The position numbers and the translations under genes were made by a program. Source: Catalinimonas alkaloidigena (lineage in GTDB: Bacteria > Bacteroidota > Bacteroidia > Cytophagales > Cyclobacteriaceae). Taken from it: 64,000 nt of DNA. The stretch's first letter is position 1. Each line of letters opens with the position of its first letter. The notes under the pieces were generated by a model. The model was not told the DNA's origin. It saw only the letters and a list, made by a program, of their open reading frames with translations, and ran no database searches. The stretch spans positions 2,299,001 through 2,363,000 of the forward strand of contig NZ_JAQFIL010000001.1 in the NCBI RefSeq assembly GCF_029504655.1, read 5' to 3'. Below, piece after piece: positions 1 through 64,000 of the stretch.

Positions 1-628
1 TTTGGGCCCATTCTATGATAGTACTTTTAAAGTTTGGATTGGTATTGATGATCTGGTCAAGATCAAAGTGGGGGATAAGAAGTCTTTTTACAATGAAATT
101 TTTACAGTAGGCATAGCCTTTATCCAGATAGACCGCACCGACAAGCGCTTCTAACGTATCGCCATCAATGGATTTATGACTGAGCTTACTCTTTCCGTTT
201 AGAAGTACATTTGACTGATCAAATACAATAATATTACTCACACCAATTTTTTTGGCGACAGCGTTAAGTGATTCCCGGTTGACAATTCTGGAACGTATGT
301 CAGTAAGAAACCCCTCATCCTTATAGGGATATTTTTTAAAGAGGTATTCGGCAACTACTGTGCTTAAAATTGAGTCACCCAGATATTCTAGCCTTTCATT
401 TGATTCTTTGAGACCAAACATATTTTTTTTAGCGACAGAAATATGTTTGGTAGCCAGACGGTAAAGCTCCAGATTAAAGGGATAGCTACCCACAATTCTT
501 TTGATAGCTTCAATTAATTGTTTATCCTCAGCAGGGTATGAACGGACAAGCTTCAATACCCTAGTGGGTAGTATCGTTAAGAGCAATGTAGAAAAAACAT
601 TTTTTAACCTGCGTAAGACAGGTAACAC
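1..628 (-). CDS. rnc: Ribonuclease III, C-terminal part outside window
   Basis: Double-strand-specific endoribonuclease that processes rRNA precursors and structured RNAs. About 209 codons are visible and stay open to the window edge. The RNase III signature ERLEYLGDSIL lies near residue 85 and the second acidic motif (SIDGDTLEALVGAVYLDKGY) near residue 155; these carry the Mg-binding residues. The last visible residues (NFKSTIIEWAQ) begin the double-stranded-RNA-binding domain. No in-frame ATG precedes the conserved region. The only plausible start is a GTG that shares its first base with the fabF stop codon, implying translational coupling. It is the last gene of acpP-fabF-rnc, a common order in Bacteroidota. 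Confidence 0.93.
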   Translation of the reverse strand, partial: MLPVLRRLKNVFSTLLLTILPTRVLKLVRSYPAEDKQLIEAIKRIVGSYPFNLELYRLATKHISVAKKNMFGLKESNERLEYLGDSILSTVVAEYLFKKYPYKDEGFLTDIRSRIVNRESLNAVAKKIGVSNIIVFDQSNVLLNGKSKLSHKSIDGDTLEALVGAVYLDKGYAYCKNFIVKRLLIPHFDLDQIINTNPNFKSTIIEWAQ

Positions 629-1881
629 TAGGCTTCAAATTTTCTGAATACTACGGATGTATTGTGGCCTCCAAAACCAAATGTGTTACTAATGGCTGTA
701 TTGACCTTCTTTTCCTGAGCTTTATTAAATGTCAGGTTCAGCTTGGCATCAATATTTTCATCATCAGTAAAATGATTGATGGTAGGAGGAACCAAATTAT
801 GCTGAATGGCCAGAATAGTAGCCACTGATTCTATAGCACCGGCTGCACCCAATAGATGACCAGTCATGGATTTGGTAGAGCTGATATTTAGTTGATAAGC
901 GTGCTCACCAAATACATCTTTGATAGCGTTGACCTCACTGATATCCCCTAAGGAAGTAGATGTACCATGCACATTGATATAATCAACCTCTTCAGGGTTA
1001 ATCCCTGCATCTTTGAGAGCTAGCTGCATTACCTGCTTAACACCCACCCCTTCCGGATGAGGTGCTGTAATATGATAAGCGTCACCAGTCATGCCATTGC
1101 CAATAATCTCGGCATAAATTTTGGCGCCTCTGGCTTTGGCATGCTCATAATCTTCCAGAATAAGCGCTCCTGCCCCTTCTCCTAAAACAAAACCATCGCG
1201 GTCTTTATCAAAAGGCCTTGAGGCTGATTCGGGAGAATCATTTCGTTCAGAAAGGGCTTTCATGGCACCAAACCCGCCAACACCCGCTTCACATACTGCA
1301 GCTTCAGAACCACCGGTGACGATCATATCAGCTTTACCTAATTTAATATAGGTATAAGAATCAATGATGGCATGTGTGGCAGAAGCACAGGCAGAAACTG
1401 TAGCGAAGTTAGGGCCTCTGAAGCCATATTTAATAGATATATGACCTGGAGTGATATCCACGATCATTTTCGGGATGAAGAAAGGGTTGAAACGAGGAGT
1501 ACCATCCCCCTGAGAGAAATAAGAAACTTCTTCCTGAAAAGTTTTGAGACCACCAATACCTGAACCCCATATGACACCCACCCGGTCAGAGTCAAGTTTG
1601 TCTACCTCAACTCCGGAATCACGGATGGCCTCATCAGCAGCAACCATTCCGTACTGCGTACAAGGATCCATCTTACGAGCCTCTTTTCTATCAAAAAAGT
1701 TATTAGCGTCAAAGTCTTTGAGTTCACAGGCAAACTTGGTTCTGAATTTCTCTGCATCAAATCTGGTGATGAGAGCAGACCCACTTACTCCTTCAGATAA
1801 ACCCTGCCAATATTCCTGAACAGTATTTCCAACCGGGGTAAGTGCGCCTAGTCCTGTAACTACAACTCTCCTTGAATTCAT
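628..1881 (-). CDS. fabF: Beta-ketoacyl-ACP synthase II
   Basis: Elongating condensing enzyme of type II fatty acid synthesis: joins malonyl-ACP to acyl-ACP with loss of CO2 in the cytoplasm. At 417 residues it is the normal family length. The thiolase-fold catalytic triad is complete: Cys165 in VSACASATH, His305 in NVHGTSTSLGD and His342 in GHLLGAAGA. The N-terminus RRVVVTGLGALTPVG is typical of FabF. It lies 24 bases after acpP, its substrate carrier, and overlaps rnc by one base, so the three genes are probably one transcript. Confidence 0.97.
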   Translation of the reverse strand: MNSRRVVVTGLGALTPVGNTVQEYWQGLSEGVSGSALITRFDAEKFRTKFACELKDFDANNFFDRKEARKMDPCTQYGMVAADEAIRDSGVEVDKLDSDRVGVIWGSGIGGLKTFQEEVSYFSQGDGTPRFNPFFIPKMIVDITPGHISIKYGFRGPNFATVSACASATHAIIDSYTYIKLGKADMIVTGGSEAAVCEAGVGGFGAMKALSERNDSPESASRPFDKDRDGFVLGEGAGALILEDYEHAKARGAKIYAEIIGNGMTGDAYHITAPHPEGVGVKQVMQLALKDAGINPEEVDYINVHGTSTSLGDISEVNAIKDVFGEHAYQLNISSTKSMTGHLLGAAGAIESVATILAIQHNLVPPTINHFTDDENIDAKLNLTFNKAQEKKVNTAISNTFGFGGHNTSVVFRKFEA

Positions 1882-1905
1882 AAAAAGGGGATAGCTTCTA
1901 TAAAA

Positions 1906-2145
1906 TTATTTCTTTACGTTCTCTTCCAGGTAAGATATAGCCTGACCTACAGTTGCAATGTTTTCAGCCTGATCGTCAGGAATAGAAATGTTAAATTCTT
2001 TTTCAAATTCCATGATCAGTTCAACAGTGTCCAGAGAGTCGGCACCCAGATCGTTGGTGAAGCTTGCTTCAGGAGTCACCTCTGACTCTTCTACTCCAAG
2101 CTTGTCAATAATAATACCTTTTACTTTTTGCGCTATTTCAGACAT
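1906..2145 (-). CDS. acpP: Acyl carrier protein
   Basis: Small acidic carrier of growing acyl chains. The 79 residues match the family length. The phosphopantetheine attachment serine is Ser37 in the [11 protein letters not shown] motif, followed by the usual helix II recognition residues. It is the first gene of the minus-strand operon with fabF and rnc. A candidate promoter lies about 30 bases upstream. Confidence 0.97.
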
Positions 2146-2171
2146 TTTTTTAGGATTTTTGAGTTAACGGC

Positions 2172-2205
2172 GCAAAGTAAAGAAATTTAGGTGAATAAAG
2201 TCAAA
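2172..2205 (-). promoter_or_regulatory. Candidate promoter of acpP-fabF-rnc
   Basis: Read on the minus strand, TTTG at 2205-2202 is followed 22 bases later by TACTTTGC at 2179-2172. This resembles the Bacteroidota primary-sigma pattern (TTG near -33, TAnnTTTG near -7), with one base fewer in the -7 box. Position upstream of acpP fits. Confidence 0.45.
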
Positions 2206-2254
2206 CTTATTTTTTTGATTCTTTATTTTATCCCAAGCGCCAAAAATAGTTAAA

Positions 2255-2286
2255 TTGCCCTCAGTATTTTAAGAACTTTATGTTTG
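2255..2286 (+). promoter_or_regulatory. Promoter of the IPExxxVDY gene and pyk
   Basis: TTG at 2255-2257, a 21-base spacer, then TATGTTTG at 2279-2286, an exact match to the Bacteroidota -7 element TAnnTTTG. Transcription would start near 2290, leaving a leader of only about 10 bases before the ATG at 2301. Such short leaders suit translation without a Shine-Dalgarno site. Confidence 0.6.
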
Positions 2287-2300
2287 AATCTGAATAAAAC

Positions 2301-2726
2301 ATGACCATAAGCCGCGAACTACAAGTAAGCATACCCTGTGATTTTGATTTGCTAGGCATAGTTACTCCGGCTAGGGAATATAAACTGGCTTGGTCACTTA
2401 ACCAAAGCTTAGGGCTTAAGTTAGCAAAATCTCAGGATTTAGTCATTAATTTTGTAAATGATCGCTGTATTATCATTTCAAATTTTGTTTTTGCCACAAG
2501 CCATTGCACATTTAGGCTCTTAAAAAACAAAGCATTATCTGGTAGTGCTTCAGATTTTTTGCTTCCCGAGTTAAAGAATCTAGACTATTTTCTACTCATT
2601 AAGAATGAAAGTGATACCTTTGAACTCGATAGCTATGTCAGTCGCCTGCCAACAATAGATGCTGTGCAGTCATTTACAACTATCAACGTTAACAATCTAG
2701 ATAATAAAGAAAACCTTCTCTTTTAA
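2301..2726 (+). CDS. IPExxxVDY family protein
   Basis: A 141-residue cytoplasmic protein with no signal peptide or membrane segment. Near residue 88 it has LLPELKNLDYFLLI, which matches the IPExxxVDY motif (Leu replacing Ile/Val) that names this Bacteroidota family. The function is unknown. The ORF ends one base before the pyk start, so the pair is almost certainly cotranscribed and perhaps translationally coupled; I recall the same pairing with pyruvate kinase in other Bacteroidota. A link to pyruvate kinase is inference from position only. Confidence 0.8.
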   Translation: MTISRELQVSIPCDFDLLGIVTPAREYKLAWSLNQSLGLKLAKSQDLVINFVNDRCIIISNFVFATSHCTFRLLKNKALSGSASDFLLPELKNLDYFLLIKNESDTFELDSYVSRLPTIDAVQSFTTINVNNLDNKENLLF

Positions 2727-2727
2727 T

Positions 2728-4167
2728 ATGGATAGTAATATCGTATTCAATAAAACCAAAATAGTAGCTACTGTAGGTCCTGCTTGTAATTCTAAAGAGA
2801 TGCTTACCGAACTGGTGAGGTCAGGAGTGGATGTATTCCGTCTTAATTTTTCTCATGGTACCCATGAAGATCATAAAAAAGTGATCCACTTTATTCGGGA
2901 GATCAACAAAGAATTAGGTACCAATGTGTGTATCCTTCAAGATTTACAGGGTCCTAAGATCCGTGTGAATATGGTAGAAAATGACGAGGTCCAGATTGAG
3001 GCCGGACAGGAATTAATCATTACCTGTAAGGAAGACATGCTGGGCACCAGTAAAAAAGTAAGCACATCTTATGAGAGCCTTTCTTCGGATGTAAGCATAG
3101 GTGATACCATCCTGATAGATGATGGTAAACTAGAATTTAAAGTAAGTAAAGTTGAAGGGCACGATGTACACACTACCGTAATCTATGGAGGGCCTCTAAA
3201 ATCCAGGAAAGGAATTAACCTACCCGATACTAACGTTTCTGCTCCTTCACTGACAGAAAAAGACAAAACAGATCTTGCGTTTGGGCTGGAACATGATGTA
3301 GACTGGATCGCGCTTTCTTTTGTCAGAAGGGCTGATGATATCTACAATCTTAAAGATATGATTCAGGCTAAAGGTAAGAGAATCAGGGTGATATCTAAAA
3401 TAGAGAAACCGGAGGCAATTCGTAATATTGACGAGATTGTTGCTGCTACTGATGGCTTGATGGTAGCCCGAGGTGATCTGGGTGTGGAGATAGCGATGGA
3501 AGATGTGCCTATGGTACAAAAGATGCTCGTAAACAAATGCAATATGGCATCAAAACCAGTCATAATTGCTACCCAGATGATGGAGAGTATGATTGAAAAC
3601 CCTCGCCCTACGCGTGCCGAAACCAATGACGTGGCCAATGGTGTATTGGATGGTGCTGATGCAATTATGTTATCTGCTGAGACTGCTTCGGGTAAATATC
3701 CTGTCCAGGCCGTGAAAAGTATGGTGAAAACGATTTTGGCAGTAGAAAACAGTTCAGAAGTGGTATATGATAAACTCTCCCATATTGATACCAGTTCTCC
3801 GACATTTTACAATGATCATCTGGTACTCACTGCTTGTAAACTGAGTAAACAAGTAAACGCAAGAGCGATTATCGGAATGACTAAATCCGGCTATACCGGC
3901 TTCCGCCTCTCAGGTCATCGCCCAAAAGCAGATATTTTTATCTTTACAGCGAATCGCGAGCTCTTGAATGAGATTAACCTGTATTGGGGATTAAGAGGTT
4001 TTTACTATGATAAGATGAGTTCAACGGATGAGACATTTGATGATCTTGAGCACTTGCTAAAAGAGAAAGGTCATTTACATCAGGGTGATGTGGTAGTAAA
4101 TACTGCAAGTATGCCTCTTCATTGGGAAGACCGGACCAATATGTTGAAAATACAGATTGTAAAATAA
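2728..4167 (+). CDS. pyk: Pyruvate kinase
   Basis: Last step of glycolysis: phosphoenolpyruvate plus ADP gives pyruvate plus ATP. The 479 residues give the normal bacterial length with A, B and C domains. Visible signatures are the N-terminal TKIVATVGPAC, the PEP/metal region RLNFSHGTHEDH, the active-site lysine segment ISKIEKPEAI followed by MVARGDLGVE, and IATQMMESMIENPRPTRAE. The B domain begins around residue 75. It follows the IPExxxVDY gene by one base; the shared promoter is at 2255-2286. Confidence 0.97.
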   Translation: MDSNIVFNKTKIVATVGPACNSKEMLTELVRSGVDVFRLNFSHGTHEDHKKVIHFIREINKELGTNVCILQDLQGPKIRVNMVENDEVQIEAGQELIITCKEDMLGTSKKVSTSYESLSSDVSIGDTILIDDGKLEFKVSKVEGHDVHTTVIYGGPLKSRKGINLPDTNVSAPSLTEKDKTDLAFGLEHDVDWIALSFVRRADDIYNLKDMIQAKGKRIRVISKIEKPEAIRNIDEIVAATDGLMVARGDLGVEIAMEDVPMVQKMLVNKCNMASKPVIIATQMMESMIENPRPTRAETNDVANGVLDGADAIMLSAETASGKYPVQAVKSMVKTILAVENSSEVVYDKLSHIDTSSPTFYNDHLVLTACKLSKQVNARAIIGMTKSGYTGFRLSGHRPKADIFIFTANRELLNEINLYWGLRGFYYDKMSSTDETFDDLEHLLKEKGHLHQGDVVVNTASMPLHWEDRTNMLKIQIVK

Positions 4168-4178
4168 ATGCCTTTAGG

Positions 4179-4217
4179 AACTCGGGTATCTGAGAATATT
4201 TTACTGTTATCCGAGTT
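4179..4217 (+). other. Intergenic hairpin between pyk and pncB
   Basis: Bases 4179-4188 pair with 4208-4217 (10 bp including one G:U) around a 19-base loop. No T-run follows, so it is not a typical intrinsic terminator. It may protect the pyk mRNA 3' end or be a processing site. Confidence 0.4.
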
Positions 4218-4242
4218 CATGATTTGATCCCCACCGCCCAAA

Positions 4243-5745
4243 ATGAAAATCACCTCAGATTTATACAGCAGTTCCTTGGCCTTATTTACCGATTTTTATC
4301 AATTGACCATGGCCAATGGATACTGGAAATCAGGTATCGCTGAAAAGGAAGCAGTATTTAATTTATTTTTCAGAAAAAACCCTTTCAACGGTGGGTTTAC
4401 CATTAATTGTGGCCTGGAGTATATCATTGACTATGTCAAAAATTTTCAGTTTACAGAGGAAGACCTATCCTATCTGGCAACTATCAATGGTCGCGAAGGT
4501 AAACCATTGTTTGAAGATGATTTCCTGAAGTATTTAGGTGACCTAAAACTTCAGGTAGATATTGATGCCATTCCAGAAGGGATGGCAGTATTTCCTCACG
4601 AACCGATTGTCAGAGTTAAAGGGCCTATTCTTCAATGCCAGCTACTTGAATCTCCCTTACTCAACATTATTAATTTTCAGTCCTTAATTGCTACCAAAGC
4701 AGCGCGAATATTTAATGTGGCGAAGGGTGACCCAGTGATGGAATTTGGTTTGCGGCGTGCTCATGGTATTGACGGTGCCCTGGCGGCTAGCAGAGCCTCT
4801 TATATAGGGGGCTGTTCATCAACTTCAAATGTTTTAGCAGGTAAACTTTTTGGTATTCCGGTGAGTGGTACCCATGCTCATAGTTGGGTAATGGCTTTTG
4901 GAGATGAACCTACTGCATTTAAGGCTTATGCTGAAGCCATGCCAGATAACTGTATCTTATTGGTAGATACTTACAATACGATTGAAGGCATTAAGCATGC
5001 GATCAAAGTAGGAGAGATGCTGAAAAAGAAGGGTAAAAAGCTCAGTGGTATTCGTATTGACTCAGGTGACTTAGCCTACTTTAGTATACAAGCCAGACAA
5101 ATGCTGGATGAAGCTGGATTTGATGAAACCACAATAGTCGCAAGTAATGACCTTGATGAAAATATTATTAGCAGTTTAAGAACTCAGGATGCTAAAATCG
5201 GAATATGGGGAATAGGTACCAAGCTGGTGACAGCCTATGACCAGCCTGCTTTAGGGGCAGTATATAAGCTGTCCGCCATAAAGAACAACAAAAATAAATG
5301 GGAGTATAAAATCAAGCTATCTGAACAGGCTATTAAAGTAAACAACCCCGGAATTCAGCAGGTGAGAAGATTTTACAGTGGTAACGAAAAAGGGGAAAAA
5401 GTGCCTATGGCCGATATGCTTTATGATATTAATACCCCGCTCAAAGAAAAGCTCAAGATCATTGATCCCATGGATCTTACCCGACGCAAAATTATCAAGA
5501 CAGAGGGACTAAATTATGACGAACTGCTCATACCAGTGTTTGAGAAAGGAAAACAAGTATATCAATCTCCAAACATTCATAAGATCAGGCAGCAAACTAT
5601 TGATAGTTTGAATGAAATCCCTTCAGGCGTAAAACGTTTGGTGAACCCTCACAGCTATCCTGTAGGCTTAGAAGAGAAACTTTATAAGCTCAAGACGGAC
5701 CTCATCCTCAAGCTCAGAAACCTCAATGACGATGATAGTGAATGA
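4243..5745 (+). CDS. pncB: Nicotinate phosphoribosyltransferase
   Basis: First step of the Preiss-Handler NAD salvage route: nicotinate plus PRPP (with ATP) gives nicotinate mononucleotide. The family-typical N-terminus ALFTDFYQLTMANGYW is present. Further signatures are GLRRAHGIDGALAASRAS, the GTHAHSWVMAFGDEP block with the histidine expected to be phosphorylated, and IRIDSGDLAYFS, which binds the phosphoribosyl group. The 500-residue length fits the longer bacterial type. It lies 75 bases after pyk with a hairpin between, and is followed by a likely terminator. Confidence 0.94.
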   Translation: MKITSDLYSSSLALFTDFYQLTMANGYWKSGIAEKEAVFNLFFRKNPFNGGFTINCGLEYIIDYVKNFQFTEEDLSYLATINGREGKPLFEDDFLKYLGDLKLQVDIDAIPEGMAVFPHEPIVRVKGPILQCQLLESPLLNIINFQSLIATKAARIFNVAKGDPVMEFGLRRAHGIDGALAASRASYIGGCSSTSNVLAGKLFGIPVSGTHAHSWVMAFGDEPTAFKAYAEAMPDNCILLVDTYNTIEGIKHAIKVGEMLKKKGKKLSGIRIDSGDLAYFSIQARQMLDEAGFDETTIVASNDLDENIISSLRTQDAKIGIWGIGTKLVTAYDQPALGAVYKLSAIKNNKNKWEYKIKLSEQAIKVNNPGIQQVRRFYSGNEKGEKVPMADMLYDINTPLKEKLKIIDPMDLTRRKIIKTEGLNYDELLIPVFEKGKQVYQSPNIHKIRQQTIDSLNEIPSGVKRLVNPHSYPVGLEEKLYKLKTDLILKLRNLNDDDSE

Positions 5746-5798
5746 GCAATGATGAATTAGTAGATTCTTTAAAAAATTATATTTTTTCAACAATCTGA

Positions 5799-5833
5799 GG
5801 GGAAAATTGGGTACTAATTCCCCACATTTTTTT
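5799..5833 (+). terminator. Probable terminator after pncB
   Basis: GGGGAA at 5799-5804 pairs with TTCCCC at 5818-5823, followed three bases later by seven T's (5827-5833). The stem is short and the loop long (13 bases), so strength is uncertain. Confidence 0.5.
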
Positions 5834-5918
5834 CAGAAAACTCACTTTTACAGCTGAATTTAGTGTTGGCATGCATTTTTTATAGTATTTGGTGTATCAC
5901 ATCAAATCTCTAAAGTCT

Positions 5919-6806
5919 ATGAAAGCCCAAATCAGAAATTTAGCCATCGTCTCAGCCTTAAGTATTGGATTGTTTTCTTGTGAGAATAAAGAAATGCAAG
6001 AAAAAATCTCCCGATTATCAAGCGAAAACCAGCAGTTGGAACAAAAATTTGCCAGCAAAGACTCTTCGCTAATAAATTTTATTGAATCCTTTGCAGAGAT
6101 TGAAAGCAACCTGAGCGACATTCGTGAGCGTGAAATGAACATACAGCTCAACAAAGAGAAGAACCTTTCTACGGAAGATTTGAAGCTTAGAATCAGAGAG
6201 GATGTTGAAGAAATCAACCGTTTGCTTATTGAAAATAGAGAAAAGATAGCTTCACTAAATGCTCAGCTTAAATATTCAGGCAGACAAAATGCAAAGCTCA
6301 AAGCTTCAATGAATGAATTGCAGGAAAGCCTAACTGCTAAGATAGAAGCAAAGGAAACTGAAATTGGCACTTTAACAGAAGAGCTTGCCAGTATGAAGAT
6401 TAAAGTAGATGAGTTGAACACAAATTTAGCGAGTCTGAAAGATGTAAATGATCAAAAGGAGCAAACAATAATATCAAAAGTAGAAGAGCTGAATACCGCT
6501 TATTTTGTAACAGGTACTTTTAAGCAATTGAGAGATAATCAGGTATTGAGCAAGGAAGGTGGTTTCTTGGGTCTGGGTAGAACCGAAGTGCTGAAAGATA
6601 ATTTCAATAAGCAGCAGTTCAATCAGATTGATATTCGTCAAACGCTACAATTTCCTGTTGAAGGCGAAGAAATAGAACTTGTTACCAGTCATCCTACAGA
6701 CTCTTACAGCTTGGAAAAAAATGATGAAGAGAAGCTGAATCTTGTAGTTTCTGATCCTGAAAAGTTTTGGGAATCTTCAAAGTACCTGGTAATGGTAGTT
6801 AAGTAA
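5919..6806 (+). CDS. Coiled-coil lipoprotein, Bacteroidota family
   Basis: The ATG at 5919 is preferred over an in-frame TTG 30 bases upstream because it gives a compact lipoprotein signal (MKAQIRNLAIVSALSIGLFSC) with the lipobox cysteine near residue 21. Residues of about 25-195 form heptad-rich coiled coil. The C-terminal part is a small conserved domain with GGFLGLGRTEVL, ending in an apparent beta region. Bacteroidota homologues are sometimes labelled Cbp1-like collagen-binding adhesins; I regard that label as unproven. Likely tethered to an envelope membrane and periplasmic. No partner genes nearby suggest a role. Confidence 0.72.
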   Translation: MKAQIRNLAIVSALSIGLFSCENKEMQEKISRLSSENQQLEQKFASKDSSLINFIESFAEIESNLSDIREREMNIQLNKEKNLSTEDLKLRIREDVEEINRLLIENREKIASLNAQLKYSGRQNAKLKASMNELQESLTAKIEAKETEIGTLTEELASMKIKVDELNTNLASLKDVNDQKEQTIISKVEELNTAYFVTGTFKQLRDNQVLSKEGGFLGLGRTEVLKDNFNKQQFNQIDIRQTLQFPVEGEEIELVTSHPTDSYSLEKNDEEKLNLVVSDPEKFWESSKYLVMVVK

Positions 6807-6823
6807 ATAAAACCAGCTGATTA

Positions 6824-6852
6824 AGCCGTCCCGCATTGTGGGGCGGTTTTCT
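6824..6852 (+). terminator. Intrinsic terminator after the coiled-coil lipoprotein gene
   Basis: CCGTCCC at 6826-6832 pairs with GGGGCGG at 6840-6846 (7 bp, one G:U) with a 7-base loop, directly followed by TTTTCTT. It starts about 20 bases after the stop codon. Confidence 0.8.
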
Positions 6853-6891
6853 TCAAATTATTTTTTTAAACTAATTTAACTTTTTAATCTC

Positions 6892-7083
6892 ATGAACACG
6901 ATATTGATAACCCCAAGAAATGTGGCTGAACTGAATTTGCTAATGGAAGTAATTCAGAAGATGGAAATAGAAAGTTGCATCTTATCAGAGGAAGAGAAAG
7001 AAGATATTACTACTGCCCTGATGATGAGGGAGGCAGAAAGGGAAGAAGGAATGGCCATCACTGAAAAATTACAAATGAAATAA
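6892..7083 (+). CDS. Small acidic protein of unknown function
   Basis: A 63-residue protein: an N-terminal beta-strand-like stretch (TILITPRNVAELNLL) followed by charged, probably helical sequence rich in Glu and Met. The form recalls small antitoxin-like proteins that occur widely in Bacteroidota, but no toxin gene lies beside it, so I do not call it one. It is its own transcription unit, with terminators on both sides (6824-6852 and 7101-7126), which supports it as a real gene. Confidence 0.6.
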   Translation: MNTILITPRNVAELNLLMEVIQKMEIESCILSEEEKEDITTALMMREAEREEGMAITEKLQMK

Positions 7084-7100
7084 ACTATTTAAATATTGAT

Positions 7101-7126
7101 AAGCCGGTTTTAAGACCGGCTTTTTT
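7101..7126 (+). terminator. Intrinsic terminator after the 63-aa gene
   Basis: AAGCCGGT at 7101-7108 pairs perfectly with ACCGGCTT at 7115-7122 around a 6-base loop, followed by a run of T's to 7126. It sits between convergent genes; the T-run favours the plus strand. Confidence 0.88.
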
Positions 7127-7128
7127 CA

Positions 7129-8514
7129 TTACGGGCCAAAAAACTTTACACTTACTGTTGATCCACTGTCTATCTTAAATTCTTTTACCTCAGTATATTT
7201 GCTGCCAAATGATCTTTCAGCTCGGAACACCATTTTGTAGTTACCTGGTTGTAATGCCATGGTAAAGCGAGTTTCGTCAGCGTTAAGATCATATACCCAT
7301 TCCTGAAACCCGTTTTCATGGACTTTGTAGATACTTCCATAGCCTTTGGTAACGATGTTAGCGTTTAGCACCCCTGGTCCTGGTATGGTTAGATTAGTGG
7401 TTTGACCGTATTCAATTTTTACATCTTTGAAATATGTTTTCGGTAAAGTAAGTACTTCTATATCGTAGGTGCCTGCCAAATATTTTTCAGCGCTGGCAAC
7501 GCTTTGCACATTCAATATTTCTTGTTTCCCATGCTGCCTGATGAGTGCGTTCACCCCTTTGTCGTATTCTGTGTGACCTCTCTGTGAGAGCTGTAATGAA
7601 CCCTGTGGTGATTTGATAGGAAGTACATTGTGCTTGCCTCCTTCAAAAATAACATTTCGCTTTATGACCGGAGGTATGGTGTTGACAACCACATCATAAG
7701 AAAGCACCGCATCCAGGACTACTGAATCAGGTCTGCCCTGCGCATCCCGATAGTGCACAAAATCGTAAATAGGTGCCTTCGTAAAATTGTTGTAAAAAGT
7801 GACGTTTACGTTGGTCTCTGTTGGTTGATTGTCAGTGCCAAGTAGTTCTACACTTACAGTGGTGGTTTCCAGTGACTGCTTTAAGATATCATCCAACACT
7901 AGCCGGAAATCATTAACATTTTTTGCATCAAAATACTGACCTACACAGGCAAATTCATCCCGGTAGTCATTATCCATTCCGAGGCCAATCACAAATGGTT
8001 TGAGGAAAATATTCTTTTCCTGGAGGGAGAGGGAGACGGCACAAGGATCTCCCCCACAAGACTCTATACCATCTGTAATAATAATAATAAGGTTGCGGTA
8101 TTCAGGGTCATTCGTAAAATCATTGGCTGCCTGTTCCAGTGAATAAGCAATGGGAGTTACTCCCGAAGGCTGTATTTGTCTGAGTTTTGCGATAAGTCGG
8201 TCATGATTGGCTGGTGCGAAAGGTACTTCCAGCTTGCTGTCCTGACAGTTTTTGTAGCGAAGATTATACTGATGTCCGTATACTCGCAGTGCCAGCTCAA
8301 GGTCTTGATCTACTTTAAGGGAGTCTACAAGTTCTACCAGCATGGCTTTGGCAATGTCCATACGTACACTGTTTTCCCAGTTAGCGTACATACTGCCGGA
8401 GGCATCAAGTAAAAATAGCAGACGGGTTTTTTCAGGTGGTCTCTGAATCTGAACTTGGGCCCTTACTAAGCCAACGCTTGTCAGAAAAAACAATAGCAGA
8501 ATATATCTCTTCAC
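7129..8514 (-). CDS. Secreted von Willebrand factor A domain protein
   Basis: A 461-residue exported protein. The signal peptide ends around residue 20 (FLTSVGLVRAQ). A vWA domain follows at about 30-230, with a metal-ion-dependent adhesion motif DASGSM (Asp37, Ser39, Ser41), a later Thr in SGVTPIAYSL and Asp in IIITDGIESCGG, so it should bind a divalent cation. After the vWA domain come about 230 residues of beta-rich sequence with internal Gly/Pro turns, perhaps Ig-like or carboxypeptidase-regulatory-like folds. It is a single-gene unit. Its substrate or partner is unknown; similar proteins act in adhesion or envelope assembly. Confidence 0.82.
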   Translation of the reverse strand: MKRYILLLFFLTSVGLVRAQVQIQRPPEKTRLLFLLDASGSMYANWENSVRMDIAKAMLVELVDSLKVDQDLELALRVYGHQYNLRYKNCQDSKLEVPFAPANHDRLIAKLRQIQPSGVTPIAYSLEQAANDFTNDPEYRNLIIIITDGIESCGGDPCAVSLSLQEKNIFLKPFVIGLGMDNDYRDEFACVGQYFDAKNVNDFRLVLDDILKQSLETTTVSVELLGTDNQPTETNVNVTFYNNFTKAPIYDFVHYRDAQGRPDSVVLDAVLSYDVVVNTIPPVIKRNVIFEGGKHNVLPIKSPQGSLQLSQRGHTEYDKGVNALIRQHGKQEILNVQSVASAEKYLAGTYDIEVLTLPKTYFKDVKIEYGQTTNLTIPGPGVLNANIVTKGYGSIYKVHENGFQEWVYDLNADETRFTMALQPGNYKMVFRAERSFGSKYTEVKEFKIDSGSTVSVKFFGP

Positions 8515-8666
8515 AATCTTATTTTTCAGTAAATCAAAACCTTAAACTAGCCTGCAAAAAGCCTATGGCTAAGTAACGGACATCAGGTATAAGTTCTTTT
8601 ATTAATCCTTTACTTTAGGCAAACCATTGAAATTTGATGATTTACCTGTAGAAACTTCAAAAGAAA

Positions 8667-9116
8667 TTATTTTAGTATCTGGGCGGTATGCTCTTTGGTT
8701 TTTACTTTTTCTATGATGTCTTCTATTTTACCGTCTTCATCAATTAAAAAAGTAGTTCTCGCAGTGCCCATATACTTTTTGCCATACATTGACTTTTCTT
8801 TCCATACGCCGTAGGCCTGATTAATATTAGTGTCTTCGTCGGCAATTAGGGTGAAAGGTAATTCCTGTTTTTCGGCAAATTTCTGATGTGATTTTACCCC
8901 ATCTTTACTTACTCCAATTACTTCATAGCCAGCTTTTTGAAGATTGCTGTAATTATCCCTCAGGTTACAAGCCTGAGCCGTACAACCTGAAGTGTTATCT
9001 TTGGGATAGAAATAAAGGACAACTTTTTTCCCACGAAAATCAGATAACTTAACAGTTTCATCTTTTTGATTCTTAGCTTCAAAATCAGGAGCCTGGTCGC
9101 CTACTTTTAGTGACAT
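8667..9116 (-). CDS. bcp: Thioredoxin-dependent peroxiredoxin, Bcp/PrxQ type
   Basis: Reduces hydrogen peroxide and organic peroxides using thioredoxin. 149 residues, normal length. The peroxidatic Cys45 lies in YPKDNTSGCTAQAC and the resolving Cys50 five residues later, as in atypical two-cysteine PrxQ enzymes. N-terminal GDQAPDFEAKNQKDETVKLSDFRGK is typical. A thioredoxin gene lies 1.8 kb away on the other strand and could supply the reductant. Confidence 0.95.
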   Translation of the reverse strand: MSLKVGDQAPDFEAKNQKDETVKLSDFRGKKVVLYFYPKDNTSGCTAQACNLRDNYSNLQKAGYEVIGVSKDGVKSHQKFAEKQELPFTLIADEDTNINQAYGVWKEKSMYGKKYMGTARTTFLIDEDGKIEDIIEKVKTKEHTAQILK

Positions 9117-9288
9117 GTTTCTTTTTAGTTAGGTGATAAATTATTTTCATGTGCAAGTTAGAAAGAATAGAGAAAAGTAAACATATAATGAAGAGCTGAA
9201 ACCTACTCTTGGTCTGCAACGTTTTTTTTGCAAGTTTTGAAGCTTCCTTTACAGAATTCACTTCTTCACTTTTTAATATTAGAATGCA

Positions 9289-9924
9289 ATGATGGACAAT
9301 CCGGTAATAATATTTGGCGCAGGTGGCTTAGGAAAAGCTACATTAGAAATATTTCAGGAAAACGAAGTAGTAGTTTACTGTTTTCTGGATGACGATAAAC
9401 GTTTGCATGGACAGGAAATAGCAGAAATCGGTATTCTGGGAAGCATGGATGATCATGGATACACAAAGTTTATTGGTAAAAAATGTGACGCTTTTGTGGC
9501 ACTAGATGACCGTGAGCTTCGTAAAGGCGTATTCAAAATGTTAAATGATCGTCGTAAGGTGATGCCGATAAATGCGGTTCATCCCAAAGCTATGATTTCT
9601 GGAAACGCCTATATTTCTTATGGTCTTTTCGCGAATGCCGGAGTAGTCATAGGTAGCTTTGCCAAAGTGGGAATAGGATGTATTCTGCATACCAATTCGG
9701 TGGTAGATTATGAAGCACAGCTTGGTGATCATGTACAGGTCGGTGCCGGCAGTGTTATACATGCCGGTGCGAAAGTAGAAGATAATGTGTTTATTGGTGC
9801 AGGAGTAACCATAGCCGCTCCGCTGGAAATAGGAAAAGGAGCACGCATCGGTGCTGGCTCGGTCGTCGTGGAAAACGTGAAGGCAGGTGCCACAGTGTTT
9901 GGAAACCCTGCAAAAGAAGTATAA
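9289..9924 (+). CDS. NeuD-family sugar O-acyltransferase
   Basis: A 211-residue protein with an N-terminal nucleotide-fold region (PVIIFGAGGLGKATLEIFQ) and a C-terminal left-handed parallel beta-helix of hexapeptide repeats (residues of about 100-205, ending in GNPAKEV). This two-part layout is that of PglD/NeuD acetyltransferases that modify amino sugars in surface polysaccharides. His at IHPKA-like (NAVHPKAMI) is the expected catalytic region. No sugar gene is adjacent, so the acceptor cannot be named. It lies 4 bases before the phosphorylase gene and is probably cotranscribed with it. Confidence 0.85.
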   Translation: MMDNPVIIFGAGGLGKATLEIFQENEVVVYCFLDDDKRLHGQEIAEIGILGSMDDHGYTKFIGKKCDAFVALDDRELRKGVFKMLNDRRKVMPINAVHPKAMISGNAYISYGLFANAGVVIGSFAKVGIGCILHTNSVVDYEAQLGDHVQVGAGSVIHAGAKVEDNVFIGAGVTIAAPLEIGKGARIGAGSVVVENVKAGATVFGNPAKEV

Positions 9925-9928
9925 TACC

Positions 9929-10801
9929 TTGAAAGATCACGCTCCATCCTCCGAAATCATCCTGAACGCTGATGGGAGTATTTACCATCTGGGCTTACGA
10001 CCCGAACATCTTACGGACTTCATCATTACAGTTGGTGACCCTGAGCGGGTAGCTGAAGTAAGTAAATACTTTGATAGTATTGATGTAATGATCAATAAGC
10101 GGGAATTTGTTTCGCACATAGGTAGACTGGGTAAAAAAAACATCATGGTTATCAGCAGCGGTATGGGCACAGATAATGTAGAAATACTGCTTACTGAATT
10201 AGATATTTTGGCCAATGTCAATCTGAGCAATCTCAACCCTAATGCTGAACATCGTACATTAACGATTATTCGTGTAGGTACATCAGGTGCATTACGGAAA
10301 GATGTTCCCTTGGATTCTTTGCTAATGAGTGACTACGCATTTGGATTAGATACTCTGATGCATTTTTACGGCAATAAAAAAAATATGCTTTATAGCGAAC
10401 ATGCCCGGCAACTGCAGCAGCATATGGAACTTTCCTTTGAACCATATTGTGAACGGGCTAACGAAACTTTAAAGTCCTTGTTGACACAAGAGTTATTGAC
10501 AGGAAACACCCTTACCTGCCCGGGCTTTTATGCTCCTCAGGGTCGTAGAGTTAAATTACCTCTGCAGTTTGAAAACTATCATGAAAAACTGAAGAGTTTT
10601 AGCTTTGATGGGGGTAAATTGACAAATTTTGAGATGGAGACAGCTGGCTACTATGCATTAGGCAAGGCTTTAGGACATAAGGTATTGAGCACCAACGCAA
10701 TTGTAGCAAATCGGGAAACACAAAAGTTTTCTGTCCATTCTTCCAAAACCATTGATAAGCTGATACGTACAGTATTGAGTAAAATCTCAGGTTTGGATTA
10801 A
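9929..10801 (+). CDS. Nucleoside phosphorylase (uridine phosphorylase-like)
   Basis: Phosphorolytic cleavage of nucleosides to base and ribose-1-phosphate; nucleotide salvage. Key stretches are TVGDPERVAEVSKYFD near the N-terminus, VISSGMGTDNVEI (phosphate site), TIIRVGTSGALRKDVP, and the nucleoside-binding TNFEMETAGYYALG. Start: TTG at 9929 places the family-typical ILNADGSIYHLGLRPE near residue 10 and lies just after the stop of the previous gene. An in-frame GTG at 9887 would overlap that gene by 38 bases and add unconserved residues. The exact substrate (uridine or a purine nucleoside) is not resolved. Confidence 0.85.
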   Translation: MKDHAPSSEIILNADGSIYHLGLRPEHLTDFIITVGDPERVAEVSKYFDSIDVMINKREFVSHIGRLGKKNIMVISSGMGTDNVEILLTELDILANVNLSNLNPNAEHRTLTIIRVGTSGALRKDVPLDSLLMSDYAFGLDTLMHFYGNKKNMLYSEHARQLQQHMELSFEPYCERANETLKSLLTQELLTGNTLTCPGFYAPQGRRVKLPLQFENYHEKLKSFSFDGGKLTNFEMETAGYYALGKALGHKVLSTNAIVANRETQKFSVHSSKTIDKLIRTVLSKISGLD

Positions 10802-10860
10802 ATTTCCATGAAATCTAATTTAACGAATTGTCGTTTGGAGAACATATCCTTACTGAGCAT

Positions 10861-10891
10861 TTGCCGTTAGATATAAAAGTAAATAATTTAG
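10861..10891 (+). promoter_or_regulatory. Candidate trxA promoter
   Basis: TTG at 10861-10863 (preceded by T), a 20-base spacer, then TAATTTAG at 10884-10891, one mismatch from TAnnTTTG. It lies 24 bases before the trxA start. Confidence 0.4.
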
Positions 10892-10914
10892 AAACAATTA
10901 AAATATAATTTGAT

Positions 10915-11241
10915 ATGAGTAAACCCGTTGAACTTACCGATTCTAATTTTGACGAAATGATCAACGCAGGCGATAAGCCGGTTTTAGTTGATTTTTGGGC
11001 AGAATGGTGTGGACCATGTAAAATGATTGCTCCCGTTGTAAATGAGTTAGCTGAAGACTATGATGGGAAAGCAGTAATCGGTAAGGTAGATGTAGATTCA
11101 AATCCAAGTATCTCAGCTAAGTATGGAATTCGTAGTATTCCTACTTTATTGGTATTTAAAAATGGAGAAATTGTTGATAAGCAGGTAGGTGCTGTTAATA
11201 AAGGAGTATTAGCCCAAAAGCTTGACGCACAACTTGCATAA
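10915..11241 (+). CDS. trxA: Thioredoxin
   Basis: General protein-disulfide reductant; also electron donor for peroxiredoxins and APS reductase, both encoded in this window. 108 residues with the classical WAEWCGPCKM active site (Cys pair in WCGPC at about residues 31-35) and the cis-proline segment SIPTLLVFKNGE. It is followed by the sulfite reductase leader region; no strong terminator separates them, but that region has its own promoter. Confidence 0.96.
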   Translation: MSKPVELTDSNFDEMINAGDKPVLVDFWAEWCGPCKMIAPVVNELAEDYDGKAVIGKVDVDSNPSISAKYGIRSIPTLLVFKNGEIVDKQVGAVNKGVLAQKLDAQLA

Positions 11242-11278
11242 TAATAAAAGGACAAATCATTTTGTTTTTCCTTGCTTA

Positions 11279-11309
11279 TTTGATTCTTCAAAATTCTATT
11301 GTATTTTTG
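11279..11309 (+). promoter_or_regulatory. Promoter of the sulfite reductase leader
   Basis: TTTG at 11279-11282, a 19-base spacer, then TATTTTTG at 11302-11309, an exact TAnnTTTG. This is among the best matches in the window to the Bacteroidota consensus. Transcription would begin around 11312-11316, about 30 bases before the leader ORF and 270 before the structural gene. Confidence 0.65.
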
Positions 11310-11341
11310 AATTATAAGTAATCAATAACTACTTTTATTGT

Positions 11342-11482
11342 ATGATTGGTAGCCTTTCAAAGACAAACAGTAAACTTACAGCAGCACAGCGTCGTGCTTG
11401 CTGGTTTTGGTGTTGTATGTTGTCTTTCAACCTGGAAGGCTTACTATGTACTATTAACAATACTTCAGATAATAAACCTTAG
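11342..11482 (+). CDS. Cys/Trp-rich leader peptide (attenuator ORF)
   Basis: ATG at 11342 opens a 46-codon ORF ending with TAG at 11480. Cysteines are at residues 20, 24, 25 and 36 and tryptophans at 21 and 23; the core reads ACWFWCCM. Both amino acids are normally rare, so the cluster is striking. The ORF starts about 30 bases after a strong promoter, runs through the RNA pairing segments described in the next entries, and stops before a terminator in front of sulfite reductase. That position and composition are those of an attenuation leader peptide. Under cysteine shortage ribosomes should stall at codons 20-25. It is seen in one genome only; conservation is untested. Confidence 0.68.
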   Translation: MIGSLSKTNSKLTAAQRRACWFWCCMLSFNLEGLLCTINNTSDNKP

Positions 11483-11526
11483 TATTTTATTTACAAAGGT
11501 TCAGCTACATAGATTACAAGCCTTCC
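11351..11526 (+). promoter_or_regulatory. Competing RNA pairings of a transcription attenuator
   Basis: Segment A (11351-11356) pairs with 11436-11441. Inside that stem, 11359-11365 pairs perfectly with 11421-11427, and 11379-11387 folds with 11394-11403 over the first Cys codons. Alternatively segment B (11434-11442 and 11444-11450) pairs with segment C (11518-11526 and 11506-11512), a 9 bp plus 7 bp antiterminator. C also forms the 5' arm of the terminator. A ribosome stalled at Cys codons 24/25 would disrupt A:B but leave B free for C, allowing read-through. Pairings were found by eye; no energies were computed. Confidence 0.62.
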
Positions 11527-11553
11527 CCACTTAATTTAGGGAAGGCTTTTTTT
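11518..11553 (+). terminator. Leader terminator in front of sulfite reductase
   Basis: Ten-base perfect stem: 11518-11527 (AAGCCTTCCC) with 11539-11548 (GGGAAGGCTT), an 11-base loop, and a run of T's to 11553. It lies 29 bases before the structural gene start, so it can only act on transcripts from the leader promoter or trxA. Its 5' arm is shared with the antiterminator. Confidence 0.85.
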
Positions 11554-11582
11554 ATGATTCAAAAATCTCAAAATTAATATCC

Positions 11583-13709
11583 ATGCAAAGTTTCCGTACA
11601 GAAATTGAAAATCCAGTCGTTGAAAAAGACATCATTGAGCTGGAAAAAAAGATCAGGTTGTTTCGTGTAGGTAATATTGATGAAGATCGCTTTCGCAGCC
11701 TGCGGTTAGCCAGAGGAGTGTATGGGCAGCGCCAGCAGGGCGTACAAATGGTGAGAATCAAAATTCCTTTTGGTAGACTTACTGTCCCTCAGATTCGGCG
11801 TGTCGCTGATATAGCAGATGAGTATGCCAATAGTAACATCCACCTTACTACACGACAAGACATACAAATTCACTTTGTAAGCCTGGATAGAACACCCGAG
11901 CTTTGGTCTGAATTAGAGCAGGATAAGTTGACATTAAGAGAAGCTTGTGGAAATACTGTGCGGAATGTAACGGCTTCAGCTAAGGCAGGCATTGATCCTA
12001 ATGAACCTTTTGATGTATCACCTTATGCACAGTCAATTTTTGAATATTTCCTCCGTAATCCGGTTTGTCAGGAAATGGGGCGTAAATTTAAAATCGCGCT
12101 CTCATCCAGCCAAGAAGATTCTGCCTTTACATTTATCCATGATATCGGTCTAATTCCCAAGGTCAAAGAAGTGGATGGAAAGGAGATAAGAGGCTTCAAA
12201 GTACTCATTGGCGGAGGTTTGGGAGCTCAGCCCCATATGGCTGAAGTGGCCTCAGAATTCATGGAAGAGGATAAAGTTATTCCGTTTACCGAATCAGTAT
12301 TAAGAGTATTTGACAGACATGGAGAGCGTAATAAGCGGGGAAGAGCGAGAATGAAATTCTTAATGAAGAGTATTGGCGCTGAAGAATTGATCAGGTTAGC
12401 TGGTGAAGAGCAAAAAAGCTTGAGAGCTCAATCCGTCAAAGTAGACAGAGATTTGATCCCTGAACAGGTGCTTCCAAAAAATAATGATTTTGGCCCAGCT
12501 ACTATTTCTGATGAGCGTAAATACGCGCTTTGGAAAACTACCAATGTGTTTCCTCAAAAACAGGAAGGGTATTATGGAGTTCATATCAAACTGCCATTAG
12601 GAAATATCCTTTCCGATAAAGCCCGTAAATTTGCTGATATCGTAGAAAAATACGCAGCGGATGATGTGCGTATCACGGTGAACCAGGGCTTCCTGTTGAA
12701 GTTTCTGACAGAAGATGCACTACCACACCTCTTTAATGCCCTGCATGAAATTGATCTGGCCGAACCCGGCTTTGACAGTACTGCTGATGTGACTGCCTGT
12801 CCGGGAACTGATACGTGTAATCTGGGGATTTCAAATAGTACGGGTGCCTCAAATCGTATTGAGCAACTGATACGTGCCGAGTACCCAGAACTGGTTAAGA
12901 ACAATGACATTAAAATCAAAATTAGTGGCTGCCCTAATTCATGCGGACAACATGGTATTGCAAGCATTGGCTTTCATGGTAGTTCTATGAAAGATAAAAA
13001 TAAAAATGTATTACCGGCACTACAGGTACTGTTGGGTGGCGGCGTAGATGGCAATGGTGAAGGGCGTATTGCTGAAAAAATAACGAAAGTACCCAGTAAA
13101 AAAGTAGATGAAACCATGCGGGTACTACTGGATGATTACGAAGAAAATGGGAATGATGGAGAGTATTACGCTGATTACTATCTGCGTCAGGGTAAAATGT
13201 ATTTCTACCATCTTTTAAAGCCATTGACTGATTTGGAGAGCCTGAGTCCTGAAGATTATAAAGATTGGAAGCATGAGCATGAAGAAGAGGCTTTTAAGGT
13301 AGAAGCAGGAGTTGGTGAATGTGCGGGCGTGGTGATTGACCTTATTCAGACACTCATTGTGGAAGCAGAAGAGAAATTGGAAAGTGCTTTAGAGAATTAT
13401 CAGGGAGGAAACTATGCAGATGCTATTTACAATGCATACAGTGGATTTGTGATAGGAGCTAAGAGTCTTCTTTTGTCTGATGATAAAAACCCCAACAATC
13501 AGATGAATATTATCAAAGAATTTGATAAGCACTATGTAGAAAGTGGTAAAGTGAATTTAGATTCTTCTTTTGAAGCGTTAGTTCTACAGATAAGAGACTA
13601 TGAACCTACAGAGGCTTTTGCAAAAAACTATATTGCAGCTTCTGAATCCTTTTTGACTTTGGTAAAAAAGCTTCGCGAGCAGCAGTTAAACAGCAAGGTA
13701 CATGCTTAA
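11583..13709 (+). CDS. Siroheme sulfite (nitrite) reductase with C-terminal HEPN-like domain
   Basis: Assimilatory reductase delivering sulfide (or ammonia) by six-electron reduction. Two ferredoxin-like plus siroheme repeats fill residues 1-560. The 4Fe-4S/siroheme ligands are all present: Cys406 and Cys412 in TACPGTDTCNLGI, Cys450 and Cys454 in SGCPNSCGQHGIA. From about residue 575 an added all-helical tail contains AIYNAYSGFVIGAKSLLL, which resembles HEPN domains; I see no clear RxxxxH nuclease motif. Neighbouring cobA, cysH and metZ argue for sulfite over nitrite. Expression is probably controlled by the leader at 11312-11582. It overlaps cobA by 8 bases. Confidence 0.9.
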   Translation: MQSFRTEIENPVVEKDIIELEKKIRLFRVGNIDEDRFRSLRLARGVYGQRQQGVQMVRIKIPFGRLTVPQIRRVADIADEYANSNIHLTTRQDIQIHFVSLDRTPELWSELEQDKLTLREACGNTVRNVTASAKAGIDPNEPFDVSPYAQSIFEYFLRNPVCQEMGRKFKIALSSSQEDSAFTFIHDIGLIPKVKEVDGKEIRGFKVLIGGGLGAQPHMAEVASEFMEEDKVIPFTESVLRVFDRHGERNKRGRARMKFLMKSIGAEELIRLAGEEQKSLRAQSVKVDRDLIPEQVLPKNNDFGPATISDERKYALWKTTNVFPQKQEGYYGVHIKLPLGNILSDKARKFADIVEKYAADDVRITVNQGFLLKFLTEDALPHLFNALHEIDLAEPGFDSTADVTACPGTDTCNLGISNSTGASNRIEQLIRAEYPELVKNNDIKIKISGCPNSCGQHGIASIGFHGSSMKDKNKNVLPALQVLLGGGVDGNGEGRIAEKITKVPSKKVDETMRVLLDDYEENGNDGEYYADYYLRQGKMYFYHLLKPLTDLESLSPEDYKDWKHEHEEEAFKVEAGVGECAGVVIDLIQTLIVEAEEKLESALENYQGGNYADAIYNAYSGFVIGAKSLLLSDDKNPNNQMNIIKEFDKHYVESGKVNLDSSFEALVLQIRDYEPTEAFAKNYIAASESFLTLVKKLREQQLNSKVHA

Positions 13710-14493
13710 TCAAGAATATGTAAAACCTCGTTTATCATTGGTTGGTGCAGGCCCCGGAGACCCTGAGTTAATCACACTTAAGGGTATTCGGGCCTTAGAA
13801 ACCGCAGATGTAGTGCTCTATGATGCGCTCGCAAATGATGAACTTCTCAAGTATGTTCCTGAAAATGTTCCACGTATTTATGTTGGGAAACGAGCAGGTA
13901 GCCACAGAGTTGCTCAGGAAGATATCAATAGGCTGATAGTAAGCTGTGCACGTCAGTATGGTCATGTAGTGCGTCTTAAAGGAGGTGATCCTTATATTTT
14001 TGGTAGAGGACATGAAGAGCAAATCTATGCTGAACAAGCAGGTATAGCCGTATCGCTGGTACCTGGTATCAGTAGTGTTAATGCTGTGCCTGCATTACAA
14101 TCCATACCACTAACGCGTAGAGGGCTGAGTGAAAGTTTTTGGGTAATTACTGGTACTACTCGTAAAGGCACTATTTCCAATGATGTAAGGCTGGCTGCAC
14201 AATCTTCAGCTACCATCGTCATTCTAATGGGCATGTCTCGGATTGAGGAAATTCAACAGACTTTTTTAAGTTTTGGTAAAGCTGATACTCCGGTTGCAAT
14301 AATTCAAAATGGCTCTATGCCTGATGAGAGGGTAGGAGTATCAAATGTTCGTGAGATGAAAACAATGGCTGCTGAAACCGGGCTGGCTTCACCCGCAGTG
14401 ATTATCATTGGGGAGGTTGTTGCTTTGCATCCTGCTCACATTGCTGAAGCAGTAAAAAGAGAGCTTGCCCTTAAGGCAGAAATGCATTCCTGA
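13702..14493 (+). CDS. cobA: Uroporphyrinogen-III C-methyltransferase (SUMT)
   Basis: Adds two methyl groups from SAM to uroporphyrinogen III, giving precorrin-2, the precursor of siroheme. 263 residues, a stand-alone SUMT rather than a CysG fusion. Family signatures: VGAGPGDPELITLKG near residue 15, VRLKGGDPYIFGRG near 95 and VPGISSVNAVPA near 120. Its start overlaps the sulfite reductase end by 8 bases, so the enzyme and the first committed enzyme for its siroheme cofactor are coupled. No precorrin-2 dehydrogenase/ferrochelatase is visible nearby. Confidence 0.94.
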   Translation: MLNQEYVKPRLSLVGAGPGDPELITLKGIRALETADVVLYDALANDELLKYVPENVPRIYVGKRAGSHRVAQEDINRLIVSCARQYGHVVRLKGGDPYIFGRGHEEQIYAEQAGIAVSLVPGISSVNAVPALQSIPLTRRGLSESFWVITGTTRKGTISNDVRLAAQSSATIVILMGMSRIEEIQQTFLSFGKADTPVAIIQNGSMPDERVGVSNVREMKTMAAETGLASPAVIIIGEVVALHPAHIAEAVKRELALKAEMHS

Positions 14494-14533
14494 TAACTGA
14501 TTAACCAATTTTTTTTAAAACTAAATATTTGCT

Positions 14534-14578
14534 GTGTACAGTTAGCAAAACTGTATACATACAACAGCTATGCATAGC
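14534..14578 (+). promoter_or_regulatory. Two palindromes upstream of cysH (possible operator)
   Basis: First dyad: 14534-14543 pairs with 14549-14558 (10 bp, one G:U) around five bases. Second: GCTATGCATAGC at 14567-14578 is a perfect 12-base palindrome. Both lie 60-105 bases before the cysH start. The symmetry suggests binding by a dimeric regulator; no known consensus is matched. Confidence 0.4.
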
Positions 14579-14637
14579 CAAATTTTGAATTTTTAAGTGT
14601 TATAAACTTAGCTGATAAACCTATAAATCTCAGATTC

Positions 14638-15339
14638 ATGATAAGTTGGGAAAATAATTTATTTGATCTAAAGCATCAGGATCACATAGATCGTTTGAAT
14701 GCTATTTTTCGCTCAATGTCTCCGGAAGAAAGGATTAAAGCTATGTATAGCAATAAGTCACTAATGGAGAAAAATGTCATCCTGACTTCTTCTTTTGGCA
14801 CTACAGCAGTTTATCTTTTGCACCTTTATTTCAAAATGAATATTAAGCAGGAGGTATATTTTCTGGATACGTCATTTCATTTTGATGAAACCTTGATGTA
14901 TAAGCATAAGCTTACTCAAATGTTTGATTTGAATGTAAAAGAATTATTTCCGGAAGACTGGAAAAATAAATTTACCAGAGAAAATGAAGTGTGGAAAACT
15001 GACCCTGACCTGTGCTGCTCGGTAAACAAAGTTGAACCTATGTTGCAGATCAAGCAGAAGGCAGATATTTGGGTCTCAGGCTTAATGAGCTGGCAAAATG
15101 ATCACCGCCAGAATCTGGATATCTTTCAATGGAAAGAGGGGACACTTAAGTTTTATCCCATTATAGATGTGAAAGAAGATGAGGTGAAAAATTATTTGGC
15201 AAAATGGTCATTACCAGTTCATCCACTAAAACCTCTAGGTTATGAATCGATCGGCTGTAAACATTGTACTTTTAAAGGTAGGGGTAGGGCAGGACGCTGG
15301 TCGGGGAATGCCAAAACCGAATGTGGATTGCATCAGTAG
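14638..15339 (+). CDS. cysH: APS reductase (phosphoadenylyl/adenylyl-sulfate reductase)
   Basis: Reduces adenylyl sulfate to sulfite and AMP using thioredoxin. 233 residues. The catalytic cysteine is Cys229 in the C-terminal ECGLH motif. Cys126-Cys127 (DLCCSVNK) and Cys207/Cys210 (GCKHC) supply the four 4Fe-4S ligands that mark the APS-using rather than the PAPS-using type. SSFGTTAVYLLHL is the nucleotide-binding loop. It is separated from cobA by 144 bases containing two palindromes, so it may have its own promoter. It feeds the sulfite reductase encoded upstream. ATP sulfurylase genes are not in the window. Confidence 0.94.
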   Translation: MISWENNLFDLKHQDHIDRLNAIFRSMSPEERIKAMYSNKSLMEKNVILTSSFGTTAVYLLHLYFKMNIKQEVYFLDTSFHFDETLMYKHKLTQMFDLNVKELFPEDWKNKFTRENEVWKTDPDLCCSVNKVEPMLQIKQKADIWVSGLMSWQNDHRQNLDIFQWKEGTLKFYPIIDVKEDEVKNYLAKWSLPVHPLKPLGYESIGCKHCTFKGRGRAGRWSGNAKTECGLHQ

Positions 15340-15352
15340 CCTGACAATAAAT

Positions 15353-15387
15353 TTAAAAAACAGGCAGGTTAATCATCTGGCCTGCCT
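15353..15387 (-). terminator. Terminator of the osmC-metZ unit
   Basis: AGGCAGG at 15362-15368 pairs with CCTGCCT at 15381-15387. Read on the minus strand the stem is followed by a run of T's (A-run at 15355-15360). It lies 20 bases after the metZ stop; cysH ends convergently on the other side. Confidence 0.75.
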
Positions 15388-15405
15388 TACGATTTACGAT
15401 CGGTT

Positions 15406-16593
15406 CTAATGCACGGTAGACTTTGCAATGGCCTGCTTCAGGTCTGCTTTGATATCCTCAGTGTGTTCTAAACCAACAGATAAACGAATGAGCCCCGGTG
15501 TAATGCCTACAACAGCCCTTTCTTCATCAGAAAGTTTAGAATGAGTTGTAGAAGCAGGATGAGTACAAATGCTACGGGTATCACCTAAGTTGGCAGTAAG
15601 TGAGAGCATTTTTAGCGCGTTTAAAAAACGCTTTCCTCTATCTAGTCCACCTTTTAATTCAAAAGTAAGAATACCTCCTCCTAGTCGCATTTGTTTTTTT
15701 GCGAGTTCATATTGAGGGTGAGAGGGCAGTAACGGATACTTTACACTTTCTACTTCCTCCTGCTCTTCCAGCCAGCTTGCCAAATCCAGTGCATTGGCAC
15801 AGTGTTTTTCCATGCGTACCGCCAGTGTCTCCAGACTTTTGGATAGAATCCATCCATTAAAGGGGGACATGGCTGGGCCGGTATGTCTTGCCATAAATTT
15901 GACTTCTTTTATGAGCTCTTTACTTCCTAACACCGCTCCACCTATCGTCCTTCCCTGACCATCTATGAATTTGGTAACCGAATGAGTAACAATATGGGCG
16001 CCCCATTGAAGTGGGTTTTGTAAGTAAGGTGTAGCAAAACAGTTGTCAACGTTCAGCAAAAGCTTGTATTTTTCCGCCAACTTTCCCAACCACTCCAAAT
16101 CCAGCAAATCCAAACCGGGATTAGAAGGTGTTTCCACAAAGATCATCTTGGTATTATCCCTAATCTGGGCTTCCCATTCTTCAGGATGATGAATGTCAAC
16201 ATAAGTATGGGAGATTCCCCAACGGGGTAGTAGTTGCGTCAGGATTTGGTGGGTAGAGCCAAATAAAGAGCGTGAAGCCAGCACGTGATCACCAGTTTTT
16301 AAAAAAGAGGCAATACTGATAAACATAGCGGCCATACCCGATGCGGTAGCTATGCCTGCTTCTGCACCTTCTAACGCGCACAGTTTCTCAATAAACTCAT
16401 CATTATTGGGATTTGAGAAGCGGGTATAAATATTACCTTGAATTTCGTCAGCAAACATGGCACGAGCCTGTTCTGCGTCTTCAAATACAAAACTGGAGGT
16501 AGCAAATATTGGCACGCTGTGCTCACGATGTTGAGACCGCTCAGCCTGAGTTCTGATGGCTTCTGTCTCAAAATGACGTTTATGATCTGCCAT
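15406..16593 (-). CDS. metZ: O-succinylhomoserine sulfhydrylase
   Basis: PLP enzyme that joins sulfide to an activated homoserine, making homocysteine for methionine. 395 residues, the length of the Cys/Met metabolism PLP family. The PLP lysine lies in THSVTKFIDGQG, with the preceding NVDNCFATPYLQNP block; ETPSNPGLDLLDL and RLSVGLEHTEDIKADL are family signatures. The QGRTIGGAVLG segment and overall similarity favour MetZ over cystathionine synthases; O-acetylhomoserine use cannot be excluded. It lies 10 bases after osmC and uses the sulfide made by the neighbouring reductase. Confidence 0.9.
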   Translation of the reverse strand: MADHKRHFETEAIRTQAERSQHREHSVPIFATSSFVFEDAEQARAMFADEIQGNIYTRFSNPNNDEFIEKLCALEGAEAGIATASGMAAMFISIASFLKTGDHVLASRSLFGSTHQILTQLLPRWGISHTYVDIHHPEEWEAQIRDNTKMIFVETPSNPGLDLLDLEWLGKLAEKYKLLLNVDNCFATPYLQNPLQWGAHIVTHSVTKFIDGQGRTIGGAVLGSKELIKEVKFMARHTGPAMSPFNGWILSKSLETLAVRMEKHCANALDLASWLEEQEEVESVKYPLLPSHPQYELAKKQMRLGGGILTFELKGGLDRGKRFLNALKMLSLTANLGDTRSICTHPASTTHSKLSDEERAVVGITPGLIRLSVGLEHTEDIKADLKQAIAKSTVH

Positions 16594-16603
16594 AGTGATT
16601 TGG

Positions 16604-17020
16604 TTATGATTTTACCTGAAAGCTATATGATATTTCGGCAGTTTTTTCTAATATTTTAGCAACAGAGCAGTATTTGTCAAGAGAAAGGTCAATGGCTCTT
16701 TTAACCTTACTTTCATCAAGGTTTCCATGAAAGATGTATTCAAGGTGAATCGTTTTAAAAAGTGATGGTGTTTCTCCTTCGTAGCGCGTAGCTTTAATAT
16801 TTACATCAATGTCATGAACCTGCTGTCTCTGCTTTTTTAGAATATCTAATATGTCTATGGTGCTGCATCCACCAATTCCGGAAAGCAATAACTGCATAGG
16901 GCGCATTCCTTTATTTTGTCCTCCTACATCGGGGCTGGAGTCCATGTGAATGCTGACGCCATTCTCATTTGTGGCTTCCATATGAAAAGCATCGTTTAGC
17001 CTTTTAATTTTTATCTGCAT
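16604..17020 (-). CDS. OsmC family protein
   Basis: 138 residues with the OsmC/YhfA signature: GMRPMQLLLSGIGGCSTIDIL with the first redox cysteine and DKYCSVAKIL with the second. OsmC/Ohr proteins reduce organic peroxides by these two cysteines; the YhfA-like subgroup often sits with sulfur genes and its role is less clear. It is the first gene of an apparent osmC-metZ operon and is divergent from the rhodanese gene, across 88 bases that must hold both promoters. Confidence 0.87.
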   Translation of the reverse strand: MQIKIKRLNDAFHMEATNENGVSIHMDSSPDVGGQNKGMRPMQLLLSGIGGCSTIDILDILKKQRQQVHDIDVNIKATRYEGETPSLFKTIHLEYIFHGNLDESKVKRAIDLSLDKYCSVAKILEKTAEISYSFQVKS

Positions 17021-17108
17021 TCCAACAAAAATTTAACTTACTTTGAAGGTGTACGTAAATTGTAAGAAGGCAAATTAATTCTAAACTAAGCAATAACAAA
17101 ATTCAGCT

Positions 17109-17411
17109 ATGAAAGAAATCACTGTACAAGAATTAAAAAAGATGCAGGATGCTAAAGAGAGTTTTCAGTTTATTGATGTAAGAGAACCATATGAGTATGA
17201 AGAAGCTAATTTGGGAGCAGAGTTAATTCCATTAGGAGATGTTCCTAGTAGTGTAGATAAGTTTAAAAAAGACCAGAAAGTGGTAGTGCATTGCCGAAGT
17301 GGTAAACGGAGTGCAAATGCTATCAAGTTTCTGGAAGATAACTATCAGTACAATAACCTCTATAATCTAAAAGGAGGAATACTAGCGTATCAACAGGAGA
17401 TAGAAGACTAA
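17109..17411 (+). CDS. Single-domain rhodanese
   Basis: Small sulfurtransferase of 100 residues covering one rhodanese domain. The active loop is VVVHCRSGKRSANAI, with the catalytic cysteine near residue 60; FIDVREPYEYEEANLGAELIPLG is the typical N-terminal half. It likely carries persulfide sulfur in the cytoplasm. The position at the end of the sulfur locus, divergent from osmC-metZ, fits. It ends 6 bases before the convergent tamB stop. Confidence 0.92.
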   Translation: MKEITVQELKKMQDAKESFQFIDVREPYEYEEANLGAELIPLGDVPSSVDKFKKDQKVVVHCRSGKRSANAIKFLEDNYQYNNLYNLKGGILAYQQEIED

Positions 17412-17417
17412 GCTTAT

Positions 17418-20400
17418 TTATTCAGGAATTAGTTCTTTGCCTTTATCTGGTTTGAAAAAAGGAATATTACCAGTAGGTTCAAGCTGGGTACTATCTTGAA
17501 CCTGCTGGCTTGGTAGGACATTGTTTTTATCAATTGCTGTATTGCGAGCATTAATAAAGAGTTCTTTTATTTTATCAAAGCTCTCCACGTGCATCAAACT
17601 AATACCCTGATTGGTGTAATTTGTTGCTCCAACACCACTCAACAGGCTATTAAAATTATTTTTATTATAAACTTTTACCCGGTACTTGCCATTCTGTGTA
17701 AGTAGGTATTCCAGCGTTACGTCTCCGATTACACTGGCTGCATCAGCTTCGTTATTTACGTTTGTAAATCCTCCATCTCGTGTTACCCTTAAGCGGCCAT
17801 CTAAAAAAGTGTAAGAAAGTCTTAACTGAAATGTGTTAAATCTATCTTCATCAAAAGACCCCAGATCTACATCAATTTCAAGGTTCTCATCTACCTGGCT
17901 TAGCCAATAGCTGAACTGGTTGGAAAGAAATTCACTTACGCTACTGCTCACGAAGTTACCACTGCCTTCAAATGACCCGAGCTCGGAGAAACGTCTGAGC
18001 ACAATAAGGCTAAAAACCTGTCTTTTTAACTCTTCTTCACCATAAAGCGCATTATTTTTTAAGGTCTCCACTGCTGCCTGTAGCTGAACATTATTTTCCG
18101 GATAGTTCTGAACATCAATGGCAAAATCAATATTGGGTGACATAAGATCCCCGGTGAGATCCATATTTACAATCGCGTCATATCGGCGCCTTATTTCATC
18201 AGAAGTCTCTTCATCACTGATATTGATCAGAGGCTCAAGAGATGCTAACTGCTGGTAGGTAGCCGTAATATCTACAATACCCCCATAGGGGTCACCCAGC
18301 CAGGAAATAGTGCTGCCGGGCTGAATCTTGAATTCCTTATTGATGATATTGTATAACGTAAAATTATAGCCCCCCTCCAGGAATGAGATATCTCCAAACA
18401 TACTGAACTCTCCTGCTGATGAGAGAAGTAATTGTAACTGCCCATCACCTCTTCCACGGATGATATCACCGGTTTTGATATCAAAAATCAGTTCGCCATA
18501 AGCATCAGGCGAGATATCAATTTCCAGGTCAAGGTTTACGCCTGTAGGGTTAATTTTGTCGACGCCTGACTCATTCTTAATACTATCTTTAAAATTTACA
18601 AAGCTTATGAAGTCCGATTGCTGCACATCTTCAATACTTTCCATAGGAATAAAAATCTTGGTCCCTTTTTCAGTAGTGACCCGGGCAGAGATGTTCATAT
18701 TCTCGATCGCTCCTAATAAATTCACCTTTCCGGTAGCATAACCTTTTCCATAAAAAAGGTCATTGTCTTTAAGGCCGGTATTGAGTACAGCCACATTATC
18801 AAGGTCTCCGGTCAGGTCAATGACAAAATTGGTAAAGCCATCATGGAAAAAGCCTCCATTGAATACCGCTTTATTATTTCGTTGGTCAAATAGCGCAAGG
18901 TCTTTTACACCTATTGTGTTTTCGTCAAAAAAGATGCCTCCATCAAAAGTATAACTGGTATTCAGGTAGTTGATTTTGATACTTCCATCCTGAATATTTC
19001 CCTGCCCCATAAGGATGGGATACTGCAAACTACCTGAAATACTAAACTCACCATCGGCTGTTCCGCCAAACTCAGAGAAAAATTCGTCAAAATAAGGCTC
19101 CAGAATGTTGATATTCATATTCTGAAATGTGGCCTTCATATTAAGAGGATCGTTGATTAAGCGGGGCTTGTAGCCGCCGTTTAAAGATATGATGCGCTCA
19201 CCATCCCGGTTCACCATTAAGTTCAGCCTGAGCTCTTTATTGATATTATCCCAATCTGCCAAAGTGATGATTTTACCTACTGCAAAATTGTTGATGCTAA
19301 AATCACCAATAGAAAACTCGCTGTCAAGTACAAGTTGCCGGGTGCTATCGGATGCGGATTCAAAAACGTTTTGGATATCCATAAACCCGTTCACTTCTCC
19401 CTGATAGTTCCTTTTGAGGAGCGGACTAAGATTATCCACCTGAAAGTTATCAACTTTTAAAGTCAGCATTTTCTCAGGATCTTCAGATAATGAGCCAAAT
19501 AACGCAATTTCCTGTAGCCCTTCATCATGGGATTCATTAAATAGAGAAAAGCTGTTAAAAACTAGTTCTTTGTCTGAGTAAACGATTTTATTGCTGTCAG
19601 AAAAATACCAGGGATGATCTAAGACAAGTAAGTCAGAAGGGTTAAAAATAACCTCGGTAGTATCATTAAGAAAACGTAATTCACCGGAGATAGCAGCATG
19701 ATTATTCGTATACTCTTGCTTTACATTTTGCTGAAAATCAATGTGGTCATCACTCCAGATGGCTTCAAAGATAAAGTTCTCCGTATTTAAATTTAATTCA
19801 TCTTTGTCAATCTCCTGTCTTTCAGACTCCAGATAAACCATCGCAAGAATTTCAGTGCTGTCTGCAATTTTTGAAGTGGAAATATCAACAGTATTATCTA
19901 ACAAGATACTGTTAGCATACTTGATGGTGTCTATTTTACTGTGCAGGGTAATAATATTAGTATATCCTCCCGTAAATTTGCCATTCAGACGGGTGTTATT
20001 TGAAATGCTAAGTTGCGGATCAAATAATTGTAATAGCGGGTTAATATCATCAAGAGAAATATCATAGTTCAGCTCATACTTATCATTCCGGTAGGATTCA
20101 ATAGGCTTCACCTGTTTGCTACTATAATATGCCTGTAAGTCCTCAGCATTATTGGTGAAGATCAAGCGATACTCTTTGACCAGCTCTTCCACATCATTTA
20201 CTAAATAAGAAAAATCATAATCCCCTCTGAGGTTAGCGTCAAACTTATCCGAGTAAAGGCTAAATATCCTTTCATTTTGGTCTTTAATGGAAGTAAATGA
20301 TAATGTGTCTATCGCAAGGTTTCTGTTTTCATAGCTAACAAACAGCTTTCTGAAAGAAGCATTACCAACCAGATCATCAACTTTAAATCCTTTGGTATTA

Positions 20401-22064
20401 GTGGATAGCTCAGTCCTGATAAAAATTTCTTCTTCTGTAAGATTTAGCGTTTTTAGAAAAGCAGTGTCCAGCTTTGCCTGAAGCACTATGTCCTCTTTAC
20501 CATTCCTCAGGTCAAGCGTACCATTGAGTGAGAATTTGAGGTTAGGGTCCTGTATATCCAGTTTCCCTTCAAAAAAAGATTTTGCGAAATGAGCATTGGT
20601 GGATATGTTCTTGTAACGATAATGATTTATCCCCAAATACTTGAAATTAGCATCCAGTTGGAAATCAGCATCATCAATGCTTAAGCCATTTCCGTTAATC
20701 GTGCCTTTGAAAGTAGTTTTTTGAAAAAGTCCGGGCTCAGGACTAAATGCAGCCAGATTAAAATCTGTAAGGGCCAGGCTTCCGGAATAAATAGGCTGTT
20801 CAGCAAGCTTTAGGTTGATGTCAGAAGCAATATTACCTAGGGCTGTTTCAGCACTACCATTCGCAACAAAATCGTTAGGAAACCCTAAAAACTCCCCTCG
20901 GAATTTAATATCACCAAATTTACGAACGTTTAGATAAGTTTGCTGATCGTTGATATACTGCTCAAGGTCACGAGTATCAATTAATGCATCTGAAAGCTCC
21001 AGGTTTATAAACGTTTCTTTGAAGTTTGGTAAGCCATTGAAACTTGCATCTCCGGCCAGGTGACTTCTGGCACCATAGTCCAGAATAAAATCACGGGCGG
21101 TAAAGTTTCTAACCTCTCCATCAAACTTTCCACTGATTGTATAAAACTCATCAAAACGATGCATGGAAGGTGCGAAGAGCGCTAAGTCACGTGAATATAT
21201 TTCAGACTGTTTGATATTAGCATTGATGGTGATGCTATCGTTGAAATAGCTCAAATCTTCTTTGCCATCATAATTAAATACCACTGAATCTCTTATCGTA
21301 CTATTTCCAGCGTACAGATCAAAATTCTGGAAGGTCATGGATTGATTTGTGTAGCGATAAAAGCCAATAAAGTCATGAATAGTAAAATCATTGACTGGCT
21401 CGTAACACCTTAGCGTATTTATCATAAGTTCCAGTGTATCTGCTACGACTCTGAAATCTTCTACATCACCTTGAATATTTTCTAGCTTAAAGTGGTTGTA
21501 ATCAAATGCATCTGTGATAGGAGGCCTCTCAAGATCAGAATAGCTGAACTTTAAATCCCTAAGGTGAACATCTGAAATTGTGAAAACAGGAGGAGATGAA
21601 GATCTTTTTTTACCTCTTTTTCTGAAAATGCTCCTTACATTTTCAATAAACCGGGTCATGTTAAGTGTACTATCTACCGGACTTTTGATCAGGTTTACCT
21701 GTCCACCCTGTAAGTGGGCCTCACTCAGGAATATATTTTGACCATCAGTGAAGGTCCTTATGTCAAAGTCAATCGCGATCTCATCCACATAAATCATCGG
21801 GATTTTATCATCATCCACTACGACTATGCTATCCAATACTATGGTATCAAACCATTTAATATTAACGTTTTTGATAGATGTTTGAAAGCCAGTTCTTTCT
21901 GTAATAATACTGGCAAGTTTGTGCACGATTCTGGTTTGGAAATAGGGGATTTGGACGGTAGCTACAAGCAAAGCTAACGCTATAAACAAGCTTGCACTAA
22001 ACCATATAATAGTCTTGACAGCTTTTCGTTGAGTTGTACTCTTATTTATTGTTTCTTTACCCAA
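17418..22064 (-). CDS. tamB: Translocation/assembly module protein TamB (DUF490)
   Basis: A 1548-residue envelope protein anchored by one N-terminal membrane helix (about residues 18-40, TIIWFSASLFIALALLVATV). The long remainder is repetitive, beta-rich AsmA/TamB-type sequence, expected to form a hydrophobic groove across the periplasm. The C-terminal DUF490 region (about residues 1150-1500) contains the conserved GDISFLEGGYNFTLYN-like segment and a final barrel-associated stretch. TamB proteins bridge inner and outer membranes for lipid transport and outer-membrane assembly. No TamA/BamA partner is adjacent. It is divergent from tsaD with only 14 bases between the start codons. Confidence 0.9.
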   Translation of the reverse strand: MGKETINKSTTQRKAVKTIIWFSASLFIALALLVATVQIPYFQTRIVHKLASIITERTGFQTSIKNVNIKWFDTIVLDSIVVVDDDKIPMIYVDEIAIDFDIRTFTDGQNIFLSEAHLQGGQVNLIKSPVDSTLNMTRFIENVRSIFRKRGKKRSSSPPVFTISDVHLRDLKFSYSDLERPPITDAFDYNHFKLENIQGDVEDFRVVADTLELMINTLRCYEPVNDFTIHDFIGFYRYTNQSMTFQNFDLYAGNSTIRDSVVFNYDGKEDLSYFNDSITINANIKQSEIYSRDLALFAPSMHRFDEFYTISGKFDGEVRNFTARDFILDYGARSHLAGDASFNGLPNFKETFINLELSDALIDTRDLEQYINDQQTYLNVRKFGDIKFRGEFLGFPNDFVANGSAETALGNIASDINLKLAEQPIYSGSLALTDFNLAAFSPEPGLFQKTTFKGTINGNGLSIDDADFQLDANFKYLGINHYRYKNISTNAHFAKSFFEGKLDIQDPNLKFSLNGTLDLRNGKEDIVLQAKLDTAFLKTLNLTEEEIFIRTELSTNTKGFKVDDLVGNASFRKLFVSYENRNLAIDTLSFTSIKDQNERIFSLYSDKFDANLRGDYDFSYLVNDVEELVKEYRLIFTNNAEDLQAYYSSKQVKPIESYRNDKYELNYDISLDDINPLLQLFDPQLSISNNTRLNGKFTGGYTNIITLHSKIDTIKYANSILLDNTVDISTSKIADSTEILAMVYLESERQEIDKDELNLNTENFIFEAIWSDDHIDFQQNVKQEYTNNHAAISGELRFLNDTTEVIFNPSDLLVLDHPWYFSDSNKIVYSDKELVFNSFSLFNESHDEGLQEIALFGSLSEDPEKMLTLKVDNFQVDNLSPLLKRNYQGEVNGFMDIQNVFESASDSTRQLVLDSEFSIGDFSINNFAVGKIITLADWDNINKELRLNLMVNRDGERIISLNGGYKPRLINDPLNMKATFQNMNINILEPYFDEFFSEFGGTADGEFSISGSLQYPILMGQGNIQDGSIKINYLNTSYTFDGGIFFDENTIGVKDLALFDQRNNKAVFNGGFFHDGFTNFVIDLTGDLDNVAVLNTGLKDNDLFYGKGYATGKVNLLGAIENMNISARVTTEKGTKIFIPMESIEDVQQSDFISFVNFKDSIKNESGVDKINPTGVNLDLEIDISPDAYGELIFDIKTGDIIRGRGDGQLQLLLSSAGEFSMFGDISFLEGGYNFTLYNIINKEFKIQPGSTISWLGDPYGGIVDITATYQQLASLEPLINISDEETSDEIRRRYDAIVNMDLTGDLMSPNIDFAIDVQNYPENNVQLQAAVETLKNNALYGEEELKRQVFSLIVLRRFSELGSFEGSGNFVSSSVSEFLSNQFSYWLSQVDENLEIDVDLGSFDEDRFNTFQLRLSYTFLDGRLRVTRDGGFTNVNNEADAASVIGDVTLEYLLTQNGKYRVKVYNKNNFNSLLSGVGATNYTNQGISLMHVESFDKIKELFINARNTAIDKNNVLPSQQVQDSTQLEPTGNIPFFKPDKGKELIPE

Positions 22065-22078
22065 ATTTTCCAGTAAAT

Positions 22079-23125
22079 ATGAATGAATCCCTGCTAAACC
22101 TTAAAGAAACTGACACAGTTAACATATTGGCAGTAGAATCATCCTGCGATGATACCTCTGCTGCTGTAATACAAAACGGGAAGATATTAAGCAACATTGT
22201 AGCTTCTCAATCAGTTCATGAAAAATATGGTGGAGTAGTGCCTGAATTAGCCTCCAGAGCTCATCAACAACACATCGTACCTGTAGTACACCAAGCTCTT
22301 TCTAACGCAAATATAACAAAAAGTATGCTTAATGGTGTAGCATTTACCCGAGGACCAGGATTATTAGGCTCACTGTTGGTAGGAGCATCGTTCATTAAGT
22401 CAATGGCTTATGCTTTGGATATACCACTTTTGGCAGTAGATCATATGCAGGCGCATATTTTAGCTCATTTTATTGATGCACCCAAGCCCAGTTTCCCTTT
22501 CATCTGTCTTACTGTCAGTGGTGGACATACTCAGATCGTGCAGGTGAACAGTTTTTTGGACATGGAAATCCTTGGAGAGACTCAGGATGATGCGGTGGGA
22601 GAGGCCTTTGATAAATGTGCAAAACTAATGGGTTTGCCTTATCCCGGAGGCCCGTATATTGACAGACTTGCTCAGGAAGGTGATCCTGACAAATTTACTT
22701 TTCCTATGACCAATATGCCGGATTTGCAGTATTCTTTTAGCGGCATCAAGACTGCTTTTCTCAATTTTTTAAAAAAGCATGAAAATAAAAACGCTGACTT
22801 TATTGAAAACAATAAAGCAGATATAGCCGCTAGCATTCAAAAAACGCTGATTGCTATGTTGATGGAAAAACTAGAAAGCGCAGCAACCCAAACTGGTATT
22901 TGCGAAATTGCGATTGCCGGAGGAGTTTCAGCCAACCAGGGGTTAAGAGCAAAGCTGGATGAGCTATCCAAAGAAAAAGGCTGGACTATTTATTTGCCCA
23001 AACTGGAATACTGTACCGATAATGCTGCCATGATTGCTATTACTGCACATTATCTTTTGCTGGCAGGTAATGAGGCGAGTTTACGTATAGATCCCGATGC
23101 GCGTCTTCATTTTATGCGTTATTGA
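22079..23125 (+). CDS. tsaD: tRNA N6-threonylcarbamoyladenosine transferase
   Basis: Transfers the threonylcarbamoyl group to A37 of ANN-decoding tRNAs, together with TsaB and TsaE (not in the window). From ATG 22079 the protein is 348 residues, the usual length. An upstream in-frame start at 22034 would run into tamB and add 15 unconserved residues. Motifs: ILAVESSCDDTSAAV at the N-terminus, metal-binding His residues in DHMQAHILAHF, VSGGHTQIV and the IAGGVSANQGLR nucleotide loop. Its end overlaps the convergent neighbour by 14 bases. Confidence 0.95.
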   Translation: MNESLLNLKETDTVNILAVESSCDDTSAAVIQNGKILSNIVASQSVHEKYGGVVPELASRAHQQHIVPVVHQALSNANITKSMLNGVAFTRGPGLLGSLLVGASFIKSMAYALDIPLLAVDHMQAHILAHFIDAPKPSFPFICLTVSGGHTQIVQVNSFLDMEILGETQDDAVGEAFDKCAKLMGLPYPGGPYIDRLAQEGDPDKFTFPMTNMPDLQYSFSGIKTAFLNFLKKHENKNADFIENNKADIAASIQKTLIAMLMEKLESAATQTGICEIAIAGGVSANQGLRAKLDELSKEKGWTIYLPKLEYCTDNAAMIAITAHYLLLAGNEASLRIDPDARLHFMRY

Positions 23126-24419
23126 GGCTTTTATGCAATAACAAATCCTGAGGTAGTACTTCCATCAAATTCGGAAAAGTCAGGTAAGCTTTTGGTAATG
23201 CTATTGCAGTGAAATAAGGTAAGGTATTGATCACCTCAAATAGCCCTTTTCTAATTTTATTCCGGTCTTCAGTACTTAACTTTTCCTGTTGATTTTTTAG
23301 CAAAAGTTTAACAAGATGCGGATGCTGGTTTAACGCTTGGATCAGTGACTCCTCCTGTTCTTTGAGCATGAGTGAAATTCTGTTAAGTAAATGCGTTCCT
23401 AAAGCTTTGATCTTGTCTTCGTCCTGCATTTGAATCTGCTGCCAATACTCCACAATAAAACTTTCTACAGCAATCATACTGCTCTGAAAAGTCATATAAT
23501 CCAGTTTGAGCTTTTTCCTAAGTTTATCCAGAAATTCCTGCTCTGCCTGATTGACTTCTCTGTCGGCACAAACTGTGAGTATTGCCAGTTCCAATAAGTG
23601 CTTCTTCATGACCTGAGATTGAGCCGTGGTAATTTCAAGCGCTGAAATGTTCAGGCCTTTGTCAATCAACTCAAGCGTATTCTTATGCGTTTCTTCGTCA
23701 AATTGTGCTACTTCCAGATAACTTTGGATGAGTTGTTTTTCTTCTTTTTCTAACGTTTTATTGGCATAGGCTGCTGCTAATATGGTTTTAAAAATGAGTA
23801 GCCTGTCTTCCCGGTGGTTTTGAAGTAGTTGTTCAGCAGCATGATCAGTTCTAAAAGCGTGAAGCCATTGACCGAAGTACAATACATCCAGAAACAAAAG
23901 GCTACTTCTGAAAAACTGTCCCCAGAAATTTGAAGCTTGGGCATCATCTCCTACTCTCATACCAATGAGGTATTCGGATAACTCCAAGCCCTTCTTATCT
24001 CGTCTGAAAAAGCCTGAGGTATGTGTGGTAAATAAATTGGGATATACCGCCCGGTAAAATTTTCCAATAAAAATTGCTGACTCCAGTAAAGCATCCGCAA
24101 CATCTAACCTTTGACTAATCTGCTGATAGCGGGGCGAAATCAGACCGCTATGGAGAAAACTTTCAGTGAGTATGATTTTGGTTTTGTCCTGCATGGGCAT
24201 CTTTTCGGTTCGCAATGCCCTCAAAAAAGATTTATAGTTGATTGGAATGTTGGCTGGATGCCCATAAAGGAAACCGGTAGGTTGCAATAACTCATAAAGA
24301 ATAGTTTCTGGCTCATGCGCATTTTCTATCTCCATGAGCCTGTCATATTCCTTTTTTAAGGTATAGTTATTTCTCAGATGAAGGTATTGTTTTAACCAGC
24401 CTTTTTTACGAAAATCCAT
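23112..24419 (-). CDS. TerB-like / LETM1-related protein
   Basis: 435 residues, soluble, mostly helical. The central region (about 200-330) has a TerB-like pattern of repeated acidic helices (LAAAYANKTLEKEEKQLIQSY and LAILTVCADREVNQAEQEFL). The C-terminal 70 residues (NTLPYFTAIALPKAYLTFPNLMEVLP) resemble the end of LETM1-type proteins, a combination known in Bacteroidota as LETM1-related biofilm-associated protein. The assignment rests on recall of that layout and is moderate. The function is unproven. It ends overlapping tsaD by 14 bases on opposite strands, so the two genes may influence each other by antisense transcription. Confidence 0.62.
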   Translation of the reverse strand: MDFRKKGWLKQYLHLRNNYTLKKEYDRLMEIENAHEPETILYELLQPTGFLYGHPANIPINYKSFLRALRTEKMPMQDKTKIILTESFLHSGLISPRYQQISQRLDVADALLESAIFIGKFYRAVYPNLFTTHTSGFFRRDKKGLELSEYLIGMRVGDDAQASNFWGQFFRSSLLFLDVLYFGQWLHAFRTDHAAEQLLQNHREDRLLIFKTILAAAYANKTLEKEEKQLIQSYLEVAQFDEETHKNTLELIDKGLNISALEITTAQSQVMKKHLLELAILTVCADREVNQAEQEFLDKLRKKLKLDYMTFQSSMIAVESFIVEYWQQIQMQDEDKIKALGTHLLNRISLMLKEQEESLIQALNQHPHLVKLLLKNQQEKLSTEDRNKIRKGLFEVINTLPYFTAIALPKAYLTFPNLMEVLPQDLLLHKSLNNA

Positions 24420-24633
24420 AACATTTTTTTGTACAATATATGTTATTCTTTCAGTATTTAAGATTATTGCCGCGCTGAGACTATTTGCTTAATGTAAGCT
24501 CAACCCAATAACATGAGTAAGGGATGTAAATCTTTGAATAAAGTCTTAGCTTAGGAGGATTGTTTGAATCTTATGAATTTCAAATTTATTTTAAAAAAGT
24601 TATTGTTATATTAAAAGATTGATAAGATAGTGT

Positions 24634-25104
24634 ATGGCACAAAACGATAAACAACGATTTTCAAATAAGATAAATATTAATAATCGTAAAGCACGTTACG
24701 AGTATCATTTTCTGGACAAATATGTAGCAGGAATACAGTTGACAGGAACAGAAATAAAGTCTATCCGAGAAGGAAAAGTAAATCTTCAGGAGGGATATTG
24801 TTATATGAAGAAGGGGGAGCTTTTTGTGAAACAAATGCACATTACACCCTACAAACAGGGAACGCATTATAATCATGAAGCTGATCGTGAAAGAAAATTA
24901 TTACTTAAAAAAAAGGAACTGGATAAAATAGAGTCCAAGACTAATGAAAAAGGCCTGACGCTGGTGCCAACCCGTCTGTTTATCAATGACAGAGGGCTTG
25001 CCAAGCTTGAAATTGCTTTAGCAAAAGGTAAAAAACTCTACGATAAGCGAGAAGATATTAAAAAGAAAGATGTGAAACGGGAGTTAGACCGGATGAAGAT
25101 TTAG
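24634..25104 (+). CDS. smpB: SsrA-binding protein SmpB
   Basis: Binds tmRNA and brings it to stalled ribosomes for trans-translation. 156 residues, normal length. Typical blocks: [35 protein letters not shown] at the N-terminus (here spread over residues 11-50), [15 protein letters not shown] in the middle and [16 protein letters not shown] at the basic C-terminal tail. The tmRNA gene itself is not in the window. It stands alone, 77 bases before the HNH gene. Confidence 0.96.
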
Positions 25105-25180
25105 TAGATATATTATGTGAGAATAAAGGTCGTACTATCATTACAAAGTTAATATAAAGCTTTTAACAAAACTGAGTTCA

Positions 25181-25684
25181 ATGAATCGTACAGTGTTACT
25201 CCTGAATCAGGATTATAGCCCCTTAGCCATTTGCTCAATGGAGCGTGCCTTTATTCTTGTATTTTTAAACAAAGCTGAACTTTTAACTGAAGTGGAAAAC
25301 GATTTGCTGCATACCGTAGATCAGTCATTTCCTATGCCCGCCGTAATCCGGCTCTATAGATATGTTCGTATTCCTTATAGAGGTGTTGTGCTCACGCGCC
25401 AAAACATTTTCAGAAGAGATCGTTTTAGTTGCCAATACTGTGGTACTACTAAAAATCTGACTTTAGATCATGTAGTACCTCGTTCTAAGGGTGGCCAGAC
25501 AAGTTGGGGTAACCTGGTAACCGCCTGTCGCAGATGTAATACCAACAAAGGAGATCGTTCCCCAGAAGCAGCGGGACTCAAACTGCTCAAAAAACCACAT
25601 AAGCCAACCTACATCATGTTCCTCCGTGATTATTCCGGAGCTATGCGTAAAGAGTGGCAACCTTTTCTGAATTACGCCTCTTGA
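25181..25684 (+). CDS. HNH endonuclease
   Basis: 167 residues. The HNH core lies at about 85-135: CQYCG, then LDHVVPRSKGG with the catalytic His, WGNLVTACRRCN with the Asn and second zinc CxxC, and NKGDR. The N-terminal 80 residues (VLLLNQDYSPLAICSMERA) are typical of a broadly conserved chromosomal HNH family, also found in Cyanobacteria and Actinobacteria, of unknown substrate. No methylase or mobile-element genes flank it, so restriction or homing is unlikely. Confidence 0.88.
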   Translation: MNRTVLLLNQDYSPLAICSMERAFILVFLNKAELLTEVENDLLHTVDQSFPMPAVIRLYRYVRIPYRGVVLTRQNIFRRDRFSCQYCGTTKNLTLDHVVPRSKGGQTSWGNLVTACRRCNTNKGDRSPEAAGLKLLKKPHKPTYIMFLRDYSGAMRKEWQPFLNYAS

Positions 25685-25819
25685 TCATACTCATACATAT
25701 TCAATAAGCAGACACTTCGTATTATCGGTATTGTTTTTGGTACTATTTATATAATTAGTTATGATTTTGCGTGGATAGCGCAAGCTTCAGAATAGTACCC
25801 AATTTTAATATCAATGCTT

Positions 25820-26677
25820 ATGAAGTTGAATTTATCTCGTTTCTGTATGACCAGCCAGCTGAGTATTTTGGCTTTGGTCTTATTATTTCCAATGTATTCC
25901 TGCAGTGAGGAAGATTCTGTTTCAGATAATGAAGATGCTCAATCTGAACAACTGATCTACGATGAAGCTCTTGCTGACGACCTTTTTCAAGATATGGATG
26001 ATATCAGTATGGAAGCTGCCACCTATTCTGAAAATGCTAGAGTCAATAATAGTTCATTATTTTCTTTGGCTTGTTTAAGCAGAACTGTAGCGAATGATAA
26101 TAAAAGCTTATCCCAATTGGTTACGCTGACTTTTGATGAGGGGTGTGTGGATTCTCAGGGTAGAGTCAGAAGTGGAAAAATTATCATTAATCGTTCTATT
26201 AATGTGCAAGCGGCAAGTTATACGGTAAGTACAACTTTTGAAGATTTTTATGTTAATGATTATCAACTAGTAGGAACAAGGATAATTGTATTCTCCACCA
26301 ATGCTGCGCAAAAAATTACAGCGACCATCACACTTGAAAATGGTAAGATTATTCTGCCTGATGGAAGCGTAATTACCAGAAACGCCACTTATACTAAGCA
26401 GATTGACCGGGAGGCCGGAGAAATTAGCCTTACGGGTAGTGCTGAAGGAGTTAATCGCAAGGGGGTAAGCTACATTTCCACAATTTCTACTCCATTAATC
26501 TATCAATCAGAATGTGCCTTGGAGGGCATTTTTATGGCTAGTGCTGGTAAAAAAACGATAACACGCCCGGGCAAAAGAACATTGGAACTTGACTACGGAG
26601 ATGGCATATGTGATCGCACCATAACATTAATCGCCGACGGAATTGACCGCACCATTGAAGTTACTTTTAGTGAGTAA
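25820..26677 (+). CDS. Secreted lipoprotein of unknown function
   Basis: The second of two close ATGs (25820; the first is 25814) gives a lipoprotein signal ending in the lipobox FPMYSC. The mature part starts with an acidic Ser/Asp/Glu-rich linker (SEEDSVSDNEDAQSEQ), then about 220 residues of predicted beta structure with one Cys-containing region repeated (LTFDEGCVDSQGR; LDYGDGICDRTITL). The two DxxC motifs suggest a duplicated sheet domain. I do not recognise a family. It is a single-gene unit with a strong terminator. Confidence 0.72.
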   Translation: MKLNLSRFCMTSQLSILALVLLFPMYSCSEEDSVSDNEDAQSEQLIYDEALADDLFQDMDDISMEAATYSENARVNNSSLFSLACLSRTVANDNKSLSQLVTLTFDEGCVDSQGRVRSGKIIINRSINVQAASYTVSTTFEDFYVNDYQLVGTRIIVFSTNAAQKITATITLENGKIILPDGSVITRNATYTKQIDREAGEISLTGSAEGVNRKGVSYISTISTPLIYQSECALEGIFMASAGKKTITRPGKRTLELDYGDGICDRTITLIADGIDRTIEVTFSE

Positions 26678-26696
26678 AACTTTATTGTAAAGTACA

Positions 26697-26730
26697 AAAC
26701 CCTTTGTATTTGGCATACAGAGGGTTTTTT
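26697..26730 (+). terminator. Terminator between convergent lipoprotein gene and sucC
   Basis: A 13-bp stem (one G:U): 26697-26709 with 26715-26727 around a 5-base loop, then T's to 26730. An A-run on the other side (26696-26699) lets it also work for the minus-strand sucC, which ends 22 bases away. Confidence 0.88.
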
Positions 26731-26752
26731 ATGCAAGTAAACTTCAAATTTA

Positions 26753-27968
26753 TCAGTTCAGTACTTCCTTCACTTTATCCGCGGCATCTTTAAGCAGAAT
26801 GGCTGACTTAACTTTAAGGCCTGACTCTTCAATAATTTTAGCCCCTTCCTCAGCATTGGTACCTTGCAGGCGTACAATTATGGGCACCTCTATATTTCCT
26901 ATATTTTTATAGGCTTCTACCACGCCATTGGCTACACGGTCACAACGAACGATACCACCAAAAATGTTGATTAAGATGGCTTTCACATTAGGATCTTTCA
27001 AAATTAATACGAAAACCTGCTTCAACTGTCTGGGCATTTGCTCCACCCCCAACATCCAGGAAGTTAGCAGGTTCACCACCCGAAAGTTTGATAATATCCA
27101 TAGTGGCCATGGCCAGTCCTGCACCATTTACCATACAACCTACATTACCATCCAGCTTGATATAATTAAGTCCTGATTTACTGGCTTCTACCTCTAATTC
27201 ATCCTCTTCAGAAATATCTCTGAGTTCTGCCAGGTCAGAATGCCGATAAAGTGCATTATCATCAAGGTTTACTTTGGCATCTACGGCTAATATTTTATCG
27301 TCAGAGGTTTTTAATACCGGATTAATCTCAAACATAGATGCATCCATACCCATATAGGCTTTATAAAGGGCATTGATGAATTTTACCATTTCTTTCAGTG
27401 CTTTTCCCTCAAGGCCTAGCGCAAAAGCTACTTTTCTTGCCTGGAAGGGTTGAAGGCCTATGGCCGGGTCAATCCATTCTTTGATTATTGCATCAGGATT
27501 TTTTTCAGCTACCTCTTCTATTTCTACACCACCTTCTGTTGAAGCAATGATGACATTACTTCCTTTGGCACGGTCTAGTGTAATGCTTAGGTAGTATTCT
27601 TTGATACTGGGATCATCAGGGGAAGGATAATAAACATCCTGCGCAACCAGTACTTTATTTACTTTTTTTCCTGCCGGACCAGTTTGAATGGTTTCTAGAG
27701 TACCTCCCAGGATATCTTTCACTTTCTCTTCAACACTATCTAACTTGCTCACTACCACACCTTTAGAGCCGGTTTCTTTCACAGCTCCTTTGCCACGACC
27801 ACCTGCGTGTATTTGTGCTTTTACAACAAAAAAATTGGTGCCTGTTTCGTCCTGCAATCGCTTAGCAGCTTCTTTAGTTTGTTCTAACTTATCTACTACG
27901 ATGCCTTCTTGTACTTGCACCCCATACTGCTTGAGTATGTTTTTGGCTTGATATTCGTGTATATTCAT
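26753..27968 (-). pseudogene. sucC: Succinyl-CoA ligase beta subunit, broken by a +1 frameshift
   Basis: TCA-cycle enzyme subunit (succinyl-CoA plus ADP/GDP plus Pi gives succinate plus NTP). The first frame reads a normal ATP-grasp start (MNIHEYQAKNILKQYGVQV) and goes to [19 protein letters not shown], then shifts to NFERS and stops at 26988. The remaining 80 residues ([28 protein letters not shown] to the end) are intact in another frame. One extra A at 27004 or 27005 in the minus-strand context CGTATT-A-ATTTTG explains it; without it the product is about 404 residues, the family length. Both halves are well conserved, so a sequencing error or very recent mutation is more likely than long decay. 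sucD is not in the window. Confidence 0.88.
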
Positions 27969-28142
27969 GCTTGGAAATTTTTCACGAATCTATCAAATTT
28001 TAGTTTTATACTCAAAAATAAATAGCTAATGACACATTCTTTAGCTTAAAAAATGAACTTTGGGTATTACGACAATAATTAACTTAATTTCCAGCTTTAA
28101 TTAATTTGTGTATTCAGTTTGAAAGTAAACGCTTGACCAATC

Positions 28143-28802
28143 ATGCTTAAGGCAGAACGCATTGTAAAAAGTTACGGTAAACTTAAAGTACTAAAATCAA
28201 TAGATTTAGTCATTGATCAGGGAAGGATAGTATCTATCGTTGGTGCTTCAGGTGCGGGGAAGAGCACTTTATTGCATATACTAGGTACATTGGATAAACC
28301 GGACGAAGGCAGAGTATGGCTGGGAGATATTGAGTTATCTAAGCTTAAGGGTAATGATTTAGCATTATACAGAAACCAGAATATTGGTTTTATATTTCAA
28401 TTTCATAATCTAATGCCTGAGTTTACTGCTTTAGAAAATGTTTGTATACCTGGATATCTGGCAGGAAAAAAAAGTGATCGTGAAATAGTAAGTAGGGGCA
28501 GAGAGCTGTTGAATCTTCTGGGGCTTAAAGAAAGGCTTGATCATAAACCCAATGAGATGTCGGGAGGTGAGCAGCAACGTACGGCAGTTGCACGTGCCTT
28601 GATGAACAATCCAGCAGTAGTTTTTGCTGATGAACCTAGTGGCAACCTTGACTCCCATACGGCTGAAGAACTTCACCAGCTTTTCTTTCGTCTCCGGGAT
28701 GAAATAGGTCAAACTTTTGTCATCGTAACTCATAATGAAGAACTTGCTGATATGGCAGATGAAAAATTTGAAATCAAAGATGGGGTGATTTTTACGGAAT
28801 AA
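28143..28802 (+). CDS. lolD: ABC transporter ATPase, LolD-like
   Basis: 219 residues, one ATPase domain: Walker [12 protein letters not shown]-loop [16 protein letters not shown], signature [15 protein letters not shown], Walker [14 protein letters not shown] and the switch His in VTHNEELA. The [12 protein letters not shown] and PSGNLDS segments match the LolD/MacB branch, which works with LolCE to release lipoproteins from the inner membrane. The permease genes are not adjacent, so the symbol is by similarity. Confidence 0.85.
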
Positions 28803-29443
28803 TCGTAAGCCACATTGTTGTGAGTTTTTTCTATTTGTAGCTGTATAGCATAAAAATCTTCCAGGAGAAGTGATTTTAGGCTTATTAATTTGTCCTGTAT
28901 CCGTTCAGGTTGGCATTACGCATGGCTGCGAAAAGTCACCTAACTTGTATTATTCCTCTTACATTTCATAAGAATCCAAAAATAATTCAAAGAGAAAATA
29001 TTATATTTTTTGCTGGATAAGATCAGGCAAGTTTTATCGTTAATACTCGCCAAAAATTGTAATATTTAGATCAGTAAATATTAGAAGTATACGGAAAAAA
29101 GTACATGCTAGAATAGTAAGTTTTGGTAACTAATTTTAAAGCGAATTTACGATTCAAGCATAATTTGCCATAGCCCGTCTGAATTAGGTTGAATCGGCAT
29201 TATTAAATGTATGTCTGCTAGGTGAGAAAAATGGTTCAATAGTAAAACCTCTATAAATATAATTAATCTAATAAATAATATAATCCCAAAATAGAATTGC
29301 TGCTTACAATAAATCAATAAAAACTTTGAAAATCACCAATTTGCAAACTATTTTAATAAAAAAGCTTAAATATATTGTATATCATTTTTCATAGATATAT
29401 TAAGGTGTAAATTTGGAGCTGTAAAATACTTAAAGTGTGACTT
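28803..29443 (+). other. 640-base A+T-rich gene-free stretch
   Basis: No convincing ORF on either strand, no tRNA and no strong terminator; only a weak CACA/TGTG hairpin just after lolD. TAAATTTG at 29408-29415 matches the -7 element and could start the response-regulator transcript. A TGGCA-N7-TGGCTGC sequence near 28912 resembles a sigma-54 site but has the wrong spacing. The length is unusual for this compact window, so a regulatory RNA or decayed gene is possible. Confidence 0.5.
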
Positions 29444-30853
29444 ATGGATACTATGGGAAAGTCAATTTTGGTAGTTGAAGATGAAGAGAATTTAAGGGGG
29501 TTGCTTTCTAAAATTTTAAGTCTTGAGGGTTTTAAAATACTTGAAGCAGGTGATGTAACTACAGCAAAAGACATTTTGCTTTCTGAGACAATACATTTGG
29601 TAGTGACCGATGTAATGCTACCGGACATTAATGGAATAGAATTTACAAAATATATCAAAAAAGAATATCCGCTTACTGAAGTGGTAGTGCTTACTGCTTT
29701 TGGTAATGTGAAAGATGGGGTAAAAGCCATGAAGCTAGGTGCTTTCGATTACCTCACTAAAGGTGATGGTGACGATATGCTACCCTTGATTGCCAAGAAA
29801 GCGATAGAGAAATCTATTCTACACCGTCAGGTACAGGAAATGGATTTTAGAACCGATTCTCGTTCAAGCTTTAAGAAAATCATAGGAAAATCCCGCCCTG
29901 TTAAAAAAATGATTGAGCTTGCTAAGAAAGTCGCTGTTACTGATACGACAGTGCTTTTACTTGGTGAAACCGGTACAGGAAAAGAGTTACTCGCAGAAGC
30001 TATTCATCTTGCAAGCCGGAGGCGTAAGGGGCCGTTTGTGACAATTAACTGTGCGGCTATTCCTAAAGATTTACAGGAGTCTGAGCTGTTTGGCCATAAA
30101 AAAGGTGCGTTTACAGGTGCTACCATGGATAAGAAAGGTTACTTTGAAGTAGCTGACCGTGGAACCATCTTCTTAGATGAACTCGGAGAGATGAGTCAGG
30201 AACTTCAGGCTAAGTTACTTCGTGCACTAGAGAATAAAACATTTAACAGAGTAGGAGACACCAATCCTATACCTGTGGATATCAGGATCATTGCGGCTAC
30301 CAATAGGGATTTACTGGATGAGAATAACAGTGAGTTTCGCAGAGATCTTTATTACAGGCTAAGTACTTTTGCGATTGAATTACCCCCTTTAAGACAGCGT
30401 CCTGAGGATTTGGAGCTGATTGCTTTTCACTTTTTAAAAGCTTATGCTGAACAGGTGAATAAAGAAATTATAAAAATTGAGCCTGAATTCATGTATTACC
30501 TCAGGCGTTATCACTGGCCTGGCAACGTAAGAGAACTAAAAAATGTCATTGAGAGAGCTGTAATACTTTCTGATGGACGTGAACTTACTGTAGATACGCT
30601 GCCAAATGAAGTTTTGGCTGCTTCTCACCAAGAAATTCAGAGTCCAAAGAATGAAGTGATGCATGAAGAAAATGCATATTCTACCTATGAATCTGAACCC
30701 TCAGGTGACAATATTGATTTGAAGACAGTAGAGCAAGAACATATTCTGCGGGTATTAACTATGGTAAACGGGAATAAATCTGAAGCAGCGAAAAGACTAG
30801 ACATTGGTCTGGCCACCCTTTATCGTAAGCTTAAAGAGTATAATGTGGGGTAA
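29444..30853 (+). CDS. Sigma-54-dependent response regulator, NtrC family
   Basis: 469 residues. The receiver domain (1-125) has EDEENLRGLL and the phospho-accepting Asp in VVTDVMLPDING. The AAA+ activator domain (about 145-370) has Walker A GETGTGKE, the sigma-54 contact loop KKGAFTGAT, Walker B FLDELGEM and WPGNVRELKN. A Fis-type helix-turn-helix (NKSEAAKRLDIGLATLYRKLKEY) ends the protein. It activates promoters with RpoN when phosphorylated. The next gene is a histidine kinase, the probable partner. A second ATG at 29453 is an alternative start. Confidence 0.94.
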   Translation: MDTMGKSILVVEDEENLRGLLSKILSLEGFKILEAGDVTTAKDILLSETIHLVVTDVMLPDINGIEFTKYIKKEYPLTEVVVLTAFGNVKDGVKAMKLGAFDYLTKGDGDDMLPLIAKKAIEKSILHRQVQEMDFRTDSRSSFKKIIGKSRPVKKMIELAKKVAVTDTTVLLLGETGTGKELLAEAIHLASRRRKGPFVTINCAAIPKDLQESELFGHKKGAFTGATMDKKGYFEVADRGTIFLDELGEMSQELQAKLLRALENKTFNRVGDTNPIPVDIRIIAATNRDLLDENNSEFRRDLYYRLSTFAIELPPLRQRPEDLELIAFHFLKAYAEQVNKEIIKIEPEFMYYLRRYHWPGNVRELKNVIERAVILSDGRELTVDTLPNEVLAASHQEIQSPKNEVMHEENAYSTYESEPSGDNIDLKTVEQEHILRVLTMVNGNKSEAAKRLDIGLATLYRKLKEYNVG

Positions 30854-31010
30854 TGATGTTTCATAATGAGGATTTTTTTTCATTATGACAAGCTTACCTT
30901 CTGCTATTATCACTTTTTCCTAAATTTTAACCATTCGTCTAATTATTGTGAGTTCTTCTGGAAAAAGCATTTTGCAAAAAATTGTTGCGCTGACTTCTTT
31001 TTATCAGAAG

Positions 31011-32924
31011 ATGAAAATAAGAACCCAAATCTTTTCGGGATTTCTCCTTGTGCTCTTTTTGACACTAATCTTAGCAGTGGTAACCATATATTATCTGGGT
31101 AATCTGGGGACTGCTTCTACTAAAATTCTGGAAGATAATTACAGATCAGTCAAGGCATCTGAGCAGATATTAATCTCTTTGTCCAAAATGGATCAGATCT
31201 TGACAAAAGTTTGCCTTGGCCAAAATTATAACGATTCTTCTCTGATCACTATCCTAGATAAGGAAAAACAAATTCTTAATAATAATCTGGCCATTTGCCG
31301 GCAGAATGCTTCAAACCAAAAAGAAGTTATGCTTGTAAGTCAAATGGAAGATGAGTATGCCAGTTATATTCATCATGTTAACGATTTTAAGACAACAGTT
31401 GACAGGGTGGGGCTTTATTTTACTGTGCTTCAAAGGCTCAATGAAGTAATCAGAGAGAACTGTGTTGAGCTGGTTACGCTCAATCATAAAGATTTAAGTG
31501 CAAAAGACGATTATGCTCAGGCGTTGTATTTCAGGTCCAAGATCTATGTTTTTCTGATCATGGTTTTAGTATTAATGATTGTTGGATGGACAGTGTATAA
31601 AGTACCTCATGAGATTGTAAAGCCATTAACTAAGATTACTGAAAAGATCAAACGTATTTCTCAGGGTGAGTATCAGCAGGAAATAAAAGTTGATTCAAGC
31701 AGTGAGTTAGGGGACCTTGCGCTAGCATTCAATGATATGTCAGTTCGTTTACAGGAATTTGAAAAGCTAAACATTGAGGAAGTACAGATTCAGAAAAGTA
31801 GGATGGAATCTATCATCAGAAGTATGAATGATGGACTGATTATTCTTGATGAGCAGGAGGAGATTATTTTAGTAAATGAGACAAGCTCAAGTCTCATTGA
31901 TATGGAAGAAAGTGAGCTGATTGGAAAAAAATTGTGGGAGCTTGCCGAGGAGAATGATGTATTGCAGGAGCTTGAAGCTTCTCTCAGCAAAAAAGATTAT
32001 AAGCCGGCGTCCATACAAGAGACTCACAGCTTTTTAAAAATCCATAAAGAAGATGGTAAGAATGCATTCTTTACCAAGGAGATTTACAAAGTCTATAGTA
32101 AAGACACCTCTGTCAGAAAATTTCTCGGTCATATTATTACGCTCAAAGACATAACTTCATTCAAAGAATCAGATGAAGCAAAGTCAAATTTCATTGCGGT
32201 AGTATCTCATGAGCTTAAGACGCCTCTTTCAGCACTGAATATGAGTTTGATGTTGTTAAGCAATACTCGTTTTGGTGCGCTAAATGAAGAACAGAGTAAA
32301 ACAGTAAATTCAATGAAGCGAGAGGTACAGCGACTGGTAAATATGGTCACAGAATTACTAGATCTCTCAAAAGTTGAAAATGGGCGTATCACTTTAGAAA
32401 AAGAACTGATCAATCCTTCAATTTTGATGGAGTATGCGGTTGCACCTGTTGAGGTAAAATTCAAGCAGAAAGATGTGCTGATCGTTAAGAAAATAGATGA
32501 GAGTCTGCCGGATATTTGTATTGATCCTGAAAAGATATCCTGGGTACTCATTAATTTAATGACCAATTCACTTCGCTACTCTCCTGAAGGGGGCAAAATA
32601 ATTTTAGAAGCCAGAAAAGTAGATGGCATGGTAGAATTTTCAGTGAAAGACTATGGTCCCGGCATTTCTAAAGAAAACCTAAAAAGAGTTTTCAACAAAT
32701 TTGTGCAGTTAAACACTAACGGAAAGAAAAATAAGCATGGCTTAGGGTTGGGATTAGCCATCTCCAAAGAAGTGGTAGATGCCCATGGCGGTCAGATTCA
32801 TGTGGAGAGCGAATTAGGAGCGTGGAGCAGGTTCTACTTTCAGGTACCTATTAAAGCCGACGCTGATGATAAAGAGTTGTTATTCAATCAGCGAAAGCAA
32901 CACAAACCGATTCAAATCAGTTAA
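31011..32924 (+). CDS. Membrane sensor histidine kinase with PAS domain
   Basis: ATG 31011 gives the usual MKIRTQIFSGFLLVLFLTL start with the first membrane helix at residues 8-30; an in-frame GTG at 30948 adds 21 residues and is possible. A periplasmic four-helix-like sensor follows (to about 180), then helix two (FLIMVLVLMIVGWTVY), HAMP (about 200-255), PAS (about 270-385), HisKA with the phosphorylated His in VSHELKTPLS, and HATPase with NLMTNSLRYSP, DYGPGIS and GLGLGLAIS. It probably phosphorylates the NtrC-type regulator encoded 95-158 bases upstream. The signal is unknown. Confidence 0.92.
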   Translation: MKIRTQIFSGFLLVLFLTLILAVVTIYYLGNLGTASTKILEDNYRSVKASEQILISLSKMDQILTKVCLGQNYNDSSLITILDKEKQILNNNLAICRQNASNQKEVMLVSQMEDEYASYIHHVNDFKTTVDRVGLYFTVLQRLNEVIRENCVELVTLNHKDLSAKDDYAQALYFRSKIYVFLIMVLVLMIVGWTVYKVPHEIVKPLTKITEKIKRISQGEYQQEIKVDSSSELGDLALAFNDMSVRLQEFEKLNIEEVQIQKSRMESIIRSMNDGLIILDEQEEIILVNETSSSLIDMEESELIGKKLWELAEENDVLQELEASLSKKDYKPASIQETHSFLKIHKEDGKNAFFTKEIYKVYSKDTSVRKFLGHIITLKDITSFKESDEAKSNFIAVVSHELKTPLSALNMSLMLLSNTRFGALNEEQSKTVNSMKREVQRLVNMVTELLDLSKVENGRITLEKELINPSILMEYAVAPVEVKFKQKDVLIVKKIDESLPDICIDPEKISWVLINLMTNSLRYSPEGGKIILEARKVDGMVEFSVKDYGPGISKENLKRVFNKFVQLNTNGKKNKHGLGLGLAISKEVVDAHGGQIHVESELGAWSRFYFQVPIKADADDKELLFNQRKQHKPIQIS

Positions 32925-33059
32925 GACTTTAAAATTTCCATATACGAATTATCGTAAACAGTTCCATGTTTTGAAAAGGTTTACCAAAGGCGCTAAACTC
33001 TTAGTGTCTTTTTTTATTTATTAATAGCATGTTGATAACATCAGCGATTCAAGAATAAG

Positions 33060-33941
33060 ATGCAAATAAGTAAGGGGGTTAAGTACATGTTGCTCGCTAC
33101 TTTCCTTTTTGCCTGTATGAATGTGTTAGTCAAATGGGTGACACAAATACCGGCAGTGGAAGTAGTTTTTTTTCGATCTGTAATATCACTTGTTCTGAGC
33201 TACAGTATACTTAAAGCAAAAGGTATTCATATCTGGGGAAATAATAAACCACTTTTGATTGCCAGGGGGGCCTCTGGAGCAGTAGGCTTGGTATTGTACT
33301 TTGTAATCATACAGCAAATACCACTGGCTACCGCGGTTACTCTTCAGTTTTTAGCACCAATAGTGACGGCGATATTGGGAGTTCTCATATTAGGTGAACG
33401 ATTCAGGTTCTGGCAGGGCATTTTCTTTGTCCTGTCTTTCTGCGGAATTTTGATCGTGAATGGTTTTGATGCCAGGGTAGAAATCATACATATCCTGATG
33501 GGGATTATGGCTGCTTTAGGGGCAGGAATGGCTTACACCATCATACGCAAACTGAAAAAAAGCGAACATCCGCTAGTGATCGTCATGTACTTTCCTCTGG
33601 TCACAGTGCCTATCACAGGTGCTTATTCAGCCTGGAACTGGGTAATGCCACAAGGTATTGAGTGGCTTACGCTACTGGGTATTGGATTACTCACCCAGTT
33701 TGCTCAGTATTTCCTGACCAAATCTTTTCAGGAGGAGGAAATTAACAAAGTAGCGAGCCTTAAGTACTTAAATATTATCTATGCTTTATGCTTTGGCTAT
33801 ATTTTCTTTGGTGAAACTTTTAATATTTACACCTATCTGGGAATGATGCTCGTAGTGGGAGGAGTAATTCTTAATATCTGGTATAAACAAAAAATAAGTA
33901 AAGCTGAAAAAGAGATGGTTTCGCTAAAACATACAGCCTAG
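33060..33941 (+). CDS. EamA/DMT family transporter
   Basis: 293 residues with ten hydrophobic segments arranged as two EamA repeats, typical of drug/metabolite exporters of the inner membrane. It starts MQISKGVKYMLLATFLFACMNVLVKW and ends with a basic cytoplasmic tail. The substrate cannot be inferred. It lies 6 bases before tgt and is probably cotranscribed with it. Confidence 0.88.
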   Translation: MQISKGVKYMLLATFLFACMNVLVKWVTQIPAVEVVFFRSVISLVLSYSILKAKGIHIWGNNKPLLIARGASGAVGLVLYFVIIQQIPLATAVTLQFLAPIVTAILGVLILGERFRFWQGIFFVLSFCGILIVNGFDARVEIIHILMGIMAALGAGMAYTIIRKLKKSEHPLVIVMYFPLVTVPITGAYSAWNWVMPQGIEWLTLLGIGLLTQFAQYFLTKSFQEEEINKVASLKYLNIIYALCFGYIFFGETFNIYTYLGMMLVVGGVILNIWYKQKISKAEKEMVSLKHTA

Positions 33942-33947
33942 TAGAAT

Positions 33948-35078
33948 ATGAAATTTGAATTACAAGTAAATGATCAGAAGTCCAAGGCAAGGGCAGGGGT
34001 ACTGTATACTGATCACGGGTTAATACATACACCTATTTTTATGCCTGTAGGAACGGCAGGAACCGTGAAAGCGGTACATCAGAGAGAGCTGAAAGAGGAT
34101 ATCAATGCGGACATTATTCTTGCTAATACATATCACTTATATCTTAGACCTGGCCTTCAACTGCTCGAGAATGCAGGTGGTCTGCATAAATTTAATGGCT
34201 GGGATGGCCCCATACTGACCGACAGTGGCGGTTATCAGGTGTATTCGTTGGCAGAAAACCGTAAAATTGAAGAAAAGGGAGTTACTTTTCAGTCTCATAT
34301 AGACGGTTCAAAGCATTTTTTTACGCCTGAAAGTGTGATGGATATACAGCGAAGCATAGGCGCAGACATTATCATGGCATTTGATGAATGCACGCCTTAT
34401 CCCTGCGAATATGAGTACGCAAAATCATCCCTGGCCATGACGCACCGCTGGCTCAAGCGCTGTTGTGCGCGTTTTGATGCTACTGAAGCCAAGTACGGTT
34501 TTGAACAGACACTCTTTCCAATCGTACAGGGAAGTGTCTATAGAGATCTTCGCAAGGAGTCAGCAGAGTTTGTTGCGGGTTGTGAGAGAGATGGCTATGC
34601 TATTGGAGGATTAGCAGTGGGTGAACCAGCTGAAATGATGTATGAAATGACAGAACTGGTTTGTGATATATTACCAACGGATAAGCCGCGTTATCTTATG
34701 GGTGTGGGTACACCGGCAAATATTCTCGAATCTATTGCCCAGGGAGTGGATATGTTTGACTGTGTAATGCCTACCAGAAATGCCCGCAATGGTATGTTGT
34801 TTACTACCCAGGGAATTATTAATATCAGGAACGAAAAATGGAAAGATGAACTTACTCCTATTGACGCAGCATTAGGTGGGTATGTAAGTACACATTATTC
34901 CAAAGCTTACCTAAGGCATCTCATTCATTCAAAAGAAATATTAGGAGCGCAGATTGCGAGTGTTCACAATCTTACTTTCTATCTCTGGCTGGTTCGTCAG
35001 GCAAGAGAACATATTCAGGCTGGTGATTTTTCCATTTGGAAAAATAGTATGGTAAACAAACTAATGACCAGACTTTGA
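33948..35078 (+). CDS. tgt: Queuine tRNA-ribosyltransferase lacking the zinc cysteines
   Basis: Exchanges G34 for preQ1 in the anticodon of GUN tRNAs. 376 residues. The active-site region is conserved: TDSGGYQVYSLAE (with the catalytic base Asp), AFDECTPYP, and GGLAVGEP. The nucleophile Asp lies in MFDCVMPTRNARNG. The C-terminal zinc site seen in E. coli TGT (CxCxxC plus His) is absent: the stretch reads PIDAALGGYVSTHYSKAYLRHL with no cysteine. This loss is familiar from other Bacteroidota enzymes as I recall, so the protein is still likely active. It precedes an LptF/G-type permease by 15 bases. Confidence 0.94.
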   Translation: MKFELQVNDQKSKARAGVLYTDHGLIHTPIFMPVGTAGTVKAVHQRELKEDINADIILANTYHLYLRPGLQLLENAGGLHKFNGWDGPILTDSGGYQVYSLAENRKIEEKGVTFQSHIDGSKHFFTPESVMDIQRSIGADIIMAFDECTPYPCEYEYAKSSLAMTHRWLKRCCARFDATEAKYGFEQTLFPIVQGSVYRDLRKESAEFVAGCERDGYAIGGLAVGEPAEMMYEMTELVCDILPTDKPRYLMGVGTPANILESIAQGVDMFDCVMPTRNARNGMLFTTQGIINIRNEKWKDELTPIDAALGGYVSTHYSKAYLRHLIHSKEILGAQIASVHNLTFYLWLVRQAREHIQAGDFSIWKNSMVNKLMTRL

Positions 35079-35093
35079 CGTGCTTATAAGTAC

Positions 35094-36167
35094 ATGAAGA
35101 TACTAGACGTATATATTATCAAGAAGTTCTTAGGCACTTTCTTCTTTGTCGTCTTACTACTGGTCGCAGTAGTCAGTGTGATAGACTATACTGAGAAGAA
35201 TGATGACTTTATGGAGCATCAACTGAATGCCATGCAAATCATGGCTTATTATGTTGATTTTATACCCTATGTAGCTAGTCTCATCACTCCCATTACAGTA
35301 TTTATTGCTGTTGTTTTTGTTACTTCTAAACTTGCCGGCAATACAGAAATTATTGCAATACTGAGTAGTGGTGTGAGCTTTCGAAGAATGCTTGTTCCCT
35401 ATATGATCGGTGCATTATTTATTGCAGCAATAAGCTTTTGGCTAAATGGCTGGGTGATCCCCAATGCTAATAAGGACAGGATCGCTTTTGAACTTAAATA
35501 TGTTAAAAGTCCATTTGACTACAGTGAGCGTAACATCCATATGAAAATATCTCCTGAGGCATACGCGTATATGGAGAGTTATAATAACAATGCTGACGTT
35601 GGCTACCGATTTACTTTAGAGAAAATTGAAGGGAATCAGATGCTGGAAAAGATTACTGCCAGAAGAATAGAATGGGATTCCGCTACCTCTAAGTGGAGAT
35701 TGAGACAATGGAAAAAGCATGTATTTAATGGCATGGATGAGTCTATCAATACTGGAGATGAAATGGATACAACACTTAACATCCATCCAAAAGACTTTGG
35801 AAGTACCTATGGAATGTACGAAACCTTAACCTTACCTGAGCTGAACAGCCACATTGAGATATTAAAAGAAAGAGGGGCTAACGATATTCCACTGTATCGG
35901 GTGGAAAAGTATATTCGTTACATGTCACCCTTTACCGCTATCATATTGACTTTCATTGGCGTTATTATGTCTGCTAAAAAAGCCAGAGGTGGCTCAGGTT
36001 TTCAAATAGCTTTGGGTTTTGGTATTGCTTTTCTGTTTATCATCTTCTTCATTTTTTCCCGAAGTATTGCAGAAGCAAATTCTATGAATCCCATCATAGC
36101 GGTATGGATTCCCAATATCATTTTTACAGGTGTTGGGGTGATACTTTATAAATTTGTACCTCGTTAA
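35094..36167 (+). CDS. LptF/LptG family permease
   Basis: 357 residues with three N-terminal membrane helices (about 12-35, 60-80, 100-120), a periplasmic beta-jellyroll-like domain (about 140-270) and three C-terminal helices. This is the YjgP/YjgQ layout of the LPS export permease that works with the LptB ATPase. The start MKILDVYIIKKFLGTFFFVVLLL is typical. Which of LptF or LptG it represents is unclear; Bacteroidota often have one such gene after tgt. Its stop overlaps the next start (TAATG). Confidence 0.9.
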   Translation: MKILDVYIIKKFLGTFFFVVLLLVAVVSVIDYTEKNDDFMEHQLNAMQIMAYYVDFIPYVASLITPITVFIAVVFVTSKLAGNTEIIAILSSGVSFRRMLVPYMIGALFIAAISFWLNGWVIPNANKDRIAFELKYVKSPFDYSERNIHMKISPEAYAYMESYNNNADVGYRFTLEKIEGNQMLEKITARRIEWDSATSKWRLRQWKKHVFNGMDESINTGDEMDTTLNIHPKDFGSTYGMYETLTLPELNSHIEILKERGANDIPLYRVEKYIRYMSPFTAIILTFIGVIMSAKKARGGSGFQIALGFGIAFLFIIFFIFSRSIAEANSMNPIIAVWIPNIIFTGVGVILYKFVPR

Positions 36168-37084
36168 TGGCTGGACAGGTAAAACATTATATCCATCTCC
36201 ATTTTGTAGTGTTGATTTGGGGTTTTACGGCTATACTAGGACTGTTTATTACGATACCTGCAGTAGAAATCGTATTGTATCGTACATTATTAGCCACAGT
36301 CGCTTTGGCTGTTTTATTGCTTCTTTGGAGAAAGCCATTACAACTGGAGAACAGAGCCATGATTCAAATCATGCTAACCGGCTGTCTTATTGGTGCTCAT
36401 TGGATATTATTTTTTGGTTCAGCCCGGGTTTCCACAGCTTCTGTATGTCTGGCAGGCATGGCTACTAGCTCCCTCTGGACAAGTTTTATTGAACCCTTCT
36501 TTTACCGCAAAAAAATAAAGCTTTATGAAGTTGGTTTAGGTCTCATGGTCATATTTGGACTGTATCTCATTTTCAGCTTTGAATTTAATCATGCATTAGG
36601 GCTTATTATGGCAGTTGCCTCAGCCTTCTTAGCTTCTCTTTTTACAGTGATCAATAGTAAGTTTACCAAGCAGTATTATCACTACACCATCACTTTTTAT
36701 GAGATGGGAGGAGCATTTTTGTTCACTTTATTATTTCTGCCTTTTTATTCAAAATACATAAGTGAGGGCGGGCTGGTGTATTGGCAGCCCACTGCAATGG
36801 ACTGGGTTTACCTGACAGTGCTTGCACTGCTTTGTACCGTTTATGCTTATTCAGCTTCTGTTGGATTGATGAAAAATGTATCGGCTTATGCGGTTAACCT
36901 GACTACCAATATGGAACCTGTGTACGGAATACTCTTAGCACTAATATTACTGGGTGACAAAGAACAGATGACACCTGGTTTTTATGCCGGAACGGGAATT
37001 ATATTAGCATCTGTTATTGCTTATCCTATCATCAGAAGATATCAGCGGAGAAAGTCAGCAAAAGCAGAGCTTAGCCATAGCTAA
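36167..37084 (+). CDS. EamA/DMT family transporter
   Basis: 305 residues, ten predicted membrane helices in two EamA repeats (residues of about 8-140 and 150-295). The first base of its ATG is the last of the permease stop codon, so translation is coupled. It is only distantly similar to the EamA protein at 33060; the substrate is unknown. The end faces the convergent GIN-domain gene across two bases. Confidence 0.87.
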   Translation: MAGQVKHYIHLHFVVLIWGFTAILGLFITIPAVEIVLYRTLLATVALAVLLLLWRKPLQLENRAMIQIMLTGCLIGAHWILFFGSARVSTASVCLAGMATSSLWTSFIEPFFYRKKIKLYEVGLGLMVIFGLYLIFSFEFNHALGLIMAVASAFLASLFTVINSKFTKQYYHYTITFYEMGGAFLFTLLFLPFYSKYISEGGLVYWQPTAMDWVYLTVLALLCTVYAYSASVGLMKNVSAYAVNLTTNMEPVYGILLALILLGDKEQMTPGFYAGTGIILASVIAYPIIRRYQRRKSAKAELSHS

Positions 37085-37086
37085 TG

Positions 37087-37806
37087 TTACTGATATACAC
37101 GCAAGCTTAAATCTCCTAATACTAGCTTTTTGTCTACCCACGGGTTTCCCTGACAGCGAATACTGGCATCGCCAAGTGAGGTTAAGAAGAGCTGATCACT
37201 TATATTAAGCTCAAATACGTTATCGCCGAACGCATGTATTTTACCCTTTGCGCAAGAAAGGCTGAGTAATGAAACTTTGTGGTCCCCGAATGCTTTAAGT
37301 TTGATCTGATCTACTTCGCCCCGCTCAATAGTGAGATTGTTATCACCATACAATGAGGTTTTGAGCTTTTGCACGTAGATGGATTTAAAATTAATATGAT
37401 TATCTCCGTAAGACTTTAATATGAATTTTTCTCTGTCAAGCTCTCCTGTATGATACACTTCATTATCGCCTTTCACAACAAGCTTCTCCAATTCCTTATA
37501 GCTTAGGATAAGCTGTACATCAGCATTTGGGTATTGATTATACTTACAGCCATTTTTACACCCATTCAGGTAAATTTTCAACTTTTTTCCTTTTACTTCA
37601 ACAATTATATCTTCTGGATTTACATTAATATAATCAATTGTAAGCTGCTGGCTGCTTCCTTGATAAAGTTGGATGTTTATGCCATCAGAAATGATGACTT
37701 GGGAAAAGGGCACTGCAATTACCTGCTTCAGCGTACGAGCTTCCGCTGAACAAAACATAGTTAGCAGTAAGGCGAAGGATGAGAACGAATGATAAAAAGT
37801 AAGCAT
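37087..37806 (-). CDS. Exported GIN domain protein (DUF2807)
   Basis: 239 residues. An N-terminal signal peptide (cleavage near residue 23) is followed by a right-handed beta-helix-like repeat domain. Short repeats such as VKGDNEVYH, SYGDNHINF, LYGDNNLTIE, AFGDHKVSL and AFGDNVFELN show the regular G-D-N turns of the GIN/DUF2807 family. A Cys pair (GCKNGC) may form a disulfide. Family members are surface or periplasmic proteins of unknown role. It is a single-gene unit. Confidence 0.82.
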   Translation of the reverse strand: MLTFYHSFSSFALLLTMFCSAEARTLKQVIAVPFSQVIISDGINIQLYQGSSQQLTIDYINVNPEDIIVEVKGKKLKIYLNGCKNGCKYNQYPNADVQLILSYKELEKLVVKGDNEVYHTGELDREKFILKSYGDNHINFKSIYVQKLKTSLYGDNNLTIERGEVDQIKLKAFGDHKVSLLSLSCAKGKIHAFGDNVFELNISDQLFLTSLGDASIRCQGNPWVDKKLVLGDLSLRVYQ

Positions 37807-37870
37807 AATTAGTGTAGTTTTAGAAGAGATGCATTATGTAGCAAGGAGGTTGCATCAGCATTCTAAAAAA

Positions 37871-37896
37871 AAAATCCCGACAATTTCTGTCGGGAT
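37871..37896 (-). terminator. Terminator of topA
   Basis: ATCCCGAC at 37874-37881 pairs with GTCGGGAT at 37889-37896. Read on the minus strand it is followed by a long T-run (A-run 37865-37873). It lies just after the topA stop. Confidence 0.9.
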
Positions 37897-37903
37897 AACG
37901 CTA

Positions 37904-40252
37904 TTATTTTTTCTTAGACCTGCTTCTACCTTTTTTTTCCGGTGCTTTTTCTGCCAGTTCCAGGCACTCCTCCAGGGTGAGTTCTGAAGGCTCTTTGTCT
38001 TTTGGAATTTTGACGTTCTTTTTACCCACCTTGATGTAAGGGCCATAGCGGCCTTTAAGTACCTGTACTTCTTCATTTTCATCAAAAACTTTGATGTATT
38101 TTTCCGCATCCGCTTTTCTTTTGGCCTCAATCAGCTCAATAGCTCTATCAATATCTATAGCCATAGGATCTTCATCCTTTGGTATAGAGGCAAATAGGTT
38201 TTTGTGCCGTACATAAGGTCCAAAACGACCAATATTAGCCGTTATGGTCTCTCCTTCAAACTCACCAACTTCTCTAGGTAGTTTGAATAATTCAAGTGCC
38301 TCTTCCAGGGTAATGGTTTCAATAAACTGACCTTTTCTCAGACTGGCGAACTTTGGTTTTTCTTCAGCATCCATTTCACCCAACTGGACCATAGGGCCAA
38401 ATTTTCCCAGGCGTGCGATCACTGGTAAGCCTGTTTTGGGGTCTTCTCCCAGAAGACGATCATTTTTAACCTGAGACCTGTCTATCTGCTCAGAACTTTC
38501 TACTTTAGAATGGAAACGTTGATAAAATTCATCTAACATCTGTACCCACTCTTTTTTACCCTGGGCAATTTCATCAAATTCTTTTTCTACCCGAGCTGTA
38601 AAAGAGTAATCAATTACATTGTCAAAATATTCAACCAGAAAATCATTGACTACCATCGCGATATCAGTAGGAAAAAGCTTTTTCTTTTCCGTACCGGTAA
38701 TTTCGGTAAGCTTCTGCTGGTCTATTTTGTCACCCTTTTTGATCAGGGTAAGCTCTTTGTATTCTCTTTCTGTACCCGCACGATCTTCTTTAAGGATATA
38801 GCCTCGCTTTTGAACAGTAGAGATAGTAGGTGCGTAAGTAGAGGGTCTGCCTATGCTCATTTCTTCCAGTTTTTTTACGAGGCTAGCCTCCGTATAGCGG
38901 GGAGGATGACGCGTAAAGCCCTGTCTGGCCTTCATAAAATCAAGTGTTAGCTTCTGACCTTCGGTAAGGGGAGGAAGCATACCTTTACGGTCCTCATCAT
39001 TTTCTTCATCGTCAGTAGATTCTATGTAAACCTTCAAAAAACCATCAAACTTGACCACTTCACCAGTTGCAGAAAGTGAATCCGGCAGGCCTTGGGCTGA
39101 TGAAGGATTTTTATAATCAATCGCGATGGTAACTAAGGTACGCTCAATCTGAGCCTCAGCCATTTGAGAAGCGATAGCCCTTTTCCAGATCAGTTCATAA
39201 AGCCTTTGCTCATTACGGTCTTTACCGGCTTCATTGGTTGAGAAGTCCGTGGGACGTATGGCTTCGTGCGCTTCCTGAGCAGAATCTGACTTGGTTTTAA
39301 AAGTACGTGTGTGTAAATAACCGTCTCCGAAGGTAGCTTTTATTTCTTTAGAGGCACCCTGTAATGCTTCCTCAGATAAATTAGTAGAATCAGTTCGCAT
39401 ATAGCTGATCTTACCTGCCTCATAAAGTCGCTGTGCCAGCGTCATGGTTTGAGAAACGGAGAATCCAAGTTTACGGGCAGCTTCTTGCTGAAGCGTAGAA
39501 GTAGTAAATGGGGGAGAAGGTGATTTTTTTACAGGTTTCTTCTCCAGCTTTTTAATGTGGAAGTCTGCATCACGGCATGCTTCCAGAAAAGCTAGTGCTT
39601 CCTCTTCAGTATCAAATTTTTTGGGAAGTTCAGCCTTAAGCATACTGTTTTTATCTACGATAAATTCGGCGCTAACTTTATAAGAAGATTTGGACTCAAA
39701 CTCCGTAATTTCACGCTCACGCTCTACCACAAGCCTTACAGCCACGGACTGTACACGCCCGGCAGAGAGGCCTCTCTTTATCTTTTTCCAGAGTACAGGA
39801 GAAAGTTCAAACCCTACGAGACGATCCAGGATTCGTCTTGCCTGTTGCGCATTGACAAGGTCTAGGTCAATGCCCCTGGGGGTCTGAATAGCATTTAAAA
39901 TCGCGGTTTTTGTAATTTCTCTGAAGACAATGCGGCGTGTTTTCTCGTCTTTAAGCTTCAACTCTTCTTTGAGGTGCCATGAAATAGCTTCTCCTTCACG
40001 GTCATCATCACTCGCCAGATAGATAAGATCAGAATCTTTTACTAATTTTTTCAGCTGCGAGATAACTTCTTTTTTATCAGAAGAAACTGTATAAGTAGGT
40101 TTGAAACCATTATTGATGTCAATAGCTTTATCATCTTTTGGCAGATCTCGTATATGTCCGTAGCTTGAAGCGACAACATAATCTTTACCTAAATATCCTT
40201 CTATGGTTTTCGCTTTCGCCGGTGATTCTACGATTACTAAGTTCTTGGGCAT
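37904..40252 (-). CDS. topA: DNA topoisomerase I
   Basis: Type IA topoisomerase that relaxes negative supercoils. 782 residues: Toprim domain at the N-terminus (VIVESPAKAKTIEGYLG with catalytic Glu, then DDDREGEAISWH), the central gate domain with the active-site Tyr in ISYMRTDSTNLS, and three C-terminal repeats of the type GRFGPYV / GRYGPYIKVG. There are no CxxC zinc ribbons, so the tail uses the zinc-free repeats common in this phylum. The last residues are strongly basic (RSRSKKK). It is a single-gene unit. Confidence 0.96.
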   Translation of the reverse strand: MPKNLVIVESPAKAKTIEGYLGKDYVVASSYGHIRDLPKDDKAIDINNGFKPTYTVSSDKKEVISQLKKLVKDSDLIYLASDDDREGEAISWHLKEELKLKDEKTRRIVFREITKTAILNAIQTPRGIDLDLVNAQQARRILDRLVGFELSPVLWKKIKRGLSAGRVQSVAVRLVVEREREITEFESKSSYKVSAEFIVDKNSMLKAELPKKFDTEEEALAFLEACRDADFHIKKLEKKPVKKSPSPPFTTSTLQQEAARKLGFSVSQTMTLAQRLYEAGKISYMRTDSTNLSEEALQGASKEIKATFGDGYLHTRTFKTKSDSAQEAHEAIRPTDFSTNEAGKDRNEQRLYELIWKRAIASQMAEAQIERTLVTIAIDYKNPSSAQGLPDSLSATGEVVKFDGFLKVYIESTDDEENDEDRKGMLPPLTEGQKLTLDFMKARQGFTRHPPRYTEASLVKKLEEMSIGRPSTYAPTISTVQKRGYILKEDRAGTEREYKELTLIKKGDKIDQQKLTEITGTEKKKLFPTDIAMVVNDFLVEYFDNVIDYSFTARVEKEFDEIAQGKKEWVQMLDEFYQRFHSKVESSEQIDRSQVKNDRLLGEDPKTGLPVIARLGKFGPMVQLGEMDAEEKPKFASLRKGQFIETITLEEALELFKLPREVGEFEGETITANIGRFGPYVRHKNLFASIPKDEDPMAIDIDRAIELIEAKRKADAEKYIKVFDENEEVQVLKGRYGPYIKVGKKNVKIPKDKEPSELTLEECLELAEKAPEKKGRSRSKKK

Positions 40253-40409
40253 CTTATGCTTACTTTATGGTCGGTTTAGAAATAAGTACGAACAGGCGTA
40301 ATAAATAATTATTGAGATAAACTACATTTTAACTACTTTTTAAACAACACATTGCAATATTCGCTGCAAATAAAAGGAATTGTTTTTTCATTAACATATA
40401 CTTCTACAA

Positions 40410-40910
40410 ATGGTTAAGAAATTGTTTTTAGGGCGCCATGCCGAGTCTGCTGAAGCAGTAGCTGGTATCAAAGATATAGAAAGAGATCTTACTGCCAAAG
40501 GGTATCGCGACGCTCCCCGTGTAGGGAAATACCTGTTTGAACAAAATTTACTACCCGATACAGTAATCAGCAGCAGTGCTCAACGTGCTAAGGCTACCGC
40601 AGAACTTATGGCAGAGCAATTGAAATATGAATTGCACAAAATTAATTTTTCAGATGATCTATATAATGCTTCTGTGCGCACCCTGCTCAAGGTGGTGAAT
40701 GAAGAACAAAGTACATGTAATCACCTCATACTGCTTGCTCACAACCCTGCAATCTCCTACTTGGCCGAATATCTCAGCAACGAAAATATAGGAAGCATAG
40801 TAGCAGGGGGTATGATTATTCTGAACTTTGATATAGGTAGCTGGGAAGAAGTTTCCGAAGGTAATGGTGAATTCTATATGTACATTCAACCCGATCAGAT
40901 TATTTTTTAA
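40410..40910 (+). CDS. SixA-type histidine phosphatase
   Basis: 166 residues, the small branch of the histidine phosphatase superfamily. The catalytic RH pair is Arg9-His10 in FLGRHAESAEA, with VISSSAQRAKATAEL (second Arg) and LLAHNPAISYLAEYL (second His). SixA removes phosphate from phosphohistidine in phosphorelay or PTS proteins in E. coli; the target here is unknown. Followed after 12 bases by a small membrane protein gene. Confidence 0.88.
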   Translation: MVKKLFLGRHAESAEAVAGIKDIERDLTAKGYRDAPRVGKYLFEQNLLPDTVISSSAQRAKATAELMAEQLKYELHKINFSDDLYNASVRTLLKVVNEEQSTCNHLILLAHNPAISYLAEYLSNENIGSIVAGGMIILNFDIGSWEEVSEGNGEFYMYIQPDQIIF

Positions 40911-40922
40911 CCATTCAGTCTT

Positions 40923-41252
40923 ATGATTATAGAGTTACTTGTGAATGCGGTAGCGGTATTTTTAGCTGCTTACTTACTTCAAGGCGTTGAAGTAAAAAGT
41001 TTCTGGAGCGCTATTCTTACTGCTGTCGTACTGGCCATCGTAAATGCAGTCATCAAGCCTATTATGATTTTCCTTACTATTCCGGTTACGATAATCACCT
41101 TTGGCTTATTTTTACTGGTAATCAACGCACTCATGCTAATGCTGGTGGATGCGATACTTCCCGGTCTAAAAATTAAAAACTTCTGGTGGGCACTCATCTT
41201 TGGGATTGTTCTCTCAATCATTAATGCGATTTTGTCCTGGATTATCTTATAA
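40923..41252 (+). CDS. Small four-helix membrane protein (phage holin family IV type)
   Basis: 109 residues with four membrane helices and the motifs NAVIKPIMIFLTIPVTIITFGLF (spread over residues 40-63) and NALMLMLVDAILPG, typical of PF04020-type proteins found in most Bacteroidota chromosomes. The holin name is historical; no phage genes are nearby and the role is unknown. Probably in one transcript with the phosphatase before it and the VTT protein after it. Confidence 0.88.
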   Translation: MIIELLVNAVAVFLAAYLLQGVEVKSFWSAILTAVVLAIVNAVIKPIMIFLTIPVTIITFGLFLLVINALMLMLVDAILPGLKIKNFWWALIFGIVLSIINAILSWIIL

Positions 41253-41258
41253 TGAAAA

Positions 41259-41828
41259 GTGGATAGCGATAAGTTTATTTTTCTAGCCCGAAATTTAGTA
41301 AGGGGAATAATTTGGCTTACAGTATTGGTGGGGGCCTTTTATGTGATTAAAAAATATGTGGATGTAGATTACTTACTATGGCTCAAACCCATATATGATG
41401 AGCCTTATTTGGTATATGCTATTTACACTGTTTCTGAGGTGCTTTTTGGAATCATACCCCCTGAAATATTTATGATTTGGGGGCTTAGAAGCAGCAACCT
41501 TAATACATATATTGAAGTTGTAATTCTCCTTACATTGATTTCTTTTCTGGCCGGAGTGATCGGTTTTTTGATAGGTAAGTACCTGGAGCATACCCAGTTT
41601 TTTAAGCTTTTTAAGAAAAAAGTATTCGGTAAGTATGAAAAATACTTATATCACTATGGTGCTTTTATCATCATTGTAGCTGCACTAACGCCACTGCCCT
41701 TTTCAGGCGTAAGTATGTTGGTGGGAAGTGTAGAATTCCCCCTTCGTAAGTACGCCATATTTGCCCAGGCTCGTTTTATCAGGTTTTTAGTATATTCATA
41801 CGTGATCTGGGAAGTAAATATGTTATAG
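41259..41828 (+). CDS. VTT-domain (DedA-like) membrane protein
   Basis: 189 residues. The only usable start is GTG at 41259; a nearby ATG at 41252 stops after four codons. Three to five membrane segments with the central motif GFLIGKYLEHTQFFK and ALTPLPFSGVSMLVGSVE resemble the VTT/SNARE-associated domain of lipid scramblase-like DedA proteins, in a short form. Function unknown. Six bases separate it from the previous gene. Confidence 0.8.
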   Translation: MDSDKFIFLARNLVRGIIWLTVLVGAFYVIKKYVDVDYLLWLKPIYDEPYLVYAIYTVSEVLFGIIPPEIFMIWGLRSSNLNTYIEVVILLTLISFLAGVIGFLIGKYLEHTQFFKLFKKKVFGKYEKYLYHYGAFIIIVAALTPLPFSGVSMLVGSVEFPLRKYAIFAQARFIRFLVYSYVIWEVNML

Positions 41829-42090
41829 TTAAACTTTCTTGTATTCTGCTAGTTTACTCAGCATCCTTTAAACTTTGTGAGTCTGCTCTGTGAAAAGAAT
41901 CCTGCTAAGCAACCTGATCAACAAACTTCATGTATAGTTCTGAGAGCAGTATCCATCATGATTGTCAGGAAGGCTACAATTTGATCTTTATATCATTTAT
42001 ATCAATAGATATTTGTGTAATATCAATGTAGTATGATAACAATTAATTACTATATTTAAATAACTGCGAATAATCTATATCTATTAAACT

Positions 42091-42660
42091 ATGAAGGCTA
42101 CTTTCTCTATTGCGATTCTCTCATTGCTCTTTTTAGCAAGTTGCATGGGTTATAAAGAGTTTCCTGTTGAATCTGACTACAGTTATGAAGGAGATTTTAA
42201 AAAGTATAAGACTTTTAATTTTCTCGATACCAGAAGCTCAGGTCCGGATTCCAGCATCCAAAATCATATCATAGAAGAATCTATCAAAGCAAGGATGGAA
42301 TTACAGGGTTATGATTACTCAGAAGAAGCTCCACGTTTGCTGGTTTCATATAAGATATTTTATGATAGTTTATTCTTTACAGGTTATGAACAGCCCGATT
42401 TAGAAATGTTTATTGAATATGAAGAGTCAATAGACAAAGACATGGATCCAGTAAAATATAACCTGCGACAAGGTACACTTTTAGTGCTTATCTATGATCG
42501 TGAGCGGAAAAAATCAATATGGCAAGGGTATGCATCTGGTGTTTTCGGTAACCAATACTTTAATGACAAACGTTATCTTCAGGGGGCAGTAAGGTCAATC
42601 TTTGATCAGTACAAAGTATTTGCTGAAGGTTTTGTGGTAGAAAAGAAAAAGTTACGGTAA
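42091..42660 (+). CDS. DUF4136 lipoprotein
   Basis: 189 residues. Lipoprotein signal MKATFSIAILSLLFLASC with the lipidated Cys at 18, then a DUF4136-type domain: YSYEGDFKKYKTFNF at the start of the mature protein and LLVLIYDRERKKSIWQGYASG near the end. Family members are periplasmic or outer-membrane lipoproteins with no known role. It is its own unit, preceded by 262 bases without other genes and followed by a terminator. Confidence 0.85.
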   Translation: MKATFSIAILSLLFLASCMGYKEFPVESDYSYEGDFKKYKTFNFLDTRSSGPDSSIQNHIIEESIKARMELQGYDYSEEAPRLLVSYKIFYDSLFFTGYEQPDLEMFIEYEESIDKDMDPVKYNLRQGTLLVLIYDRERKKSIWQGYASGVFGNQYFNDKRYLQGAVRSIFDQYKVFAEGFVVEKKKLR

Positions 42661-42703
42661 CACTTCTACTTCGCTATGGCACAATATTGATTTTCAGAAT
42701 TTT

Positions 42704-42731
42704 ACCGGATCATATACGTTCCGGTTTTTTT
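42704..42731 (+). terminator. Terminator of the DUF4136 gene
   Basis: ACCGGA at 42704-42709 pairs with TCCGGT at 42720-42725, followed by T's to 42731. The loop is 10 bases. Confidence 0.8.
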
Positions 42732-42798
42732 ATGTAAGTACCAAAAACTAAAATGACACACAGGAACCATTCCCTTATTCTTTTAAAAATTCAGACGC

Positions 42799-42821
42799 AA
42801 AAAGCCGCTTAAGTAGCGGCT
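42799..42821 (-). terminator. Terminator of the coiled-coil membrane protein gene
   Basis: AGCCGCT at 42803-42809 pairs with AGCGGCT at 42815-42821 around five bases; on the minus strand the stem is followed by TTTT. It lies 40 bases after the stop at 42861. Confidence 0.8.
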
Positions 42822-42860
42822 AAACAATTATGAGATTGAAAATAGTTGGTTCATTTAGCC

Positions 42861-43784
42861 TCAACGTATTTCAAAATTTGTTTTACCTATGATGTAATCG
42901 TCTGTATAAATTTCAATAGTGTGTCGACCTTCAGCATAATCACTTCCTTTTTCATAAAGAAATGTTAGTTCTTGTTGGGTATTATCAAAAAGGATCTCTT
43001 GCTTTTGCGTGAAGAAAACTTCTTTGCCATCCTTCATGAAAGTGCCTGCCCCCTTAGCTACATCAAAAATCACATTACCGTCTGGGTCAATCACACGTAC
43101 CATGATATCTTTACCTTCTACTGGAGCCACATCATTTTTCGCCAGATTAAATTTTAGCTGTAACTGTTCAATTTGATTGTTACGATAGCGGTCTCTTTCT
43201 TTGGCATTCCCCCGACCATTAATTCCCATGACGCTGATGTTCTCAGCTTTTAGCATTGAAGCTACTTCTACCTTTTCAGAAAGCTGCTCATTATTAGTTT
43301 TTACTTCACTGATGGTTTTATTTAACACTCTCTGATCTTCCTTGAGCTCAGTGTTTTCCGCATATAAAGCTTCATTAAGCTCTTTTAATTCGGCGATTTC
43401 AGCGTCTTTTTTGATAAGCAGTTCCCGATAACCTTCTACACGATTTCTGATTTGATCATAACGTTTTTGAGCTAACTGCCCCTCGTTCTGTAACTGTTCT
43501 TTTTCCTGCTCCAACGTTTCTCTAATTAACCGTAGTTCTTCTACATCCTCACCTAGCTTTTGTAACTCTTCAATCTTTAGGTTAAGCTCGTTACTCATGG
43601 ATTCCAGCTTGTTGTAGGTTTCTTCCAGTTCCTCTTTACTACTTTGTAGCTCAGTACCCATTTCCTGATTGTTTTGGTAATAAAGGAAAAGCGTAACTAC
43701 GTTTACCAGAAGCAACAGGCCAATAACAGTGATTAAAATAGTTCTATTTTTGGATCGTTGTTGCTCAGTCTGATTCGTTGACAT
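42861..43784 (-). CDS. Membrane-anchored coiled-coil protein
   Basis: 307 residues: a short basic cytoplasmic start, one membrane helix (TILITVIGLLLLVNVVTLFLYY, here residues 15-36), a long coiled coil (about 40-180, Glu/Leu/Lys heptads), and a C-terminal beta domain of about 110 residues beginning LKFNLAKNDVAPVEGKDIMVRV. The layout is common in Bacteroidota and of unknown role; a structural or signalling task across the inner membrane is possible. Single-gene unit with its own terminator. Confidence 0.75.
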   Translation of the reverse strand: MSTNQTEQQRSKNRTILITVIGLLLLVNVVTLFLYYQNNQEMGTELQSSKEELEETYNKLESMSNELNLKIEELQKLGEDVEELRLIRETLEQEKEQLQNEGQLAQKRYDQIRNRVEGYRELLIKKDAEIAELKELNEALYAENTELKEDQRVLNKTISEVKTNNEQLSEKVEVASMLKAENISVMGINGRGNAKERDRYRNNQIEQLQLKFNLAKNDVAPVEGKDIMVRVIDPDGNVIFDVAKGAGTFMKDGKEVFFTQKQEILFDNTQQELTFLYEKGSDYAEGRHTIEIYTDDYIIGKTNFEIR

Positions 43785-43845
43785 AAATTGATATAGTTAT
43801 TTGTTCTTTAATGTGTAAAAATAGTAAAATATTTCTTTCATACTT

Positions 43846-44439
43846 ATGTTAGACAAGCTTGATGAAGATTACTGGTCTCAGCGATACCGAAATGAACAAA
43901 CAGGCTGGGATATTGGCCAATTATCTCCACCGCTCAAACATTATATTGATCAAATTAGTCAAAAAAGCCTATCAATTTTGATACCCGGTAGTGGTAACGC
44001 TTATGAGGCAGCCTATCTGATGGAAAAAGGTTTCTACAATACCCATATTTTGGATATATCAGAATGGCCTTTAAACCAATTTAAAAAGCAAAGCCCTGAT
44101 TTTCCTGCAAATCAAGTGCTTCATAAAGATTTTTTTGCATTAGAAGGTTCATTTGATTTGATATTTGAACAGACATTTTTCTGCGCTTTAAAACCAGATT
44201 TGAGGCCTCAATATGTAGAAAAAATGCTCAATTTGCTAAAAGGTGGCGGTAAACTGGTAGGCTTACTCTTTGACGATCCTCTGTATGATGATCATCCTCC
44301 ATTTGGCGGAAGCAAAGGAGAGTACCTCGCACTATTCCGACCCCACTTTGATATTCATACATTTGAAAAGAGTTACAATTCAATCAAAGCCCGTCGGGGA
44401 AGGGAGCTTTTTATGATATTGCAAAAGCCTAAAAACTGA
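43846..44439 (+). CDS. TPMT-family SAM-dependent methyltransferase
   Basis: 197 residues. Opens with the TPMT-type YWSQRYRNEQTGWDIGQLSPPL and has a Rossmann SAM site around ILIPGSGNAYEAAYLMEKGF, then FDLIFEQTFFCALKPDLR. These mark the thiopurine S-methyltransferase-like branch, whose bacterial members methylate thiols, selenium or tellurium compounds or halides. The natural substrate is unknown. Its last 11 bases overlap the convergent methyltransferase gene. Confidence 0.86.
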   Translation: MLDKLDEDYWSQRYRNEQTGWDIGQLSPPLKHYIDQISQKSLSILIPGSGNAYEAAYLMEKGFYNTHILDISEWPLNQFKKQSPDFPANQVLHKDFFALEGSFDLIFEQTFFCALKPDLRPQYVEKMLNLLKGGGKLVGLLFDDPLYDDHPPFGGSKGEYLALFRPHFDIHTFEKSYNSIKARRGRELFMILQKPKN

Positions 44440-45214
44440 GCAGATAGTGTTGCTTTTTTTTAAGTGGTGTGAAGAAAAGGAGGCCCGCATCAAATATATC
44501 CAGGCTAAGCCTTACCTCAGCTTGCTTATACAGCTCTTTCCAGGCTTTTTGCATCCCTGAAGACCAATAAATGTCATCTAAAACAAAAATGCTCCGTTCA
44601 TGTGATTTCTCCTTCAACCATTCGTAATAGTTGAGCGTAGGTTGATACCTGTGATTTGCATCCATATAAGCGAAATCAACAGAATCACATTCAGATAAAA
44701 TCAATGGTAAGGTATCATCTATATTGCCTTCTATAAGATGAATATTCTTAATTTTCCATGTTTTAAATAGCTTGCGAGCTAAATGGGCTGTCTCAGGGCA
44801 TCCTTCAAAGGTGTAGATTGTTGCGCTGGGATTAGCAGCTGATAAATATAATGTGGTAATTCCCAGACTGGCTCCCAATTCAATAATGATGTTTGGTTTT
44901 TGGTCTGATATAAGTCTGTAGAGCAAGCGACAAAATTTAGCATCGCCTAGGCTATAAGATGCAATGCTGCTCACCTGACGCCTATTATTTTGCGATACTC
45001 GTGATTGTGCCCCGGGAGATTTTACAGTAATCGTATTTTTATCCTTTAAAAAAATGCTACGGAAGTTTTCAATCTCCTTGAATATCTGCTCATGCTGATC
45101 TTGCTTCACCAGTTCTGTATAAAAACGATATACAAAGGGTGCATGCAGAGAATGTTTATCTACTGCATGAAGCCAGTGATATAAATAACCTTTTACTAAT
45201 GAATAAGGAATCAA
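44429..45214 (-). CDS. Class I SAM-dependent methyltransferase
   Basis: 261 residues. The SAM-binding fold lies at about 115-220: IIIELGASLGITTLYLSAAN, then YTFEGCPETAHLARKLF and FAYMDANHRYQPTLNYYEWL, like catechol O-methyltransferase-type enzymes. The N-terminal 90 residues (LHAVDKHSLHAPFVYRFYTEL) are typical of a Bacteroidota family without a known substrate. It begins right after the apaG stop, so the two are probably cotranscribed. Confidence 0.83.
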   Translation of the reverse strand: MIPYSLVKGYLYHWLHAVDKHSLHAPFVYRFYTELVKQDQHEQIFKEIENFRSIFLKDKNTITVKSPGAQSRVSQNNRRQVSSIASYSLGDAKFCRLLYRLISDQKPNIIIELGASLGITTLYLSAANPSATIYTFEGCPETAHLARKLFKTWKIKNIHLIEGNIDDTLPLILSECDSVDFAYMDANHRYQPTLNYYEWLKEKSHERSIFVLDDIYWSSGMQKAWKELYKQAEVRLSLDIFDAGLLFFTPLKKKQHYLLSF

Positions 45215-45601
45215 TCAGTTAGATCGGTAGGGAGCGAGCATGCTGAAGGCAGGAATAGCGGCCTGGAAGTTTTTGCCGTCCACAACTCTTTCCATGAGGT
45301 AAGTGCCATGCATTTTTCCAATGCCTGATTTTAAATTACATCCGGAAACATATTGGTGAGTGTCTCCGGGTTCCAGTACGGGCTGCTTTCCAACCACACC
45401 TTCTCCTTCAACCTCACGAACAGGGTAACCAGCATCAGCGATATACCAATGCCTTCTCAATAACTTTACTGTATGTTCACTGTTGTTCTCTATGGTAATG
45501 TGATAAGTAAAAACATAATGGTTTTGTGCGGGACTTGAATAGTCTGGCTGATATTCAGTAAATACTGTTACTTTAACACCCTCTGTTACTTCTGTTACCA
45601 T
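45215..45601 (-). CDS. apaG: ApaG protein
   Basis: 128 residues covering one ApaG/DUF525 domain: fibronectin-III-like beta sandwich with YHITIENNSEHTVKLLRRHWYI, EVEGEGVVGKQPVLEPGDTHQYVSG and GKMHGTYLM. The role is uncertain; it has been linked to metal resistance and pyrophosphate binding. It precedes the methyltransferase gene directly. Confidence 0.92.
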   Translation of the reverse strand: MVTEVTEGVKVTVFTEYQPDYSSPAQNHYVFTYHITIENNSEHTVKLLRRHWYIADAGYPVREVEGEGVVGKQPVLEPGDTHQYVSGCNLKSGIGKMHGTYLMERVVDGKNFQAAIPAFSMLAPYRSN

Positions 45602-45683
45602 TTGTGCAATTTCTTTCTTTTTTTACGACTAAATATAGCTAATAGTTTAAAATAACCTAAAATCTGATTTAATTCTTTATTTG

Positions 45684-46346
45684 ATGGATGTAAAAATTGC
45701 CCCCTCCTGGAAAAAACACCTTAATGATGAATTTACTAAGCCTTACTTTATGAGCTTAGTAGAGTTTGTAAAGGATGAATATGGTAAACATACTGTATAT
45801 CCTCCCGGAAAAGAAATCTTCCGAGCCTTTGATCTCACTGACTTTGACAATGTAAAGGTAGTCATCCTTGGTCAGGACCCTTATCATGGGCCAAATCAGG
45901 CAAACGGTTTGGCTTTTTCCGTGCGTGATGGTTTGAAAATGCCTCCTTCTCTGGTCAACATATTCAAAGAGATCAAGCAAGAGTATGGCAAGGAGTTTCC
46001 TCCCTCGGGTAATCTGGAAAGATGGGCAAAGCAAGGGGTACTACTTTTAAATGCTACGCTCACAGTAAGAGCACGTCAGGCAGGGTCACACCAAAAAAAA
46101 GGGTGGGAAGAGTTTACAGATTCTGTGATTAAACATATTTCTGAGGAAAAAGAGAATGTGGTATTTATGTTATGGGGAGCTTATGCACAAAAAAAAGGTG
46201 AAATCATAGACGAAACTAGGCATCTGGTACTTAAATCACCCCATCCTTCCCCTTTCTCCGCTGACAGGGGTTTTTTTGGGAATGATCACTTTAAAAAGGC
46301 AAATGCATTTCTTAAAGAGAAAGGTAAAGAAGAAATAGATTGGTAA
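45684..46346 (+). CDS. ung: Uracil-DNA glycosylase
   Basis: Removes uracil from DNA, starting base excision repair. 220 residues from ATG 45684 (an in-frame TTG one codon earlier is less likely). Family 1 motifs are intact: catalytic Asp in GQDPYHGPNQANGLAFSV, and the HPSPFSADRGFFG leucine-loop region with the catalytic His, plus LLLNATLTV. Single-gene unit, divergent from apaG. Confidence 0.96.
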   Translation: MDVKIAPSWKKHLNDEFTKPYFMSLVEFVKDEYGKHTVYPPGKEIFRAFDLTDFDNVKVVILGQDPYHGPNQANGLAFSVRDGLKMPPSLVNIFKEIKQEYGKEFPPSGNLERWAKQGVLLLNATLTVRARQAGSHQKKGWEEFTDSVIKHISEEKENVVFMLWGAYAQKKGEIIDETRHLVLKSPHPSPFSADRGFFGNDHFKKANAFLKEKGKEEIDW

Positions 46347-46417
46347 GAGTTTAGCTATAAGATTTTGGAATTAGGGATTAGAAATATATTTCTCCAACCC
46401 CTAAATCCAAAATTCCT

Positions 46418-47536
46418 TTATTCTATCAAATTAAACAGCCTGCTCCAACGGATTTTATCTATGAAGCTAGCATTCGGGTCTACTGATAACCAGATAAAGA
46501 AGGCTTTACCAACGATATGATCTTCAGGAACAAATCCCCAGAAACGTGAATCTTCTGAATTATGACGGTTGTCACCCATCATAAAATAGTAATTTTGTTT
46601 AAAAGTATATTCATTTACTTCTTGCCCATCAATATATAGCTTACCATCACGGTTTTCTACATTTTCATTTCCTTCATAATGTTCAATGACGGTAGCATAT
46701 TTAGCAATATTACCTTCGTCTAAAGTTACAGTCATACCTTCTGCAGGAACCTCCAGGGGGCCAAAGAAATCGGCATTCCAGGGGAAGAGGCTGGCATCAG
46801 GATAAATTCTGGGATTTACCTGATCTTCGTTATAGGCAGCTGAATGTACAGCATTTACAAAGGGTAGCTTGGCAAATTCGTCCGCAATCTCAGGTGTACA
46901 TAATACAATGTAACCGCCCTGTGTAAGGTTATATTCCCAAACTTCAAAATTGTCAAAAACACGATCGTTGATCACCTCATCAGTGGCAATAAAATACCTG
47001 AACTGTGCTCCCTCGGGGGCTTCAACAGTTTGTCCATTCACTACTACCTGGCGATCCTGCACTTCAATGACATCTCCGGGAATTCCTATGCATCGTTTGA
47101 TATAGTTAGTTTTAAGATCAGTAGGATGCTGAAACTCAACAGGATAATTAAATACTACCACATCATTTCTTTTCACTTCAGTAAAGCCTGGAAGACGAAA
47201 TTGTGGAAGCTGAATCCAGTCCACATAGGAAGGAATATCAGTACCCCAAATGGTTTGGTGAGTCAAAGGAACCTGTAATGGAGTCTTGGGGGTTCTGGCA
47301 CCGTAATGCATTTTACTCACAAAAAGAAAGTCTCCCACCAGCAAAGACTTTTCCATGGAAGGGGTGGGAATGGTAAATGCTTCTAAAAACAGCCAACGAA
47401 TAATAGTGGCTGCCACGACAGCAAAAACGATCGCATCCACCCATTCTCTGGTTTTGGATTTAGGGTGCTGATGTTTCCTGTTGTCTGCAGTATCTTCCGT
47501 AGTATTTTTTTCTTTTTTCTTGAGAAATGTCGCCAT
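46418..47536 (-). CDS. lepB: Signal peptidase I
   Basis: Cleaves signal peptides on the outer face of the inner membrane. 372 residues, longer than E. coli LepB because of inserts typical of Bacteroidota. One membrane helix at about 33-52, then the nucleophile Ser60 in IPTPSMEKSLLVGD, the base Lys in NYIKRCIGIPGD, and the GDNRHNSEDSRFWGFVPEDHIVGKA box near the end. It is the last gene of parA-parB-DUF5683-dapB-lepB. Confidence 0.95.
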   Translation of the reverse strand: MATFLKKKEKNTTEDTADNRKHQHPKSKTREWVDAIVFAVVAATIIRWLFLEAFTIPTPSMEKSLLVGDFLFVSKMHYGARTPKTPLQVPLTHQTIWGTDIPSYVDWIQLPQFRLPGFTEVKRNDVVVFNYPVEFQHPTDLKTNYIKRCIGIPGDVIEVQDRQVVVNGQTVEAPEGAQFRYFIATDEVINDRVFDNFEVWEYNLTQGGYIVLCTPEIADEFAKLPFVNAVHSAAYNEDQVNPRIYPDASLFPWNADFFGPLEVPAEGMTVTLDEGNIAKYATVIEHYEGNENVENRDGKLYIDGQEVNEYTFKQNYYFMMGDNRHNSEDSRFWGFVPEDHIVGKAFFIWLSVDPNASFIDKIRWSRLFNLIE

Positions 47537-47614
47537 AAGAGTTGATTCAGAACGAACTATAATATTTCAGACTAACGCTGATTTAAAATTAATAATGCCT
47601 CTAAAGTTAAATAA

Positions 47615-48343
47615 TTAAAATTTGATGAAATCATTCATACTTAAAATTCCCTTTTTGTTTTGAAGCCATTCAGCCACTAAAACAGCTCCTAACGCAAAGC
47701 CTTCTCTACCATGAGCGGTATGTTTGATTTCAATATCATCAATTTCAGAATGGTAAGTCACCACATGTGTGCCGGGCACATCACCTTCCCTTTTAGAAGT
47801 TATAGGTAAATTTTGCTCAGGTAAATTCTCATACTCACCTTTCAAGTACCAATCATTGATTTGGGAGAGTTCTTTGAGCATCCCCTCAGCAAGCGTAATC
47901 GCAGTTCCACTGGGAGCATCTTTTTTCTGAGTATGATGCACTTCTACCATAGAGGGTTGATAGTCAGGGTAGGCGTTCATCATCTTGGCCAAAAACTCAT
48001 TGAGCTTGAAGAAAATATTTACACCAATGCTAAAATTTGAGGCATAGAAAAATGTTCCATTTTGCTCAATGCAATAATCTTCAATAGCGGGCTTCTCTTT
48101 GAGCCAGCCGGTAGTGCCTGAAACCACAGGGATATTATTTTTTAAGCAGTAGCGGATGTTTGTTGGTGCAGCTTCAGCTTGGGTAAACTCTATAGCCACA
48201 TCTATATTTTGCGGTGACAATTGGCTTAGAATATCATCCCGATGATCAACGTCAACTTTTTCAATGATTTGATGGCCCCGGTTGATAGCTATTTTTTCTA
48301 TAGTCTTCCCCATCTTGCCGTATCCGAGGATAAGAATATTCAT
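47615..48343 (-). CDS. dapB: 4-hydroxy-tetrahydrodipicolinate reductase
   Basis: Lysine and diaminopimelate synthesis; NAD(P)H-dependent. 242 residues. Rossmann loop ILGYGKMGKTIEKIA, the conserved SGTTGW, and the catalytic VEVHHTQKKDAPSGTAI box are present. It sits 2 bases after the DUF5683 gene within the ParAB operon and 78 bases before lepB. Confidence 0.94.
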   Translation of the reverse strand: MNILILGYGKMGKTIEKIAINRGHQIIEKVDVDHRDDILSQLSPQNIDVAIEFTQAEAAPTNIRYCLKNNIPVVSGTTGWLKEKPAIEDYCIEQNGTFFYASNFSIGVNIFFKLNEFLAKMMNAYPDYQPSMVEVHHTQKKDAPSGTAITLAEGMLKELSQINDWYLKGEYENLPEQNLPITSKREGDVPGTHVVTYHSEIDDIEIKHTAHGREGFALGAVLVAEWLQNKKGILSMNDFIKF

Positions 48344-48345
48344 AT

Positions 48346-49023
48346 TTATTGTATTTTTAGTTTCAATGAAAACCCAAAGGCTGGCACAAAATTACCTCCC
48401 CCACCAGCGTAAGTGAGAAATTGCCCGACAGAAGGCTGCATGTCCATACTCAGTTCTTCGCTTACATCAAACTCAATCAGGTGCGCATCTACGATTGCTT
48501 CCATTATTTGTAATGCATAAGCACCCGCCATAAGTATGTAGGTAAAGTCCCGGTCTCTACGGGTTTGTTCTACTCCCGAGGAAATGTTAAAACGTAACCC
48601 ATTTAGCGGGTTTTCTTCTGGTAAATCATTTTCCTCGGCAATATTGGCTCTTCTGAATAACAGATAACGATCATGATGCCATGTCGCTACCCAACCCAAA
48701 GTAATAAAAGTGCCATAGACTATGGGTAATTTCCAGACCGATCCATTGTAAATCTGGCCTAAACCAGGTAGTGCTGCAGCATAAAGTGCCGCTTTGTGTG
48801 GAATTTTCTTTTGGTTACGATCACTAAAAACAATCACTGAGTCAGGTGAGAGATCTTTATCTTTCTGATCCGTTCCGATTAAAGCTTGATCGTTTAATTC
48901 AATCGTATCTTTTAAAATAACAGTCTTATTAGACTCTTCCTCTACCTGGGCTAAACCGTTAGAAATATTAGCCAAAACCAAAAAAAAAGCAGCAATGCAA
49001 AAAGTGCTAATTTTAAGTGCCAT
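48346..49023 (-). CDS. DUF5683 membrane protein
   Basis: 225 residues. A signal peptide or first helix at about 6-25, an acidic linker, then the conserved core IPHKAALYAAALPGLGQIYNGS with the usual P-G-x-G-Q-x-Y-N motif, followed by a second hydrophobic segment. It is a Bacteroidota family routinely found between parB and dapB/lepB; the role is unknown. Five bases separate it from parB. Confidence 0.88.
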   Translation of the reverse strand: MALKISTFCIAAFFLVLANISNGLAQVEEESNKTVILKDTIELNDQALIGTDQKDKDLSPDSVIVFSDRNQKKIPHKAALYAAALPGLGQIYNGSVWKLPIVYGTFITLGWVATWHHDRYLLFRRANIAEENDLPEENPLNGLRFNISSGVEQTRRDRDFTYILMAGAYALQIMEAIVDAHLIEFDVSEELSMDMQPSVGQFLTYAGGGGNFVPAFGFSLKLKIQ

Positions 49024-49028
49024 AAAGC

Positions 49029-49943
49029 CTACATTTCTAAAAGGTCCAGAATTCTGTTAAGGTCATCAGCCGAAACGTAGGGGATTTTTATCTCTCCTTT
49101 ATTCTTACCACTGGAACGTATCTGTACACGTGTACCGAAATGAGAAGATAACTTTGTCTGTAATTGACGTATCTGGTAAGCTGCTTCAGGATTCTCTTCT
49201 TCTTTGGAAGGCTTTTCTTTTTTTCTGGGAATGGATAGCTCCCTTACCAAAGCTTCAACTTTTCTTACGGAAAGGTCATCGTTTACCGTTTTTTCAAAAA
49301 TATGGAGCTGCTGGTCTACATTATCTACATTGATGATGGCACGGGCATGCCCCATAGAAATACGGTTATCACGCAATGCCGCTTGAATATCGGGAGGAAG
49401 TTTAAGTAAACGGAGATAGTTATTTACCGTAGAGCGGTTTTTACCTACTCTTTCACCTAACTGTTCCTGACGAAGGTCACATTCAGAAATCAACCTTTGG
49501 TAACTCAGTGCGATTTCAATGGAGTTCAGGTTTTCACGCTGAATATTTTCAATCAAAGCCATTTCCAGCATCTGCTGGTCATTGGCAGATCTGATGTAGG
49601 CAGGTATTTCGTTCAGCCCAGCGATTTTGGAGGCCTGTACGCGACGCTCTCCTGAAATGATCTGATAGCGATCATTGCCCATCTGGCGTACTGTGATGGG
49701 TTGTATGATACCCTGGACTTTTATTGACTCGGCTAACTCTTCCAGTGCGTCCTGATCAAAATCTGTTCTGGGCTGAAAAGGGTTAACATCTATTTTGTCT
49801 AATGCGATTTCGTTTATACTACTTACTTCCTTAACTGCCTGTTCTTTACGGCTTGAGTCGGAATCCTCTAATAAGGCTCCAAGTCCACGGCCTAATGCGT
49901 TTTTTCTCTTGGGATTTTTACCAGTCATCTTTTTACTATTCAT
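49029..49943 (-). CDS. parB: Chromosome partitioning protein ParB
   Basis: Centromere-binding CTPase of the chromosomal ParABS system. 304 residues: N-terminal basic LGRGLGALL, the CTP-binding NPFQPRTDFDQDALEELAESI and GERRVQASKIAG boxes, a helix-turn-helix (EQLGERVGKNRSTVNNYLRLLKLP, here about residues 160-185), and a C-terminal dimer domain with a Glu-rich linker. No parS-like 16-base palindrome containing CACGTG was seen in the window. It follows parA by 19 bases. Confidence 0.95.
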   Translation of the reverse strand: MNSKKMTGKNPKRKNALGRGLGALLEDSDSSRKEQAVKEVSSINEIALDKIDVNPFQPRTDFDQDALEELAESIKVQGIIQPITVRQMGNDRYQIISGERRVQASKIAGLNEIPAYIRSANDQQMLEMALIENIQRENLNSIEIALSYQRLISECDLRQEQLGERVGKNRSTVNNYLRLLKLPPDIQAALRDNRISMGHARAIINVDNVDQQLHIFEKTVNDDLSVRKVEALVRELSIPRKKEKPSKEEENPEAAYQIRQLQTKLSSHFGTRVQIRSSGKNKGEIKIPYVSADDLNRILDLLEM

Positions 49944-49962
49944 TCCTCTTCACTAAACAATA

Positions 49963-50736
49963 CTAAATGGTGATTCCGTTTTTCTCTAAAATTTCTCTTG
50001 CTAAGTTTAAATAGCTGGCTGCACCCTTGCTTTCGGCATCATGTGCGATTGTAGGTATGCCAAAACTCGGGGATTCGCTCAGCTTGATATTTCTTGGTAT
50101 CAACGTTTTGAAAACCATATGTTGAAAATGGTTGCTTACTTCTTCTACTACCTGGTTGGAAAGCCTCAATCGTACATCGTACATCGTAAGTAAAATGCCC
50201 TCAATTTCCAGTCCGGTATTAAGCCTGGTCTGAATGATTTTGATCGTATTAAGAAGTTTCCCCAAACCTTCAAGCGCATAGTATTCACACTGTACGGGAA
50301 TGATGACTGAATTGGCAGCAGTCAACGCATTGATCGTGATCAAACCCAATGAGGGTGAACAGTCAATGATGATAAAATCGTACTCCTCTTTGATAGGCAC
50401 AAGCGCTTCGCGCATCCGGGTTTCCCTGCTATCTAAGCCAACCATTTCTATTTCAGCACCAACCAAATCAATATGTGAGGGCAGCAGGTAAAGGTAGTTG
50501 GTCTCAGTACTGACGATAGTATCTCTAACATCAATATCGTCTACCATGCATTCATAAATACTGTTTTCAATTTCCTTGGGGTTAAAACCTAAACCAGATG
50601 TAGAATTTGCTTGCGGATCAGCATCAACCACCAAAGTTTTGTACTCTAGTGCCGCCAGACTGGCCGCTAAGTTAATAGCACTAGTTGTTTTTCCTACCCC
50701 TCCTTTTTGATTAGCGATTGCTATAATTTTGCCCAT
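49963..50736 (-). CDS. parA: Chromosome partitioning ATPase ParA
   Basis: 257 residues. Deviant Walker A NQKGGVGKTT at residues of about 9-18, the VDADPQANSTSG loop and Walker B FIIIDCSPSLGLIT define the ParA/Soj type. It has no N-terminal DNA-binding extension, as expected for a chromosomal ParA. First gene of the minus-strand operon. The 330 bases upstream contain a nested dyad. Confidence 0.96.
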   Translation of the reverse strand: MGKIIAIANQKGGVGKTTSAINLAASLAALEYKTLVVDADPQANSTSGLGFNPKEIENSIYECMVDDIDVRDTIVSTETNYLYLLPSHIDLVGAEIEMVGLDSRETRMREALVPIKEEYDFIIIDCSPSLGLITINALTAANSVIIPVQCEYYALEGLGKLLNTIKIIQTRLNTGLEIEGILLTMYDVRLRLSNQVVEEVSNHFQHMVFKTLIPRNIKLSESPSFGIPTIAHDAESKGAASYLNLAREILEKNGITI

Positions 50737-51066
50737 TGAACGTGTTGGCTAGGTTAGTAAAATGAATAATATGAGTGATATATTAACTTTATTTCTTTAA
50801 TTTGTACTTAATCAATTGATAGGCAAAGTTTTTTGCCTTCATCAGGGAAAATATTTGTAAATATAATATTCCACCTACTATGGTTTTCAGTACTTAATTT
50901 GTTGCTAATTTATTTATTTCGGGACTGAAAATACATGTGATCAGTCACAAATATAAAAGTTTAATTCTTAAAAAATAACCAAAGTTTTCAGTCCTCATTT
51001 GGGTTTACATAGGATCAATTCCAACTGGGTTTAATACTGTTTTTTGGTTACTATACTTTTTAACTG
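50737..51066 (+). other. Divergent intergenic region between parA and the GNAT gene
   Basis: 330 bases with no gene. It must hold the parA promoter and that of the gene at 51067. The main structure is a nested dyad at 50922-50994 (described separately). A short GGCAAA/TTTGCC hairpin lies near 50820-50836. No clear TAnnTTTG with a spaced TTG was found. Confidence 0.5.
50922..50994 (+). promoter_or_regulatory. Nested inverted repeat with a TGTGA-N4-TCACA core
   Basis: Outer arms: GGACTGAAAA at 50922-50931 and TTTTCAGTCC at 50985-50994, perfect over 10 bases. Between them TGTGATCAGTCACA at 50936-50949 is a dyad with 5-base arms and a 4-base centre, like the spacing of Fnr-type sites. A further TTTTCAGT lies at 50884-50891. 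It may bind a Crp/Fnr-type regulator or a partition protein. Confidence 0.4.
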
Positions 51067-52194
51067 ATGCATCTTATCCGTGTTACCGACAATGAGTTAG
51101 CCAGGGAATTTGTACAACTTCCCTATCGACTACATGGCCAGGCTAAGTGGTTTGCCAGGTCTCAACAAAAACATCTTTTGAAGCTAATCAAAAGAAAAGC
51201 TCCTTTTTTTCATCAGGGGGGGGATGCTGAATTCTGGATTTTAACAAATTTTCGTGGTGAGACGATCGGTAGGGTAGCGGCTTTTGTAATAAATGACGCT
51301 TCTAAGGGATATATAGGTCTCTTTGATTGTATCAACCACCTGAAAGCAGCTTCCTTATTGTTTGACCAGTGCAAAACCTGGCTACAAAAATTTGAGATCA
51401 GGGCCATGGAAGGACCTTTCAGCACACTTCCATTTCAGGTTGAAGGATTATCCATGGACAATAAATTGCAACAATCTGTTCCCTTTGTGAATATTCAGTC
51501 AATATTTTTCACAGATCTGTTTGAGTTCTATGGTTTCAAGAACCATCAAACCCATAAATTATTACGTTTTCAAGGAGGTGAAAAACTATTAAGTATTCAG
51601 CAAAGCATTAATGCGCTTGAAGATAAAGATTATGAAATCTTAAAAGTTGATAAAGCTAATCTCCCTTATGCTGCCGAAGGTATTTCCTTCATTTATAATC
51701 ACAGCAACCATCAACAAGCTTTCTTATCAGAAGAAGATTTATCGCATTGGTTACGCTTGTTATTTAGCCTGAATACCCCTCCTTTGATCTGGCTGGTATA
51801 CCATGATCAGCAAGCCATCGCTGTAAGTATCAATGTATTTGTTGATACCCCAAAAGAAATAAATGAAAAAGAAAAATCCTCATTCTGGCATCAAATAACA
51901 GCAAGGTTTGTACCTAAACATAAATCATTACTTAATCTTGAATTTATCGTCTTGCCTGAGTATCAGAACCAGGAAATAGAAAAAGGGCTGCTTACATTAT
52001 TGGATGAGACAACATCAGCCGACCCCCACTGTATCTGTGATCAGTTTCTAATCTTAGATGAGCATATTAACAATATCAAATCATTGATATCAGATGGAGT
52101 AGTCATAGATAAATTTGTGAAGTTCAAGTATAAATTTGATCAAGAACCATTGATTGATACTTTTGCAAAGACTAAAATTATTTCGCCCGAATAA
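51067..52194 (+). CDS. GNAT-like protein of unknown substrate
   Basis: 375 residues, soluble. The N-terminal half (FVQLPYRLHGQAKWFARSQQKHLLKLIKRKAPFF and ETIGRVAAFVI) resembles a family of large GNAT-related proteins (YghO-like) that are widespread but uncharacterised. The second half repeats an acetyltransferase-like fold (LLNLEFIVLPEYQNQEIEKGLLTLL). No catalytic assignment is possible. It lies 32 bases before the PfkB kinase gene and may be cotranscribed with it. Confidence 0.68.
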   Translation: MHLIRVTDNELAREFVQLPYRLHGQAKWFARSQQKHLLKLIKRKAPFFHQGGDAEFWILTNFRGETIGRVAAFVINDASKGYIGLFDCINHLKAASLLFDQCKTWLQKFEIRAMEGPFSTLPFQVEGLSMDNKLQQSVPFVNIQSIFFTDLFEFYGFKNHQTHKLLRFQGGEKLLSIQQSINALEDKDYEILKVDKANLPYAAEGISFIYNHSNHQQAFLSEEDLSHWLRLLFSLNTPPLIWLVYHDQQAIAVSINVFVDTPKEINEKEKSSFWHQITARFVPKHKSLLNLEFIVLPEYQNQEIEKGLLTLLDETTSADPHCICDQFLILDEHINNIKSLISDGVVIDKFVKFKYKFDQEPLIDTFAKTKIISPE

Positions 52195-52226
52195 AGGGAT
52201 TTTTTTCATTTGCAAAACCATAATAT

Positions 52227-53153
52227 ATGAGCTTATTATCAATTGGAAGTGTCGCTTTTGACCAGATTGAAACTCCGTTTGGCAAGTCAGACAAAATTAT
52301 CGGAGGTTCTGGTACATACATCGCGTTGGCTTCATCATACTTTACAGACAAAACTAAGCTGGTAGGCGTGGTAGGAGAGGACTTCCGGCAGGAAGACCTG
52401 GATATGATGCAGCAACACGGCATAGATACAGAAGGTATACAGATAAAGAAGGGAGAAAAGTCATTTTTCTGGTCAGGGCGATATCATGCGGACCTAAACA
52501 CGCGCGATACCTTGATTACAGAACTAAATGTATTAGGGGAGTTTGATCCTGTTATTCCCGAAAGTTATCAGGATTGCGAATATCTGATGTTAGGTAACTT
52601 AACGCCGGCTGTCCAAAAAACTGTCATAGAACGCCTACAAAAACGTCCGAAGCTCATAGCGATGGATACCATGAATTTTTGGATGGAAGACATGTTCATC
52701 AAAGAACTCAAAGAAGTGATGACCATGGTAGACGTGATGTCAATTAATGATGAAGAAGCTCGTTTGCTATCAGGTGAATATTCTTTGGTAAAGGCTGCTC
52801 AGAAGATTCGTAAAATGGGCCCTAAATATCTTATCATCAAAAAAGGTGAGCACGGAGCCCTGCTTTTCAGCGATGATCAAATCTTTTTTGCACCTGCGCT
52901 CCCTCTGGAAGAGGTGTTTGACCCTACAGGTGCGGGTGATACCTTTGCAGGTGGTTTTATTGGCCATTTGGCTAGCACCGATGACATAAGCTTTGAAAAC
53001 ATGAAGAGAGCAGTGATTTATGGTTCTGCTATGGCTTCATTTTGTGTTGAAAAATTTGGTCCTGAGAGATTAATTGGTTTGAAAGCCGAAGACCTGGAAG
53101 AAAGGGTGCAGGAATTTATCAACCTTGTCCAGTTTGAAATTGAATACCGTTAA
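52227..53153 (+). CDS. PfkB family carbohydrate or nucleoside kinase
   Basis: 308 residues. Ribokinase-fold sugar kinase: N-terminal LLSIGSVAFDQIETPFGK, the GGSGTYIALASS lid region and the signature FDPTGAGDTFAGGFIGHLA with the catalytic Asp. The family phosphorylates sugars, adenosine or similar alcohols; the substrate cannot be told from the sequence. It ends in a strong terminator. Confidence 0.88.
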   Translation: MSLLSIGSVAFDQIETPFGKSDKIIGGSGTYIALASSYFTDKTKLVGVVGEDFRQEDLDMMQQHGIDTEGIQIKKGEKSFFWSGRYHADLNTRDTLITELNVLGEFDPVIPESYQDCEYLMLGNLTPAVQKTVIERLQKRPKLIAMDTMNFWMEDMFIKELKEVMTMVDVMSINDEEARLLSGEYSLVKAAQKIRKMGPKYLIIKKGEHGALLFSDDQIFFAPALPLEEVFDPTGAGDTFAGGFIGHLASTDDISFENMKRAVIYGSAMASFCVEKFGPERLIGLKAEDLEERVQEFINLVQFEIEYR

Positions 53154-53181
53154 TTTTATCAGAATTAGTTTTATGAAAACT

Positions 53182-53207
53182 AAAGGTGGCTTGTCCACCT
53201 TTTTTTA
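53182..53207 (+). terminator. Terminator of the PfkB kinase gene
   Basis: AAAGGTGG at 53182-53189 pairs with CCACCTTT at 53195-53202 around a 5-base loop, continuing into T's. It lies 29 bases after the stop. Confidence 0.88.
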
Positions 53208-53347
53208 TTTTTTCTACATTTGGGTTTACTTTACTGACTTTATAATTCAAGGAAGTGTCTGACGAGAATAAAATATTTATCCTCTATTTCTGAACACATT
53301 TTTAGATTATTGATTATTATCATGTGTCAAGGATATGACTATTTTTT

Positions 53348-54670
53348 ATGATACAAGAAGAAAACACTATCGTTTCTAAGGCGAACAACATCGAAGAAGT
53401 TCGTATTGAAAGTAAATACCAAGCGGTCAGAAACCAAACCGAAAAACTTTGTAAGCCCTTAAAAACTGAGGATTACGTAGTGCAGCCCATTCAGGATGTT
53501 AGTCCTCCCAAATGGCATTTGGCCCACACCACCTGGTTTTTTGAACAGTTTATTCTTAAGCCTTACAAAAAGGATTATCAGATTTTTAATGATGCCTATA
53601 ATTACATTTTCAATAGTTACTATGAAAGTATGGGGGAGAAGATGCTCCGCGATCACCGCGGAAATATGACCCGTCCAAGTACTGAAGATGTATATCAATT
53701 CAGAGCTTATGTTGACCAGCAAATGTTAGAACTGATCAACAGCTCGCAGTTCAATGCAGAACTTGAGAAACTTACGGAGCTAGGGTTAAACCATGAGCAG
53801 CAGCATCAGGAACTATTAATTACCGATATCAAATATATTTTAGGTAGCAATCCACTATTCCCTGTTTATCAACAAAAACCTGAAGGTCATCACACTCCTT
53901 TAGCAACAGCACAGCAAGAGTATATAGAGGTTAGAGAGGGGGTGTATACCATCGGTTACCAGGGAAAAGGTTTTCACTATGATAATGAAGAAGGGCAACA
54001 TCAGGCCTACCTACATAATTTCAGAATCTTAAACAGGCTCGTAACCAACAGGGAATACCTGGCTTTTATGGATGCTGGAGGGTATGAAAATTATGACCTA
54101 TGGCTGGCGGATGGAAGGGATTTTGTCCGTCAACATCATATCAATGCACCACAATACTGGCATAAAATAGAGGGCAACTGGTTTCAATACACCTTACATG
54201 GATTGAAGAAAGTAGATTTAGATGCTCCAGTTACCCATGTAAGCCATTATGAGGCTGATGCTTTTGCACGCTGGCAGGGTAAACGCCTGCCAACGGAACA
54301 AGAATGGGAAACAGTGAGTCACTTAGCAAGATATCACCAAAACCTGCATGTTCTTCACCAAGCAAATTTTGTTGAGTCAAATTTATTTCATCCCCAGGCC
54401 CTTCAGGCAGACACGACTACCGAAACACCTGCACAGATGATGGGAGATGTATGGGAGTGGACCCAGAGTGCTTATCTTCCTTACCCATTCTATAAAAGAG
54501 TAGAAGGTGCTTTAGGAGAATATAATGGCAAATTTATGAGCAGTCAGGTTGTATTAAGAGGCGGATCTTGCGCTACTCCTGAAAGTCATATCAGGACTAC
54601 TTATCGTAATTTTTTTCAGCCGGATAAAAGATGGCAGTTTACCGGCATCCGTTTAGCAGAATATTTTTAG
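53348..54670 (+). CDS. egtB: Ergothioneine synthase EgtB (iron-dependent sulfoxide synthase)
   Basis: Joins a thiol to trimethylhistidine with oxygen, making the sulfoxide precursor of ergothioneine. 440 residues: DinB-like N-terminal domain with PKWHLAHTTWFFE (His57 and His60) and NHEQQHQELL (His149, His153), which give the three iron ligands, and a C-terminal formylglycine-generating-enzyme-like domain (VSHYEADAFARWQGKRLPTEQEWE ... VLRGGSCATP). It directly precedes egtD. The thiol donor (gamma-glutamylcysteine or cysteine) cannot be told by eye. Confidence 0.92.
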   Translation: MIQEENTIVSKANNIEEVRIESKYQAVRNQTEKLCKPLKTEDYVVQPIQDVSPPKWHLAHTTWFFEQFILKPYKKDYQIFNDAYNYIFNSYYESMGEKMLRDHRGNMTRPSTEDVYQFRAYVDQQMLELINSSQFNAELEKLTELGLNHEQQHQELLITDIKYILGSNPLFPVYQQKPEGHHTPLATAQQEYIEVREGVYTIGYQGKGFHYDNEEGQHQAYLHNFRILNRLVTNREYLAFMDAGGYENYDLWLADGRDFVRQHHINAPQYWHKIEGNWFQYTLHGLKKVDLDAPVTHVSHYEADAFARWQGKRLPTEQEWETVSHLARYHQNLHVLHQANFVESNLFHPQALQADTTTETPAQMMGDVWEWTQSAYLPYPFYKRVEGALGEYNGKFMSSQVVLRGGSCATPESHIRTTYRNFFQPDKRWQFTGIRLAEYF

Positions 54671-55687
54671 ATGAACACATCGAACAACATTTTGAACCCA
54701 AATCATGAAAGCTCCGAAGGGGCGGAGAAGCCTGCTTATGATAAAGCATTTGCAGAAGATGTAAGGGCAGGGCTTCAGTCTGAACCTAAATACCTTTCTT
54801 CCAAATACCTCTATGACAAAAAAGGAGATGCCATATTCCAGCAGATTATGGATATGGAGGAATACTATCCTACCCGCTGTGAGTACGAAATATTTGAGCT
54901 GCACAAAACTGAGATGCTAAAAAATTTTACTGAGGAGGTAAAGCATTTTGACCTGATAGAGTTTGGCGCAGGAGATGGGATGAAAACCAAAGTCCTGTTA
55001 AGGCATTTTCTCGAGCAGAAAGCCGATTTCAATTATGTGCCTATTGATATCTCTGCCAACATCGTGGACACCCTGACGAATGATCTTAATGATAATATGC
55101 CTGGTTTAACTGTTCAGGGTATAGTGGATGACTATTTCAGGGCATTTGACAAACTAGCGCCTAGTAAAGAAAATACCAGAAAAGTTGTTCTGTTTTTAGG
55201 AGCAAATATTGGAAATTTTGACCATCAGGAAAGTATCGCATTTCTAAAAAAAGTAGCTTCATATTTTATCCCCGGCGACAGGCTGGTGATTGGATTTGAC
55301 TTAAAAAAAGATCCACAGCGAATTCTGGATGCTTACTTTGATAGACATGATATTACCAAATCATTTAAGCTAAACTTATTAGAAAGGATCAATAGGGAAT
55401 TGGGAGGGAATTTTAAGCCTGATAATTTCCAATATTTTCCTATCTATGACCCTATTGAAGGTGCTATCAGAAGTCATCTGGTAAGTAAAACAGTTCAGGA
55501 GGTCTATATCAAGGCGCTGGATGAAAGTTTCCATTTTGATGCCTGGGAAGCCATGTTCATGGAGCGCTCGCAGAAGTATAGCCTTCAAGAAATCCATCAA
55601 ATGGCGGAATCCGCTGGTTTTCGCTGTATCCATAATTTTTACGATAGCAGAGAATATTTCACTGACTCACTGTGGACACTGGCCTAA
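54671..55687 (+). CDS. egtD: L-histidine N-alpha-methyltransferase EgtD
   Basis: Trimethylates histidine with SAM to hercynine, the first step of ergothioneine synthesis. 338 residues. SAM-binding LIEFGAGDGMKTKVLL, plus conserved KYLSSKYLYDKKGDAIFQQI near the start and FLGANIGNFDHQES. The ATG is the next base after the egtB stop, so both are one transcript. The hercynine product is the substrate of the neighbouring EgtB. The beginning of hemB is only 28 bases downstream. Confidence 0.94.
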   Translation: MNTSNNILNPNHESSEGAEKPAYDKAFAEDVRAGLQSEPKYLSSKYLYDKKGDAIFQQIMDMEEYYPTRCEYEIFELHKTEMLKNFTEEVKHFDLIEFGAGDGMKTKVLLRHFLEQKADFNYVPIDISANIVDTLTNDLNDNMPGLTVQGIVDDYFRAFDKLAPSKENTRKVVLFLGANIGNFDHQESIAFLKKVASYFIPGDRLVIGFDLKKDPQRILDAYFDRHDITKSFKLNLLERINRELGGNFKPDNFQYFPIYDPIEGAIRSHLVSKTVQEVYIKALDESFHFDAWEAMFMERSQKYSLQEIHQMAESAGFRCIHNFYDSREYFTDSLWTLA

Positions 55688-55715
55688 CAGTCATAAATTC
55701 GCAAAAAAAAGTACA

Positions 55716-56693
55716 ATGTTAGTAAGAAGACCTCGTAGAAACCGCAAATCTGCTGTAGTGCGCAGCATGGTGCAGGAAAGTAAAGTTAGTATAGAAGATT
55801 TAATCTTACCGCTTTTCCTGATTGAAGGTGAAAATAAAAAGGTAGAAGTAGCTTCCATGCCGGGAATTTACAGGTTTAGCAGTGACCTTCTTATGGAAGA
55901 AATACAATCCTGTATTGATTTGGGGATAAAAACATTCGCACCATTTCCTTCAATTAGTGATGCGCTAAAAAATCCTATGGCCACTGAAAGCCATAACCCG
56001 CAAGGTTTGTATATTTCTACAGTCCGTAAAATCAAAGAAAATTTTCCAGAAGTTAGCCTGATTACGGATGTCGCCATGGATCCTTATAGCTCTGACGGTC
56101 ATGATGGAATCGTTAAGAATGGTAAAATTCTTAATGACGAAACACTAGAAATATTAGGGAAAATGGCTTTAGCCCAAGCAGAAGCAGGGACTGATATTTT
56201 AGGGCCATCTGACATGATGGATGGCAGGGTAGGCTATTTACGAAATGTGCTGGATGAGCATGGATTTACGGAAGTGTCTATTATGTCTTACACCGCCAAA
56301 TACGCCAGCGCCTTCTACGGGCCATTTCGAGATGCCTTGAACTCAGCTCCCAAAGCGGGTGATAAAAAAACCTATCAGATGAATCCGGCCAATAGGGCAG
56401 AAGCATTGATAGAGGCGGATCTTGATGTAGAGGAAGGAGCTGATATGATGATGGTGAAGCCTGCCATTCCATACCTGGATGTGATCAGGCTGTTGAAAGA
56501 TCATTATGCTTTACCCATTGCTGCTTACCATGTAAGCGGGGAATATGCTATGATTAAAGCTGCTGCAGAGAAAGGTTGGGTTGATGAAGAAAATTGCATG
56601 GCAGAGGCGCTGACCTGTATCAAAAGAGCAGGTGCGGATATCATCCTTACTTATTTTGCCAAAGATTTTGCCTTCTGGCTTAAGCAGCAATAA
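55716..56693 (+). CDS. hemB: Delta-aminolevulinic acid dehydratase (porphobilinogen synthase)
   Basis: Condenses two 5-aminolevulinate molecules to porphobilinogen; tetrapyrrole synthesis for heme and siroheme. The ATG at 55716 gives 325 residues, the family length; the reading frame is open further upstream but overlaps egtD. Lysine-containing active-site stretches TAKYASAFYGPFRDA and MVKPAIPYLDVIR are both present, with the DVAMDPYSSDGHDG metal region lacking the cysteine cluster, so a Mg-type enzyme. It probably belongs to the egt transcript. Confidence 0.95.
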   Translation: MLVRRPRRNRKSAVVRSMVQESKVSIEDLILPLFLIEGENKKVEVASMPGIYRFSSDLLMEEIQSCIDLGIKTFAPFPSISDALKNPMATESHNPQGLYISTVRKIKENFPEVSLITDVAMDPYSSDGHDGIVKNGKILNDETLEILGKMALAQAEAGTDILGPSDMMDGRVGYLRNVLDEHGFTEVSIMSYTAKYASAFYGPFRDALNSAPKAGDKKTYQMNPANRAEALIEADLDVEEGADMMMVKPAIPYLDVIRLLKDHYALPIAAYHVSGEYAMIKAAAEKGWVDEENCMAEALTCIKRAGADIILTYFAKDFAFWLKQQ

Positions 56694-56808
56694 ATTTCCG
56701 GGAGATTTTAGAATGCCTAGCAGAATACACTCTTTAGTTTGATGTTTTTTTATTTTTCCTATCAACTTATTGTAAATTGCGCCATCATTCACCAAAAAAG
56801 GCAAAAAG

Positions 56809-59022
56809 TTGAAAGGAGAGCTCACAACCGTACAGACCGCCCTTGATCTGGGCTTGTTAGAAGAAGAATATCAAAAAATTAATGAAATATTAGGACGCAC
56901 GCCAAACTTCACCGAGCTAAGTATTTTCGCAGTAATGTGGTCGGAGCACTGTTCTTACAAAAACTCTATTGTCTGGCTCAAAAAATTACCAAAATCATCT
57001 GAAAGAATGCTGGCCGAAGCTGGAGAAGAAAATGCAGGCCTGGTAGACATTGGCGATGGTTTGGCCTGTAGTTTCAAGATTGAATCTCATAATCACCCTT
57101 CGGCTATAGAACCTTACCAGGGAGCAGCTACCGGTGTGGGGGGCATTAACCGTGATATTTTTACCATGGGGGCTCGTCCGATCGCGCAGCTGAACTCTTT
57201 ACGATTTGGAGATTTAAGTAATAAAAAGACCCAGTGGCTGCTAAAGGGGGTGGTTAAAGGCATTGGAGATTATGGAAATGCATTTGGAATCCCAACGGTA
57301 GGCGGAGAACTTTATTTTGATCCCTGTTATCAGGTTAACCCATTAGTAAATGCTTTCTCTGCTGGAATCGTAGAAACAGATAAAACCGCTTCAGCAATTT
57401 CTTATGGAGTAGGTAATCCTGTGTTTATCGTTGGTTCAGCCACTGGTAAGGATGGTATTCACGGAGCGGCTTTTGCTTCTAAAGACATTAGTGAAGACTC
57501 TTTAAATGATTTGCCTTCAGTACAGGTAGGGGATCCTTTCCAGGAAAAACTATTGCTTGAAGCGAGTTTAGAGGTAATTGCTTCCGGAGCCGTGGTTGGT
57601 ATTCAGGATATGGGCGCAGCAGGGATTATTTGTTCTACTTCAGAAATGAGTGCTAAAGGAGCACATGGCATGGACATCTGGTTGGACAAGGTGCCACTGA
57701 GGCAAGAAGGTATGCTGCCGTTTGAAATTTTACTTTCTGAGTCTCAGGAGAGAATGTTGATTGTGGTGAACAAAGGCAGAGAACAGGAAGTACTGGATAT
57801 TTTCCAAAAATGGGATTTAAACTGTGCCCAGATAGGAGAGGTAACAGATAATAAAAAGCTACAGTTTTTTCAGGATGGAGAATTAGTAGCGGATGTACCT
57901 GCTCATGATCTTGTACTGGGTGGGGGCGCACCGGTCTACCACAGAGAATATAAAGAGCCTGCCTATTTTGAAGCGCACAAGAAATTTAACCCTGAAACTA
58001 TTCCCCAGCCCAATTATGCGGAAGTTGCTAAATTTTTACTGAGTCATCCTAACATTGCTTCACGACAGTGGGTAGCTGAGCAGTACGACTCCATGATTGG
58101 GACCAGCACTACTACTACCAATGCTCCTTCAGATGCTCCTGTAGTACGAATCAAAGGTACTTCAAAAGCTATAGCTGTCACTGTGGATTGTAATGGCCGC
58201 TATGTGCATGCCAATCCGGAAGAAGGTTGTGCGATAGCAGTCGCGGAGTCAGCCAGGAATATTGTGTGTGCAGGAGGTGAGCCGGTAGCCATAACCAACT
58301 GCCTTAACTTTGGAAATCCCTATAACCCTGAAGTTTACTGGCAATTTGTGAAAGCTATTATGGGTATGAAGAAAGCCTGTGAAAAGTTTAATACTCCCGT
58401 GACCGGAGGAAATGTGAGTTTTTACAATCAGTCCAATGATGGCGGTGCGGTATTCCCTACTCCGGTCATAGGTATGCTGGGCCTGCTTGATCACTATGAC
58501 AAGAAGATGACAATGCATTTTAAAAATGAGAATGATCAGCTGTATCTCATCGGCCAGGTCAATGACGATATAGCCTGTTCAGAGTATCTTTATAGTTATT
58601 GCGGTATAAAGTCATCACCTGCTCCTTATTTTGATTTAGAAGAGGAATATAATACGCAAGAGGCCATAAAAACACTTGTTAATACAAAGCTTATTGCGTC
58701 TGCACATGATATTTCTGATGGTGGACTGTTTATCGCATTAGCAGAATCAGCTATCTCGGGCAAGCTAGGCTTTTCTATTCATACTGATGCCAATATTAGA
58801 AAAGATGCTTTTTTGTTCGGTGAAGGACAAGGACGTGTGCTGGTAAGTGTGACTGATAGCAATGTTGAAAAATTTGAATCCACACTTTCATCCTTATCTG
58901 TTCCATTTACTTCTATAGGAAAAGTAAAAATCGAAACCTTTGAAATAGATCAAGAACACATTATGGATTTAAATGAAGCCAATAAATTATATAATAGTAC
59001 ATTGGCTTCATTTTTGAGATAA
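56809..59022 (+). CDS. purL: Phosphoribosylformylglycinamidine synthase subunit PurL
   Basis: Fourth step of purine synthesis: FGAR plus glutamine-derived ammonia plus ATP gives FGAM. 737 residues, the small PurL that needs separate PurS and PurQ (not in the window). Key blocks: [14 protein letters not shown] near residue 40, [21 protein letters not shown] near 85, and the second AIRS-like half with [10 protein letters not shown] and GGNVSFYN. The start is TTG, since no in-frame ATG or GTG precedes the conserved region. Followed by the A+T-rich edge of the polysaccharide locus. Confidence 0.95.
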
Positions 59023-59251
59023 TCCATCTATAATATGTGATTTTTTTATGTATTTATTACAACCCTATTGCTTCGCTGACTTTCAGGTTCAATAAAAGAA
59101 AATTCACTACATTCTGTGTTTTATTGATAAATATTGTACAAATACAATTAATAATTAACTTTTTGTAAGTTTAATTATATCATTATTTAAATAATTATGG
59201 AAATAATGTGATTTTTTAAGTCAAATAATTTTCATATGAACATTTTATGAT

Positions 59252-59259
59252 TATTTTTG
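59252..59259 (+). promoter_or_regulatory. Candidate -7 element of the polysaccharide operon
   Basis: TATTTTTG at 59252-59259 matches TAnnTTTG exactly and lies 57 bases before the wza ATG, in the 293-base A+T-rich gap after purL. No well-placed TTG near -33 was found, so the call is weak. The rest of the gap shows nothing else. Confidence 0.35.
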
Positions 59260-59315
59260 TATAGAATAGATAAGAATAATTAAATATTTTATTACTTGTG
59301 TATAATTTTTCCCGG

Positions 59316-60119
59316 ATGAAAAAAAGAAATTACTCACTTTGGTGTGGAGCTTTAGTAATCTTGAGTTTGTTACTTAATGGGTGTTATTCTAAAAAAGAAC
59401 TTGTGTATCTGCAAAATAGTGAGTTTAACAATGAGTATCCGACAACAATAAAAAACAGACGACCGGAGTATAGGATTCAAATTAATGATGTATTACAAAT
59501 TGATGTTAGAAACCCGGATCCTACAACTACGGCCTTGTTTTCAAAAAACAACGGTCAATTAGTAAATGGGAATGTAAACCCTGCATATCTTTATTTAGCA
59601 GGATATTCAGTGGATGACAGAGGATTCATCAATATTCCTATCGTTGGGACGGTAAAAGTGGATGGGCTAACTGTTAATGAAGCTGAGACATTAGTACAGA
59701 CTGAAATTGATAAGTATTTAAACAATGCATCGGTAGAAGTAAAATTAGTAAGTTTTAAGATTTCAGTTTTAGGTGAAGTAAAAAGTCCTGGATATTATTT
59801 GATTTACAATGGCCAAGCTAATATTCTTGAAGCATTGGCAATGGCAGGTGACATCACTCAGTTCGGTAGCAGAGATGATATTAAACTTATTCGTCAGACC
59901 AGTGATGGGTCTGAAGTTATTATGTTAGACTTGAGAGATTCGGAATTGATGAACTCAAAATACTTCTTTTTGTTACCAAATGATGTACTGTATGTTGAAC
60001 CCAATAAAGAGCAACTTAAAAGATCAAATTTAGAACCATTGACAATTGTTTTCTCAGCGCTTACGACTCTCGCTTTATTTGTAAACGCATATGTAAATAT
60101 CAGAAACAATACTCCTTGA
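59316..60119 (+). CDS. Polysaccharide export outer-membrane lipoprotein (Wza family)
   Basis: Exports capsule or exopolysaccharide through the outer membrane. ATG 59316 is chosen over an upstream TTG (59298) because it gives a lipoprotein signal (MKKRNYSLWCGALVILSLLLNGC). Poly-export domain at about 55-150 (YRIQINDVLQIDVRN ... VDDRGFINIPIVGTVKVDGLT), one SLBB domain (FKISVLGEVKSPGYYLI) and a C-terminal hydrophobic helix. It is followed in 18 bases by the Wzc-like gene, its usual partner. Confidence 0.92.
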   Translation: MKKRNYSLWCGALVILSLLLNGCYSKKELVYLQNSEFNNEYPTTIKNRRPEYRIQINDVLQIDVRNPDPTTTALFSKNNGQLVNGNVNPAYLYLAGYSVDDRGFINIPIVGTVKVDGLTVNEAETLVQTEIDKYLNNASVEVKLVSFKISVLGEVKSPGYYLIYNGQANILEALAMAGDITQFGSRDDIKLIRQTSDGSEVIMLDLRDSELMNSKYFFLLPNDVLYVEPNKEQLKRSNLEPLTIVFSALTTLALFVNAYVNIRNNTP

Positions 60120-60137
60120 TAACAAATATTCTTAACG

Positions 60138-62573
60138 ATGGAAAATATTAAAAAAGTAAATGAAGGTAGTGCAGATATTTTACCATTACTTTATAAAATA
60201 AAGTCTAAATGGTACTGGTTCGTTTTGAGCACTTTAGCTTTTCTTACCATTGCCGTCATTTATAGCCAGTTTTCAGAGAAGCGTTATGCTGTTCAAGGAA
60301 GTATTCTTTTTGAAGACAGAGAGCGTGGATCTACAGAAGTAGGCGAACTTTTAAATGAAGGAAACAGAACGAATGCAAGAGATGAAGGAAAGATCGCTCT
60401 AACGAACGAAATAGCAAAACTTACTTCTGATAGGATGATAAGTGCAGCATTGGAAGACCTTGATTTCAAAGTGTCATATTTTACAATTGAAAAATTCTGG
60501 CCATCTTTCATGAAGGAGTCCTGGTTAAATGAAAGGTACAGTGATTTTCCGTTTAAGATTAAAATTGATAGCGCTGAATTTCAACTCGTAGGTGTACCAT
60601 TATATGTATCATTTGTGTCAGAGGATGTTGTGAAGATAGAGGCGCATGGAGAAGAAGTTAGAGCTTATAATTTTTCAACTAACGAATATTCGGGAATTAT
60701 TCCTGAGATATCATTCTCAGAAAATGTAAAGCTAGGAGAAAGTTTAAAATCTAAGTATTTAAATATAGTAATTGAGGTTGATCCTAATTCAATGTTGAGT
60801 CAGGAGGATTATGACTTGGCATTTAAAATTAATTCCCATAAAGCATTAGTTGAGCGTTATAAAAATAAGTTGTCAGCTACACCAGTTGATGAGACAAATC
60901 AGAATGCAAGAGTTGTAAACCTTAATATGGAAATTAATATTCCATCTAAAGGAGAGGCATTCATCAACTCACTTATTGATGCCTATGCTGGTAATGTGTT
61001 AGCCAAAAAGAATCTTAAAGGAGAAAATTCAATTGAATTTATCAACAAAAGAATTGCTGTGCTGTCTGATTCTTTGAAAAAGGCAGAATTAGCCTTACAA
61101 CAATTTAAGTCTTCCTCAAGTCTCTTGGATGTAGATTATGCCAAAAACAGCTTATACAATCGTTTAGATAGACTGGAACAGGAAAAAGCTACAGTAGATG
61201 ATCAATTGTCGTATTATAGGAACACACTTAATTCATTAAATAGCGAATCTCAGGCAGATAAAATAGTAGCTCCAGCTGCAGTGGGTATATCTGACCCTAT
61301 ATTTAATCAATTGGTTAACAACTATATTCAGCTGAGTACCCGTTTACAACAGATGAAGTATAACGCAACTGACTCTAACCCATTGGTAACCCAGTTGGAA
61401 AGAGACGTTGCAGATTTGAGACAAGCAATAAAAGATAATATTTCTGGTATTATTTCATCATTGTCTACAACACAAAGCAGGCTTAACCGAGAAATTTATC
61501 AAGCCCGGTCTGAAGCAAATTCATTACCTCAAAATGAGAGACAACTCACAGTATTAGAGCGTGATTATCAGTATTATCAGCAGAAGTATAATGCAATGAT
61601 GGAAAAGAAAGCTGAAGCTGAAGTTGTTCTAGCTACTAATACTACGAATGTAGAGACCATTGAACGTGCTGAAGTTAAGGGGAATGGTCCGGTTTGGCCT
61701 AAACCAGCTTTGTTCATGTTCGCTGCAATTATTTTAGGACTTAGTTTTCCTCTAGCGTTCATCGTAGTATCAGATTACTTGGATAATAGGGTTAGCGATA
61801 AAGATGAACTTGAAAACAAGACTAAGGTTCCTTTACTTGGCATGATTGCGAATGGGCCAAAAGATGCAGGAGTTGTGCTTAAAAAATATCCTAATTCAGC
61901 TATTGCAGAATCTTTCAAGTTTGTAAGGATCAATTTACAATATTTCCATCAGGAGGGTAATGATCATGTTGTCGGAATTACCTCTTCTATCAGTGGAGAA
62001 GGTAAAACTTTCTGCTCGGCAAATTTAGCGGCTACATTCGCTGACTCCGGAAAAAGAACTTTGCTTATTTGTGGCGACTTGAGAAAACCGCGTATTCATG
62101 AATATTTTGATTTAAAAGGACCTGGACTAACGGATTATCTACAGGAATTTGCTACTCTTGATAATGTAATACAGCCTACTGAATTTCGTAATCTTGATAT
62201 AATTGCGCCTGGTTCACCGCAAGACGATCCGACTAAACTATTTGAATCATCCAATACGCAAAAGCTATTTGATGCTTTGAAGCAACGTTATGATAAAATA
62301 ATTGTTGAGACACCTCCCATCGGTTATGTCGCTGATTATTTTGTGTTAATTAAACATTTTGATATTAATTTATTTGTTGTCCGTTATAAGTATACCAACA
62401 AAAATATTTTAGTAGGAATCAATGATTTGTATAAGAATAACAAAATCAAAAACCTTTATCTATTGTTTAATGACGTAAAGCATAGCGGAGAGTACGGTTA
62501 TGGTTACTTGAGTAATGATAAAGGATATTATACCAAGACAAAGAAAAAAGCCTTAAAGAATCCATTTTCTTAA
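60138..62573 (+). CDS. Wzc-like chain-length regulator with BY-kinase domain
   Basis: 811 residues: Wzz domain with helix near 28-48, a coiled-coil/GNVR region to about 480, second helix near 520-545 (ALFMFAAIILGLSFPLAFIVV), then the cytoplasmic kinase domain. Walker A ISGEGKT includes Lys623. Walker A' reads LLICGDLRKP (Cys645, Asp647) and Walker B reads IIVETPP with Glu724 where Asp is usual. The C-terminal tail holds a tyrosine cluster (GEYGYGYLSNDKGYYTK) for autophosphorylation. It controls polymer length and export with the Wza protein. Confidence 0.9.
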   Translation: MENIKKVNEGSADILPLLYKIKSKWYWFVLSTLAFLTIAVIYSQFSEKRYAVQGSILFEDRERGSTEVGELLNEGNRTNARDEGKIALTNEIAKLTSDRMISAALEDLDFKVSYFTIEKFWPSFMKESWLNERYSDFPFKIKIDSAEFQLVGVPLYVSFVSEDVVKIEAHGEEVRAYNFSTNEYSGIIPEISFSENVKLGESLKSKYLNIVIEVDPNSMLSQEDYDLAFKINSHKALVERYKNKLSATPVDETNQNARVVNLNMEINIPSKGEAFINSLIDAYAGNVLAKKNLKGENSIEFINKRIAVLSDSLKKAELALQQFKSSSSLLDVDYAKNSLYNRLDRLEQEKATVDDQLSYYRNTLNSLNSESQADKIVAPAAVGISDPIFNQLVNNYIQLSTRLQQMKYNATDSNPLVTQLERDVADLRQAIKDNISGIISSLSTTQSRLNREIYQARSEANSLPQNERQLTVLERDYQYYQQKYNAMMEKKAEAEVVLATNTTNVETIERAEVKGNGPVWPKPALFMFAAIILGLSFPLAFIVVSDYLDNRVSDKDELENKTKVPLLGMIANGPKDAGVVLKKYPNSAIAESFKFVRINLQYFHQEGNDHVVGITSSISGEGKTFCSANLAATFADSGKRTLLICGDLRKPRIHEYFDLKGPGLTDYLQEFATLDNVIQPTEFRNLDIIAPGSPQDDPTKLFESSNTQKLFDALKQRYDKIIVETPPIGYVADYFVLIKHFDINLFVVRYKYTNKNILVGINDLYKNNKIKNLYLLFNDVKHSGEYGYGYLSNDKGYYTKTKKKALKNPFS

Positions 62574-62580
62574 ATTACTA

Positions 62581-62623
62581 AGGGGAAGTATATTATATAA
62601 TATAAATATTCCCCTATTTTTTT
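62581..62623 (+). terminator. Terminator after the Wzc-like gene
   Basis: AGGGGAA at 62581-62587 pairs with TTCCCCT at 62609-62615, followed by ATTTTTTT. The loop contains a perfect 16-base AT palindrome that can extend the stem. The glycosyltransferase after it must therefore have its own promoter or rely on read-through. Confidence 0.75.
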
Positions 62624-62662
62624 ATTCAATTTTAAATATAAATATTTAAATATTTTTTATGA

Positions 62663-62670
62663 TAATTTTG
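62663..62670 (+). promoter_or_regulatory. Candidate -7 element of the glycosyltransferase gene
   Basis: TAATTTTG at 62663-62670 followed by C is an exact TAnnTTTG(Y). It lies between the Wzc terminator and the gene start at 62688. No -33 TTG at the right distance was found. Confidence 0.35.
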
Positions 62671-62687
62671 CATTGTCTTTATCCATA

Positions 62688-63797
62688 ATGTCTATACCAA
62701 TGAAGCATGATATTTTTGATAATGTCTTATACATCGCTCCGCATTATAAGTATTGGAAAGGTGGAATTTCAGCGGTAATCACTGAGTATAAAAGGTCAAT
62801 CAAAAACTTTCATTATTTACCAAGCACCACTTCTTCTAATATTTTTTTAACGGCTCTATCTTTCCCTTTTATTATCCTAATCTTTTCATTTAGGCTCTTA
62901 GTAAGTAAAAAAATTAAAATTGTACATATACACGGAGCTTCAAAAGGTAGCTTCTACAGAAAATTTGTGTTTTTTCTAATAGCAAAAAAATTCTTCAGTA
63001 AAAAAGTTGTTTATCATATCCATGGTGCAGGATATCATCTTTTTTATGGCAGTGCCTCTCCATTTATAAAGAAAAGGGTCAGGCGAATAATCAATCAATC
63101 TGACTGTTTGATTGTCCTCTCAGCATGGTGGAAAGACTTTTTTGAAAACGAATTTAACCCTCCTCATATCAAAATTGTACCTAACATTGTTGCAAAACCT
63201 TCAAAAATAGTTTTAAATTCTAAACCATATTTAGATGAATTTAATACTCAAGAAAAAATTATCAATTTACTGTTCCTCGGAAGAATCGGAGATAGAAAAG
63301 GTATTTTTGATTTACTCAAAGTACTCACTGATAATAAAAGCTTTTTTGAGACTAGGTGTCGTCTAAGAGTAGGAGGAGATGGTGAGGTTGATAAATTATT
63401 AGAGTATATTAAGATTCATAATTTAACAGAGATAGTTGAGTATATTGGATTTGTTCAAGGAGAGAAAAAAAACTTAATTCTGAGAGAATCTGATATTTAC
63501 GTACTACCATCTTACAATGAAGGTCTACCAATATCAATTCTTGAGGCAATGTCATATGCAAAGCCAATAATTTCTACTACTGTAGGAGGGATACCTGAAA
63601 TTGTACATGATCGATATAATGGAACTTTATTTGAACCAGGTAATCTAGAAGAATTAAAGACCGCTTTAATAGAATTGATCGATGATTCAAATTTATTAGA
63701 AACATATGGTAAAAATTCTTACGAATTAGTTAAGGATAAACACTTTCCTGATAGTGTAAAAGAAATATTGTTGGAGCTTTATGATGAGTTGATATGA
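62688..63797 (+). CDS. Family 4 glycosyltransferase
   Basis: About 370 residues from ATG 62688 (alternatives: TTG 62673, ATG 62700). A GT-B fold: N-terminal half with a PHYKYWKGGISAVI loop, and a C-terminal half with LLFLGRIGDRKGIFDLL and the donor-binding box LPSYNEGLPISILEAMSYAKPIIST, plus GGIPEIV. The family transfers a sugar from a nucleotide-sugar onto a growing polysaccharide repeat. Sugar identity is unknown. Its stop overlaps the next start (ATGA). Confidence 0.88.
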   Translation: MSIPMKHDIFDNVLYIAPHYKYWKGGISAVITEYKRSIKNFHYLPSTTSSNIFLTALSFPFIILIFSFRLLVSKKIKIVHIHGASKGSFYRKFVFFLIAKKFFSKKVVYHIHGAGYHLFYGSASPFIKKRVRRIINQSDCLIVLSAWWKDFFENEFNPPHIKIVPNIVAKPSKIVLNSKPYLDEFNTQEKIINLLFLGRIGDRKGIFDLLKVLTDNKSFFETRCRLRVGGDGEVDKLLEYIKIHNLTEIVEYIGFVQGEKKNLILRESDIYVLPSYNEGLPISILEAMSYAKPIISTTVGGIPEIVHDRYNGTLFEPGNLEELKTALIELIDDSNLLETYGKNSYELVKDKHFPDSVKEILLELYDELI

Positions 63798-64000
63798 AAA
63801 GGTTATACAAGCAGTTTATTAGAAATACTCTTAAAAATAATCTCTTTTTCTGGTATCGCTTACAGAGACTTAAGAGGGTTCACAGTGAGTTAGACTTAGA
63901 AGAACTGCTAGTGTTACAAAATGATAAGTTTCTAAAGTTAGTAAAGTATGCGTACGCAAACTCATCATTTTATAGAAGCTTTTATCAGCAACATGGTGTA
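63794..64000 (+). CDS. CapK-like (phenylacetate-CoA ligase family) protein, N-terminal fragment
   Basis: 69 codons visible before the window edge, reading MKRLYKQFIRNTLK at the start and FLKLVKYAYANSSFYRSFYQQHGV at the end. The last part matches the N-terminal LKYAYxxxxFYRxxY pattern of CapK-type adenylate-forming proteins found in capsule loci. The conserved AMP-binding region lies outside. The ATG overlaps the glycosyltransferase stop by 4 bases. Confidence 0.62.
   Translation, partial: MKRLYKQFIRNTLKNNLFFWYRLQRLKRVHSELDLEELLVLQNDKFLKLVKYAYANSSFYRSFYQQHGV

Follow-up and report, generated by a model that had tools for sequence, protein, structure and literature searches.

A probable cysteine-codon transcription attenuator upstream of a sulfite reductase–siroheme operon in Bacteroidota

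Leader, competing pairings and genes at the locus

The window, a 64-kb stretch of the 7.9-Mb genome of Catalinimonas alkaloidigena (G000), carries a siroheme-dependent sulfite/nitrite reductase family gene preceded by a short, Cys-containing leader ORF (Table 1). No NCBIfam equivalog matched the sulfite reductase gene at cut-off, and its assignment comes from Pfam domains. Its nearest relative among the named loci fetched is L138, from a Cyclobacteriaceae metagenome-assembled genome (MAG), at 67% identity, and the only same-genus genome met is G752 (locus L221). Upstream, trxA runs on the leader's strand and stops at 11241, and between the two lies an exact match to TTTG-N19-TAnnTTTG, which we take to be the Bacteroidota −33/−7 promoter consensus. 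In alignments read by eye, the motif stands at the same position in both L138, where it is exact, and L221, where one base differs. Between the siroheme gene and cysH, nested inverted repeats (GCTGT..ACAGC and TACAGTT..AACTGTA) occupy 14531–14568, and none were seen by eye in the matching gap of G752. Further downstream (15406–17020, minus strand), an O-succinylhomoserine sulfhydrylase-like gene and a second gene, presumably OsmC-like, converge on the sulfite reductase operon, a gene order also found in G752. The cysC–cysD locus of the same genome has no Cys leader of this kind.

Table 1. Features of the leader and of the genes that follow it, in window coordinates
Feature	Positions	Strand	Basis or remark
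Promoter, Bacteroidota −33/−7 type, TTTG-N19-TATTTTTG	11279..11309	+	Exact TTTG-N19-TAnnTTTG match
Leader peptide ORF, 46 aa, MIGSLSKTNSKLTAAQRRACWFWCCMLSFNLEGLLCTINNTSDNKP	11342..11482	+	ORF list; has homologues in L221 (same genus), in L138 and at further loci
Segment A, pairs with B (11433–11441)	11351..11359	+	Pairing tested in nine CWxWCC leaders
Small hairpin, just 5′ of and overlapping first core Cys codon	11381..11401	+	Local fold −7.8 kcal/mol
Putative regulatory codons TGC TGG TTT TGG TGT TGT (Cys-Trp-Phe-Trp-Cys-Cys)	11399..11416	+	Codon table, 11 leaders of CWxWCC type
Segment B, partner of A or C	11433..11442	+	Starts 16 nt past last core Cys codon
Second antiterminator helix, 5′ arm	11444..11450	+	CTATGTA; partner 11506–11512
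Second antiterminator helix, 3′ arm	11506..11512	+	TACATAG
Segment C, terminator 5′ arm	11518..11527	+	Fully complementary to D
Segment D, terminator 3′ arm	11539..11548	+	10-bp stem with C
T-run of intrinsic terminator	11547..11553	+	First two T's inside stem
Siroheme sulfite/nitrite reductase family gene (NIR_SIR domains), C-terminal HEPN domain; putative regulated gene	11583..13709	+	Pfam PF01077, PF03460, PF05168
Uroporphyrinogen-III C-methyltransferase (siroheme synthesis), overlapping sulfite reductase gene	13702..14493	+	TIGR01469 above cut-off
PAPS/APS reductase (cysH), candidate member of same transcript, 144 nt past methyltransferase gene	14638..15339	+	NF002537 above cut-off

Cysteine codons stand at positions 20, 24, 25 and 36 of the 46-codon leader ORF. 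Cys36 was considered as a regulatory codon and set aside, because it is absent from L221 and L138, and only the Cys codons of the CWFWCC core are taken as regulatory. The leader peptide has no Pfam or NCBIfam match up to E 0.1, and hence no DUF2946 domain. A hairpin is predicted in the stretch matching 11381–11401 in 10 of 11 folded leaders, with differing bases, in predicted folds made without a shuffle comparison.

Downstream of the core, segments A to D offer three pairings that are mutually exclusive within 11279–11582, and A:B, B:C, C:D and the second antiterminator helix all lie where an earlier, sequence-only reading had placed them. The A segment (AGCCTT, 11351–11356) pairs with AAGGCT at 11436–11441, a helix that extends to 11351–11359/11433–11441, and B (11434–11442) is fully complementary to C (11518–11526). 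From the end of the T-run to the ATG at 11583 there are 29 nt, again as had been read, and from the end of the stem to the gene 34 nt. In shuffles that keep base composition only, A:B has p=0.003, and none of 200 mononucleotide shuffles of the stretch between the Cys codons and C gave C a partner as good as B (p=0.002 when 500 were made). An inner stem proposed in the same reading (11356–11366/11420–11430) is present in the window but, by eye in the alignment, is not intact in the two closest relatives, L221 and L138, which keep A:B; we therefore set it aside.

Folding with alternative states gives a divided answer to the proposed switch. With the ribosome on the Cys codons and D unmade, B:C reaches a probability of 0.99, in agreement with the proposal; with no ribosome and RNA extending to 11535 (D unmade), B:C stands at 0.88 against 0.13 for A:B. 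Once D is made, however, A:B and C:D have a probability of 1.0 in all three ribosome states, the stalled one (Cys codons masked) included. Equilibrium folding by itself gives no switch, and the order of synthesis and the position of the ribosome must therefore decide. In other attenuators, too, these are held to set the outcome. Here A:B could form before C exists, and B:C before D, so that the kinetic order would determine which pairings prevail. When 17 leaders were folded to just past B, without a control set, B paired with leader bases 5′ of the Cys codons or inside them at mean probabilities of 0.35–1.0. In the predicted folds, some core bases are themselves paired within the A:B hairpin.

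Recurrence and covariation of the leader architecture

Sulfite reductase homologues (E≤1e-100) occur in 114 of 241 genomes of the order. We fetched 80 named loci; the unfetched matches are G072 (contig edge), the partial matches G133, G187, G192 and G031:C117, and the second piece of G186. A set of 193 upstream regions was reduced to 186 unique ones by dropping L086, L183 and L050, along with four whose last 200 nt repeated another's. The gene start was taken as the match start, which lies 9–14 codons inside the query for many matches and 37–61 codons inside it for G117, G082 and G069. Among short ATG ORFs (8–60 aa, within 500 nt of the gene), CCC occurs in 28 of the 186 regions, against none on the antisense strand and an average of 0.6 across ten dinucleotide shuffles; CWxWCC occurs in nine, against none in either control, a count that leaves out L140, whose leader lacks an ATG start. 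Runs of the other 19 amino acids show no comparable enrichment in the same 186 regions, and Cys-run leaders are, by these counts, strand-specific. Bacteroidota-like sulfite reductases were also met in MAGs labelled Beijerinckiaceae (Pseudomonadota) and Ignavibacteriales (L183, L161), a matter of misbinning or transfer.

Two kinds of leader stand out. Poly-Cys leaders occur at named loci of Pedobacter, Mucilaginibacter, Pontibacter, Botryobacter, Reichenbachiella and Rhodocytophaga, and leaders of the CWxWCC type in the window, L221, L138, L140, G068 (twice), G047, G102, G141, G014 and G031. The second leader in G068 (CWFWCC; L050 / L262:1578-1694) is followed by a terminator and stands before a separate PAPS reductase (cysH) gene, an indication that its use within a genome is not confined to a single sulfur gene. 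Searched across 395 genomes of the phylum, the pattern CWFWCC gave matches in 8, only the window having a leader of this kind, with one match for the reversed-pattern control. A first CWxWCC-type search returned 17 places, of which seven are leaders (control 0), and CW[F/Y/H/L]WCC returned 67 (control 10), comprising nine leaders, 50 places judged by context to be chance, and eight unclassified (G760, G683, G719, three in G745 and two in G695). In a tree of 109 sulfite reductases with a midpoint root, ten CW-bearing genes fall into one 23-row group (support 97/84) together with two poly-Cys rows and eleven rows without an assigned leader. The tree fails to show a single origin of the CW label because three changes are needed.

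The arrangement of the segments recurs beyond the CWxWCC type. For 47 hand-picked Cys leaders from 41 loci, including the near-duplicates L011/L012, L068/L080 and L021/L024, a terminator precedes the next leader or gene in 31; the 16 with none by the criteria used include the CWxWCC leader L042. Of these 31, 21 have a segment B complementary to the terminator 5′ arm at p≤0.05, 19 of them also at p≤0.02, and in all 21 it starts 4–16 nt past the last Cys codon, just ahead of the position of a stalled ribosome. The other ten, without a significant B, are L019 (CWxWCC; first terminator p=0.23), L072, L083, L108, L132, L148, L151, L192, L203 and the second leader of L032. A similar test was passed by 10 of 81 terminators in 146 leaderless regions, a control that differs in using a fixed 80-nt interval, the terminator nearest the gene and 300 shuffles. 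Lower-Cys ORFs (for example L178, L179, L194, L156, L168 and L171) were excluded from the 47 and their regions stayed in the control set, and some of the ten passing controls may be attenuators whose leader escaped the Cys filter, such as L179, with an ORF containing CCYMC. The attenuator architecture first read in the window is thus found again with poly-Cys leaders of other sequence.

Several loci carry more elaborate arrangements. Two Cys leaders stand in series upstream of the sulfite reductase in L013, L032, L215, L022, L151 and L152, and in L013 and L032 each has its own terminator, which suggests tandem attenuators. In L068, L080 and L083, the first leader, at roughly −416 to −267 relative to the gene, carries RPxAHHSCCM; a perfect terminator hairpin comes next and a poly-Cys leader after it. 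RPxAHHSCCM leaders are possibly a third conserved type of Cys-leader peptide. The pattern RPxAHHSCC, with Ser as TCN only (L083 has AGT), gave no match in 380 genomes of the order, the three known carriers included, and two places in 315 genomes of the class, counts that carry no weight for the spread of the motif. Between their single CWxWCC leader and the gene, L011, L012 and L019 (in G047, G102 and G141) have two successive terminators with similar C and D arms.

According to the sequence-only reading, B:C and C:D arms that neither covary nor persist in relatives would have spoken against its proposal. In eight CWxWCC leaders (L012, L019 and L042 being outside this set) the arms of both helices are kept, with compensatory changes. 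C:D pairs in 80 of 80 cells, a figure partly built in because the ten-base arms were chosen by eye to pair; three columns show double changes, and shuffling partners between species gave as good a result in 3 of 5,000 trials. B:C pairs in 68 of 80 cells, with shuffles as good in 274 of 10,000 (ten pairs) or 160 of 10,000 (seven pairs). Column B3–C8 is G-C in four leaders and A-U in the other four, and D3 follows, which amounts to a joint change in B, C and D. The third claimed pairing, A:B, also recurs: B's best partner was sought 24–75 nt before the core of nine CWxWCC leaders, with a combined p of 6.1e-7, or 2.9e-6 for the eight loci without L221. The best A partner ends 33–46 nt before the core. 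Single-locus p values run from 0.003 to 0.58, five of nine being below 0.05; L138, L005, L050 and L137 are individually above it.

A cysteine-sensing reading and its alternatives

The locus combines a short Cys-enriched leader, an intrinsic terminator before the first gene, an antiterminator on the terminator 5′ arm and a protector hairpin, as expected of an attenuator. The promoter motif, leader and three pairings, with their recurrent geometry, their covariation and the target genes, are established by sequence and comparison, and on this footing we consider cysteine-codon, ribosome-mediated transcription attenuation of the sulfite reductase–siroheme operon highly likely. We infer that charged tRNA-Cys is the signal, that the leader is translated and that termination and read-through follow. 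A ribosome would translate the leader behind RNA polymerase and, with charged tRNA-Cys plentiful, would pass the CWFWCC codons so that A:B could reform behind it, leaving C free for D and stopping transcription before the sulfite reductase gene. With charged tRNA-Cys scarce, it would stall at the Cys codons and break A:B, exposing B, 16 nt downstream, to capture C before D is made, and transcription would continue through the genes for sulfite reductase and siroheme synthase, and perhaps through cysH. The bacterium thus very probably switches on sulfur assimilation when cysteine is short.

What a plain count of Cys codons does not call for is the constancy of the leader peptide. In the 11 CWxWCC-type leaders, Arg is kept at −3 in all 11 (codons CGT, CGA, CGC and AGA), and Lys at −9 and Ala at −6 in ten each by codon-level reading, positions that played no part in finding the leaders; the middle core residue is Phe in nine, Tyr in one and His in one. 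The core is all-or-none, with nine full copies and no partial one (CWxW without CC, or WxWCC without C) in the 186 upstream regions. A protein collection holds 17 homologous peptides with CW[FY]WCC; they were found by shared words, a route that favours the core, and P0001 and P0003 at least are leaders already counted here. The CW-bearing genes also keep to one tree group, with end branches of up to 0.99, and CruR offers a known case of a Cys-motif nascent uORF protein that senses copper (in the relevant passages of PMC9426467). These points would suit an arrest peptide, in which nascent RCACW[F/Y/H]WCC stalls in the exit tunnel, or its Cys cluster responds to a thiol, sulfide or metal, and it would be the stall, not uncharged tRNA-Cys, that sets the switch. 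We regard this as unlikely, as plain Cys runs in varied contexts in other clades, many with the same B/C/D logic, point to Cys codons. Moreover, the constancy of the core is partly circular, since part of the set was found by searching for the core itself (L005, L011, L019, L138 and L140 came from Cys-cluster scans instead), and the third base of the core codons hardly varies either, which, with the pairing of the core inside the A:B hairpin, means that RNA constraint may explain some of it. The conserved RCACW[F/Y/H]WCC core nevertheless appears to be more than Cys-codon counting needs, Trp and Arg conservation being unnecessary for sensing Cys-tRNA. A role of the nascent peptide may lie behind it, or else the pairing of core bases within the A:B hairpin. 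That RCACW[F/Y/H]WCC leaders form a new regulatory nascent-peptide family, in which an aromatic-interleaved Cys core acts in the exit tunnel or detects a thiol, sulfide or metal, whose switch reads more than tRNA-Cys charging and of which the poly-Cys leaders of other clades are the codon-only version, is a tentative idea to which we give limited credence.

Two further explanations dispense with translation of the leader. If the terminator merely ended the trxA transcript, the ORF and complementarities would be fortuitous; trxA does end upstream on the same strand and a terminator scan lists none between it and the leader, a silence that is weak because the scan covers loops of 3–8 only and also misses the terminator at 11518. 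The consensus-like promoter between trxA and the leader, in the same place in L221 and L138, the 34 nt left between stem end and gene, and the shuffles, covariation and recurrence, which argue against chance pairing, make this explanation very improbable. The structured 5′ leader before a sulfur gene could suggest a riboswitch or a protein-bound RNA leader, such as a SAM-type element. The sequence-only reading had matched it to no riboswitch consensus, and Rfam agrees, with no match at gathering thresholds in the 64-kb window; relaxed thresholds gave 12 sub-threshold matches in 11250–11620, the lowest E being 0.043 (GcvB, 19 bits against 42 needed). The feature common to the leaders is instead a reading frame with Cys codons, followed by B after 4–16 nt in 21 of 31, and we think a riboswitch or protein-bound leader scarcely credible.

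Relation to known systems and significance

The classical amino-acid attenuators are the trp, his and leu leaders of Proteobacteria. Shared with them are a leader rich in the cognate amino acid, alternative hairpins and an intrinsic terminator before a biosynthetic operon, whereas here cysteine would be sensed, the target is a sulfite reductase and the host belongs to Bacteroidota; the long A:B hairpin spans the regulatory codons, and B lies 37 nt before the leader stop codon. Closer in the amino acid, polycysteine short ORFs before mycobacterial cys operons have reportedly been described by Canestrari et al. in 2020. Mycobacterial Cys-codon ORFs before cys operons were also predicted in a source that, in the relevant passages, notes no conserved terminator hairpins and suggests Rho (PMC1262725). 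As far as those passages go, both systems place a Cys-codon leader before sulfur assimilation genes, and the one described here differs in its intrinsic terminator and antiterminator. If polycysteine is read as a run of at least three Cys codons, the window leader has none, CWFWCC having one CC pair, although other Bacteroidota leaders do. In Rhodobacterales, uORFC-8-2 before cysS likewise has tandem Cys codons in a short uORF and then a U-run consistent with an intrinsic terminator, but its target is cysteinyl-tRNA synthetase, its phylum is another, and the passages concerned describe no CWxWCC core (PMC8632094). CruR, a DUF2946 protein with CXXC and RAPP motifs, shares control of downstream transcription by a Cys-motif nascent peptide, in its case through Rho-dependent termination (PMC9426467); the window leader matches no Pfam family, lacks a RAPP motif and is followed by an intrinsic terminator. 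Likely leader-peptide attenuation is mentioned in general terms, in the parts concerned, by transcriptome papers on Flavobacterium psychrophilum and Bacteroides thetaiotaomicron, with no tie to cysteine. Among the matches listed from open-access full text, a scope outside which most subscription papers fall, there was no report of a Bacteroidota cysteine attenuator, and the string CWFWCC returned one unrelated paper. The element thus appears, by comparison of sequences, to work like a ribosome-mediated transcription attenuator, and its sensed amino acid, target, phylum and leader family together set it apart as a new form of that kind.

If this reading is right, cysteine-codon attenuation with a full intrinsic-terminator switch would be a recurrent control of assimilatory sulfite reduction in Bacteroidota, and the CWxWCC core, beside the plain poly-Cys leaders of other clades, would offer a natural comparison of codon-based and peptide-based stalling.
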